A stretch of 41,056 bases of DNA from Nitrospirota bacterium (GTDB lineage: Bacteria; Nitrospirota; Thermodesulfovibrionia; Thermodesulfovibrionales; Magnetobacteriaceae), in the NCBI GenBank assembly GCA_015233015.1, contig JADFYO010000030.1, forward strand, positions 1 through 41,056. The letters run 5' to 3'. A model generated the notes under the pieces. The model worked only from the letters and a program-made list of their open reading frames with translations. It was not told where the DNA came from and did not search any database. Shown here piece by piece: positions 1 through 41,056 of the stretch. Position 1 is the stretch's first letter. Each line of letters begins with the position of its first letter. A program made the translations under genes and the position numbers.

Positions 1-127
1 TACGCTATATCTTTGAACGGCTGCCATATTCCAAGACTGAAGACGATTACAAATCCCTGCTCCCGCAATCTGTCGATAGGGATGCCCTTGGCGTCAAATA
101 TATGGGTGGGGTTATTTAGACGCTTAC
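1..127 (+). mobile_element. right end of an IS66-type insertion sequence (partial)
   Basis: The window opens inside an IS66-type element. The transposase frame stops at 119, and eight bases later the sequence CGCTTAC (121-127) ends what looks like the right terminal inverted repeat. Read inward it begins GTAAGCG, which fits the 5'-GTAA ends known for IS66 elements. The left end and the accessory genes tnpA/tnpB lie outside the window, so neither the matching repeat nor the 8-bp target duplication can be checked. The family assignment comes from the transposase tail; the exact boundary is inferred. Confidence 0.6.
3..119 (+). CDS. IS66 family transposase, C-terminal 38 residues (partial)
   Basis: Frame 3 is open from the window edge to a TAG at 117-119. 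It encodes a tail starting RYIFERLPYSKTEDDYKSLL and ending in GGVI. The pattern hhFExLPxAKTxxDYxxLLP is the conserved C-terminal tail of IS66-family transposases (TnpC), the DDE recombinase of these elements. Only the last residues are in the window, so whether the full gene is intact cannot be judged. No gene follows for 150 bases. Confidence 0.7.
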   Translation, partial: RYIFERLPYSKTEDDYKSLLPQSVDRDALGVKYMGGVI

Positions 128-240
128 ATTTGAACATTCACCCATTAATCATTGGATGGCAAAAAAGTTAGACATCATATCTGATAGAATTCATCTATAT
201 TTCTATAACGGAAGGAAAGAGAGAAATGCCAAGTGACCAC

Positions 241-266
241 CGGCTGGTCAGGGCATCGGCCAGCCG
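241..266 (-). terminator. hairpin just downstream of the small coiled-coil gene
   Basis: CGGCTGG (241-247) pairs with CCAGCCG (260-266), giving a 7-bp GC-rich stem with a 12-base loop. It lies two bases past the stop codon of the minus-strand gene ending at 269. No clear T-run follows on the minus strand, so it may be a 3'-end stabilising or partial terminator structure. The rest of the 128-268 gap shows nothing else I can name. Confidence 0.3.
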
Positions 267-268
267 TC

Positions 269-604
269 TCACTTCACAAAGAATTTTAAGGCGGCTATAA
301 GTATGCCGATTTGCGATACCCAGAAAAGAAACATCCATTTCAGTGTTTCAGCTTTGGAGTCGCTAATCTTCTCTACAAGTTTGGTCTCAAGTTTGGCAAG
401 GTCTTCTTTAGACGCCATTTCTTGACGGAGGGCAGTAGCCAAATCTTTTAAGTCTGACTTGGTTGCCATGTCCTTTATATCTGACTTGGTTGCTAAATCT
501 GTACGAGTATTAAGGCTGACTTCGCTGAACACGGTAAGAAGCGCGTCAACGCCGTCTTCCCCCAGCTTCTCTCTCAACACTCTTGGTATCGTTATCACGC
601 TCAT
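269..604 (-). CDS. small coiled-coil protein with C-terminal membrane anchor (Bdr/DUF1640-like architecture)
   Basis: About 111 residues; function unknown. The N-terminus is a conserved-looking block (SVITIPRVLREKLGEDGVD). Then come short charged repeats (ATKSDIKDM, ATKSDLKDL, further ALRQEMASKEDL units) predicted to form a coiled coil, and finally one hydrophobic segment (residues ~83-108) with a charged end. I chose the internal ATG at 604 because the homologous protein at 37224-37604 shares the block that begins MSV; the longer frame to 622 has no better ribosome site. It begins about 35 bases downstream of the polyvalent phage-type gene on the same strand, so cotranscription is likely. 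The layout resembles DUF1640/CCDC90 and Borrelia Bdr proteins in general form only; I do not claim homology to either. Confidence 0.7.
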   Translation of the reverse strand: MSVITIPRVLREKLGEDGVDALLTVFSEVSLNTRTDLATKSDIKDMATKSDLKDLATALRQEMASKEDLAKLETKLVEKISDSKAETLKWMFLFWVSQIGILIAALKFFVK

Positions 605-639
605 AGCTTGAGCATAACACAAGGGAAGGATTTAGTCAA

Positions 640-3600
640 CTATCTCCCTACCGCCGCCTTGTACTGCTGTATCGTAGCCGCGCGCTGCTTTAACGGCTCT
701 TTCGCAATTGCGCCCTGATACTTCTTTTGCAGTAACGGCCGTAACTTCTGTTTTTCATCGTCTGTAGCCACCTGATATACTTTAACTGCCTCGTCAAATC
801 CTAAATGACTGACGGCGGAGGTAAGCGGTGTCTGCGTCCGGGACTTCATAATATCAAGCCTATCCCGTGTGGACAGCTTATCCGCGTTGTCCTTCAACAT
901 CTGTTGCGCCGCCTGCGGATTAATTCTCATCTGCCGTTCTATGCTTTGTTTCAAGTCGTGCTTATCCTGCTGTTCCTGTGTACGCCCTGTCTGCGGCATC
1001 TTGGCTTGTATCATATTGCTCATCATGCGTTCAGCCGGTGTCTGGTTAATATACGTAGGGGCTTGTGTTATTCCAACCATAGGTAATAGCGTCTTCGCAT
1101 TGACCTGCCCGTTATTGAGCTTCATGCCTCGCTGTACGCCTCGTGCGGCGAATGGGATAAAGCCTTTGCCGACATGTTCAGCCAAAGATAACATCTGCTG
1201 AATAGCACCATCGTCCTCATTCCTTATTTTCGTGCCGTAGAAGTCCTTATTATGTAGCATCTCTGCCACAAGCTCAAGAGCAGGATGCAGCTTGTTGGCT
1301 AACGTCTGCCCTGGCTTCTGTGTATAAGACGCTATGTCCTTCATATATGACGGCAGCGTGACACGCTCTGGCCGGCCATGTTCGTCGAGATTGCCGGTCT
1401 TCGGGAAGTACAGGTCTTTCAAGTCGTCCGGCCCCTTGCCGGTTATCAGGTATTGCGTCGCCGCGCCCATTAGCCCTACCATAATCGGCATACCGATAAG
1501 ATACGAAGCCCGATAACTCATCATGTCGCCCGTGGGTTTCTCACCCTTTGCCAGCCGGACACCTGCATTGCCTATATCCTTAACGCCTCCAAGCATCTCT
1601 CTGAAGCTGCCTAAGTTCCAACCTACTGAACGAACAGAGGCCATCGCTATATCTTTGGTTGTCTTATTCCAGAACAGGTTATCGTAAACCAATTGCCCCA
1701 TGCGGTTGTCAACGCTATCCCACACCTTACCGGCCACTTGTCTTAGTTCCTCATGACTCATGTTCGGGTTATTTTTCATTTCCATTTCCATGATGTGATA
1801 AAATGAACCTAACTTCATACGAGGTACAAATCCCTCCATAATAGGCTTTGCAGCCTTTTCTACAAGGGCGGGGATAGCGTGCCATGCGGCAGTACCCCAT
1901 TGCTGCTGACGGATAGCCTTCATCATATTATCCCAAAGATGGGTTCGGTAGAATTCGTCCATGCGGGCGCGTCCACCGGCAGCCTGAAGGGCCTGTGCTA
2001 TATCGCCTATTTCACCCTGTCCTGTAGGATTGTACCATTCCTTCATTAGCTTATTGCCGGACTTCCAGTAATCGAAAGGAGCCGTAATCGAAAAAATCAT
2101 ATCCTTTGCCCCTGCGCCTACATCACCCCGGGCCGCCTTAAGCAGTCCAAGAGAAAACTTAGAGGCTATGGATTCAACCGTGATAAATCCGCCGTGAAAG
2201 GCCGATAACCCAAGCTGAAACTGATTTAGCACATTGGTCGCTCCGAGGTAGTCTCTAAATAATTGCGATTTATCGCGAAGCCCAGGGCTTAGGTAATTGT
2301 TTATCAGCCGTGCCGCCTCCGCCGGAGCGTAGTAATTACCCATGATTCTAAGCCCTGCAACCTTTTTAAACTCCTCTCCATGTATCACATCCTCTACGGA
2401 CTGACCGGTTATCTTTGCCATCTGTTCAGCTTCAACCCGCTCAGCGGGCGTTAAATCTGCTACTTTCATTTCACGCGGCCCGAACACGGTAGCTATCTTA
2501 TCGTCTATCTTTTGCCAGCCGTCAGGGGCTTTCTGGCCGGACGGTACATACTTGGCCAGCCCAACCTTTGGGGCTTTCATCTCATTCAGTGTCTTATGCG
2601 CCATGATATACTTGTCCATTTCTCTCATCTTGGCTAAGGCCATATCTATGGGATTATCAAAGGCCGGTTCTAAGCCGTACGCTAAGCCGTCTTTGACTGT
2701 CGGGATACTGCGCTTTTTAAGAAACGCCCCTGAACCTTCCATTGGCTGCTTTGCATAGAACTCAGCTATAAAATTCTTGGCCTGCTCAGGGTCTTTCCAT
2801 AAATGAGGGAAATAATCCTCAATTAGATTTTGGAGTTTGCCAGTTCCTAAATTCCGTACCTGCTTTACCCGTGCGTCAAGTAGTTCCTTTATCGTCTTTG
2901 CGGTCTCCTGTAGTTTCGGGTTAACCTGCCCCTTGCCAGTCTCATAGTTATCTATGAAGTCATAGTTGGACTGCTTATCCTGCTTGTCAAAGAAAGCGCG
3001 GGTATCTCTCATTGCGGACTCTGCTATGTCGTATTTCCTGACCATCTCCGCGGCGTTCTCTCTGACTATACCGCCAGTTGTTTTAGCCGCCTCACCCATA
3101 GACATAGGCGTTAATATGCTCTTTATCTCGTCTTTGCGTGTGCTAAATGCCTCTGATACAGTGTTAATAGCTTTGTTTTTCTCTTTTAACTGCTGCCATT
3201 TGGTTTTCGGTTGCTCCTCTTTGTCGGTCTCGTCTTTCTTTACAGAGTAATTAACTTCCGGCTCTGTGGCGCGTCCTTCTGCTTCCTTTCCCGCCAACTC
3301 CCCACGATACGCCTCACCGAATATATCGTTGACTGACTTAAACCCTCTATCGTTCAAGTAGTTCTTTAACTTTTCACCAAATTCAATTATCCGGTCAAAG
3401 ATACGCCGGACTAGGCCCTTTGGCTCTGTGTACCCTTTCTGCTCCGCTTCTTTGTTTAAGACGTAATCCCTGAACTTGTCGGCTATAGTCTCACTGACGG
3501 CCTCACCGTTGGCCTTAGCCTTTTTCGCATGAGCGGCTTTAAGTATCTCCATATCCTTGCTTCTGCCCATCGCCTCTAAGGTTTTCTGTATCCCGTGCCC

Positions 3601-5001
3601 GATTTCGTGTAATGAAGTATCCCGCATCTCTTCCGGCGACATCAATGACAGCTTGATTGAGTGCACGAGGTTGTCTTTGTCGAACTGGTGTGAACCGACG
3701 GCTATATCCTCACCGATTGTTTCAGGCGTCAAGCCATGCTTACTCAAGGCCGCCATGTCCTCTTCCGGTGTATGCTCCTTGCGGACATCGCCTTCAACGA
3801 ACTCCGTCTTAGTGTTTTCTCCAAGTATGCGCTTCTGTTCGTCTGTTATGTCCTTTTTGGTCTGGTCAAGAGCGCCTTCATTTTCGGGCTTGACAGGTTC
3901 GGCTGGGTGTGGTAGAGTAGAGTCATAGAGATGCCCGCCTGCACTGGTGGGGTGCTCCTGTGGCCTTGAGGCGGCAGGCTGAAGAACAGGTGCAGACTTA
4001 GGATATAGCACCTCACCTCTCTTGATAATTCCTTTCAAATCATTATTAGCGTCTTTGGGATGGCTGCTGATTGATATTTCCTTACCACCTTGTTGTATAG
4101 TTACTGACATAAAATATGTATTGCCGTCTTCATTCCTAAATGATTTGATAAAGATTTTTTTAGTATCTCTTTCTGCACCCTCTTTTGGGGCTTTCACTTC
4201 AACTATATATAAAGGCTCTGCCAATGTCGGCTTTATCAACCCAAAATACTTTTCTCTATTCCCTTTATCTTTAGTTTTTAGTTTCAGATACTGATTCATG
4301 CCAATAACTACATCCCCTTCAGGTGTCATAACTGTTCTATTTTCACCGAATTCGTTTTTCCAAGTTTCAGGCGTAAGCTCTAACTTTCTGAACGGAGTAG
4401 CATTATCTTTGAGAGTTTTCAATATCTCCTCATCTGTCAACTTCACAGTCGGCACTTCCTTCTGCTTCTTAATGTCATAGCTGGTGTCGCCTTTCGTCTT
4501 CATCCCCCGAATAGTCTCAATCTCGCTCACCTTCGGAATCTTCCCCTGAACCAGCCCCGCGTCCTTCAGTGCCGTCTTCTGGTCGGCTGTGAGCTTGGGA
4601 TATGCCTTACCGGTCTGTATGTCGGTTATGGCTGATTGAAGTGTGTCCGGCGAACCCTCACCCTGATTTAAGACAGTTACTCTTTTTAATCCACTATCCG
4701 ATTCCGGTTTCGGTTCACCTGCCCCTTCCATTTTGCTGGCGTCAGCAATATGGTCTGTGGACGCCTGTGGTTTAACCTTTGCCATTATATCAGCTATTTC
4801 ATTATCTTTAAGCCCTGCCATCTTTAAATTGCTTTCCATTTCAGCTAATTGCTCAGGCGTCATTTCTTGTTTATATTCAGTACGAGGTATAAAGGTTTCG
4901 TCATCTAACGGCTCTTTCTCTACGGTGTTTACAGATTTATCTTTTTGCATACTTTTAGTAATGTTCCTTGCTACATTGTACTGCGCTTCTGAATCCCACA
5001 T
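640..5001 (-). CDS. phage-type large polyvalent protein: PBECR RNase-like domain, HEIGH zincin, long LPD-like C-terminal region (5'-truncated)
   Basis: 1453 residues. Residues ~183-335 match the style of PBECR (phage Barnase-EndoU-Colicin/RelE-like) domains, with YFGLIKPTL, YIVEVK, KIFIKSF and ISSHP blocks ending in RGEVLY. Residues 465-469 are HEIGH, a zincin metallopeptidase site, followed at ~504 by SETIADKFRDYV, which can supply the third metal ligand. Residues ~600-1453 are helical and resemble the C-terminal domains of polyvalent proteins, which tailed phages and conjugative elements are thought to deliver into new hosts. The ATG at 5001 has no ribosome site. The frame stays open upstream (LAFLGYDDNDINK) until it meets the MITE-like repeat at ~5043, so the original N-terminus is probably lost. 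No capsid, terminase or tail genes are nearby: this is an isolated remnant. Domain names are from family knowledge (polyvalent proteins, Iyer and colleagues), not a profile search. Confidence 0.8.
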   Translation of the reverse strand: MWDSEAQYNVARNITKSMQKDKSVNTVEKEPLDDETFIPRTEYKQEMTPEQLAEMESNLKMAGLKDNEIADIMAKVKPQASTDHIADASKMEGAGEPKPESDSGLKRVTVLNQGEGSPDTLQSAITDIQTGKAYPKLTADQKTALKDAGLVQGKIPKVSEIETIRGMKTKGDTSYDIKKQKEVPTVKLTDEEILKTLKDNATPFRKLELTPETWKNEFGENRTVMTPEGDVVIGMNQYLKLKTKDKGNREKYFGLIKPTLAEPLYIVEVKAPKEGAERDTKKIFIKSFRNEDGNTYFMSVTIQQGGKEISISSHPKDANNDLKGIIKRGEVLYPKSAPVLQPAASRPQEHPTSAGGHLYDSTLPHPAEPVKPENEGALDQTKKDITDEQKRILGENTKTEFVEGDVRKEHTPEEDMAALSKHGLTPETIGEDIAVGSHQFDKDNLVHSIKLSLMSPEEMRDTSLHEIGHGIQKTLEAMGRSKDMEILKAAHAKKAKANGEAVSETIADKFRDYVLNKEAEQKGYTEPKGLVRRIFDRIIEFGEKLKNYLNDRGFKSVNDIFGEAYRGELAGKEAEGRATEPEVNYSVKKDETDKEEQPKTKWQQLKEKNKAINTVSEAFSTRKDEIKSILTPMSMGEAAKTTGGIVRENAAEMVRKYDIAESAMRDTRAFFDKQDKQSNYDFIDNYETGKGQVNPKLQETAKTIKELLDARVKQVRNLGTGKLQNLIEDYFPHLWKDPEQAKNFIAEFYAKQPMEGSGAFLKKRSIPTVKDGLAYGLEPAFDNPIDMALAKMREMDKYIMAHKTLNEMKAPKVGLAKYVPSGQKAPDGWQKIDDKIATVFGPREMKVADLTPAERVEAEQMAKITGQSVEDVIHGEEFKKVAGLRIMGNYYAPAEAARLINNYLSPGLRDKSQLFRDYLGATNVLNQFQLGLSAFHGGFITVESIASKFSLGLLKAARGDVGAGAKDMIFSITAPFDYWKSGNKLMKEWYNPTGQGEIGDIAQALQAAGGRARMDEFYRTHLWDNMMKAIRQQQWGTAAWHAIPALVEKAAKPIMEGFVPRMKLGSFYHIMEMEMKNNPNMSHEELRQVAGKVWDSVDNRMGQLVYDNLFWNKTTKDIAMASVRSVGWNLGSFREMLGGVKDIGNAGVRLAKGEKPTGDMMSYRASYLIGMPIMVGLMGAATQYLITGKGPDDLKDLYFPKTGNLDEHGRPERVTLPSYMKDIASYTQKPGQTLANKLHPALELVAEMLHNKDFYGTKIRNEDDGAIQQMLSLAEHVGKGFIPFAARGVQRGMKLNNGQVNAKTLLPMVGITQAPTYINQTPAERMMSNMIQAKMPQTGRTQEQQDKHDLKQSIERQMRINPQAAQQMLKDNADKLSTRDRLDIMKSRTQTPLTSAVSHLGFDEAVKVYQVATDDEKQKLRPLLQKKYQGAIAKEPLKQRAATIQQYKAAVGR

Positions 5002-5042
5002 TTTGTTTATATCGTTGTCATCATATCCTAAGAATGCCAGTA

Positions 5043-5157
5043 GGTGTCAGGTCTTGGCATGTGATATAATGACGCTGTTCGCATGAAATCTACACATACT
5101 ATCTGATAAAATGCAAGCCGTTTTATTTCTTATATCTCATGTCAACGGGCTGACACC
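5043..5157. mobile_element. 115-bp MITE-like element with ~27-bp imperfect terminal inverted repeats
   Basis: The left end reads GGTGTCAG (5043-5050) and the right end CTGACACC (5150-5157). When the right end is reverse-complemented, the two arms keep matching for about 27 bases (GGTGTCAG, then TTG[G/A]CATG, then GATATAA), with four substitutions and a one-base gap. There is no open frame inside. No target-site duplication is visible. The left boundary coincides with the point where the open frame of the polyvalent gene breaks off, and the right boundary lies 16 bases from the relE-like stop codon. Confidence 0.6.
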
Positions 5158-5172
5158 CTTCCCTTTGTTAAT

Positions 5173-5427
5173 TTACCTGTATATATCTTTCCGATGACCT
5201 ATATCCAAAATAGTTACATCTTTTCTATTATCATCAATCTCATAAATAATGCGATAATCACCTATCCTAATACGCCAACCCTCTCTGCCTGATAATTTTT
5301 TGCAGCCATGCGGCCTTGGCTCATTTACAAGGGACTGTATTGATTGCTTAATATCCTTAAACACAGCGCCGCTTAACCCTGATAGCTCTTTCTGTGCCCT
5401 CCTTGAAATAAAAACATTATAACTCAC
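5173..5427 (-). CDS. RelE/ParE-superfamily toxin (putative mRNA interferase)
   Basis: 84 residues, the usual size of the family. It starts YNVFISRRAQKELSGL and has the core KKLSGREGWRIRIGDYRIIYEI, typical of RelE-fold toxins that cleave mRNA on the ribosome. The C-terminal VTILDIGHRKDIYR matches the RelE tail, where the basic/aromatic R..R-Y residues act in cleavage. The ATG overlaps the antitoxin stop by four bases (ATGA), so translation is coupled and the antitoxin is made first. The pair looks intact. Confidence 0.88.
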   Translation of the reverse strand: MSYNVFISRRAQKELSGLSGAVFKDIKQSIQSLVNEPRPHGCKKLSGREGWRIRIGDYRIIYEIDDNRKDVTILDIGHRKDIYR

Positions 5428-5627
5428 TTCCGCGCTTCTTCAATTTCCCTGAGAGCCTGGTCTAGTGGTATTACCTCATCCCCCGACGCTTTTGCGGCAT
5501 CATAGGCTCTGATGCATTCCAGCTCTTCGAACTCTTTAAGTAGTTTCTCATAGTCTTCGATTGAAAAAATAACACCTGTACGGTTGCCTTTATCGTCTAT
5601 AATGAATTGCTCACTAAGTATGCTCAT
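5424..5627 (-). CDS. Phd/YefM-like antitoxin of the RelE-type toxin
   Basis: 67 residues. The pattern FIIDDKGNRTGVIFSIEDYEKLL is that of type II antitoxins paired with RelE-fold toxins (Phd/YefM/RelB-like): an N-terminal DNA-binding strand-helix part, then an acidic helical tail (EELECIRAYDAAK...) that would wrap the toxin. A strong GGAGG lies six bases before the ATG. The toxin follows with a four-base overlap. Such antitoxins normally repress their own promoter, but no clear operator is visible in the 58-base gap to the Rpn gene. Confidence 0.82.
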   Translation of the reverse strand: MSILSEQFIIDDKGNRTGVIFSIEDYEKLLKEFEELECIRAYDAAKASGDEVIPLDQALREIEEARK

Positions 5628-5685
5628 TTTTATCCTCCATCGTCAACTTGTGAACATTAAAAAAAGCTGCCTGTCCCCCTTCATT

Positions 5686-6507
5686 CTAATTCCCCAAAAA
5701 TTCCTTCAGCTTATCCAGCGAATCGGCCTTCTTGATAAGATTTTTGAATTCCTCCAGTTTGTCTGCTGAATTTACAATTCTAACCCTATCCATCAACTCA
5801 AGCCCGGCTGAACCATATTTGAGTTCAAGCATTCCTTCAATTATACCCAACCGCTCACCTTCAACCTTGCCTTCAACCCTGCCTTCCTGAAAAATATCGC
5901 TGTTTCGTACATCAATCGTTATAGGCATCTTACTTACCTCCATTTTAACTTTAGGATATAATTTACGTAAATCAGAAAGATATAGCAATTTTCTGATATA
6001 ACCTTCTCTTTCTTTCAGTGGCAGTCTGGACAGTTTATCGAGGATGCTTCTTATGAGGGCGTCCACATCCCTGGTTTTACACAATATCGCCAACACTATA
6101 TCTTCAGGGGAATCACTTTCAAGGAGCTGGCAGCAGTCAATCTCCCTTATATCAATCAATTTATAGGAGTATTTGACCCCTTCGCCTTCCATATGATTTT
6201 GCATGTTCAGAGGTTCATTACCGACATAAAGCAATATCTGTACGGGTAATTTCTTGTGTTGATTGTATATAAATCCAGAATATAAATACATCCGCTCCAG
6301 CATAGTGTTATCGTTTTGGGATTGAATCTCGACATGGAGTAATTTCCCACCTTCTACTTCAAGCGCTAAGTCAGGCTCTCTCAATTGAATATCTGGAAAC
6401 TGCACATCTACAAACCTGCCGGTTTCATATCCGGTAATGAGCTTCAGGAATACTTTAGGAACATCTTTCAATATATCTTTTAAGGTAATATCATATTTTT
6501 GATGCAT
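5686..6507 (-). CDS. Rpn family recombination-promoting nuclease / PD-(D/E)XK putative transposase
   Basis: 273 residues from the ATG at 6507, which has GAGGG just upstream; an in-frame ATG at 6567 lacks one. After an N-terminal helical stretch (KYDITLKDILKDVPKVFLKLI), the core EPDLALEV...LLHVEIQSQND carries the PD-(D/E)XK nuclease D and E-x-Q residues of Rpn proteins. The tail contains the GxxEGxxxGxxEG repeat and ends LKEFLGN, as in Rpn/DUF4351 proteins. Rpn proteins are DNA endonucleases linked to recA-independent recombination and phage defence, and often occur as many paralogues. It precedes the toxin-antitoxin pair by 58 bases on the same strand. Confidence 0.82.
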   Translation of the reverse strand: MHQKYDITLKDILKDVPKVFLKLITGYETGRFVDVQFPDIQLREPDLALEVEGGKLLHVEIQSQNDNTMLERMYLYSGFIYNQHKKLPVQILLYVGNEPLNMQNHMEGEGVKYSYKLIDIREIDCCQLLESDSPEDIVLAILCKTRDVDALIRSILDKLSRLPLKEREGYIRKLLYLSDLRKLYPKVKMEVSKMPITIDVRNSDIFQEGRVEGKVEGERLGIIEGMLELKYGSAGLELMDRVRIVNSADKLEEFKNLIKKADSLDKLKEFLGN

Positions 6508-6637
6508 ATTCCCTCGTTTTTTCAGATCTCTACAATTAATAAGAATCTCCTGCACATGCAGAAGCACCCTTGAATGTATTTTACCATGTCAGGATTCTTT
6601 TTTGCCTGCCTGACCTGATGGCCGTAAAAGTTATTTA

Positions 6638-7897
6638 CTATTTAATACTATCGATAATAAGATAAATATTGAGTGCGGTGACGATGGCGGCCATAATGAA
6701 TAGTGAGATCTTGTTTGTCGTTGAGTTTGCGTATTTCCCCATTACCTTTTTTGATGACGTCAGATAGATGAGGCCGAAAATCGTCCAGGGCAGCTGAACG
6801 CTGAGGGCTATCTGGCTCCAGAGCAGGCCCTTAAAAGGGTCCTTTAGCAGGAATATTAATATCAGCGCCCCGACGATTGTAACACCCACACCGGTTCGCG
6901 TGTGAGTTTCAGACAGCTCAAGGGGCTTATTATACAGCCCCGCCAGAATGCTCCCGCCCGCCATTGCCGCCGTTATGGACGACGCCAGGCCCGCGGCCAA
7001 CAGCGCCAGCGCGAATATCACCGCCGCCGCGCCTCCCACGATTGGCCTGAGTGCAACTTGAGCCTGCTGAAGCTCCGTTACGGCAATCCCCCGGGCGTAA
7101 AACACACTTGCCGCCACCACTATCATAGCGCCGTTGATTACCCAGCCGATTATCATTGCCGTGATAGTGTCCAGAAATTCATATTTTAACTGCTTTTCGA
7201 TTACATCATCCCCCTGCAAGTTCCACTTTCGACTCTGAATTACCTCAGAATGCAGAAACAGATTATGCGGCATCACTACCGCCCCTAACACACCCATTAT
7301 CACCGTAATCGACCCAGTGGGAAACTGCGGGATAAAACATCCCTTCAGGGCCTCTGCCCATTTTATATCTATGATAGACAGCTCAAACAAAAAAGAAATG
7401 CTGATTATAGAGACAAACCCGATTATCCACGCCTCAAGTCTCTTATAACTGTTAGAGAAAAGCATCGCGGCAGCAAAGACCGACGTGATAACCGCCCCAA
7501 CGGCAATGGGTATCTTAAATAACATCTGAAGGCCGATTGCCGCACCAAGTATCTCGGCCAGGGCAGTCGCAACCACGGCCAGCATAGCAGTTCCAATAAA
7601 CAAGTTGGCCGTCAGCCGTTTAAAATACTTCCCCGCGCCTTCGGCTATGCACAATCCGGTTGCTATCCCTAAGTGCGCGGCATTATGTTGAAGCACAATA
7701 AGCATCACCGTCGAGAGCGTTACTACCCAGAGGAGTTTATATCCATAATCGGCGCCGGCGGCCATATTGGTTGCCCAGTTGCCGGGGTCTATAAACCCTA
7801 CGGTGACAAAGAGGCCGGGGCCGATGTACCTTAAGATCTCTAATGTCTTAGATACGCTGCGATTGGGCGGCAAGGTAGGGTCAGCGGCCTTTTTCAA
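6638..7897 (-). CDS. Nramp family divalent metal (Mn2+/Fe2+) transporter
   Basis: 419 residues with about 11 membrane segments. TM1 has the hallmark DPGN (GFIDPGNWATNMAAG) and TM6 has MPHNLFLHSE, so the metal-coordinating Asp, Asn and Met of canonical Nramp proteins are all present. That favours proton-coupled Mn2+/Fe2+ import rather than the Mg2+ or Al3+ relatives, which lose the Met. The start is TTG at 7897, inside the end of the acetolactate decarboxylase gene (17-base overlap), with GGAAG upstream. The two genes are therefore transcribed and translated together, an unusual pairing. Confidence 0.9.
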   Translation of the reverse strand: MKKAADPTLPPNRSVSKTLEILRYIGPGLFVTVGFIDPGNWATNMAAGADYGYKLLWVVTLSTVMLIVLQHNAAHLGIATGLCIAEGAGKYFKRLTANLFIGTAMLAVVATALAEILGAAIGLQMLFKIPIAVGAVITSVFAAAMLFSNSYKRLEAWIIGFVSIISISFLFELSIIDIKWAEALKGCFIPQFPTGSITVIMGVLGAVVMPHNLFLHSEVIQSRKWNLQGDDVIEKQLKYEFLDTITAMIIGWVINGAMIVVAASVFYARGIAVTELQQAQVALRPIVGGAAAVIFALALLAAGLASSITAAMAGGSILAGLYNKPLELSETHTRTGVGVTIVGALILIFLLKDPFKGLLWSQIALSVQLPWTIFGLIYLTSSKKVMGKYANSTTNKISLFIMAAIVTALNIYLIIDSIK

Positions 7898-8645
7898 TTA
7901 AATCTACTTCCCGCTGTTGAGCCGTTCCTATTGTTTTGCCGTAAATGCCGCCGCTTTTTGGGAGTTCCATGAGGAAATCCGTCAGGTAATCGATATCGAC
8001 AGTGGCGTGGGTTACCTCGCATGACATCAGATGCCCGCCCGATTTTCTGTCGTCAGATATGAAGTGGATGTGAAAGCCTCCGACGCTCAGGCCGCCGAAT
8101 GTGTCGGGGAAGTAAAACCCTGACGCGGTGCCTCTGACATTATTAAAATCGAACACGCCCTGGTCTTTTGCCGCGTCTATCAGGCGCGGGTATGGTTTGT
8201 GCTGCGCCCTGACTGCCCGTGCCCTGACGTGCCTGAAGGTGCCTTCGATTTTAACGGCATAGAAGATATTTGAAGACGGCGCGCTCTGAAGTATCATCTT
8301 TTGCAGTTCATCGCAGGAGATCTCCCGCTCCACGGTAAAGGACTTCGCTGACTTGAAAAAAACTACGTCGGCAAACGGGGTTTCTATATTATCACCGGCG
8401 GCAGTTACAGTCCCGTCGCCTTTGATTTGATAGGCGCTGCCATTAATAATTATCATCTCTCCGTCAAGTGCGTTGAAGGTGCCAAGCCCCGTATCTCCAT
8501 GTCTTTTCAGTTCCCCGATAGTCAGCTGCCCGTCATAGACGCCTTCCATGAGGGCGTTAAGCGAAGAGTATTGATAGAGCGCGTGCGGTTGGGCGGCACA
8601 CGCGGTGAGCAGTGCGGCAATAATAATAGATAGCAGATAGTACAC
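7881..8645 (-). CDS. budA: acetolactate decarboxylase with lipoprotein signal peptide
   Basis: 254 residues. It converts 2-acetolactate to acetoin. The body matches BudA/AlsD: SSLNALMEGVYDG near the start, then ASGFYFPD, and the zinc-binding GGFHIHFISDDR...GGHL histidines followed by the EVTHATVDID segment. The family is usually cytoplasmic, but here the N-terminus is a hydrophobic stretch ending in LLTAC (Cys16), a textbook lipobox, so a membrane-anchored periplasmic lipoprotein is predicted. The start is GTG with no ribosome site, and a promoter-like pair ends six bases upstream, so the mRNA may be leaderless. No acetolactate synthase gene lies nearby. Confidence 0.87.
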   Translation of the reverse strand: MYYLLSIIIAALLTACAAQPHALYQYSSLNALMEGVYDGQLTIGELKRHGDTGLGTFNALDGEMIIINGSAYQIKGDGTVTAAGDNIETPFADVVFFKSAKSFTVEREISCDELQKMILQSAPSSNIFYAVKIEGTFRHVRARAVRAQHKPYPRLIDAAKDQGVFDFNNVRGTASGFYFPDTFGGLSVGGFHIHFISDDRKSGGHLMSCEVTHATVDIDYLTDFLMELPKSGGIYGKTIGTAQQREVDLIEKGR

Positions 8646-8650
8646 GGTTT

Positions 8651-8680
8651 ATAATATCACCGCGCGGGCGATTATTACAA
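8651..8680 (-). promoter_or_regulatory. putative sigma-70 promoter of the budA-Nramp pair
   Basis: On the minus strand, TTGTAA (8680-8675) is followed after 18 bases by TATTAT (8656-8651). The predicted transcription start falls at about 8645, on the GTG start codon itself. Motif match only. Confidence 0.35.
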
Positions 8681-8683
8681 TTA

Positions 8684-8713
8684 TTGACAGACATACTTGT
8701 TTTATGACACAAT
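8684..8713 (+). promoter_or_regulatory. putative promoter of the coiled-coil protein gene
   Basis: A perfect -35 TTGACA (8684-8689) is followed after 18 bases by a weaker CACAAT (8708-8713). It is divergent from the budA promoter across a 94-base gap. Motif match only. Confidence 0.35.
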
Positions 8714-8739
8714 TTAATCAGATGCAGGGTGGTGAGATT

Positions 8740-9186
8740 ATGAAAAGAGCCGTTCATTCATTGATATTGATATTATCACTTTTGGTGATATGCCCGTCTT
8801 TGTGGGCGGTCACATCGGAGTCGTCTTTTACCCAGCAAGACAGAGAACGGCTGATAAGGCTGGAAGAAGGGTTAAAAAGTACTAACCAGCGCATGGAAGA
8901 AGGATTTAAAAGTACCAACCAGCGCATGGAAGAAGGATTTAAAAGTTCCAATCAGCGGATTAACGACTTATACGGACAGGTAAATGTGCTTATATCTGTG
9001 GTGTTTCTCAGTATAGTTGCCACAATAGGTTTAGTCATATGGGACAGACGCACGACTCTCTCCCCGGCTGTAAGGAAAATCAGGGAAATCGAAGACCGTG
9101 AAGAAAAGGTCGAAAAGGTACTGAAAGAACTTGCCCTCAGAGACCCGAACGTCGCCGAGGCCAATAAACACGCCGGACTTTTGTAA
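8740..9186 (+). CDS. exported/membrane coiled-coil protein with three 11-residue repeats
   Basis: 148 residues from the ATG at 8740, which follows GGTGAG; the longer frame from 8704 lacks a ribosome site. A signal sequence (ILILSLLVICPSLWA) is followed by three tandem copies of EEGxKSxNQRM, encoded by 33-bp repeats at 8863-8961. Next comes one membrane segment (VLISVVFLSIVATIGLVIW), then a charged cytoplasmic helix (IREIEDREEKVEKVLKEL). The family is not recognised by name. The layout suits a membrane-spanning coiled-coil stalk. A hairpin terminator follows directly. Confidence 0.72.
   Translation: MKRAVHSLILILSLLVICPSLWAVTSESSFTQQDRERLIRLEEGLKSTNQRMEEGFKSTNQRMEEGFKSSNQRINDLYGQVNVLISVVFLSIVATIGLVIWDRRTTLSPAVRKIREIEDREEKVEKVLKELALRDPNVAEANKHAGLL
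8863..8961 (+). repeat. 33-bp tandem repeat, three copies, inside the coiled-coil gene
   Basis: The copies are 8863-8895, 8896-8928 and 8929-8961. Each encodes EEGxKSxNQR plus M or I. Copies 1 and 2 differ at only a few bases. In-frame repeats of this kind let the coiled coil lengthen or shorten by whole units. Confidence 0.85.
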
Positions 9187-9188
9187 TA

Positions 9189-9210
9189 GTTATCACTGTG
9201 ATAACCTTTT
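9189..9210 (+). terminator. rho-independent terminator after the coiled-coil gene
   Basis: GTTATCAC and GTGATAAC form a palindrome at 9189-9205, and CTTTT and further T/A-rich sequence follow. It lies three bases after the stop codon at 9186. Confidence 0.6.
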
Positions 9211-9306
9211 AATTTATTAACTTTCCTCGTCAATAACTCTTTCCTTTTTTTATAATATTTTGTTAATATAAGACGTTAGAATAATTTTATTGTGAGGCAA
9301 TTGGGC

Positions 9307-11628
9307 GTGGCGAATAAGAAAGAATTACCAAATATCAAGACTTTAACCATAATGTTTACAGACATTGTCGGCAGCACCGCGGCTGCGGATAAGCTGAGAA
9401 GAGAGCAAGGCAATGACAATCTCTATATGGAAACATTAAGGAAGCCCCACGATGCTATTATCAGGAAATGTTTAGAGGACGGCAGCGGTTATGAGGTTAA
9501 AACCATTGGCGACAGTTTTATGGCAGTTTTTGATACGCCGCAGGGAGCCATAGCCACGGCGGCGAGCACGATTGAGTGTCTTGAAAGCACAAATATACAA
9601 ATAAGAGTTGGTTTACACACGGGGACTGTCTATATCACATTAGATAGTGATGGCAAGGTCAAAGATTACGAGGGACACGATGTTAACCTTGCGGCACGGG
9701 TTGAGTCGATTGCTTCTGGCAGTCAGGTATTGTTGTCAGGAGCGGTAATGGAAATATCAGGGGTGTTAAATGATTATAGATTTCACAACTGGAAAAAAAG
9801 GCAACTCAAGGGGATATCAAAACCGGTTGAAATATATGAGCTTCTATGGGGTGATAGACAACCCGGCCATGAACCGAAGGGTGGCAGGACTTTCGACTAT
9901 CCGCGCACATACGATAAGAAGGATTTTGTTGGCCGTGACAGCTCTATTAAGAATATACAAGATAATATTGAGAGCAATGACCTTCTGACTATCTTTGGGA
10001 TTGGAGGCGTTGGGAAAACTGCTGCCGCTATTCGGGCGTGTAAGGATATAGAGAAGAAATACGATGTGTTCTTTGCCGGTATGGATGACGGGCTTGACGA
10101 CAAATCAAACGACATTCAGATCATAGACAAAATAGCCAAATCCATGAAATTGCCGGATGATGCACGTAAAGGTCTGGCAGAGCTGACGGCGGCCATTAGG
10201 GCGGAATATGACAACGCTCCGGTTCTTTTGCTCATTGACAACTATGAAAGCATTCACATAAATGGATTTAGTGTGATAAAAGAATTAATTAATATAGAGC
10301 GTCTAAAGATGCTGGTAACCTCGACGATTAGAATTGGCACTGATGTTGAGCAAGTATTAGACTTAGAACCTTTTGTTTCGGGCGACCCTGCTTCTCGTGA
10401 GTTATTTGAATTACGTGTAAGACGTCTGCCCGGCATGAATAATTGGCAACTGTCCAAATTGTCTGATGATGACAGGGGGCATGTGAATACAATTCTTGAA
10501 ATCACAAACGGCATACCGCTTGCCATTGAATTAGTTGCAAGCAGAATGGATTCCTACACATGTCAGAAGATGGCGGAATCGTTAAAGGAATCTTTAGAAC
10601 TTATCGCGGTAAGAGAAGGAGACCGTAAAAAGCAATCTGGACCTAAAAGGCATTTGAGCATGGAAGAGTGTCTTGAATGGTCATATGAAAAACTGTCCAA
10701 ACCAGCTCAAATGTTATTTCGCTCAGTGTCCCTTTTGGCGAATGGCTTTGAGGCAGAATTGGTTGAAAAATGCTATGGAACCTTATTTAAGAAGAAAAAA
10801 GGTAAAGCAATACAAGATCTGTTAGAGGAAATACAATCATCATCGTTAATCAATTTCAATGATGATGGCAAATGGAGATTCCAGCCAATCGTGCATCGTT
10901 ATGGGAAAGAGTTGCTTAATCGAGATAAGAATGAATCGAAAATAGAACGTGACTTTATTAAATATTGGGATAATTTTGTTAGAGAATATTCAAGCAGCGA
11001 CGAGAAAGTCGGCGGCCATTTGAAATTATTGGAAAAAAATCATGGACATCTTATTGAGTTCCTTAATCTGCTGTATGAAAATGAATTGTACCATGATATG
11101 TATATAAAACGTGCGAATAACCTTAACGGATTTTGGCATATAGAAAGGATGTGGGGAGCTTCTATCCACTATTTGAAAAGCGTCTTAGAAATAGCCATAA
11201 ATAAAGCAGTAAAAGGTCGTGATAAATATCAACCTTATGTTGCCGGGACACGCAACAACCTTGCCGCCCTGCTTAGTGATATGGGCGATATGAACGGAGC
11301 TAAGAAACTATACGAGGAGGCACTTGAGACATGTAGAACCCTTGAGAAAGAGCACCCCGCCGCGTATTTGCCTTATGTTGCCACGACATGCAACAACCTT
11401 GCTGCCCTGCTACAGAACATGGGCGATATGAACGGGGCTAAGGAACTGTACGAGGAGTCACTTGAGATAAGGCGAACCCTTGCTTTAAAATATCCTGCCG
11501 CGTATTTGCCGAAAGTTGCCAGTGTATGTGACAACTTTGCTATTTTACTTCGTAAGATGGGAGATGAGAAAGGGGCTGCGAAACTATCGGAAGAGGCAGC
11601 GGCTGCAAGGAAAGGGCTTGGCGGCTGA
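9307..11628 (+). CDS. class III adenylate cyclase - STAND NTPase - TPR signalling protein
   Basis: 773 residues. Residues ~13-180 form a class III nucleotide cyclase: FTDIVGST supplies the first metal Asp, VKTIGDSF the second with the Lys typical of ATP specificity, and DVNLAARVES the late motif. The P-loop GIGGVGKT (~230), a Walker B stretch VLLLIDNYE and the GIPLAIEL motif mark an NB-ARC/STAND ATPase. The C-terminus has at least three 42-residue TPR units (NNLAALLxxMGDMNGAKxLYEE) of the kinesin-light-chain type. STAND proteins are switches that assemble when their sensor repeats bind a ligand, so ligand-controlled cAMP production is likely. The GTG at 9307 has GAGG nine bases upstream; a GTG at 9292 has none. 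The gene is more AT-rich than its neighbours, which hints at transfer. Confidence 0.88.
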   Translation: MANKKELPNIKTLTIMFTDIVGSTAAADKLRREQGNDNLYMETLRKPHDAIIRKCLEDGSGYEVKTIGDSFMAVFDTPQGAIATAASTIECLESTNIQIRVGLHTGTVYITLDSDGKVKDYEGHDVNLAARVESIASGSQVLLSGAVMEISGVLNDYRFHNWKKRQLKGISKPVEIYELLWGDRQPGHEPKGGRTFDYPRTYDKKDFVGRDSSIKNIQDNIESNDLLTIFGIGGVGKTAAAIRACKDIEKKYDVFFAGMDDGLDDKSNDIQIIDKIAKSMKLPDDARKGLAELTAAIRAEYDNAPVLLLIDNYESIHINGFSVIKELINIERLKMLVTSTIRIGTDVEQVLDLEPFVSGDPASRELFELRVRRLPGMNNWQLSKLSDDDRGHVNTILEITNGIPLAIELVASRMDSYTCQKMAESLKESLELIAVREGDRKKQSGPKRHLSMEECLEWSYEKLSKPAQMLFRSVSLLANGFEAELVEKCYGTLFKKKKGKAIQDLLEEIQSSSLINFNDDGKWRFQPIVHRYGKELLNRDKNESKIERDFIKYWDNFVREYSSSDEKVGGHLKLLEKNHGHLIEFLNLLYENELYHDMYIKRANNLNGFWHIERMWGASIHYLKSVLEIAINKAVKGRDKYQPYVAGTRNNLAALLSDMGDMNGAKKLYEEALETCRTLEKEHPAAYLPYVATTCNNLAALLQNMGDMNGAKELYEESLEIRRTLALKYPAAYLPKVASVCDNFAILLRKMGDEKGAAKLSEEAAAARKGLGG

Positions 11629-11692
11629 TACCATATGCTTTATAAAATCTAAGTTGCAACCAAAGGATTAACCATTATCCTGTTAAAAGAAT

Positions 11693-11770
11693 CATCCTGA
11701 GCTTGTCGAAGGATTACCGCTTTATGGGGAAATACGAAATAGAGGAGCATCCTTCGACAGGCTCAGGATG
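11693..11770. repeat. inverted pair of palindromic CATCCT...AGGATG repeats between convergent genes
   Basis: One copy (11693-11714, CATCCTGAGCTTGTCGAAGG plus AT) faces an inverted copy (11748-11770) that differs by one base from its reverse complement. The two can form a 22-bp hairpin with a 33-base loop. It sits between the 3' ends of the STAND gene and the pyruvate-kinase-like gene and could end transcription from both sides. The same inverted pair recurs at 37739-37796. Similar repeats are widespread in bacterial genomes. Confidence 0.8.
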
Positions 11771-11818
11771 ATTCGATTGTTTCAGGATGATTCGATTGTT
11801 GAGGATGATTCATTTGTC
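11763..11818. repeat. 19-bp tandem repeat derived from the end of the palindromic repeat
   Basis: TCAGGATGATTCGATTGTT occurs at 11763-11781 and again, identical, at 11782-11800. A degenerate third copy follows at 11801-11818. The first unit overlaps the end of the inverted repeat, so the tail of that repeat seems to have been multiplied by slippage. Confidence 0.8.
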
Positions 11819-11832
11819 TTGGGATGGAAAGA

Positions 11833-12843
11833 CTAAAATGATGAGCGATATTGTGTGTGACCACGCCGCTCAAACTCCCCTATCAACGCGTGCAGGTGTC
11901 TTACCGCGTTTGCCGGGTCAACCCCTATTGCCGTTTCGTCGGAGAGGATAAAACCATCTACACCCTGCTCGAGGGCGCATATTACGTCCGTAAGCTCTGC
12001 CCTGAATGGTTTGTATCTCTTTACGAGCGATAACATTACCTCACCCGCGAGCAGTACGGGTTTGCCGTGTTGTTTTGCCGTCTTTACGATGTGCCTTTGC
12101 ACGTAGGGGATCTTGGGCAGGTCAACCTCTACGCCTAAATCGCCGCGCGCTATGCAGATTGCGTCCGACACCGCGCAGATTTCGTCGAGGTTTTTGACCG
12201 CCTCGGCAAGTTCCACCTTTGCTATAACTATGTCTTTCATATCGTGCTGGCGCAGGGTTTCCTTGAGTATGATAATGTCTGAGGCACGTTCCACGTAGGA
12301 TAAATAGACGAAATCAATTGATAATTTTGATAATATTGCGATGTCGCGGTAGTCCTTTTCACTGAGCGGGGGAAGGTCTATGGGGAAGCCGGGGGTGTTT
12401 ATCCCGCAGCCTGAGGTCAGCTCCGCGTCAGTCTCAACGCGGCAGACTATCTCAGAATCGTTGATTTCTGTTACGGTAAGCGCTATAGCGCCGTCGTCAA
12501 GCAATATTATGGCACCGGTGTTTACATTAAGAGTATAGCTCACATAGGCGCAGCCCTCAGCGCATTTTTTCGTGTCTTCATCTGAATAAAGCCTGAATTC
12601 CTGCCCGGTTTTGAGCATTACACTGCCATTTGGTACGGCGCCAATGCGAAGTTTTCTCCCCCTGATGTCAGCTCCGATTTTTACGTGGGGGGCAAGTGTC
12701 CTTATCCGCGATACTGTGCTGTGAAGCATCCCTTCGTCTGCATATGACATGTTGAGCCTTATGGCAGAAACCCCGGCGTTCAGCAGCTCCCTGAGACGCG
12801 GTTCACTTAGACACGCCGGCCCTGCCGTTACGTGAATATCCAT
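11833..12843 (-). CDS. pyruvate-kinase-like protein lacking the C-terminal regulatory domain
   Basis: About 336 residues against ~470 for ordinary pyruvate kinase. The barrel and B domain are present, and the C-terminal allosteric domain is absent. Seen: RLNMSY (normally RxNxSH), DIRGRKLRIG (normally DxxGPKxR), IAKVE with the catalytic Lys and metal Glu, IARGDLGVEV with the metal Asp, and DETAIGVDP. The ATQML segment that binds the enolpyruvate side is replaced by LAGEVML, losing the conserved Thr. It may be a divergent kinase or a related phosphotransferase or lyase of the PEP-utilising barrel family. The upstream stop and this start are merged (TAGTGATG), so it is coupled to the GGDEF-EAL gene. 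GTG at 12846 is an alternative start. Confidence 0.75.
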   Translation of the reverse strand: MDIHVTAGPACLSEPRLRELLNAGVSAIRLNMSYADEGMLHSTVSRIRTLAPHVKIGADIRGRKLRIGAVPNGSVMLKTGQEFRLYSDEDTKKCAEGCAYVSYTLNVNTGAIILLDDGAIALTVTEINDSEIVCRVETDAELTSGCGINTPGFPIDLPPLSEKDYRDIAILSKLSIDFVYLSYVERASDIIILKETLRQHDMKDIVIAKVELAEAVKNLDEICAVSDAICIARGDLGVEVDLPKIPYVQRHIVKTAKQHGKPVLLAGEVMLSLVKRYKPFRAELTDVICALEQGVDGFILSDETAIGVDPANAVRHLHALIGEFERRGHTQYRSSF

Positions 12844-12845
12844 CA

Positions 12846-14609
12846 CTACGCGCCCGATCTTATTTTCTTGCTCAACAGGAAGGTTTCAATGTCCTCGACA
12901 GGCAACGGTTTGGAGAAGAGGTATCCCTGAGCCTCGTCACAATCCAGGGCACAGAGAAACTCAAGCTGGCCATTGGTTTCCACACCCTCGGCTATGACCC
13001 TCAATTTGAGGCTGTGAGACATGGCTATAATCGCCGTGGCTATTGCCGCGTCGTCTGTGTCGGTTGTTATATCGTTGACAAACGACCGGTCTATTTTGAG
13101 GCAGTCTATCGGGAAACGCTTTAAATAGCTCAGCGAGGAGTATCCCATCCCGAAATCGTCGATAGCTATGTGTATGCCCATATTCTTTATCTCTCGCAGG
13201 ATTTTAATAGCCGTCTCGGCGTCGTCCATTACTACGGTTTCAGTCAGTTCAAGTTCGAGAGAGTCGGGCGAAAGGCCTGTTTCCTCCAGAATATTAGATA
13301 TCGTTAAGACAAGATCCTTCGACTTAAACTGCCTGGCAGACAGGTTTACGGACATAAGTATTCCGTTACAGCCGAGGTCCTGCCAATGTTTGGCCTGAGC
13401 ACAGGCCGTCCTCAGCACCCACTCGCCTATGGAAATAATAATCCCGGTCTCCTCTGCCAGAGGAATAAACTCTACCGGTGAGATCATGCCAAGCTGGGGG
13501 TTTAACCACCTTATCAGTGCCTCTACCCCTGAGACCGACCATGTATTGAGATCTATTTTAGGCTGATATTGAAGTCTGAATTCATTTTTTTCAAGTGCCT
13601 TACGCAGATTGTTTTCAAGCTCCAGACGCCTCAACGCGCGGGAATTCATCTCCGGGTTATAAAACTGGTAGGTGTTCCCTCCCTTACTCTTCGCCTGATA
13701 CATGGCAATGTCTGAGTTTTTAAGCAGTGCGTCTATATCGTCGCCGTCGTCTGGATAGACGCTTATCCCAATGCTCATACCCACAAAACATTCATGAGTA
13801 TCGAGATAAAATGGGGTCGAAAAGGTATCCAGGATTTTCTCCGCAACCATCGAGGCCTCCTGCACCCGTTCCAACAGAGGCAGGATTATTACGAATTCGT
13901 CTGCTCCGGCGTGGGCTACTGTGTCAGATTCCCTCACGCATTTCGGCAGTCTGGCCGCGACCATCTTTAAAAGCAGGTCCCCTATGTCGTGACCCAGCGA
14001 ATTGTTAATAAACTTAAACCCGTCAAGATCTAAAAACAACAAGGCAAACATCTGGTTATACCTTCTGGAGTGTCCCAGCACATGGCTTAAACGGTCATAG
14101 AAAAGCGTCCTGTTTGGCAGGTCGGTAAGGGAATCAAAATGGGCAAGGTACTGAAGGCGCTGCTCGGTAAGTTTTCTTTCCGTTATGTCAATCCCCGTGG
14201 CGATAACATATGTTACCTCGGATTTTTCGTTCACTAAGGCCGTGTTTGACCACGCAATCAAATGTTCGGACCCGTCCTTGCCGTTCCAGAAATTCTCATA
14301 AGCGGCAGGATAATTTCCTTTCAGAATTTTTTTAAAATTTACCCTGGCCGACTCCGCGTCTTCTTCCCTTGTGAGAACGTCCCAGAGACATTTCCCCCTT
14401 ATTTCGACAAAATCATAACCGGAAGTCTCCTCGCAGGTGCGATTAAAATAAATTACGCGCCCGTCCTTATCAAGTATAAGCACCAGAGCGCCTACAATGT
14501 CAAGTATCGCGGTGAGCAGGTCTTGCTGGTCTGTTGTATGGCCAATCCTGTTCTGGATTTCTCCTATGGCACTTGACAGCTTAAAGAGCTTCTCTGATTC
14601 GGATTCCAT
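12846..14609 (-). CDS. PAS-GGDEF-EAL protein, probable c-di-GMP phosphodiesterase
   Basis: 587 residues. PAS at ~33-145 (with GYDFVEIRGK and the VIATGIDITERK linker), GGDEF domain at ~150-315, EAL domain at ~330-575. The GGDEF signature is degenerate: GADEF at 235-239. The EAL domain keeps the catalytic set (EAL at 363-365, NLSARQF, LELTE, DDFGMGYSSL, KIDRSFV), so c-di-GMP breakdown to pGpG is the likely activity, with the GADEF domain perhaps a GTP-binding regulator. No membrane segments, so it is cytoplasmic. The ATG at 14609 has no clear ribosome site. It is translationally coupled to the pyruvate-kinase-like gene downstream. It lies 212 bases downstream of two flagellum-linked genes on the same strand. 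Confidence 0.9.
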   Translation of the reverse strand: MESESEKLFKLSSAIGEIQNRIGHTTDQQDLLTAILDIVGALVLILDKDGRVIYFNRTCEETSGYDFVEIRGKCLWDVLTREEDAESARVNFKKILKGNYPAAYENFWNGKDGSEHLIAWSNTALVNEKSEVTYVIATGIDITERKLTEQRLQYLAHFDSLTDLPNRTLFYDRLSHVLGHSRRYNQMFALLFLDLDGFKFINNSLGHDIGDLLLKMVAARLPKCVRESDTVAHAGADEFVIILPLLERVQEASMVAEKILDTFSTPFYLDTHECFVGMSIGISVYPDDGDDIDALLKNSDIAMYQAKSKGGNTYQFYNPEMNSRALRRLELENNLRKALEKNEFRLQYQPKIDLNTWSVSGVEALIRWLNPQLGMISPVEFIPLAEETGIIISIGEWVLRTACAQAKHWQDLGCNGILMSVNLSARQFKSKDLVLTISNILEETGLSPDSLELELTETVVMDDAETAIKILREIKNMGIHIAIDDFGMGYSSLSYLKRFPIDCLKIDRSFVNDITTDTDDAAIATAIIAMSHSLKLRVIAEGVETNGQLEFLCALDCDEAQGYLFSKPLPVEDIETFLLSKKIRSGA

Positions 14610-14753
14610 AAGCTATATTGTAACAGAAAACATTTTATAATGTCGCGATAATTGTTTTTTAGAGTGAATGGGGCGGCTGCAACGGCGGCCAAAAAAATGA
14701 TTTCGTATGGAGACTGTCCTCTGCCGCGCCCGTCTTTTTCAGGGGCTTATATT

Positions 14754-14783
14754 AAGCAGGGAACCAACAAGCAGGGAACCAAC
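14754..14783. repeat. 15-bp perfect tandem duplication in the gap before the EAL gene
   Basis: AAGCAGGGAACCAAC occurs twice in a row (14754-14768 and 14769-14783), within the 212-base gap 14610-14821. I see no gene in that gap. Confidence 0.8.
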
Positions 14784-14821
14784 GTACAGTCCACAGGACA
14801 GGGGAGAACTTATCGTTCCCC

Positions 14822-15367
14822 CTATCCAACTGCATGGTAAAGATAATTTGGTATGACGTTCAGCTTCGACGCGCTCTCTAATAAATCCTCAGGCGGTATC
14901 GACCTAACCACATTCCCATTGGCGTCCACAATTTTTACTACTACACTTTGCTTATTATCTGTGCCGTTATTCTCCACGGAATAGTAAGCTGAATTACTAA
15001 AGAGACTATTTTCAGCAGGGGGAGGTGTGTTACCCTGATTTTTGTTCTTAACATCGTTCCCTGCCTGTGCCCCTGGTTGAGTATTATTTCCCTTAGCTAA
15101 GTTTGACAGAGTGTTGGTGTTATCGCCTCCAGTTTCTTTAGCCTTCAACTGGGAGTTGTTCAGCATATCCTTTCCCGCGTTTGTAATGGTAACCTTTACG
15201 GCATCATTACTGTTTGTGCCGTTCGGTGTCGTAGCAGTTCTTTCGGCGCTTTGTTGTGGCTGCTGCTGGGAAGCAGGTTGAGCATAGGTCTGCTGTTTAG
15301 TCTGCGTGTCGGCGGCGCTGACATTCGTCTGAACAATTACAGCTGTTCCTACTCCTGCAATTTCCAT
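14822..15367 (-). CDS. FlaG-like protein with long Q/N/T-rich N-terminal part
   Basis: 181 residues. The first ~120 are low-complexity (QQ, TN, GGDNTN, PPPAEN). The C-terminus VVVKIVDANGNVVRSIPPED closely follows the FlaG ending (VVKVVDxxTGxVIRxIPPEE). FlaG proteins are small flagellar proteins that affect filament length or assembly. I chose the ATG at 15367, which has GGAG eight bases upstream; the TTG at 15373 would be only two bases from it. It follows another low-complexity gene by 66 bases, and both lie behind a sigma-28 type promoter, which supports a late flagellar role. Usual FlaG length is ~110-130, so the N-terminal extension is unusual. Confidence 0.68.
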   Translation of the reverse strand: MEIAGVGTAVIVQTNVSAADTQTKQQTYAQPASQQQPQQSAERTATTPNGTNSNDAVKVTITNAGKDMLNNSQLKAKETGGDNTNTLSNLAKGNNTQPGAQAGNDVKNKNQGNTPPPAENSLFSNSAYYSVENNGTDNKQSVVVKIVDANGNVVRSIPPEDLLESASKLNVIPNYLYHAVG

Positions 15368-15433
15368 GTTCAATTCTCCTTACTGTTCAATTAATCTACA
15401 TCTTTACAACTGTTCAAAGCCCGCGTTCAACTG

Positions 15434-15790
15434 CTATATCGACTGAAAAAACGATGCCGCAACTTCCTTTGGATTCCGAGGGGCCAGCTCGTTGCCCTGC
15501 TGATTATTCGGCGTGACCTGTGCCGTTGCCCCTGCTGCTCCGGTTGTTCCGGCCGTCCCGGCTGCTCCCGTTGCCCCGGTGTTTTCTTTCTGAGTAGCGT
15601 TTGCCGCTTCTCTGGCCTGAGTCGAGATGTTTATTATCGCGGCCGGTCCTTGCTGTTGACCTGCTGCTGTGCCTACGGCGCCTGTGCCACCAGTGGGATT
15701 CTGGTTATTGCCCTGTTGCTGCGTCTTGCCAGCTTTAAGAGCTGCTGCATTTGGGTTTGGTGCCTGTTGAGTGATAACTTGGACTGCCAT
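15434..15790 (-). CDS. low-complexity A/G/T/Q-rich protein in a sigma-28 transcription unit
   Basis: 118 residues, no recognised family. A Q/N/G-rich start is followed by a short AIINISTQAREAAN motif like the IS..A.... motifs of small flagellar proteins. Then comes a collagen-like GATGAAGTAGTTGAAGA stretch, and a conserved-looking end NPKEVAASFFQSI. The downstream FlaG-like protein has a comparable motif (AVKVTITNAGKDML). AGGAGG lies nine bases before the ATG. The promoter at 15836-15862 points to expression with late flagellar genes; the molecular role is unknown. Confidence 0.65.
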   Translation of the reverse strand: MAVQVITQQAPNPNAAALKAGKTQQQGNNQNPTGGTGAVGTAAGQQQGPAAIINISTQAREAANATQKENTGATGAAGTAGTTGAAGATAQVTPNNQQGNELAPRNPKEVAASFFQSI

Positions 15791-15835
15791 AATAATTTAC
15801 CTCCTCTTGTGTCGTCTTGAAAGTGTTCAATTCTC

Positions 15836-15862
15836 TTATCGGTATTATATTAAGAAACTTTA
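15836..15862 (-). promoter_or_regulatory. flagellar sigma-28 (FliA) type promoter
   Basis: On the minus strand, TAAAGTTT (15862-15855) is followed after exactly 11 bases by ACCGATAA (15843-15836). The known FliA consensus is TAAAGTTT-N11-GCCGATAA, so 15 of 16 consensus bases match. The predicted start is about 38 bases upstream of the ATG at 15790. This is the strongest promoter call in the window. Confidence 0.8.
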
Positions 15863-15958
15863 GGACAAAATGAAAAATATTTTTTGACGCTATATTTTTT
15901 TAGAAGACATATTATAGAAAGGCAGCCGTACCGGTGTCAATAAGCGTTAACTATCTAT

Positions 15959-15964
15959 TATAAT
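15959..15964 (+). promoter_or_regulatory. -10 box for ksgA
   Basis: A perfect TATAAT lies 11 bases before the GTG start of ksgA. The matching -35 is weak (TGTCAA at 15935-15940, 18-base spacing). The leader would be only about five bases. Motif match only. Confidence 0.3.
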
Positions 15965-15975
15965 AAGAGAAGCCT

Positions 15976-16740
15976 GTGAAAAAGAGAAAATTAGGACAGC
16001 ATTTCCTCTATGATGACGCGATTCTCGGGAAAATCGTTGCAGCCGCAAACATTTCCCCTGGCGACATAGTAGTGGAAATAGGCCCTGGCACAGGTTCTCT
16101 TACAGAAAAACTCATAGGCAAGGCAAAAAAAGTCATCGCCATAGAGTTGGACAAAAACCTCTATGACAGGCTTAAAGAACGTTTCAGAGGGGTCTTAAAC
16201 CTGGAACTGGTAAACTGTGACGCGCTGCAATACGATTATAAAGCAGCCGGCACGTTTAAAGTGGCCGCGAATATACCGTATTATATCACCACACCGCTGA
16301 TATTCAGGCTGCTCGGAGAAAGAGAAACCCTCGCCGGCATGACCCTCATGGTTCAAAAAGAACTGGCAGAGCGTATCGCCTCACCACCGGGGAGGAAATC
16401 CTATGGCGTGCTTTCAATAATGGCGCAGCTTGTAAGCGTCCCTGAAATTAAGTTTATCGTTTCCAGAAATTCGTTCAGACCGCCTCCAGAAGTGGACTCC
16501 GCCGTCATAGACTTTCAAATGTTGAAGGATAAGGAAAAGATATCGATTGCCGACGAGAAATTGTTTGCCGCAATTGTCAGGACATCGTTTTCCATGCGCA
16601 GGAAGACTTTAGGCAATAACCTAAAGGGGTTTGGCTCAGGAGTTGGCGACATGCTGAATTCTATAGGAATTGACCCTCGACGAAGACCGGAAACACTGAG
16701 CATCGATGAGTATGCCCGCATAACCAACGCACTTGCGTAA
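15976..16740 (+). CDS. ksgA: 16S rRNA (adenine1518-N6/adenine1519-N6)-dimethyltransferase
   Basis: 254 residues, normal length. It dimethylates two adjacent adenines in the helix 45 loop of 16S rRNA during late 30S assembly. KLGQHFLYD at the start, the SAM-binding VVEIGPGTGSLT, AIELD, and the catalytic NIPYYITTPLIF (N-I-P-Y) are all typical of RsmA/KsgA. The C-terminal FSMRRKTLGNNL helix is also typical. The start is GTG at 15976. It stands alone, transcribed away from the sigma-28 unit. Confidence 0.96.
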   Translation: MKKRKLGQHFLYDDAILGKIVAAANISPGDIVVEIGPGTGSLTEKLIGKAKKVIAIELDKNLYDRLKERFRGVLNLELVNCDALQYDYKAAGTFKVAANIPYYITTPLIFRLLGERETLAGMTLMVQKELAERIASPPGRKSYGVLSIMAQLVSVPEIKFIVSRNSFRPPPEVDSAVIDFQMLKDKEKISIADEKLFAAIVRTSFSMRRKTLGNNLKGFGSGVGDMLNSIGIDPRRRPETLSIDEYARITNALA

Positions 16741-16864
16741 GATTTACGGCGATTGGCGCTCTTCTATACTTCGAGGCTTTTCGCGCCTCTCACTGAGCTG
16801 CTTAATGTTTCCACTTCCACAAAGCTTCCAACCAGACACGCGACAACCCTTACTTCGCTGCGGA

Positions 16865-19159
16865 CTATTGAAACAGAGGGTTCTCTCGTTCACTGCTCAA
16901 TTCAATGCTGTAATACTCATACCTGTTCTTACCACGTTCCTTTGCCCTATACATCGCCATATCCGCTCTCTTAATAAGCACATCGGTAATGTTGCCATTT
17001 CCGCCGTTAACATCGCTGAAGGGGTATATTTCTATACCGATACTGCCGCCAATACGGCATTCATGTCCATTTACTATAAATGGTTTATTTAATGATACAA
17101 TAATCTTGTCCGCAATTGCCCCGGCGTCTTCCTTTGAGATTACTTTGGTGAGGATTATAACGAATTCATCTCCGCCAACGCGCGACACGGTATCTGATTT
17201 TCGCACAGCGCCTAATAATCTTTGTGAAACCTCTTTGAGCAGCATATCTCCGGTCTCATGTCCATAAGTATCGTTCACCGCCTTAAATTTATCTAAATCT
17301 ATAAACAGCAAAGCCATCATATTGCCTTCACGTGTGCAAAATTCAATTGCTATGTTTAATCTGTCCAAAAGCAATATCCGGTTAGGCAGAGATGTTACTA
17401 CATCATAGTGCGCGAGCTGCTGGAGCTGCTTCTCATAGTATTTTCGCTGGGATATGTTTTTAAGCACATAAACACTTTGTACTATGTTACCCGCCTCATC
17501 TTTTATCGGCGACGCCGAACACGAGACATAGATTTCATTCCCGCTGCTATCATGATGCAGGTGCTCACTCACCGCGTGCTCCCCCGTTCGTAACATATTC
17601 ATAACAGGACACGAATATTCCAGCTGATTGCAAGGTTCGGAAACTTTATGCGTAACCGCATAACAATGTTTGCCAATAACTTCATAGTCCATCACTCTGT
17701 ACTCTTTCAGGAAGGCATAATTTGTGCTGACGATGGTCAAATCCTTAACGTCTAATACAATGATGGAGTCATTTATACTGTTAATTACCGTATGAGTAAA
17801 CCTATTAATTCGCCTGATATCGTCCTCTCTTTTCCCAGCTTCGATTATGGCCGCAATCGAGTTAGTTATAGCAATAAAAGTATCCTCTTCCAACTTGCTT
17901 CTTTCGTGATTATGCCTGACGTAAAGGCATAATACGCCCAATAGAGCATTGCCGGATTTTATGGGAAGACAGTAGTGTCCATGTTCGTGTATTCCTTCGA
18001 ACGTAACAGTATGCAGGTCGTCAAGTTTGTTGGAAAATACTGTTTTACCTGTGCTGGCGGCCAGGCCGCAAAGGCATTGTCCATATTTTAAATGCGCGCA
18101 TTGATATAGTAAAGAATCGGGCAGATTTCGTTGAGCAACCATCGTCAGCTCATCCAGGTTATCGACTTTCAGGTGAATACACCCTTTATTTTCAATGCTC
18201 AGGCCTGGAATAGAAACGATAATGTCCAAAACCCTATCCAGTTTATTTTTAAGAGGAGCCTGCTCCAGGGATATTTCCAGAACATTTTTTATTGTATCCT
18301 GCAATCTCTCTCTTTGTTGCAGTTGTAAGTTATTTTCCGCTAATTCTTCTCCTAACGCAAGCTCAGACTGCACCAGTGATTCTCTTTCCCTGAGATTATC
18401 AAGTAATATACGTATATATTTAATTATTCCTCTTTGGTTTTGGCCTCTCAGCAGTTCATAGTCTTGATTTAAATTGTCTTCTGCGATGTTCATTAATATC
18501 TCATTAATCTCCTCTGGTTCAGCCCCTAATTCCTTAATAAGTGAACGTATCACCCTTATTCCGATTAATAAGCTATTCAGAATTAACACTCCGGTTATAG
18601 TTATAGCTATAATCATGTACTGATGATATGACTGATCTGATTCTGACTCGCTTTTTTTCATCTGATCTACTTGGAAGTCAGTAAGCCCTTCAGCAGCCTG
18701 CTTGAATATATCCGAGTTTCTCATTTGTCTACCAAGCAATGACTTTTTTGATTCACTCGATTCAGCCGAAACAACGGCGTTAGTCTGCTGCCGTATATCC
18801 ATTAAATAAGCTTCCTGTGCATCTATTATTTTCTTCAGAAGCATCTTGCCTTTATCACTTCTGATAACAAGCTCCAGTTTGCTTATATTTTCTATTATAG
18901 TTTTCTTATATTTATCAATCTGGTCTAATTCTACCGTAGTGTTGTCATTAGTAATAAGTAATTTAGTTATTGCTAAATCAATCCCAGCTACAGAAGATAA
19001 TATATTATCTAAGTATTCCGTTTTAACATACCTGTTACTAACTATATCATGAATCATATCCATAAATGATCGACACATAAAAATACTTATAACGCAGACT
19101 GTGATTAACGTTACGGCTATGAACCCGTGACTATATGCAAGTCTTGTTTGAACCTTCAT
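16865..19159 (-). CDS. membrane-bound GAF-PAS-GGDEF diguanylate cyclase
   Basis: 764 residues from the ATG at 19159, preceded by GGAGG five bases upstream; the longer frame runs through a G-rich leader that does not look coding. TM1 at ~11-30, a ~155-residue helical periplasmic sensor, TM2 at ~185-208, a linker and coiled coil, GAF (~305-455), PAS (~470-590) and GGDEF (~595-750). The RVGGDEF motif at 660-666 is intact and the DxLT/P-type DVVTSLPNR start is present, so c-di-GMP synthesis is likely. There is no RxxD inhibitory site at the usual place before GGDEF that I can identify with confidence. The GAF (CAHLKYGQCLCG, HGHYC) and PAS (HCYAVTHKVSEPC, SCPV) carry many Cys/His residues, suggesting metal, heme or redox sensing. 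Confidence 0.9.
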   Translation of the reverse strand: MKVQTRLAYSHGFIAVTLITVCVISIFMCRSFMDMIHDIVSNRYVKTEYLDNILSSVAGIDLAITKLLITNDNTTVELDQIDKYKKTIIENISKLELVIRSDKGKMLLKKIIDAQEAYLMDIRQQTNAVVSAESSESKKSLLGRQMRNSDIFKQAAEGLTDFQVDQMKKSESESDQSYHQYMIIAITITGVLILNSLLIGIRVIRSLIKELGAEPEEINEILMNIAEDNLNQDYELLRGQNQRGIIKYIRILLDNLRERESLVQSELALGEELAENNLQLQQRERLQDTIKNVLEISLEQAPLKNKLDRVLDIIVSIPGLSIENKGCIHLKVDNLDELTMVAQRNLPDSLLYQCAHLKYGQCLCGLAASTGKTVFSNKLDDLHTVTFEGIHEHGHYCLPIKSGNALLGVLCLYVRHNHERSKLEEDTFIAITNSIAAIIEAGKREDDIRRINRFTHTVINSINDSIIVLDVKDLTIVSTNYAFLKEYRVMDYEVIGKHCYAVTHKVSEPCNQLEYSCPVMNMLRTGEHAVSEHLHHDSSGNEIYVSCSASPIKDEAGNIVQSVYVLKNISQRKYYEKQLQQLAHYDVVTSLPNRILLLDRLNIAIEFCTREGNMMALLFIDLDKFKAVNDTYGHETGDMLLKEVSQRLLGAVRKSDTVSRVGGDEFVIILTKVISKEDAGAIADKIIVSLNKPFIVNGHECRIGGSIGIEIYPFSDVNGGNGNITDVLIKRADMAMYRAKERGKNRYEYYSIELSSERENPLFQ

Positions 19160-19171
19160 AGTGCCTCCACT

Positions 19172-19239
19172 CCCCCACCTGCCCCCCACCTGCACAACAT
19201 CTCCCCACTTGCCTACCTGCCCATGTGCCCACTTGCCCC
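19172..19239 (-). other. G-tract-rich leader upstream of the diguanylate cyclase (possible G-quadruplex)
   Basis: On the minus strand there are six or more runs of three to six G, separated by short spacers such as CAAGT, CACAT and CAGGT (plus-strand C-runs at 19172, 19182, 19203, 19220, 19228 and 19236). The block ends four bases before the ribosome site. It can fold into a G-quadruplex in the DNA or mRNA leader. The imperfect GGGCAxxT periodicity looks like a decayed minisatellite. Confidence 0.55.
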
Positions 19240-19307
19240 GAACAAGGGCTAGAAATACTAACACAAATCCAGCCCGAATACCTTTTGAAAGACATTTTGT
19301 TGTGAAC

Positions 19308-19592
19308 TTATCCTTCCACGCCCGAAACCATATCCTTTAGTCCCTTACCGGCTCTGAACTTAGGAATTTTGGCCGCCGGAACTACCGTTTCCTCTCCGGT
19401 TTTAGGATTTCTACCCTTTCTTTCCTTTCTTTCGGATACCACGAAAGTGCCGAATCCCACGAGAATAACGCGCTCGCCATCCTTAAGTGCCTTAGAAATG
19501 TTATCAAAAACGCTGTTAATAACCTTCGACGCCTCTGTCTTCGCCATTTTCGACTCTGCTGCCACCTTGTCTATCAGTTCCGTCTTAGTCAT
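19308..19592 (-). CDS. HU family DNA-binding protein
   Basis: 94 residues from the ATG at 19592; the frame extends to 19610 only through a G-rich ribosome-site region. It starts TKTELIDKVAAESKMAK. The central VGFGTFVV..RKERKGRNP is the beta-arm with the proline that inserts into DNA, and KIPKFRAGKGLK closes the fold. It is a nucleoid protein that binds and bends DNA as a dimer (HU/IHF family); the sequence alone does not separate HU from IHF here, but the motif fits HU better. A good promoter lies upstream. Confidence 0.94.
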   Translation of the reverse strand: MTKTELIDKVAAESKMAKTEASKVINSVFDNISKALKDGERVILVGFGTFVVSERKERKGRNPKTGEETVVPAAKIPKFRAGKGLKDMVSGVEG

Positions 19593-19623
19593 GGTACCGC
19601 CCCCTCCCAACTAATTTTAAGAA

Positions 19624-19647
19624 TTTGCACACAGAAATTGTGCCAAA
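19624..19647. promoter_or_regulatory. inverted repeat just downstream of the HU promoter
   Basis: TTTGCACA and TGTGCCAAA form an imperfect dyad with a central CAGAAAT, at about +5 to +28 of the predicted HU transcript. An operator or leader hairpin is possible; no regulator can be named. Confidence 0.35.
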
Positions 19648-19654
19648 CGTGCTT

Positions 19655-19684
19655 ATTATACGGGATTTCAGCGGTATGCGTCAA
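19655..19684 (-). promoter_or_regulatory. sigma-70 promoter of the HU gene
   Basis: TTGACG (19684-19679) and TATAAT (19660-19655), separated by 18 bases, read on the minus strand. The predicted leader is about 55 bases. Confidence 0.6.
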
Positions 19685-19827
19685 TATGTATAAAAAATAA
19701 ACATGGGGGCTGCACTAAACGTTTTTTCGCTGTTTGAGAATACTAAAGTTAAACGGTTTCTGCTGCGATTTGTCATTATTATCTGTTAAAATGGTTCAGG
19801 AATAGTTTATGATACTGCCTGGACAGG

Positions 19828-20869
19828 ATGAAAAGAGATTACGTAATGAATCTATTACTGGTTGTCTGTTCTCTCGTTGTAGTTATTGCGCTGTTATTTG
19901 TGTTTGAAGCCGTACTAAGGCGAAACGGCATCGTAAAACCCATTAGCAGCTCACAGGAGCTTTTTATTCCTAATGCCTTTGGGTCCAGTAAGGGAAACGC
20001 TAAAGACGTTGAGGCCTTCTCGTTCGGTGAAAAGATATATACAGATAAATACGGGTTTCGCGTCCCGAAAGGTTATAGGCACATCGATAAACACTATGCC
20101 GGGACTATCCTTATCCTTGGAGACTCAATCGCCTTCGGCACTGGTGTGAAAGAAGAGTACACGGCTGCCGGTCTGCTGCGCTCGAAGCTGCCGGATATGA
20201 GAGTGTATAACTCTGGCGTAATTAGGATATAATTCGTACGACTATGAAAATGTCGTAAGGCATTTTCTGCCCTCTCATCCGGAAGTCGGCAGGGTATATC
20301 TGATTTATTGTCTGAACGATTTAAACGCGGACTCCTCCGCCCTTATAGACCATGAGCTGAACACCCGCGCCAGAAAGACAACCCTCTATGACAGAGTAAG
20401 GCTCGTGGGTATTTTTTCCAGACTGAACGAATTCCTCAAGAGCAGGTCGCTGCTTTATTTATATCTGAAGGGTCTTCTTACCGACCCTCAGATGAGGTTT
20501 TACAAAGCCGAGGCCATGTACTATAATGAGGACAACGATGTTATATTTAACAAAAACATCCAACCCATCTTAAATATTGCCAAGACCCTCGAGGGATACC
20601 AGATTCCCTTTACAGTGATTATCGCCCCCTATGAGGCACAACTTAGGAAGGGGGAAGCACTCCTGCAACCGCAGAAAAAACTATCCGCCTTCTTCAGCTC
20701 TAACGGCATAGACTACATTGATCCCGTGCCGGATTTTCTGGCGGCGGGGGTCTCCTCGAAGGAGTTATATCTGTTTTGCGACCCTATGCATCTTTCTGAA
20801 AAAGGACATAGGGTTATGTTCGGGGCGCTTATGAGGCGCTCGCACTTGGTTTTCAGTTCAACTCATTAA
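19828..20869 (+). pseudogene. SGNH/GDSL-family hydrolase, broken by a single-base frameshift
   Basis: Two frames together encode one ~346-residue protein. The first frame (19828-20232) has a membrane anchor (NLLLVVCSLVVVIALLFVF) and LILGDSIAFGTGV, the nucleophile-serine block of SGNH hydrolases. It breaks after YNSGVI. The protein continues in the next frame without a gap (GYNSYDYENVVRHFLP, then YCLNDLN, the conserved Asn block) and ends with CDPMHLSEKGH, which carries the catalytic Asp and His. Removing one A near 20224 restores a continuous protein. All catalytic blocks survive, so this is either a recent mutation or a sequence error. Such anchored SGNH proteins often modify (for example deacetylate or acetylate) surface polysaccharides. 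Confidence 0.8.
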
Positions 20870-20952
20870 CTAAGTAATTAGTCCCTAACATCCCCAATCC
20901 GGTAAGTCAAGGGAGTCTCAGTTTCCAGATGCTGCAAGGGTTTCAACTGAAG

Positions 20953-20964
20953 GTGTCTTGACAC
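20953..20964 (+). promoter_or_regulatory. palindrome overlapping a perfect -35 box upstream of korB
   Basis: GTGTCTTGACAC is a perfect dyad (GTGTC-TT-GACAC) that contains TTGACA (20958-20963). The -10 at 17 bases is weak (TTAAAC); a TATAAT also occurs at 21002-21007. This could be an operator over the korB promoter, or a decayed end of a repeat like the MITE at 5043. The gap 20870-21074 holds no gene. Confidence 0.3.
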
Positions 20965-21033
20965 ACATTTTTTTATTCTGTTAAACATGATAATAATATG
21001 TTATAATCGGGACAAGTGCGAGTGTTGAGCGAA

Positions 21034-21062
21034 GGGGGCTTTCCCCCTGGGGGCTTTCCCCC
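21034..21062. repeat. two tandem GGGGGCTTTCCCCC palindromes before korB
   Basis: The units are 21034-21047 and 21049-21062, separated by one T. Each folds into a five-base GC stem with a CTTT loop. They lie 12 bases before the korB start and could hinder ribosome access or pause transcription. Confidence 0.75.
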
Positions 21063-21074
21063 TCTTTAGATGAT

Positions 21075-21821
21075 ATGGGAATGAAAAAAATATTTACACG
21101 GCCAGAAAGCCTTACCGAAACTCCGTTCCGGTTTTGTCCGGGATGCGGGCACAGCATTGTGCACAGGATTATTGCCGAGGTCATAGACGAGCTTGGCATC
21201 AGGGAGCGTGTCATAGGGATAGCCCCGGTAGGCTGCGCGGTATTCGCGTACGATTATTTCAATTTCGATGTGATAGAATGTGCCCACGGCAGACCCCCGG
21301 CCGTTGCTACCGCACTTAAGAGGGTACATCCCGACGCCATAGTGTTTTCATACCAGGGCGACGGGGACCTTGCCGCAATCGGCACAGCCGAGATAATTCA
21401 TGCCGCAAACAGGGGCGATAATCTCTCGGTATTTTTTATCAACAACGCCACATACGGCATGACTGGCGGGCAGATGGCCCCTACGACTATCCTGAAGCAG
21501 CAGACAACCACATCCCAAAAGGGCAAGTCCAGCACGAACGAGGGCTTCCCGCTGAAGGTCTCAGAGCTGATTGCCACCATAGATGGGGCGGTCTTCGTTG
21601 CGCGCACCTCGCTTGAGGATATAAAAAGCGTTCTTACCACAAAGATGCTGATAAAAAAAGTCTTTGAAAACCAGATAGAAAAAAAAGGGTTCAGTTTTCT
21701 CGAAATACTGTCGCCATGTCCGACTGACTGGCATTACACCCCTGCGGACTCTATGAAGTGGATAAAAAACGAGATGATGGCAGTTTATAAAAGCGGAATA
21801 ATAAAAGACTTGCACGGGTAA
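21075..21821 (+). CDS. korB: 2-oxoacid:ferredoxin oxidoreductase, beta subunit
   Basis: 248 residues. The beta subunit binds thiamine diphosphate: FCPGCGHSIVH at the start, GDGDLAAIG for the Mg-diphosphate site, and NNATYGMTGGQMAPTT, typical of 2-oxoglutarate or branched-chain 2-oxoacid enzymes. The enzyme links a 2-oxoacid plus CoA to the acyl-CoA, CO2 and reduced ferredoxin, reversibly. The gamma subunit follows after seven bases. The alpha subunit (korA), normally directly upstream, is missing; a broken SGNH gene lies there instead. The start may be the second ATG at 21081. Substrate cannot be fixed from sequence. Confidence 0.9.
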   Translation: MGMKKIFTRPESLTETPFRFCPGCGHSIVHRIIAEVIDELGIRERVIGIAPVGCAVFAYDYFNFDVIECAHGRPPAVATALKRVHPDAIVFSYQGDGDLAAIGTAEIIHAANRGDNLSVFFINNATYGMTGGQMAPTTILKQQTTTSQKGKSSTNEGFPLKVSELIATIDGAVFVARTSLEDIKSVLTTKMLIKKVFENQIEKKGFSFLEILSPCPTDWHYTPADSMKWIKNEMMAVYKSGIIKDLHG

Positions 21822-21828
21822 TTAAATA

Positions 21829-22404
21829 ATGGAAAAGAGGATTTTAATAGGCGGCTCAGGCGGCCAGGGTATCCTGTTCATGGGGAAAGTAATAGCCAGC
21901 GCCGCAATGAACAATGGAAAGAACGTAACGTGGTTTCCATCCTATGGCGCAGAGATGCGCTGCGGCACGGCAAACTGCACTGTGATCATCTCGGAAGAGC
22001 CAATAGGCTCGCCGGTGTTCAGACATGCGGACATACTAGTGGTGTTTACAGAGGCGTCACTGAATAAATTTGCGCCGCGGCTCAATAAAGACGGTTATCT
22101 GTTTTATGACTCATCGCTGATAACCTTTAACAGCGGAGTTCATAACGGCGCGATTGGCATAAATGTCACCACGATGGCCAGAGAACTTGGCAACACCAAG
22201 GCGGCAAACATGATAATGCTTGGGGCTGCGGCAGCCATTACCGGCCTGATGGGAAAGGAAGACCTGCTCATTGCTATTGAAAGCGATGATATGTCAGAGT
22301 GTATGCTTAAGGCGCTGTCTATTAACAAACGCGCCATTTTAAAGGGATATGAGATAGTTGAAAATCAGGAAAGCGGTTTGTTCCGAAATCGGACATGTAC
22401 ATAA
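21829..22404 (+). CDS. korC: 2-oxoacid:ferredoxin oxidoreductase, gamma subunit
   Basis: 191 residues, normal for the gamma (Pfam POR) domain. It opens RILIGGSGGQGILFMGKVIA and has the SYGAEMRCGTANCTVIIS motif seen in KorC/VorC-type subunits, then PRLNKDGYLFYDSSLI. It forms the CoA-handling part of the complex with KorA and KorB. Seven bases separate it from korB, and the acetyltransferase gene overlaps its 3' end by 47 bases, so the three genes are one transcript. Confidence 0.9.
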   Translation: MEKRILIGGSGGQGILFMGKVIASAAMNNGKNVTWFPSYGAEMRCGTANCTVIISEEPIGSPVFRHADILVVFTEASLNKFAPRLNKDGYLFYDSSLITFNSGVHNGAIGINVTTMARELGNTKAANMIMLGAAAAITGLMGKEDLLIAIESDDMSECMLKALSINKRAILKGYEIVENQESGLFRNRTCT

Positions 22405-22831
22405 ACTTATAAACGAATATGCCTCCAGAGAGTTGATGCTGCCGCGGTCTTTAAACGAGCTGTATGAGAATCTCAGGGATTATTATGTTTGTGAGGTTGA
22501 GAAACAGGGGATTGTTGGGGTGTGCGCCCTGCACATCCTGTGGGAGGATTTGGCGGAAGTGAAATCTCTGGTCGTAAGAGACACAGTGCAAAGACAAGGC
22601 ATTGGCCGCAGGCTTATCGACTGCTGTAAGGAGGAGGCCGTCAATCTGGGGCTAGGACAGGTGTTCGCGCTGACCTATGTCAAGGGGTTTTTCACGCATA
22701 TAGGTTTTAAAGAGATAGACAAGGCTCTGCTGCCTCATAAAATATGGGGGGATTGCATTCGATGTCCCAAATTCCCGGACTGTGACGAACAGGCGGTGAT
22801 AATAAAGGTTAAAAATGCCAAAAATGACTGA
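22358..22831 (+). CDS. GNAT N-acetyltransferase, ArgA-like (N-acetylglutamate synthase type)
   Basis: 157 residues. IRKAVCSEIGHVHKLINEYA starts the GNAT fold. LVVRDTVQRQGIGRRLID is the acetyl-CoA loop (Q/RxxGxG/A). The ending KIWGDCIRCPKFPDCDE with four Cys is typical of the short ArgA-like acetyltransferases of arginine synthesis (glutamate to N-acetylglutamate). The start is TTG at 22358, inside korC; the KIRKA beginning supports it. It overlaps the response regulator by 17 bases. The product assignment is by family resemblance; no other arg gene is present. Confidence 0.82.
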   Translation: MKIRKAVCSEIGHVHKLINEYASRELMLPRSLNELYENLRDYYVCEVEKQGIVGVCALHILWEDLAEVKSLVVRDTVQRQGIGRRLIDCCKEEAVNLGLGQVFALTYVKGFFTHIGFKEIDKALLPHKIWGDCIRCPKFPDCDEQAVIIKVKNAKND

Positions 22832-24254
22832 AGAAAAAGAAAAAATAAGAGAGGAATTTGGAAGCGGCCACAGTCCCTCAATGGACATCCCGGACTTAAT
22901 CGATGTCTCTGTCCTCTATGTCGAGGATGACGATAAAATCAGAGAGGGCCTGCAAAGATTTCTTGCGCGGCGTTTTAAGACAGTGCTAACGGCAATGAAT
23001 GGAGTGGAGGGCCTGTCAGTCTTCACCGCCAAGAAACCCGATATCGTCATAACAGATGTTAAAATGCCGCTTATGGACGGCATCGAGATGATAAAAAACA
23101 TCAAACAACAATCGCCTGACACACCAGTTGTAATAACTTCTGCTTTAACCGATGTCTCATACCTGATAGAAGCCATTGAGCTCAAGGTTGACGCATATGT
23201 GAAAAAACCAATCGATAAGGATGATCTGTTCAAATCGATAAATAAGATTTTAACCATGCTGAAACATCAGCAAACACAGGGTACACTCTCGAAAAACAAT
23301 GAAATTCTAGGGCAGATAAGCGCCTCTATGACAGATGCTATAATAATGGCGGACGACGCCGGCAAGGTATGTTTTTGGAACAAGGGTGCTGAGCGGCTCT
23401 TTGGATACACAGACAAAGAGGCGGCGGGAATGGACATCCACGACTTAGTGGCGCCGCTTACCCGCAGGGCGGAGGCCAATAAAGGCTTCAACGCCGGTAT
23501 CGGGGCAGTTATAGGAAAGACCGTGGAGATGACTGCCATGCGAAAAGACAGAGAGTTGTTTCCCGTTGAGCTGTCTGTCTCGACTTTGAAATATGACGGC
23601 AGATGGTTTGCCCTTGGCACTGTCAGAGACACCACGGCAAGAAAGCAGGAGGAACGTTTTCTGAGAGACCGCTATGATAGGACGAAGAGGATGCTGCTGG
23701 GTGCGGTCAAGGCCGCGGGGCTTGCCCTCACCGGCATTGACCCTTTCACAGCCGACCACCAGCAGCGCGTGGCCAGACTTTGCGAGGCGATTGCCGCGGA
23801 GATGGCAGAGAGCGATGACATTATATTTAAAATGAAAATAGCCGCTATGCTTCATGACATCGGAAAGATGCGCATTCCAGCCGAAATACTTATCAAGCCG
23901 GCAGCTCTTACCGGGATTGAGCGCGCACTTGTAAAAATGCACGCCACGGCCGGCTATGAATTGTTGAGAAAGATTGATTTTACGTTTCCACTTGCAGATA
24001 TTGTCTTGCAGCACCATGAGAGATATAACGGCTCCGGCTATCCTCTCGGCCTTCACGGCAACAATATCCTTGTCGGGGCAAGGATATTAAACGTGGCCGA
24101 TGTCGTTGAGGCTATGTCGTCAGGCAGGCCATATCGTCCTTCCCTTGGTTTGGATATGGCGCTGGAAGAAATTTCAGATAAAAAGGGCATTCTTTACGAC
24201 CCCGATGTTGTCGAGGCATGCTTAAATGTATTTGAGAAGGATTTCAAATTGTAA
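22815..24254 (+). CDS. response regulator with PAS and HD-GYP domains, probable c-di-GMP phosphodiesterase
   Basis: 479 residues. A receiver domain at ~30-150 has the acidic pocket EDDD, the phospho-acceptor Asp81 (VITDVKMP), TSA and VKKP. PAS at ~165-275 ends in VRDTTARK. HD-GYP at ~290-475 has DHQQRVARL, HDIGKMRIP, HHERYNGSGYP and ADVVEAMSSGRPYRP, all intact. HD-GYP enzymes hydrolyse c-di-GMP to pGpG or GMP. The PAS between receiver and output suggests a second input. AAAGG lies six bases before the ATG. It overlaps the acetyltransferase upstream and is 14 bases from bacteriohemerythrin downstream. Confidence 0.92.
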   Translation: MPKMTEEKEKIREEFGSGHSPSMDIPDLIDVSVLYVEDDDKIREGLQRFLARRFKTVLTAMNGVEGLSVFTAKKPDIVITDVKMPLMDGIEMIKNIKQQSPDTPVVITSALTDVSYLIEAIELKVDAYVKKPIDKDDLFKSINKILTMLKHQQTQGTLSKNNEILGQISASMTDAIIMADDAGKVCFWNKGAERLFGYTDKEAAGMDIHDLVAPLTRRAEANKGFNAGIGAVIGKTVEMTAMRKDRELFPVELSVSTLKYDGRWFALGTVRDTTARKQEERFLRDRYDRTKRMLLGAVKAAGLALTGIDPFTADHQQRVARLCEAIAAEMAESDDIIFKMKIAAMLHDIGKMRIPAEILIKPAALTGIERALVKMHATAGYELLRKIDFTFPLADIVLQHHERYNGSGYPLGLHGNNILVGARILNVADVVEAMSSGRPYRPSLGLDMALEEISDKKGILYDPDVVEACLNVFEKDFKL

Positions 24255-24268
24255 GAACAGGAGGATTT

Positions 24269-24676
24269 ATGCCGCTAATAACATGGAATGACAGCCTGAG
24301 TGTATATATCAAAGAATTTGACGACCATCACAAGAAAATCGTTAAACTCCTCAACGCCCTGTACAACGCCGTATTGATAAAAAAAGGAGGCAGTGTAATT
24401 GAGCCGGTAATAGGAGAGCTGATTGACTATACGAGATACCATTTTGCCGCCGAAGAGAAAGTGATGCAAAGGCATTCGTTTCCCTGGTTCCACGGGCATA
24501 AACTCGAGCATGATGAGCTGACGGCGCAAGTCCTTGAGTTTCAGAAAAAATTCAAAGAAGGAAAGGCTATGGTCGATTTATCGCTGTTGAATTTCCTGAA
24601 GGACTGGCTGACCAAACACATTATGGGTACCGACAAGAAATACACTGTGTTTCTGAAAGAAAAAGGCGTATCCTGA
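24269..24676 (+). CDS. bacteriohemerythrin
   Basis: 135 residues, normal length. It has the non-heme di-iron site of hemerythrins: His20/21 (FDDHH), His58 and Glu62 (YHFAAEE), His77 and His81 (HGHKLEH), His117 and Asp122 (KHIMGTD). It binds O2 reversibly and may deliver, buffer or sense oxygen in the cytoplasm. AGGAGG lies five bases before the ATG. It is cotranscribed with the HD-GYP regulator, which suggests oxygen-linked c-di-GMP control (inference). Confidence 0.94.
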   Translation: MPLITWNDSLSVYIKEFDDHHKKIVKLLNALYNAVLIKKGGSVIEPVIGELIDYTRYHFAAEEKVMQRHSFPWFHGHKLEHDELTAQVLEFQKKFKEGKAMVDLSLLNFLKDWLTKHIMGTDKKYTVFLKEKGVS

Positions 24677-24733
24677 ACACGCCGCGCGGGCGCTGCATCT
24701 GATATAGCGACGGCGCAATATGGCAGCTCTGTT

Positions 24734-25639
24734 TTATCTGAAGTAAAATGGATGGCTGCTCATCCACCGCCTGAGTGGTTTTGGCAACAGGTTATATCGT
24801 ACCCCTATCGAATACCCGGCATACCTGAAACATGAGTCCAGAATAAAATATATAAGCCATGAGTATTTTCTCTCCCTGAGAAAGTCACCGGCGCCTTCCT
24901 TCAAATACCTCAGCCCCTCACCGCCCGGACTGGCATATTTTAAAAGACACGCCTCCTTTAGCGAGACGCCTATGTCGAAATTCCTGCTGAACTGTTTTGT
25001 AAACGAATAGTTGTGTGAATGAATAACGGCTGCACCTGGACAATACGCCACCTTATAGCCCGATAATATAAGCTGTGAGGCAAACACCATGTCTTCGTTC
25101 ATAATCACGGACTTAAAACCGCCTGTTTCTATAAATATGTCTCTCTTTACGGCAGAACATACGTTGGAGAAAAAAAATGTCTTTATCCCAAGGGCAGTCA
25201 ACGCGTCAAGGCTCTTCAGTACCGGTACATCGGGATAGTTGAATTCGCGTGAGAACCTCTCGACGGGGGATGCCTTCCCTGCGGCGGTTTGTCTGGCATA
25301 GGAGGCTGCCGTCCGCGGGTCTGAAAGGGGGACAAGCAGCTCCTGTGTCAGCCTGTTATCGGCAGGAAGGGCGTCCTGTGTCATAAATATAATAACATCG
25401 CCTAATGCGGCCCTTGCGGCGGCATTACGCGTTGTGCCGTGGTTAAACTCTTCCCTTGCGATTTGTATTACCTTGCAGCCCAGCGCCCCGGCTAAAGCCG
25501 CCGTGTTGTCATCGGATGCGGAGTCGATTACGATTATCTCTCTGACGGCACAAAGCTGTCCATTTATGGCCTTCACTATGCCTTCAAGTGTCCCTGAGGC
25601 ATTTAAAGCAGGGATTATTACGCTTATCGACGCTGACAT
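24734..25639 (-). CDS. family 2 glycosyltransferase (rhamnosyltransferase-like)
   Basis: 301 residues. SVIIPALNASGTLEG and VIDSASDDNTA form the nucleotide-sugar site. REEFNHGTTRNAAARAALGD with FMTQDALP (the DxD-like position) is the pattern of rhamnosyltransferases of the GT2 group. NEDMVFASQLILSGYKVAY is the acceptor-side ED motif. The C-terminal part has a hydrophobic segment (YSWLIYFILDSCF). It is the last gene of a six-gene minus-strand run, 16 bases after the E1-like gene. It faces bacteriohemerythrin, with a 57-base gap holding no clear terminator. Substrate unknown. Confidence 0.88.
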   Translation of the reverse strand: MSASISVIIPALNASGTLEGIVKAINGQLCAVREIIVIDSASDDNTAALAGALGCKVIQIAREEFNHGTTRNAAARAALGDVIIFMTQDALPADNRLTQELLVPLSDPRTAASYARQTAAGKASPVERFSREFNYPDVPVLKSLDALTALGIKTFFFSNVCSAVKRDIFIETGGFKSVIMNEDMVFASQLILSGYKVAYCPGAAVIHSHNYSFTKQFSRNFDIGVSLKEACLLKYASPGGEGLRYLKEGAGDFLRERKYSWLIYFILDSCFRYAGYSIGVRYNLLPKPLRRWMSSHPFYFR

Positions 25640-25655
25640 ATCGGGCCGGAGCCGC

Positions 25656-26390
25656 TTATTTACCGCCGCACGAGGGGCAGTTTATGTCCTTGTATATCTT
25701 AAATTTTCTGAATTCAACGTTTGCCCCTTCCCATACAAGAAGTTTTCCCTTTAAATTGGCACCGGTGCCGGAGAGATACTTTAAGGCCTCAAGCGCCTGA
25801 AGCGTGCCTATCACTCCGGGCGTTGTGCCGAGTACGGGAAATACCTCAGAAGGCGGCGCCTCCTGAAACAGGCACCGGAGGCACGGTGTCTCCGGCACTT
25901 TAATAAACGACATTCTGCCGTCTATGCCCCATATGCTGCCATATACGAGTGGAATGCCTTTTCTGATTGCCGCATCGTTCAGAATATACCGCGTTGGGAA
26001 GTTGTCCATGCAGTCAAGTATTATGTCGCTGTTTGCGACAAGCTGGTCAACATTTTCCGCCGTGATTTTATCTGTGTGCGCGGTTATTTTTATATCGGAG
26101 TTTACGGTGCTGAGTGTTATTTTTGCCGATAACGCCTTATTTATGCCTATGCGTGAGGGGTTGTGAAGGATTTGCCTGTTTAGATTTGAGTAGTCAGGGC
26201 TGTCGAAGTCGCAGATGATTATATGTCCTATGCCGGCAGCTGCGAGGTATATCGACACCGGCGAGCCAAGCCCTCCGGCGCCGGCTATAAACACGGTCGA
26301 GGCCTTTAGTTTTTCCTGCGTGGCCTGTCCCCAGCCTTCCATCATCATTTGTCTTTTATAACGCTCAAGTTCGTTTGCTGAAAGTGCCAT
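25656..26390 (-). CDS. HesA/MoeB/ThiF family E1-like adenylyltransferase
   Basis: 244 residues. The nucleotide-binding GAGGLGSPVSIYLAAAGIG, the acidic CDFDSPDYSNLNRQ loop, DNFPTRYILND and two zinc pairs (CLRC and CPSC) match E1-like enzymes. These adenylate the C-terminal Gly-Gly of ThiS, MoaD or related sulfur carriers. No rhodanese domain is fused and no carrier gene is adjacent, so thiamine, molybdopterin or another pathway cannot be chosen. AGGAGG lies eight bases before the ATG. It sits between comF (42-base gap) and the glycosyltransferase. Confidence 0.88.
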   Translation of the reverse strand: MALSANELERYKRQMMMEGWGQATQEKLKASTVFIAGAGGLGSPVSIYLAAAGIGHIIICDFDSPDYSNLNRQILHNPSRIGINKALSAKITLSTVNSDIKITAHTDKITAENVDQLVANSDIILDCMDNFPTRYILNDAAIRKGIPLVYGSIWGIDGRMSFIKVPETPCLRCLFQEAPPSEVFPVLGTTPGVIGTLQALEALKYLSGTGANLKGKLLVWEGANVEFRKFKIYKDINCPSCGGK

Positions 26391-26432
26391 CGATATTCCT
26401 CCTGTAACAATTATTGGGTGGTCAACTCGTTA

Positions 26433-27137
26433 CTACTGTAGTACGGTGCGTGCCGCCACAATGCCGGCCACATCCCGTGCGCCTGCTTTCACAAGCGCCT
26501 TCGCGCATTCGTTCAGCGTAGCCCCTGTGGTCAGAACATCATCTACTACGGCTATACTTTTACCCTTTACGCTTACTGCCGAGACGAAGGCATTTTTCAG
26601 GGACTTAATCCTGTCTACTCCGCTGAGTGAGGTTTGATGGGGCGTTTCCTTTACTTTCAGAAGTGTATCATACGAAAGGGGTATCTTTGTGAAGTCTGAC
26701 AGTGCCTTTGCCAGCAGCAGGCTTTGGTTAAAACCCCTCTCCGTAAGTCTTTTCTTTGTCAGTGGAACGGGCACGATTAAGTCAGCCTCCGGTATTTCTA
26801 TCGTTTTAAATAATTCCGCAAGCGGGCGAGCGAGCCTTCTCACTCCTGAGAACTTAAACAAATGCACCGCCTCTTTCATAGCGCCGGTAAACTCTGCATA
26901 TGCCCTGACTGTGTAATAGAACGGTTTCTCCGCATAGCAATCCCCACACTTAGTAATACCCTCAACCTCAAGTGGTTTAGCGCACACGCTGCATACATTG
27001 GTGGGCAGGCGGCTCATATTCGCCCAACACACCCCGCATATCGGGGACGTGGCCAACTCGTCGGATGGCTTTTTACATACCGGACATACCGATGGGAAAA
27101 ATATGCCCAATACCCTCTCCATAAACCGTGTTGACAT
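26433..27137 (-). CDS. comF: ComF family phosphoribosyltransferase-like protein
   Basis: 234 residues. Two N-terminal zinc-knuckle pairs (CPVC, CGVC, then CSVC and CGDC) are followed by the phosphoribosyltransferase core, with VPVPLTKKRLTERGFNQ and the PRPP loop VVDDVLTTGATL. ComF is needed for uptake of transforming DNA in several bacteria; its enzymatic role is not settled. It begins seven bases after purA ends and has no ribosome site of its own, so translation probably depends on purA. Confidence 0.9.
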   Translation of the reverse strand: MSTRFMERVLGIFFPSVCPVCKKPSDELATSPICGVCWANMSRLPTNVCSVCAKPLEVEGITKCGDCYAEKPFYYTVRAYAEFTGAMKEAVHLFKFSGVRRLARPLAELFKTIEIPEADLIVPVPLTKKRLTERGFNQSLLLAKALSDFTKIPLSYDTLLKVKETPHQTSLSGVDRIKSLKNAFVSAVSVKGKSIAVVDDVLTTGATLNECAKALVKAGARDVAGIVAARTVLQ

Positions 27138-27144
27138 TGAACAA

Positions 27145-30023
<2,879 letters not shown>

Positions 30024-30050
30024 CAGGCAATACCCCCAGAATTCGTTTTT

Positions 30051-31187
30051 TTATAACAGGATTTCTTCACAGACCGCGACCCCCCTGCCAAGTGTCACAG
30101 CCGCCCCAAGCGTCTTCAGGGTCATCTCGATGGCTGAGATGGCCGTGATTATGTCAAATCTGTCTGAATAGCCCAAATGGGCGATGCGGAAGATCTTCCC
30201 CTTGGCCTGGTCCTGCCCTCCGGCGGCGGTAATGCCGTATCTTTCCCTGAGGACCTTATATATCTTCTGGCCGTCTACGCCTTCCGGGGCCTCGATGGCC
30301 GTTACGGCATTGCTCGGCATCTCCTTTGCGTATAACCCCATTCCGATGGCCTTAACCGCCTCGCGCGTTGCATGGGCCAAAAGGGCATGGCGCTTAAAGA
30401 CATTTTCAAGCCCTTCCTTCTCAATTATCTTTATAGACTCGTTGAGGCCGATTATCAGCGTTACCGCAGAGGTAAAGTTGGTCTGGTTTTCTTTTTGCTT
30501 TTGCCGCTCGACCTTCAGATTGAAATAAAACTTCTCGATTTTGGATGTCTCGGCCATCTTCCACGCCTTTTCAGACACGCTTATAAAGGCCAGACCCGGC
30601 GGGAGCATCAGCCCCTTCTGAGAGCCGCCGATCATAATGTCGATACCCCACGCGTCTGTCTTCAGGTCATGGGCGACGAGGGAACTTATCGCATCTACGA
30701 CCAGAAGCATATCTTCGTGTTTATTGACTATTCCGGCTATGGCCTCGATATCGTGGTTTACGCCGGTTGAGGTCTCAGTCGCCTGGACAAAGACGCCCTT
30801 AATGCCGGATTCCTTTTTGAGAACCTCTTCAAGACGGGTAGGGTTGAGCGTATAACCCCAGTCAACCTTTATTTCGATAATCTCAAGCCCAAATGCCTTG
30901 CAGATTTTAATCCAGCGCTCACCGAACTTGCCGCCGTTGACTATGACTGCCTTATCGCCGTGATTAAAAAAATTCGTAACCGCGGCGACCATCCCCCCCG
31001 TGCCGGTTGAGCACAGAATGAGGACATCGTTGGTGGTTTGATAGAGATGTTTCAGACCTGTCCTTGCGGCGTCAAATATCGGAATGAAATCCGGTGCGCG
31101 ATGATGTATCATCGGCATAGACATTGCGGCAAGGGCCTCGGGCGGCACCGGTGTAGGCCCCGGCGCGAGTAAATACTTTTTTAACAT
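30051..31187 (-). CDS. class V aminotransferase (alanine/serine-glyoxylate type), likely partner of SerA
   Basis: 378 residues. LLAPGPTPVPPEAL and HHRAPDF open the fold, GTGGMVAAV binds the PLP phosphate, VVDAISS carries the PLP-ring Asp, and GGSQKGLMLPPG contains the PLP lysine. The family covers alanine-glyoxylate, serine-pyruvate and serine-glyoxylate aminotransferases. In organisms without SerC, members next to serA can act as phosphoserine aminotransferase, which the operon position suggests here (inference). The start is the ATG at 31187, with AAAGGAGGT six bases upstream; the longer frame to 31217 runs over that site. Confidence 0.92.
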   Translation of the reverse strand: MLKKYLLAPGPTPVPPEALAAMSMPMIHHRAPDFIPIFDAARTGLKHLYQTTNDVLILCSTGTGGMVAAVTNFFNHGDKAVIVNGGKFGERWIKICKAFGLEIIEIKVDWGYTLNPTRLEEVLKKESGIKGVFVQATETSTGVNHDIEAIAGIVNKHEDMLLVVDAISSLVAHDLKTDAWGIDIMIGGSQKGLMLPPGLAFISVSEKAWKMAETSKIEKFYFNLKVERQKQKENQTNFTSAVTLIIGLNESIKIIEKEGLENVFKRHALLAHATREAVKAIGMGLYAKEMPSNAVTAIEAPEGVDGQKIYKVLRERYGITAAGGQDQAKGKIFRIAHLGYSDRFDIITAISAIEMTLKTLGAAVTLGRGVAVCEEILL

Positions 31188-31538
31188 GTCAGACCTCCTT
31201 TCATGTGAGACTTCCAAGTATGTTACCGAAGAGCTGTCCAGCCAGAGGCCCTGCGGTCAGATAACCCGTCGGCCAGACAACCCATTTCCGGTTAGTTGAA
31301 AAAACAATTCTTTACATACAAATTAATTTTATGGTTTACAACACATCATCGCGACTATTATAATAAAAAATATGATAAATAATACAGCCGTCTGTAATAA
31401 AATAATTAACGCGGCCTTCAGCCGGGGATATTGCCGGTTTTCAAAGGGCATCATAACGCGTTTATGGCGGCGGAAGAGTGGCAGCTGCGTGTTTAGCGCA
31501 GCGAGATGTTTAATAATATAAGGGAGGTGAAAGAGTAA
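31188..31538. other. 350-base divergent promoter region
   Basis: This gap between the aminotransferase operon (minus) and the PIN-TRAM operon (plus) holds no convincing gene. A 48-codon plus-strand frame from 31370 has no ribosome site and an unnatural composition. It contains the plus-strand promoter at 31335-31364, an A/T-rich core (~31310-31395), and the ribosome sites of both flanking genes. I found no riboswitch or T-box that I could defend. Confidence 0.6.
31335..31364 (+). promoter_or_regulatory. sigma-70 promoter of the PIN-TRAM/ispDF operon
   Basis: TTTACA (31335-31340) and a perfect TATAAT (31359-31364), 18 bases apart. The leader to the ATG at 31539 would be about 165 bases, long enough to hold regulation, though no defined structure was recognised. 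Confidence 0.5.
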
Positions 31539-32510
31539 ATGACAAATTTATTGCGTATTTTTGTTTTCAGCGTCTTTGTCATAGGCGGGCATATCTTAAT
31601 AAATCCTTATGGATACACGTTTGAAGGCCCTGCCGTTGGGGCAATGGCCGGCGTTCTGGTGTTAGGGTCGGAGTTTTTCTTCAGAAGGCTCCGCATGGGT
31701 AAGATAATAGGTGGGCTTATAGGGCTTTTTATAGGGATAACAATAGCTAAACTTATAACATATCCACTTAGGTCGCTGATAAGTGACAACAAGCTCATAA
31801 CAACCGCCATAGATGCGGTCTCATCCTATGTTGGTCTGCTGATTGGTTTTGCAAGGGGTGACAATCTTTCGATAGCAGGCACGGTGAGGCTTTTCAGGGG
31901 GCAGGGGGTCGAGGAAAATCTGAAAATCCTCGATACCAGCGCCATAATCGACGGCAGGATTGCCGATGTCTGTGACACAGGCTTTCTGGACGGCGTGTTT
32001 ATAGTGCCGCAGTTCATTCTTCAGGAACTTCAGCACATAGCCGACTCCGCCGATTCCATGAAAAGAAGCCGTGGACGGCGCGGCCTTGACGTACTTCACA
32101 GGGTACAAAAACTATCGGGCATCACAGTAAGGATAATTGACGAGGATTTCCCTAAGATAAAAGAAGTGGACTCCAAGCTCGTTGCCCTCGGCAGGCTGAT
32201 GAATGCCAAAATAGTGACGAACGATTTCAATCTGAACAAGGTTGCCCAGCTGCACGAAGTCCCGGTGCTGAATATTAACGAGCTGGCCAATGCCCTTAAA
32301 CCGGTAGTGCTTCCCGGTGAGTTGATGAAGGTATTTATAATTAAGGAAGGCAAGGAATCCAATCAGGGGGTTGCATACACGGATGACGGAACTATGGTCG
32401 TAGTGGAAAGTGCTCGCAAACTCATCGGCAAAAACGTCGATGTCATAGTAACCAGTGTCTTACAGACAACGGCGGGGAGAATGATATTCTCCAAGCCCAA
32501 CGTAGAATAA
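31539..32510 (+). CDS. membrane-anchored PIN-TRAM nuclease-like protein (YacL type)
   Basis: 323 residues. Four membrane segments (within ~1-105) are followed by a PIN domain (~125-250) with the acidic residues LDTSAIIDGR, QELQ and VTNDFNLNKVA. A TRAM domain ends the protein (GVAYTDDGTMVVVESARKLIG). PIN domains are metal-dependent RNases; YacL-type proteins are widespread in Gram-positive bacteria, where the gene is often next to ispD/ispF as here. GGAGGTGA lies nine bases before the ATG. ispD starts one base after the stop. Confidence 0.9.
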   Translation: MTNLLRIFVFSVFVIGGHILINPYGYTFEGPAVGAMAGVLVLGSEFFFRRLRMGKIIGGLIGLFIGITIAKLITYPLRSLISDNKLITTAIDAVSSYVGLLIGFARGDNLSIAGTVRLFRGQGVEENLKILDTSAIIDGRIADVCDTGFLDGVFIVPQFILQELQHIADSADSMKRSRGRRGLDVLHRVQKLSGITVRIIDEDFPKIKEVDSKLVALGRLMNAKIVTNDFNLNKVAQLHEVPVLNINELANALKPVVLPGELMKVFIIKEGKESNQGVAYTDDGTMVVVESARKLIGKNVDVIVTSVLQTTAGRMIFSKPNVE

Positions 32511-32511
32511 T

Positions 32512-33225
32512 ATGCTTTTTACTACGGCGATAGTACCCGCGGGAGGGTCTGGCAGCAGATTTGGCTCCATCACAAATAAGGTCTTCCACCCCATTGGTGG
32601 AAGACCCATTCTCATAAGGGTTCTTGAGTTACTGGATACGTCCTGGAGCATAGACGAGGTAATCGTCGTCCTCAGAGACAGCGATAAGGCGGCAGGCAAG
32701 TCGCTCATCGAAAAAGGCGGTATCAGCAAGGTAAAGAAGATTGCCCGCGGCGGCCTGACACGCCAGCAATCTGTCCACAATGCCCTCAAACTGATAGACA
32801 ACAAGGCATCGGTGGTACTTATCCATGACGCCGCGCGGCCTTTTTTATCTCAGGAGCTGATTATTTCCTCCCTCGAGGCGTTAGACGGCTGCGATGGCGT
32901 AGTCTCTGGCTTAACTTTGAAAGACACAATAAAAGAGGTAAGGGACGGCTTCGCTGTTAAGACATTGGACAGGGATGTGCTTGTTGCCGTTGCCACGCCT
33001 CAGGTGTTTCACTATGGAACAATCTTCGACGCCTATGAAAGGGCTGCCGCCGACGGGCTGAATTTCACCGACGACACGTCAGCCGTGGAACACTATGGCG
33101 GCAGGATAAAGATAATCCCCGGCGAATATAACAATATTAAGATAACAACACAGGAAGACATAATCTTTGCAGATCATTTGCTGGCGCTCGCGTCTAAATC
33201 ACTCGCAGCAAAACGGCGGCGATGA
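32512..33225 (+). CDS. ispD: 2-C-methyl-D-erythritol 4-phosphate cytidylyltransferase
   Basis: 237 residues. Third step of the MEP route to isoprenoids: joins CTP and methylerythritol phosphate. The nucleotide loop IVPAGGSGSRFGSITNK keeps the key Arg and Lys, HDAARPFL is the central motif, and TPQVFHY and the DDTSAVE segment (substrate contact) are present. The gene is wedged between the PIN-TRAM gene (one-base gap) and ispF (four-base overlap, ATGA), so it is translationally coupled to both. Confidence 0.95.
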   Translation: MLFTTAIVPAGGSGSRFGSITNKVFHPIGGRPILIRVLELLDTSWSIDEVIVVLRDSDKAAGKSLIEKGGISKVKKIARGGLTRQQSVHNALKLIDNKASVVLIHDAARPFLSQELIISSLEALDGCDGVVSGLTLKDTIKEVRDGFAVKTLDRDVLVAVATPQVFHYGTIFDAYERAAADGLNFTDDTSAVEHYGGRIKIIPGEYNNIKITTQEDIIFADHLLALASKSLAAKRRR

Positions 33226-33707
33226 GGACAGGCATAGGCTACGATTCTCATCGCCTGACAGAGGGCAGGCACCTTATAATAGGCGGCGTGGAAATTCCCT
33301 TTGACGGGATGGGGCTTGCCGGGCATTCCGACGCCGATGTGCTTGTCCACAGCATTATAGACGCATTGCTTGGGGCGGCGGGGCTTGGTGACATAGGCAT
33401 GATGTTTCCCGATACTGAGCCGCGCTGGAAAGACGCAGACAGTATTGCCCTCCTGTCAGCCGTTGTTGCCCGTGTTGCGGGGTGCGGCTTTGAGGTAACA
33501 TGGCTTGATTGTGTCGTGATAGCGGAGAGGCCGCGCCTGAGGCCATATATCGACGCTATGAAAACGGCGATAGCGGCAAGTGGAATAGGCGCCGATCTAA
33601 TCAACATCAAGGCAAAGACAAACGAACATATGGGTTTTATAGGAAGAGGGGAGGGGATTGCGGCCATTGCCGCGTGTACGATAGGGAAACGGCAGGGCGA
33701 TGAGTAA
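33222..33707 (+). CDS. ispF: 2-C-methyl-D-erythritol 2,4-cyclodiphosphate synthase
   Basis: 161 residues, full length. It closes the ring of CDP-methylerythritol 2-phosphate to give MEcPP and CMP; it acts as a trimer with zinc. GYDSHRL supplies the Asp and His metal ligands, GHSDADVLVH the third ligand, DIGMMFPDTEP the phosphate loop, and IKAKTNEHMGFIGRGEGI the cytidine side. It overlaps ispD by four bases, and the GT-C-like gene starts inside its end (eight-base overlap). Confidence 0.96.
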   Translation: MRTGIGYDSHRLTEGRHLIIGGVEIPFDGMGLAGHSDADVLVHSIIDALLGAAGLGDIGMMFPDTEPRWKDADSIALLSAVVARVAGCGFEVTWLDCVVIAERPRLRPYIDAMKTAIAASGIGADLINIKAKTNEHMGFIGRGEGIAAIAACTIGKRQGDE

Positions 33708-35346
33708 GAAGCGCAAAGACAGCCGCCCCAAAATCAAAGGCAGCCCACCCCAGGTTAAAGACAACTACTCCATCGATGACGACAAGTTCATCTTAGGCTT
33801 CACGCTGGCCTTTGCGCTTCTTGGTATATTCAATATCAGCCACCACGTGATGTGGCGCGACGAGCTTGAGGCCTGGATGATGGCACGGGACGCCTCAACC
33901 CTCGGCGAGTTGTTTAATAATATAAAATATCAGGGACATCCCAGCCTCTGGTTTCTTACTTTATTTGTGTTGGCAAGGATTACTCCAAACCCGTTGATTA
34001 TGCAGATTTTTCATCTTGCCCTTGCCGTGGGAGTTGTGTATGTTGCCCTGAGATTTGCGCCTTTTACCAAACTTCAGAAATGCCTGTTTATCTTCGGGTA
34101 CTATCCCTTTTATGAGTACTGCGTAATCAGCCGGAACTATTCTTACGGGCTGTTTTTGCTTCTGATATTCTTAGCCATGTATCGCCCCGGCATTAAAGAC
34201 AAAAAGTATATCGGCCTTTCCATAATATTGTTTATTCTGTGTCAGAGCAATCCCTATGGGGCGATTATAGCTATAGCCCTGGCACTCCTGCTCGCCTTTG
34301 AGTTGGTTGTCATTAGGGACGCTGCCGTCTCTGTTTCCCCTGAGACTAAATGGCAAGTTGGCGCTGCAATGGTGATTTTTCTGTGTGGCCTGTTTCTCTC
34401 GGCGATGCAGATGCACCCTCCCGGGGACTCCGTCTGGTATAAGCCCACTTTTTTTTATGACGACAAGGTACTGATGCTGGTCAAATTTCTCGAGGCCATC
34501 GCCTTTATCTGGCGCGCATACATACCTATCCCGCCGTTTAACATGCACTTCTGGGGACATAATTTCATTACCTATTTCTTTTTTGACCCGATTGCCGAGG
34601 TAAAGGCGACGCTTTACTTATCTATAATTATAGCGTCTTATTCTTTTATGCTGTTTCTGCGGCGAGGCGCGGCATTGTTTTATTATTCTGCCGCCACCTT
34701 TGGGATATTGCTGTTTAGTTATGCGATTTATGGCGGGTCGATAAGACACTGGGGGCATTACTTTATCGTGTTCGTCTCGGCCATTTGGCTCTCAAATCTC
34801 TCCAACCCATCCACTTCCGGCGCCGTAACAATCGGTAAGACCAGTGTCTTTAATAAAATCAGCCATTTCTTTGAGGCCCAAAAGAGCGCTTTCTTTACGC
34901 TTATCCTTGTGATAAACGTAATTGCCGGCGTTACTGCCAACACAATGAACTATCTCTACCCATTTTCGGCAAACAAGGAAACGGCCACGTTTATAAAAAC
35001 AAATGGATTAGACAAGATGCCTATCATTGGAGATAAGGATTACGCGGCCAGCGGTGTTGCGGGATATTTAAACCGGCCCATATACTACCCTGTAACGGGC
35101 AGGCACGCCACCTTTGTCACATGGGACAACAAACGCCAGGATGTAAACCCTTCGACTATACTAAGATATGCGGAGCAGTACTCACAGGAAGAGAAACAAG
35201 ACATCCTTCTTGTCCTGACTTATCCCCCATCGCAGGGATCGCTTGCCATGTACCACAATGTCAGATTCGTTGAAATGTTTACCAATAGCGTGCTTCACGA
35301 AGAGATGTTCATTCTGTATATAATGAAATACGAGCCTCACCGATAG
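33700..35346 (+). CDS. multispanning membrane protein, GT-C (GT39-like) glycosyltransferase candidate
   Basis: 548 residues with about 10-12 membrane segments. After the first segment comes WRDELEAWMMARD, whose acidic DE pair in the first outer loop is the usual catalytic motif of GT-C enzymes that use lipid-linked sugars. GHPSLWFLTLF and RNYSYGLFLLLIF follow in the pattern of GT39/ArnT relatives. The C-terminal soluble part (~430-548) faces outside. No exact family name can be given. It is coupled to ispF upstream, and the GT4 gene begins within ten bases downstream, suggesting one glycan or glycoprotein pathway. Confidence 0.78.
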   Translation: MSKKRKDSRPKIKGSPPQVKDNYSIDDDKFILGFTLAFALLGIFNISHHVMWRDELEAWMMARDASTLGELFNNIKYQGHPSLWFLTLFVLARITPNPLIMQIFHLALAVGVVYVALRFAPFTKLQKCLFIFGYYPFYEYCVISRNYSYGLFLLLIFLAMYRPGIKDKKYIGLSIILFILCQSNPYGAIIAIALALLLAFELVVIRDAAVSVSPETKWQVGAAMVIFLCGLFLSAMQMHPPGDSVWYKPTFFYDDKVLMLVKFLEAIAFIWRAYIPIPPFNMHFWGHNFITYFFFDPIAEVKATLYLSIIIASYSFMLFLRRGAALFYYSAATFGILLFSYAIYGGSIRHWGHYFIVFVSAIWLSNLSNPSTSGAVTIGKTSVFNKISHFFEAQKSAFFTLILVINVIAGVTANTMNYLYPFSANKETATFIKTNGLDKMPIIGDKDYAASGVAGYLNRPIYYPVTGRHATFVTWDNKRQDVNPSTILRYAEQYSQEEKQDILLVLTYPPSQGSLAMYHNVRFVEMFTNSVLHEEMFILYIMKYEPHR

Positions 35347-35355
35347 TTGACGCCG

Positions 35356-37158
35356 ATGAGAATACTTCAGCTTATTTATGAGAGTTACGGCAGTCCGTTT
35401 GGATTTGGCGGGGCGGGCGTGCGTGCCTGTGAGATTTATAACAGGCTCAAAGACAGGCACGATATCACCCTTTTGTGTATGGCATATCCGGGGGCAAGGG
35501 ACGGCCTTATCGAAGGCTTAACTCACAAATTCGCCGGTACCGGAAGCAAAAGCCTGACCAAAAGCGTCCTGTCATATACTGTACAATCCTCGCTGTTCGT
35601 AAAGAAACATGGGGGGGAATACGATGTGATAGTTGAGAATTTCCTGCCTTCAACGCCTTTTTTCTCAAAACTCCTGACGAAAACCCCGGTAGTCCTGCAA
35701 GTTCAGGGTATAATGGAGCATCACTCGATAAAGAAATTCAACCCGCTGTATTCCATTCCCATGTATGCGGTGGAGAGTTTTTATCCAGCCTTATATGACA
35801 CGCTGATGTTCGTCTCAGATGTGACCAGAGATAAGGTAATGTCGCGGCGCGGCATGAAAGGCTGTACTCATACGGTAATTCCAAACGGTATAGACGCCCG
35901 GCTGCTCTACATCACCCCTGACGCCTCCCGTTCTGAAAACAAGTACATCCTGTTTTTCAGCAGAATAGATATCTACACAAAAGGGCTTGATCTGTTAGTT
36001 GCGGCATTCAGAGAGATAAACAGGCATTTCCCCAATATGAAGCTCATCCTCGCCGGATATGAATTCGACAAGGCCGATGCCCTAATAGCAAGTGTCCCCT
36101 CAGCGGTGGCAGAAAAAATAGAATATGCCGGATTTGTAACCGGCCCTGCGAAGAAATCCCTGCTTGGCAATGCCATGATATTTGTCCTGCCGTCGCGGCA
36201 CGAGTCCTCGCCGGTGAGCATATTAGAGGCCGCCGCGTGCGCGGTGCCGGTAGTAACGAGCGACATTGGGGAGCTTTCTTTTGTTGCGCGAAATCACATC
36301 GGGCTGTCTTTTAAAAGTGGTAACAGAGCTGACCTTGCCGCGGTCCTGTTAAAACTTATAAGAGACGCCGCCACGCGCGTGAGCCTTGGCGAAAACGGGA
36401 GAGACTACGCAAGGGGTTTTCTATGGGACGAGATTGCCGTTAGTTTTGAGAAGCAACTGTTAAGTGTAGCAGGCAATCAAATGTCTGGACATGAGAACGC
36501 ATTAAAGAAGCAGGGGGAAGTTCCTACCGTCAAGTTGACTAATGATGAGATATTAAAGAGTTTTAAAGACAAAGCCGCTCCTTTCAGAAATGTTAAGCTT
36601 ACGCCGCAGAGTTGGAAGGCTGAGTTTGGAGAAAACCAAGTTGTCGATACACCTGTTGGCGACGTGAAAATTGGTAATAACCAGTATCTAAAACTAAAGG
36701 GTAAAAACAGAGAACAATATTTTGGATTGATTAAGCCTACCTTGTCTGACCCTTTATATGTGGTTGAAGTTAGAGACCACAAAGAGGGGGCAGAAAGGGA
36801 TTCAAAGCGGATTTATATAAAGCCATTCGTTGATAAAAACAAAAATACGTACTTCACATCAATCACTGTTCAAAAAAATGGGAAAGAAATATCAATAAGT
36901 AGTCATCCTAAAGAGTCGGCACCTCTGATTAAGATAATCAAGGAAGGCAGAATCAAGGAAGGCAGGGTGTTATATTCTACGGCTGCCCGTGAAATCTACA
37001 CTGCTGCCTCAATGCTTCACGAACACCCCGCCGAAGCAGGCAGACTTCTTGATACTTCTACTCTACCACAAACCACCGAACCTGTCAAGGGAAAAAATGA
37101 ACCAGAAGAGGACGCCTTTCTCAAAACCGCCCGAATGATAAATCATTCAGGACAATAG
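35356..37158 (+). CDS. GT4 glycosyltransferase fused to a phage-type PBECR (RNase-like) domain
   Basis: 600 residues from the ATG at 35356; a TTG at 35347 is possible. Residues 1-~372 are a full GT4 enzyme: GGAGVRACEIYNRL, VIPNGID, FSRIDIYTKGLDLLV, and the donor motif SRHESSPVSILEAAACAVPVV with two Glu seven apart. GT4 proteins normally end about here. The frame instead runs on (NQMSGHENALKKQGEVPTVKL). Residues ~388-541 match the PBECR domain of the polyvalent protein at 640-5001 block by block: EVPTVKLT, TPFR/APFR, FGLIKPTL, EGAERD, ISSHP, GRVLY. A shared Pro-rich tail (HEHPAEAGR, STLPxxxEPVK) follows. Codons in the two copies differ widely, so the duplication is old. An ATG at 36481 could also start the domain separately. 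Function of the fusion is unknown. Confidence 0.85.
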   Translation: MRILQLIYESYGSPFGFGGAGVRACEIYNRLKDRHDITLLCMAYPGARDGLIEGLTHKFAGTGSKSLTKSVLSYTVQSSLFVKKHGGEYDVIVENFLPSTPFFSKLLTKTPVVLQVQGIMEHHSIKKFNPLYSIPMYAVESFYPALYDTLMFVSDVTRDKVMSRRGMKGCTHTVIPNGIDARLLYITPDASRSENKYILFFSRIDIYTKGLDLLVAAFREINRHFPNMKLILAGYEFDKADALIASVPSAVAEKIEYAGFVTGPAKKSLLGNAMIFVLPSRHESSPVSILEAAACAVPVVTSDIGELSFVARNHIGLSFKSGNRADLAAVLLKLIRDAATRVSLGENGRDYARGFLWDEIAVSFEKQLLSVAGNQMSGHENALKKQGEVPTVKLTNDEILKSFKDKAAPFRNVKLTPQSWKAEFGENQVVDTPVGDVKIGNNQYLKLKGKNREQYFGLIKPTLSDPLYVVEVRDHKEGAERDSKRIYIKPFVDKNKNTYFTSITVQKNGKEISISSHPKESAPLIKIIKEGRIKEGRVLYSTAAREIYTAASMLHEHPAEAGRLLDTSTLPQTTEPVKGKNEPEEDAFLKTARMINHSGQ

Positions 37159-37172
37159 GCAATCGCAGGGGG

Positions 37173-37224
37173 ATTAATGAGCAATCCTTTAAGGTCTTCT
37201 TCCGAAACAAATAAACTCATTAAT
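37173..37224. repeat. inverted repeat between convergent genes
   Basis: ATTAATGAG (37173-37181) and CTCATTAAT (37216-37224) can form a nine-base stem with a 34-base loop, between the ends of the GT4 fusion and the coiled-coil gene. It may help end transcription; the stem is A/T-rich and weak. Confidence 0.35.
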
Positions 37225-37604
37225 TAGTGCATAAAAAATGCTTTCATAACGAGAGAGATAACACCGGCAAGCATTATTCCCATCATCCACTTGACAAGAG
37301 TTAATTCGCCTTCTATCCTGGTCATGCGCTCACTTAGTTTGGATTCTACTTTTAGTAAATCTTCTTTAGTTGCCATAGTTGCCATTTCCTGACGGATAGC
37401 CTTTATGTCGGCTTTAGTTGCCATTTCCTGACGAATAGCGTTTATGTCGGCTTTAGTTGCCATTTCCTGACGAATAGCGTTTATGTCGGCTTTGATTATG
37501 AAGTCATTATTCAAGCCAACTTCGCTGATAACGGCAATTAAATCATCAACGCCGTCGTCGCCCAGCTTCTCTCGTAATGTCTTAGGTACCGCTATTACGC
37601 TCAT
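37224..37604 (-). CDS. small coiled-coil protein with C-terminal membrane anchor, homologue of the one at 269-604
   Basis: 126 residues from the ATG at 37604 (the frame runs to 37643). The N-terminus SVIAVPKTLREKLGDDGVDD aligns with SVITIPRVLREKLGEDGVDA of the first copy. Three 13-residue units (ADINAIRQEMATK) come next, encoded by 39-bp repeats. KEDLLKVESKLSERM and a membrane segment (LVKWMMGIMLAGVISLVMKAF) end the protein. Both copies sit beside a PBECR-encoding gene, but here the gene is convergent with it rather than behind it. I chose the inner ATG because the homology begins there. Function unknown; a membrane-tethered coiled-coil partner is the simplest reading. Confidence 0.72.
   Translation of the reverse strand: MSVIAVPKTLREKLGDDGVDDLIAVISEVGLNNDFIIKADINAIRQEMATKADINAIRQEMATKADIKAIRQEMATMATKEDLLKVESKLSERMTRIEGELTLVKWMMGIMLAGVISLVMKAFFMH
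37381..37497 (-). repeat. 39-bp tandem repeat, three copies, inside the coiled-coil gene
   Basis: The units are 37381-37419, 37420-37458 and 37459-37497. The last two differ at only two bases. They encode the 13-residue ADIxAIRQEMATK unit, so repeat number changes keep the frame. Confidence 0.88.
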
Positions 37605-37738
37605 ATCCTTATTATAACCCATGGCCTGATACTTGTCAACCATCTCCCGCTGAACGGAATTCGTACAGCATCCCGCCCCGTCCGAAATATTTTTTTGAGG
37701 TATTGTTATAAACTATAGAGAAAGCCGTAATATGGTCG

Positions 37739-37796
37739 CATCCTTCGACAGGCTCAGGATGATTCTAATGGTCGCATCCTGAGCTTGTCGAAGGAT
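37739..37796. repeat. second inverted pair of CATCCT...AGGATG palindromic repeats
   Basis: The copies at 37739-37761 and 37775-37796 face each other with a 13-base loop and can form a ~22-bp hairpin. They are the same repeat as at 11693-11770. The pair ends five bases past the stop of the SPFH gene (minus strand), where it could act as a terminator or protect the transcript end. Confidence 0.8.
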
Positions 37797-37801
37797 TAGT
37801 G

Positions 37802-38653
37802 TCAATTCTCCAGTTCTTTTACATCGATAAACGGCATATTTTGAGAAGTAACCTTTGGCAGGATACCGTTCCACTTGTCTATGGCCTTGATTGTCGCCTC
37901 AATCCTGCGAAGTTTAATCAGGTCAGGCGAAATGTTTTCTTTCTGAAGTCTTAGGGCCTCGGCCTCGGCCCTTGCCTGAGTGATTTTCTGTTCGGCCTCA
38001 ATCTTAATCCTGTCTAAATCCCTCGAGGCCTTAAGCGCCAGCTGCTCGGCGGTTTGTTTTGATTCAATGGCCTCCATGAAGAGTTTGGAAAAGGAGAAAT
38101 TCATTATAGAAAACTCATCCACCACGATTTGATGTTTAATCAGGCGTTCGGCCAGGCCGCTCCTCATCTCTTCGCTAACTATCGGCCTCTTTGTTATCAA
38201 TTCCTCGGCAGTATATCTGGCCGTTGTCGCCTTTACTATTTCCTGAACCGCAGGGTCGATAATTCTTTCTTTATAGCTTGTGCCGATGGATTGATAGATA
38301 AGGTTTGCCTTATCGGGAAGGATATGGTAGTTGATAGCGATTACAGAGGAAACCTCCTGCAAATCCTTCGACGAGGCCTCGGCGTTTGTCTGGGACTTAT
38401 GGACGCGGACGTCCATCTTGGCAACCGTTTGCACAATGGGAATAAGTATATGAAGCCCCTCGCTAAGCACAATAGGCTGCACCGCCCCAAAGTTAAGCAC
38501 TACGCCCCTCTCTCCGGCCCCTATAGTAACAAATGGATTAATAATAAGCAGCACCATCACTACCGCGATTGCAATTGTAACGAACACATAGGACTTCTTT
38601 GAAATGAACCCCGGTACTTTAGGCTCAAATCCGTCAAAAATTCCTCCTGGCAT
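37802..38653 (-). CDS. SPFH/prohibitin-family membrane protein
   Basis: 283 residues. One N-terminal membrane segment (YVFVTIAIAVVMVLLII) is followed by the SPFH domain: GERGVVLNFGAVQ, EGLHILIPIVQTV, DVRVHKSQ, YHILPDKANLIY and the VDEFSIMNFSFSKLF helix lead-in. Then comes a long coiled coil rich in A/E (QKITQARAEAEAL). Prohibitin/HflC-like proteins form ring-shaped membrane scaffolds that control FtsH-type proteases or membrane domains. There is no hflK partner, so the single-gene prohibitin type fits better than HflC. GGGAGGT lies four bases before the ATG. Confidence 0.88.
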   Translation of the reverse strand: MPGGIFDGFEPKVPGFISKKSYVFVTIAIAVVMVLLIINPFVTIGAGERGVVLNFGAVQPIVLSEGLHILIPIVQTVAKMDVRVHKSQTNAEASSKDLQEVSSVIAINYHILPDKANLIYQSIGTSYKERIIDPAVQEIVKATTARYTAEELITKRPIVSEEMRSGLAERLIKHQIVVDEFSIMNFSFSKLFMEAIESKQTAEQLALKASRDLDRIKIEAEQKITQARAEAEALRLQKENISPDLIKLRRIEATIKAIDKWNGILPKVTSQNMPFIDVKELEN

Positions 38654-38840
38654 ATAACCTCCCTCATAGTTTACTTAGGCAAAGCATACTTAAAATCGCT
38701 AAAATGCAGTACGTACATGGCCTCCCACATAATGATTTTAGTAAGCCTCCCTTTATTGTACACGAATACTCAATAAAAATGTTTATTAAAATAAAGCGGC
38801 AGGGCTTTTTGCTTTGCTGTGACACAGGCGATATTTTTAC

Positions 38841-38868
38841 TTGACAATACGTATGATTTTGATGTAAA
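38841..38868 (+). promoter_or_regulatory. putative promoter of the receiver-protein gene
   Basis: A perfect TTGACA (38841-38846) with a weak -10 TGTAAA (38863-38868), 16 bases apart. The start would fall next to the ATG at 38876. The gap 38654-38875 holds no convincing gene. Confidence 0.3.
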
Positions 38869-38875
38869 GTCCACA

Positions 38876-39283
38876 ATGGCTGACGGCAAGTTTGAAGTGA
38901 TGCTTTTGGACGATGAACCGATTGTCGGCAAGCGGCTGAGGCCTGCCCTGCTGAAATTAGGGTGTGAGGTAGAGGTCTTCGAAAGCCCCCAAAAGGCGAT
39001 AAAGCGGGTAAATGAAAAGGAATTCGATGTAGTGGTAACAGACATTCGGATGGACGAGATAGACGGTATAGAGGTGTTGGAGCATGTAATGAATAAATCA
39101 AAGCGAACTAAGGTAATCATGATAACCGGTTATGCCATGATGGAGCTTGCCCGGCAGGCCATGGAAAAAGGCGCCTTTGATTTCATTGCAAAGCCATTCA
39201 AGCCGGAAGACTTACGGATGGTAATCGTAAAGGCAGCAGAGGCGCTGGGCGTAAAATTATCCCTCTCTCATGACCCGCACTAG
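38876..39283 (+). CDS. single-domain response regulator (CheY/NtrC-receiver type)
   Basis: 135 residues from the ATG at 38876; the frame to 38819 is longer but its first 19 residues overlie the likely promoter. FEVMLLDDEP gives the acidic pocket, Asp56 (VVVTDIRMD) is the phospho-acceptor, ITGYAMM holds the Thr, and FIAKPFKPEDL the Lys. The receiver resembles the first domain of NtrC-like regulators but no output domain follows. A histidine kinase starts 53 bases downstream and is its probable phosphodonor. Confidence 0.9.
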   Translation: MADGKFEVMLLDDEPIVGKRLRPALLKLGCEVEVFESPQKAIKRVNEKEFDVVVTDIRMDEIDGIEVLEHVMNKSKRTKVIMITGYAMMELARQAMEKGAFDFIAKPFKPEDLRMVIVKAAEALGVKLSLSHDPH

Positions 39284-39336
39284 TTCATAGGGCATCAATG
39301 ACAGACTCTCCTAACGGCGGAACCTTCTGATGATTA

Positions 39337-40983
39337 ATGATTTGGCGGGAGCTAAAGCCGGTGTTTGACAATTGCCTCGATAAATGGTATAGATGTGCAC
39401 TCAAGCGGCTTAAGCGCCTTCTCGATGACGCGGTGGAAAGACAAAGCGTCCGCGAAACCTCCGGGGAAAATGAATTTAAAGACGAGACCGCCATTAAACC
39501 AAAGAGGGTACTACGATTTACAATTAAGGCACATGTCTATATTGGTTTTATCTTTGCATTCATAATAGCCTTTTCCATAGGCATAGCCCTTGTTGCCACA
39601 CTGCTTCTGATGGACAGGAGTTTAGAAATCGTAGAGGTCTCAAATAAATACGTCTATCACACCTTTGAGTCGCGCGACTTCGAGAAGGAATTCCTTCTGC
39701 ATGGTACCGGCTTAAAGGAGGCCATTCAAAACATAAGGGCGTTGAAGGACTTGTTCTTAGAGCACTACGGCGAAATAAAAAAGATAGTGGGAAGCAATGA
39801 CCTGCTGGCGAAGATCGATAAATACGGCAAGCTGCTTGAAACCCTCGATGACCTTCAGGCCGAAACAGCTCCTTCACCTGAATTATCTGCCAGACGGGAA
39901 AAGACCAGAAGAGAGCTTCAGACGCTTGGAGATGAAATGATAACCGTGGCGAAGGACCTGATGCAAAAGGAGCGGGATTCCCTCGATAAAACAATGCTTT
40001 TATTCAGGGTGGTTCACATATACGCGATGGTGTTTTTAATTGTGTTTATCGCCTTTATTTTGCATCTGTTGGGTTTCAGGGTATTAAGGACACTGAACCG
40101 GTTTACGGTATATATGAGCCAGATATCGTCGGGGCGGCAGTCAAATTTTCAGTCAGCCCGGTTATACAGGGACGAATTCTCGGATTTGTCCGCCACGCTT
40201 GACCAGCTGGTCAGGGAATATGACAGACAGCAGACGATAATTTCACAATCCCACAAGCTGCGCGCGGTGGGTACGCTGACCGCCGGTATAGCTCACGAGC
40301 TTAATAATCCGATTAATAACATGACGCTGACAGCGCACATGCTTCTCGAGGATTACCACGAACTGCCGGACGAAGAGCGCCTCGATATGGTAAAGGACCT
40401 GATTGACGAGGCGGGGAGGGCGCGTCTTATCGTGCGCAACCTGCTTGATTTCGCACGCGAGAGCGAGAGCATAATGGAGCCAATTGCTATTGGGGATGTG
40501 CTTGAGGAGACATTAAAGATATCGGGAAGTCAGGTAAAGCTTGCTGGTGTGAACATCGAGCTGAAAATAGCGCAGAATCTCCCGCGCATACACGGTGACA
40601 GGCATCAGCTTCAGCAGGTGTTTCTGAATCTGCTCTTAAATGCCCTCGACGTAACAATCAAAGGCGGACATTTAAAAATAGAAGCGGGCATGGCCGATGA
40701 AGACAACTTCGTTGCCGTGAAGATAACCGACTTTGGGCAGGGAATCCCTGACCATATACTTCATCACATCTTCGACCCTTTTTTCACGACGAAGACGAAG
40801 GGAAAGGGCACGGGGCTTGGCCTTTCTGTATCTCAGGGAATAATCGCAAAGCACGGCGGGCATATCACCGTAAGCACCAAACAAAAGCGCGGCACGACAT
40901 TCACTGTAAAACTCCCCATTACCACTATACCGGCAGACCTGAGCCAGTATTCCGACACACAGTCCCTGCTTAACAGCCAATAA
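39337..40983 (+). CDS. membrane sensor histidine kinase (NtrB/ZraS-like)
   Basis: 548 residues. TM1 at ~65-95, a helical sensor region, TM2 at ~225-250, a HAMP-like linker, then the kinase core. GTLTAGIAHELNNPINNM carries the phospho-His320. The ATP domain has NLLLNALD (N box), DFGQGIP (G1), FDPFFTTK (F box) and KGTGLGLS (G2). All are intact. The E-L-N-N-P pattern is that of the NtrB/ZraS group. It partners the receiver protein upstream. The ATG at 39337 has no clear ribosome site, and a start further in is possible since ~60 residues precede TM1. Confidence 0.92.
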   Translation: MIWRELKPVFDNCLDKWYRCALKRLKRLLDDAVERQSVRETSGENEFKDETAIKPKRVLRFTIKAHVYIGFIFAFIIAFSIGIALVATLLLMDRSLEIVEVSNKYVYHTFESRDFEKEFLLHGTGLKEAIQNIRALKDLFLEHYGEIKKIVGSNDLLAKIDKYGKLLETLDDLQAETAPSPELSARREKTRRELQTLGDEMITVAKDLMQKERDSLDKTMLLFRVVHIYAMVFLIVFIAFILHLLGFRVLRTLNRFTVYMSQISSGRQSNFQSARLYRDEFSDLSATLDQLVREYDRQQTIISQSHKLRAVGTLTAGIAHELNNPINNMTLTAHMLLEDYHELPDEERLDMVKDLIDEAGRARLIVRNLLDFARESESIMEPIAIGDVLEETLKISGSQVKLAGVNIELKIAQNLPRIHGDRHQLQQVFLNLLLNALDVTIKGGHLKIEAGMADEDNFVAVKITDFGQGIPDHILHHIFDPFFTTKTKGKGTGLGLSVSQGIIAKHGGHITVSTKQKRGTTFTVKLPITTIPADLSQYSDTQSLLNSQ

Positions 40984-41056
40984 CGGCTAACGCCCTGCCC
41001 TGATGCCGGCACCGTGTATGAAATATGCCATGAATTCAGGCATAATCCCAAAACGC

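Follow-up and report, generated by a model that had tools for sequence, protein, structure and literature searches.

Several described systems bear on the locus reported here. The polyvalent proteins of phages and prophages (Iyer et al. 2017, PMC5512222) include a class of host-captured remnants, and their use outside selfish elements, for example against superinfecting phages, has been proposed (PMC5512222). The mosaicism of such proteins is exemplified by the Helicobacter jhp1044-type PBECR polyvalent proteins (PMC5512222), in which alternative PBECR-type cassettes are shuffled within one family. As regards repeated elements, RAYTs are defined by their setting, a Y1 transposase gene between two REPs in inverted orientation (PMC2817692), and paired non-autonomous REP copies are REPINs (PMC3116915). 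The gene that we analysed resembles the polyvalent proteins in being large and multidomain, in combining a PBECR nuclease with an HExxH motif and in having relatives that lie behind virion genes. It differs from them in being 5'-truncated and in its C-terminal domain of about 830 residues, which has no match in Pfam or PHROG.

The window, i.e. the whole stretch of 41,056 nucleotides that was analysed, is contig C73 of a Nitrospirota draft genome (3.78 Mb, 149 contigs, 99% complete); the records 'Nitrospirae bacterium nDJH5bin4' and 'Candidatus Magnetominusculus sp. LBB02' belong to the same genus. The ORF at 640..5001 on the minus strand is unbroken, comprises 1453 codons counted from an internal methionine, and is 79% identical to L031/L035 over aa 588-1466. 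Upstream of the ATG, which shows no evident Shine-Dalgarno sequence, the frame stays open as far as 5040 (LAFLGYDDNDINK followed by M), for 1466 codons in all, and is closed by a TGA within the CTGACACC end of the adjoining repeat element. Positions 5002..5030 (minus strand) are residual coding sequence, LGYDDNDINK, homologous to an intact gene of the sister species G005. The first-pass annotation had seen both the frame reading on 5' of the first ATG and the more than 1400 open codons. We consider it very probable that this ORF is what remains of a prophage gene that encoded a polyvalent internal (ejection) virion protein and that lost its 5' part by recombination at a REPIN.

The truncation is apparent from the intact G005 gene, which lies on contig C54 (L062). 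Identity amounts to 87.5% over the first 72 aligned codons, and window positions 4822-5030 match L062 positions 3471-3679 with 96.2% DNA identity, ending at 5030. In the L062 gene, the LGYDDND motif is preceded by 557 residues, counted from the likely start MIEATP, and the MWDSEAQ methionine is internal. The window gene is therefore truly truncated and, judged by sequence comparison, lacks no fewer than its first 557 codons. The earlier proposal that the original start and N-terminal part were lost thus holds, and the full-length homologue does not begin at MWDSEAQ; a start at that methionine had been named as the finding that would speak against the proposal. Because a 346-N gap follows directly after the shared N-terminal piece in L062, the view that the G005 gene is continuous depends in part on L063, a second and gap-free G005 contig that holds the same N-terminal and middle regions in one frame (N-terminal region 93% identical over 154 aa). 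In an ungapped alignment, homology to the intact relative stops at 5030/5031, and the residues LAF, which read LKA in the relative, are not gene sequence; a 3-bp gap, if allowed, extends the homology to 5037. The junction at 5031..5042 (no strand assigned) therefore spans 12 bp that the ungapped alignment leaves unmatched; with the 3-bp gap, up to 6 bp of these may be homologous. The gene had been described as breaking exactly where the repeat element begins: it does adjoin the element, but the homology ends 6-12 bp before it.

The earlier suggestion to look for the missing N-terminal piece elsewhere was followed with a 563-residue query, which found nothing in the window's genome at the sensitivity of that search, run without a positive control. 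This result also bears on the possibility that the 5031-5042 junction is a misjoin at the repeated REP arm. The genome is a draft in 149 contigs with a dispersed repeat, and the small downstream ORF lies about 270 bp from the end of the contig, which would suit such an artefact. However, the arm of only about 30 bp, with a loop that differs between REPIN copies, is too short to mislead an ordinary assembler, and a misjoin would leave the N-terminal piece behind, which was found on no other contig. We regard an assembly artefact as very improbable.

The 115-bp inverted-repeat element reported by the first-pass annotation is present at 5043..5157 (no strand assigned), where inverted REP arms, GGTGTCAGGTCTTGgCATGTGATATAATGAcg and CATGTCAaCgggCTGACACC, surround a variable loop. 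The arms correspond to GGTGTCAGGTCTTGrCATGTGAyAT as an inverted pair, and the element folds as single-stranded DNA at z = -4.8 (0/200 shuffles as good), i.e. it is an inverted REP pair able to form a hairpin. About 15 copies of the arm occur in the genome (at most 3 mismatches) as compared with 0 for a reversed control pattern, and two other REP doublets lie on contigs C81 and C109. The genome also encodes a RAYT-type Y1 transposase (PF01797; 328 codons; C76:22134-23147) that lies between two of these arm copies in inverted orientation and so has the setting of a cognate RAYT. The likeness to the REPIN/RAYT system (PMC2817692, PMC3116915) thus extends to the inverted palindromic REP pairs, the REP-flanked Y1 transposase and the non-autonomous copies elsewhere. 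The differences are the Nitrospirota host, the abundance (about 15 arm copies instead of hundreds) and the GTAG tag, which stands at the REP foot of this copy and one other only. It is for the low copy number and the lack of generality of the tag that we call the element REPIN-like, and the same two points count against the REPIN part of our proposal. A search of the window against Rfam returned no match.

Beyond the element lie a RelE/StbE-like toxin ORF (5173..5439, minus strand; NCBIfam TIGR02385, E 5e-6, just below the cut-off), a small ORF that is, by position, its probable antitoxin partner (5424..5642, minus strand), an Rpn-like ORF and Nramp. The relBE-like and Rpn-like sequences of this far flank belong to dispersed families. 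Synteny breaks on the 3' side of Nramp, which differs in 5/5 congeners examined, and no empty site was identifiable among the five. The far flank holds no trace of the polyvalent gene, and so the loss is not sufficiently explained by the element simply inserting itself into the gene, as had been suggested: on the far side we find a relBE-like pair instead of the rest of the gene.

A more elaborate version would have the REPIN jump into the intact gene, the far half of which was later replaced by the relBE region in a second event. That the REPIN directly adjoins the break is what one would expect, but two events are needed, IS200/IS605-type movement is not expected to delete flanks, and no gene trace remains on the far side. 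We find this sequence of events possible but doubtful; it is indistinguishable with the present data from a one-step recombination at the REPIN. The facts fit REPIN recombination removing the upstream part, and they are compatible with more than one order of events.

Our preference for a REPIN-cut prophage remnant is based on the following lines of evidence. First, there is the intact L062 gene, together with the gap-free L063 joining the same regions. Second, the break lies 6-12 bp from a REP arm that has about 15 copies in 3.78 Mb, an adjacency with a chance of about 1e-4 by simple arithmetic, and a REP-flanked RAYT-type Y1 transposase is present. Third, a genome that is 99% complete yielded no N-terminal piece, and the gene was shared recently between the two species. 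This recent sharing follows from a dS to G005 of 0.10 over the first 72 codons, a small sample, versus 0.70 for the neighbouring acetolactate decarboxylase gene. Similarly, the first 209 bp are 96% identical to G005 versus about 82% for core genes, which points to a recent acquisition of the relevant piece. Read from these divergences, such sharing between species is as expected for a phage, and the truncation is probably recent as well. What speaks against a remnant is that the frame is intact over 1466 codons, since a remnant is expected to decay eventually.

The long open frame would also suit a host-captured effector, i.e. a truncated protein that the bacterium retains for its own use, such as defence against superinfecting phages, that was fixed as intracellular by the truncation and that is transcribed from the relBE side. 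The class is already described (PMC5512222), the gene is on the same strand as the relBE-like pair upstream, and dN/dS is low, about 0.07 relative to L035 over aa 588-1466 (dS saturated). This value shows that the protein has been under constraint, for the most part presumably while in phages, and we count it in favour of the prophage remnant; as the sharing with G005 is recent, it reflects selection in phages. Besides the lack of a Shine-Dalgarno sequence at the ATG, the region 4800-5800 has no excess of promoters (5 promoter-like sites versus 3.2 +/- 1.8 expected from shuffles), and the one site inside the element is on the plus strand; the earlier idea that the element brought a new promoter is not supported. 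Furthermore, no second genome with the same truncated form was found among the relatives. Capture by the host therefore appears unlikely to us.

The protein itself carries PBECR2, a predicted RNase domain, at 4003..4353 (minus strand; aa 218-333; PF18810, E 5e-11, 43.3 bits versus a gathering score of 27.1), which is its sole Pfam domain. A conserved Arg (NREKYFGLIKPTL) and a Ser/Thr (SVTIQ) in alignment A3 fit the expectation for PBECR2 at the level of sequence. The HEIGH (HExxH) motif at 3595..3609 (minus strand), kept in L062, L063, L064 and L024, predicts a zincin-like metallopeptidase. Thus, of the PBECR and HEIGH zincin domains initially named, the former is recognised by Pfam, while the latter has its motif but no Pfam profile match. 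The whole protein had no match in PHROGs or NCBIfam.

The all-helical C-terminal domain (640..3240, minus strand) was characterised with IMG/VR contigs, AlphaFold2 and BFVD. It occurs in at least 131 IMG/VR contigs and forms the C-terminal end of the protein in the 80 viral contigs fetched; where the start is present in these, 146 to 3250 residues (median 1037) precede it, and with such variable lengths the shorter form could still work. The AlphaFold2 model is confident (pLDDT 83, pTM 0.80) and nearly all helical. In BFVD, 46 viral proteins match it at E <= 1e-3 (best 1.7e-15), and many of these carry an annotation as large polyvalent protein. No convincing fold match was found in the PDB (Foldseek best E 0.25; VIA-align best Z 5.8 over 65 residues), which is not proof of a new fold. 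Among 50,697 phage records, no protein matched the whole query and the C-terminal part gave a single chance-level match (E 1). A prophage protein of Megasphaera paucivorans (L032, 4055 aa) has a C-terminal domain 46% identical to window aa 611-1439, but its N-terminal part differs in bearing SLT, ddrB-ParB, LPD5, LPD1 and MuF_C domains.

The window copy stands alone; in its relatives, the gene comes after genes for the major head protein and a tail protein (L125) or, for the copy on contig C105 of the same genome, after a virion structural protein. This placement and the fold match of the C-terminal domain to viral polyvalent proteins support the phage nature of the gene. With at least two unrelated effector or virion domains in one polypeptide (PBECR2 by Pfam and the C-terminal domain by fold) and the HEIGH motif besides, the window protein is best read as a polyvalent ejection protein of podovirus type, as the term is used in PMC5512222. 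The analysis exposes a large C-terminal domain family in phage proteins of ejection type, with members in at least 131 viral contigs, for which we found no solved relative.

The intact phage protein combines a Gly/Ala-rich N-terminal part, longer than 550 residues, with the large helical domain at its C-terminus; both probably serve packaging and ejection into the host. In the infected cell, two effectors would probably act, as their families suggest: the swappable nuclease cassette, here PBECR2, by cleaving RNA, and the HEIGH zincin by releasing domains through proteolysis. Recombination at the REPIN, to which the adjacency points, would then have removed the N-terminal part and the rest of the prophage, leaving the gene beside a relBE-like pair in the variable stretch on the 3' side of Nramp. 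What is left most likely no longer works as a phage protein, and its expression, if any, would start from the internal methionine or come by read-through from upstream. The gene provides one example, with an intact relative, of a phage effector gene cut at a REPIN, in a group in which REPINs are little studied.

The loss of a 5' part is an ordinary fate of a viral gene; less ordinary are in-frame pieces of PBECR2 in unrelated host genes. Between the conserved flanks GKAYPKLTADQK...KK and T.PHP.EPVK, different copies of the gene carry different cassettes (grouped by eye): the window gene has PBECR2, L062 and C39 share another segment of SAPIRL/KIHL type, and further ones occur in L065 and in C113, where the segment still scores as PBECR2. 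This set of alternative nuclease cassettes recalls the Helicobacter jhp1044-type proteins but differs from them in that several different cassettes lie between conserved flanks and that the PBECR2 module also occurs inside non-phage host genes. In the window, a GT4 glycosyltransferase (35347..37158, plus strand; Pfam) continues in frame at its C-terminus into a PBECR2 module of this subfamily, which its orthologues of 369-429 aa lack. In LBB02 (Ca. Magnetominusculus), the same subfamily interrupts a GT2, which resumes in frame (526 aa versus 301-318 aa for intact orthologues). The model of this chimera reached pLDDT 33, its alignment being too shallow, and no REP arms were found near the insert in L067. 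In G013, the same subfamily follows a RelE/ParE-like sequence (host part recognised by eye).

Since the borders differ between cases, the fusions do not stem from a mobile element with fixed ends, and illegitimate recombination from which in-frame products survived suffices as an explanation. It is conceivable, albeit rather improbable, that PBECR2 is a dispersing, frame-keeping cassette, swapped in phage polyvalent genes and landing in frame in unrelated host genes across the genomes of this family (GT4, GT2, RelE/ParE-like) to make host enzymes with a phage RNase domain, the truncated window gene being another product of the same recombination. Provided that the junctions hold, these fusions are the part that deserves a second study, and the glycosyltransferase fusions, if real and expressed, would offer a case in which the splicing of phage toxin domains into working host genes can be tested.

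The gene had been called isolated, which is correct locally, but at least five other fragments or copies occur in the genome, one of them in the window at 36466-37113. No other phage structural gene is nearby, as had been stated; yet the window holds this second PBECR2 fragment and a co-travelling small ORF, LA_3696-like and of coiled-coil/membrane type (269..622, minus strand). With 22 matches across the genome, the latter is unlikely to be a specific immunity gene; a related ORF also follows the G005 polyvalent gene.

The PBECR2 domain (PF18810) also occurs fused to other proteins. In the window, a GT4 glycosyltransferase (35347-37158, plus strand) carries a C-terminal PBECR2 extension of 230 residues, and its orthologues in congeners stop at about residue 375. 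Between this GT4 gene and the Band-7 gene lies an insert of approximately 1.2 kb, which consists of the PBECR2 sequence and an ORF of the LA_3696-like type (small coiled-coil/membrane proteins). An inverted TCCTTCGACAGGCTCAGGATGA-type repeat (37731-37797) separates the GT4 insert from the Band-7 gene, and another genome (G002, locus L081) has a similar repeat at the same position.

In Candidatus Magnetominusculus sp. LBB02, a variable loop of a GT2 glycosyltransferase (JAKOEO010000026; loci L067/L033, 5718-7298) contains an inserted PBECR2 segment about 220 residues long, downstream of which the enzyme continues in frame. In genome G013 (contig C2, locus L044, 1255-1896, minus strand), a RelE/ParE-like sequence continues, without a change of frame, into the C-terminal half of a PBECR2 of the same subfamily as that of the truncated window gene; repeated TGGPLYRRAPLQAGPF units follow this fusion.

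The genome of the window harbors a second polyvalent gene, located 3' of virion genes on contig C105 (locus L023, 6450-11474) and now broken in two by a frameshift near 10650-10820.

Concerning mobile elements, a RAYT-type Y1 transposase gene lies between inverted REPs on contig C76 of this Nitrospirota genome (locus L077, 22134-23147). The window itself encodes an Rpn/PD-(D/E)XK transposase-like ORF (5686-6567, minus strand), the family of which comprises dozens of copies and fragments in genomes across the bacterial family. At the start of the contig, window positions 1-120 resemble, as judged by eye, the terminal part of a gene for an IS66-type transposase, and a related sequence occurs at the end of contig C103 (locus L020).
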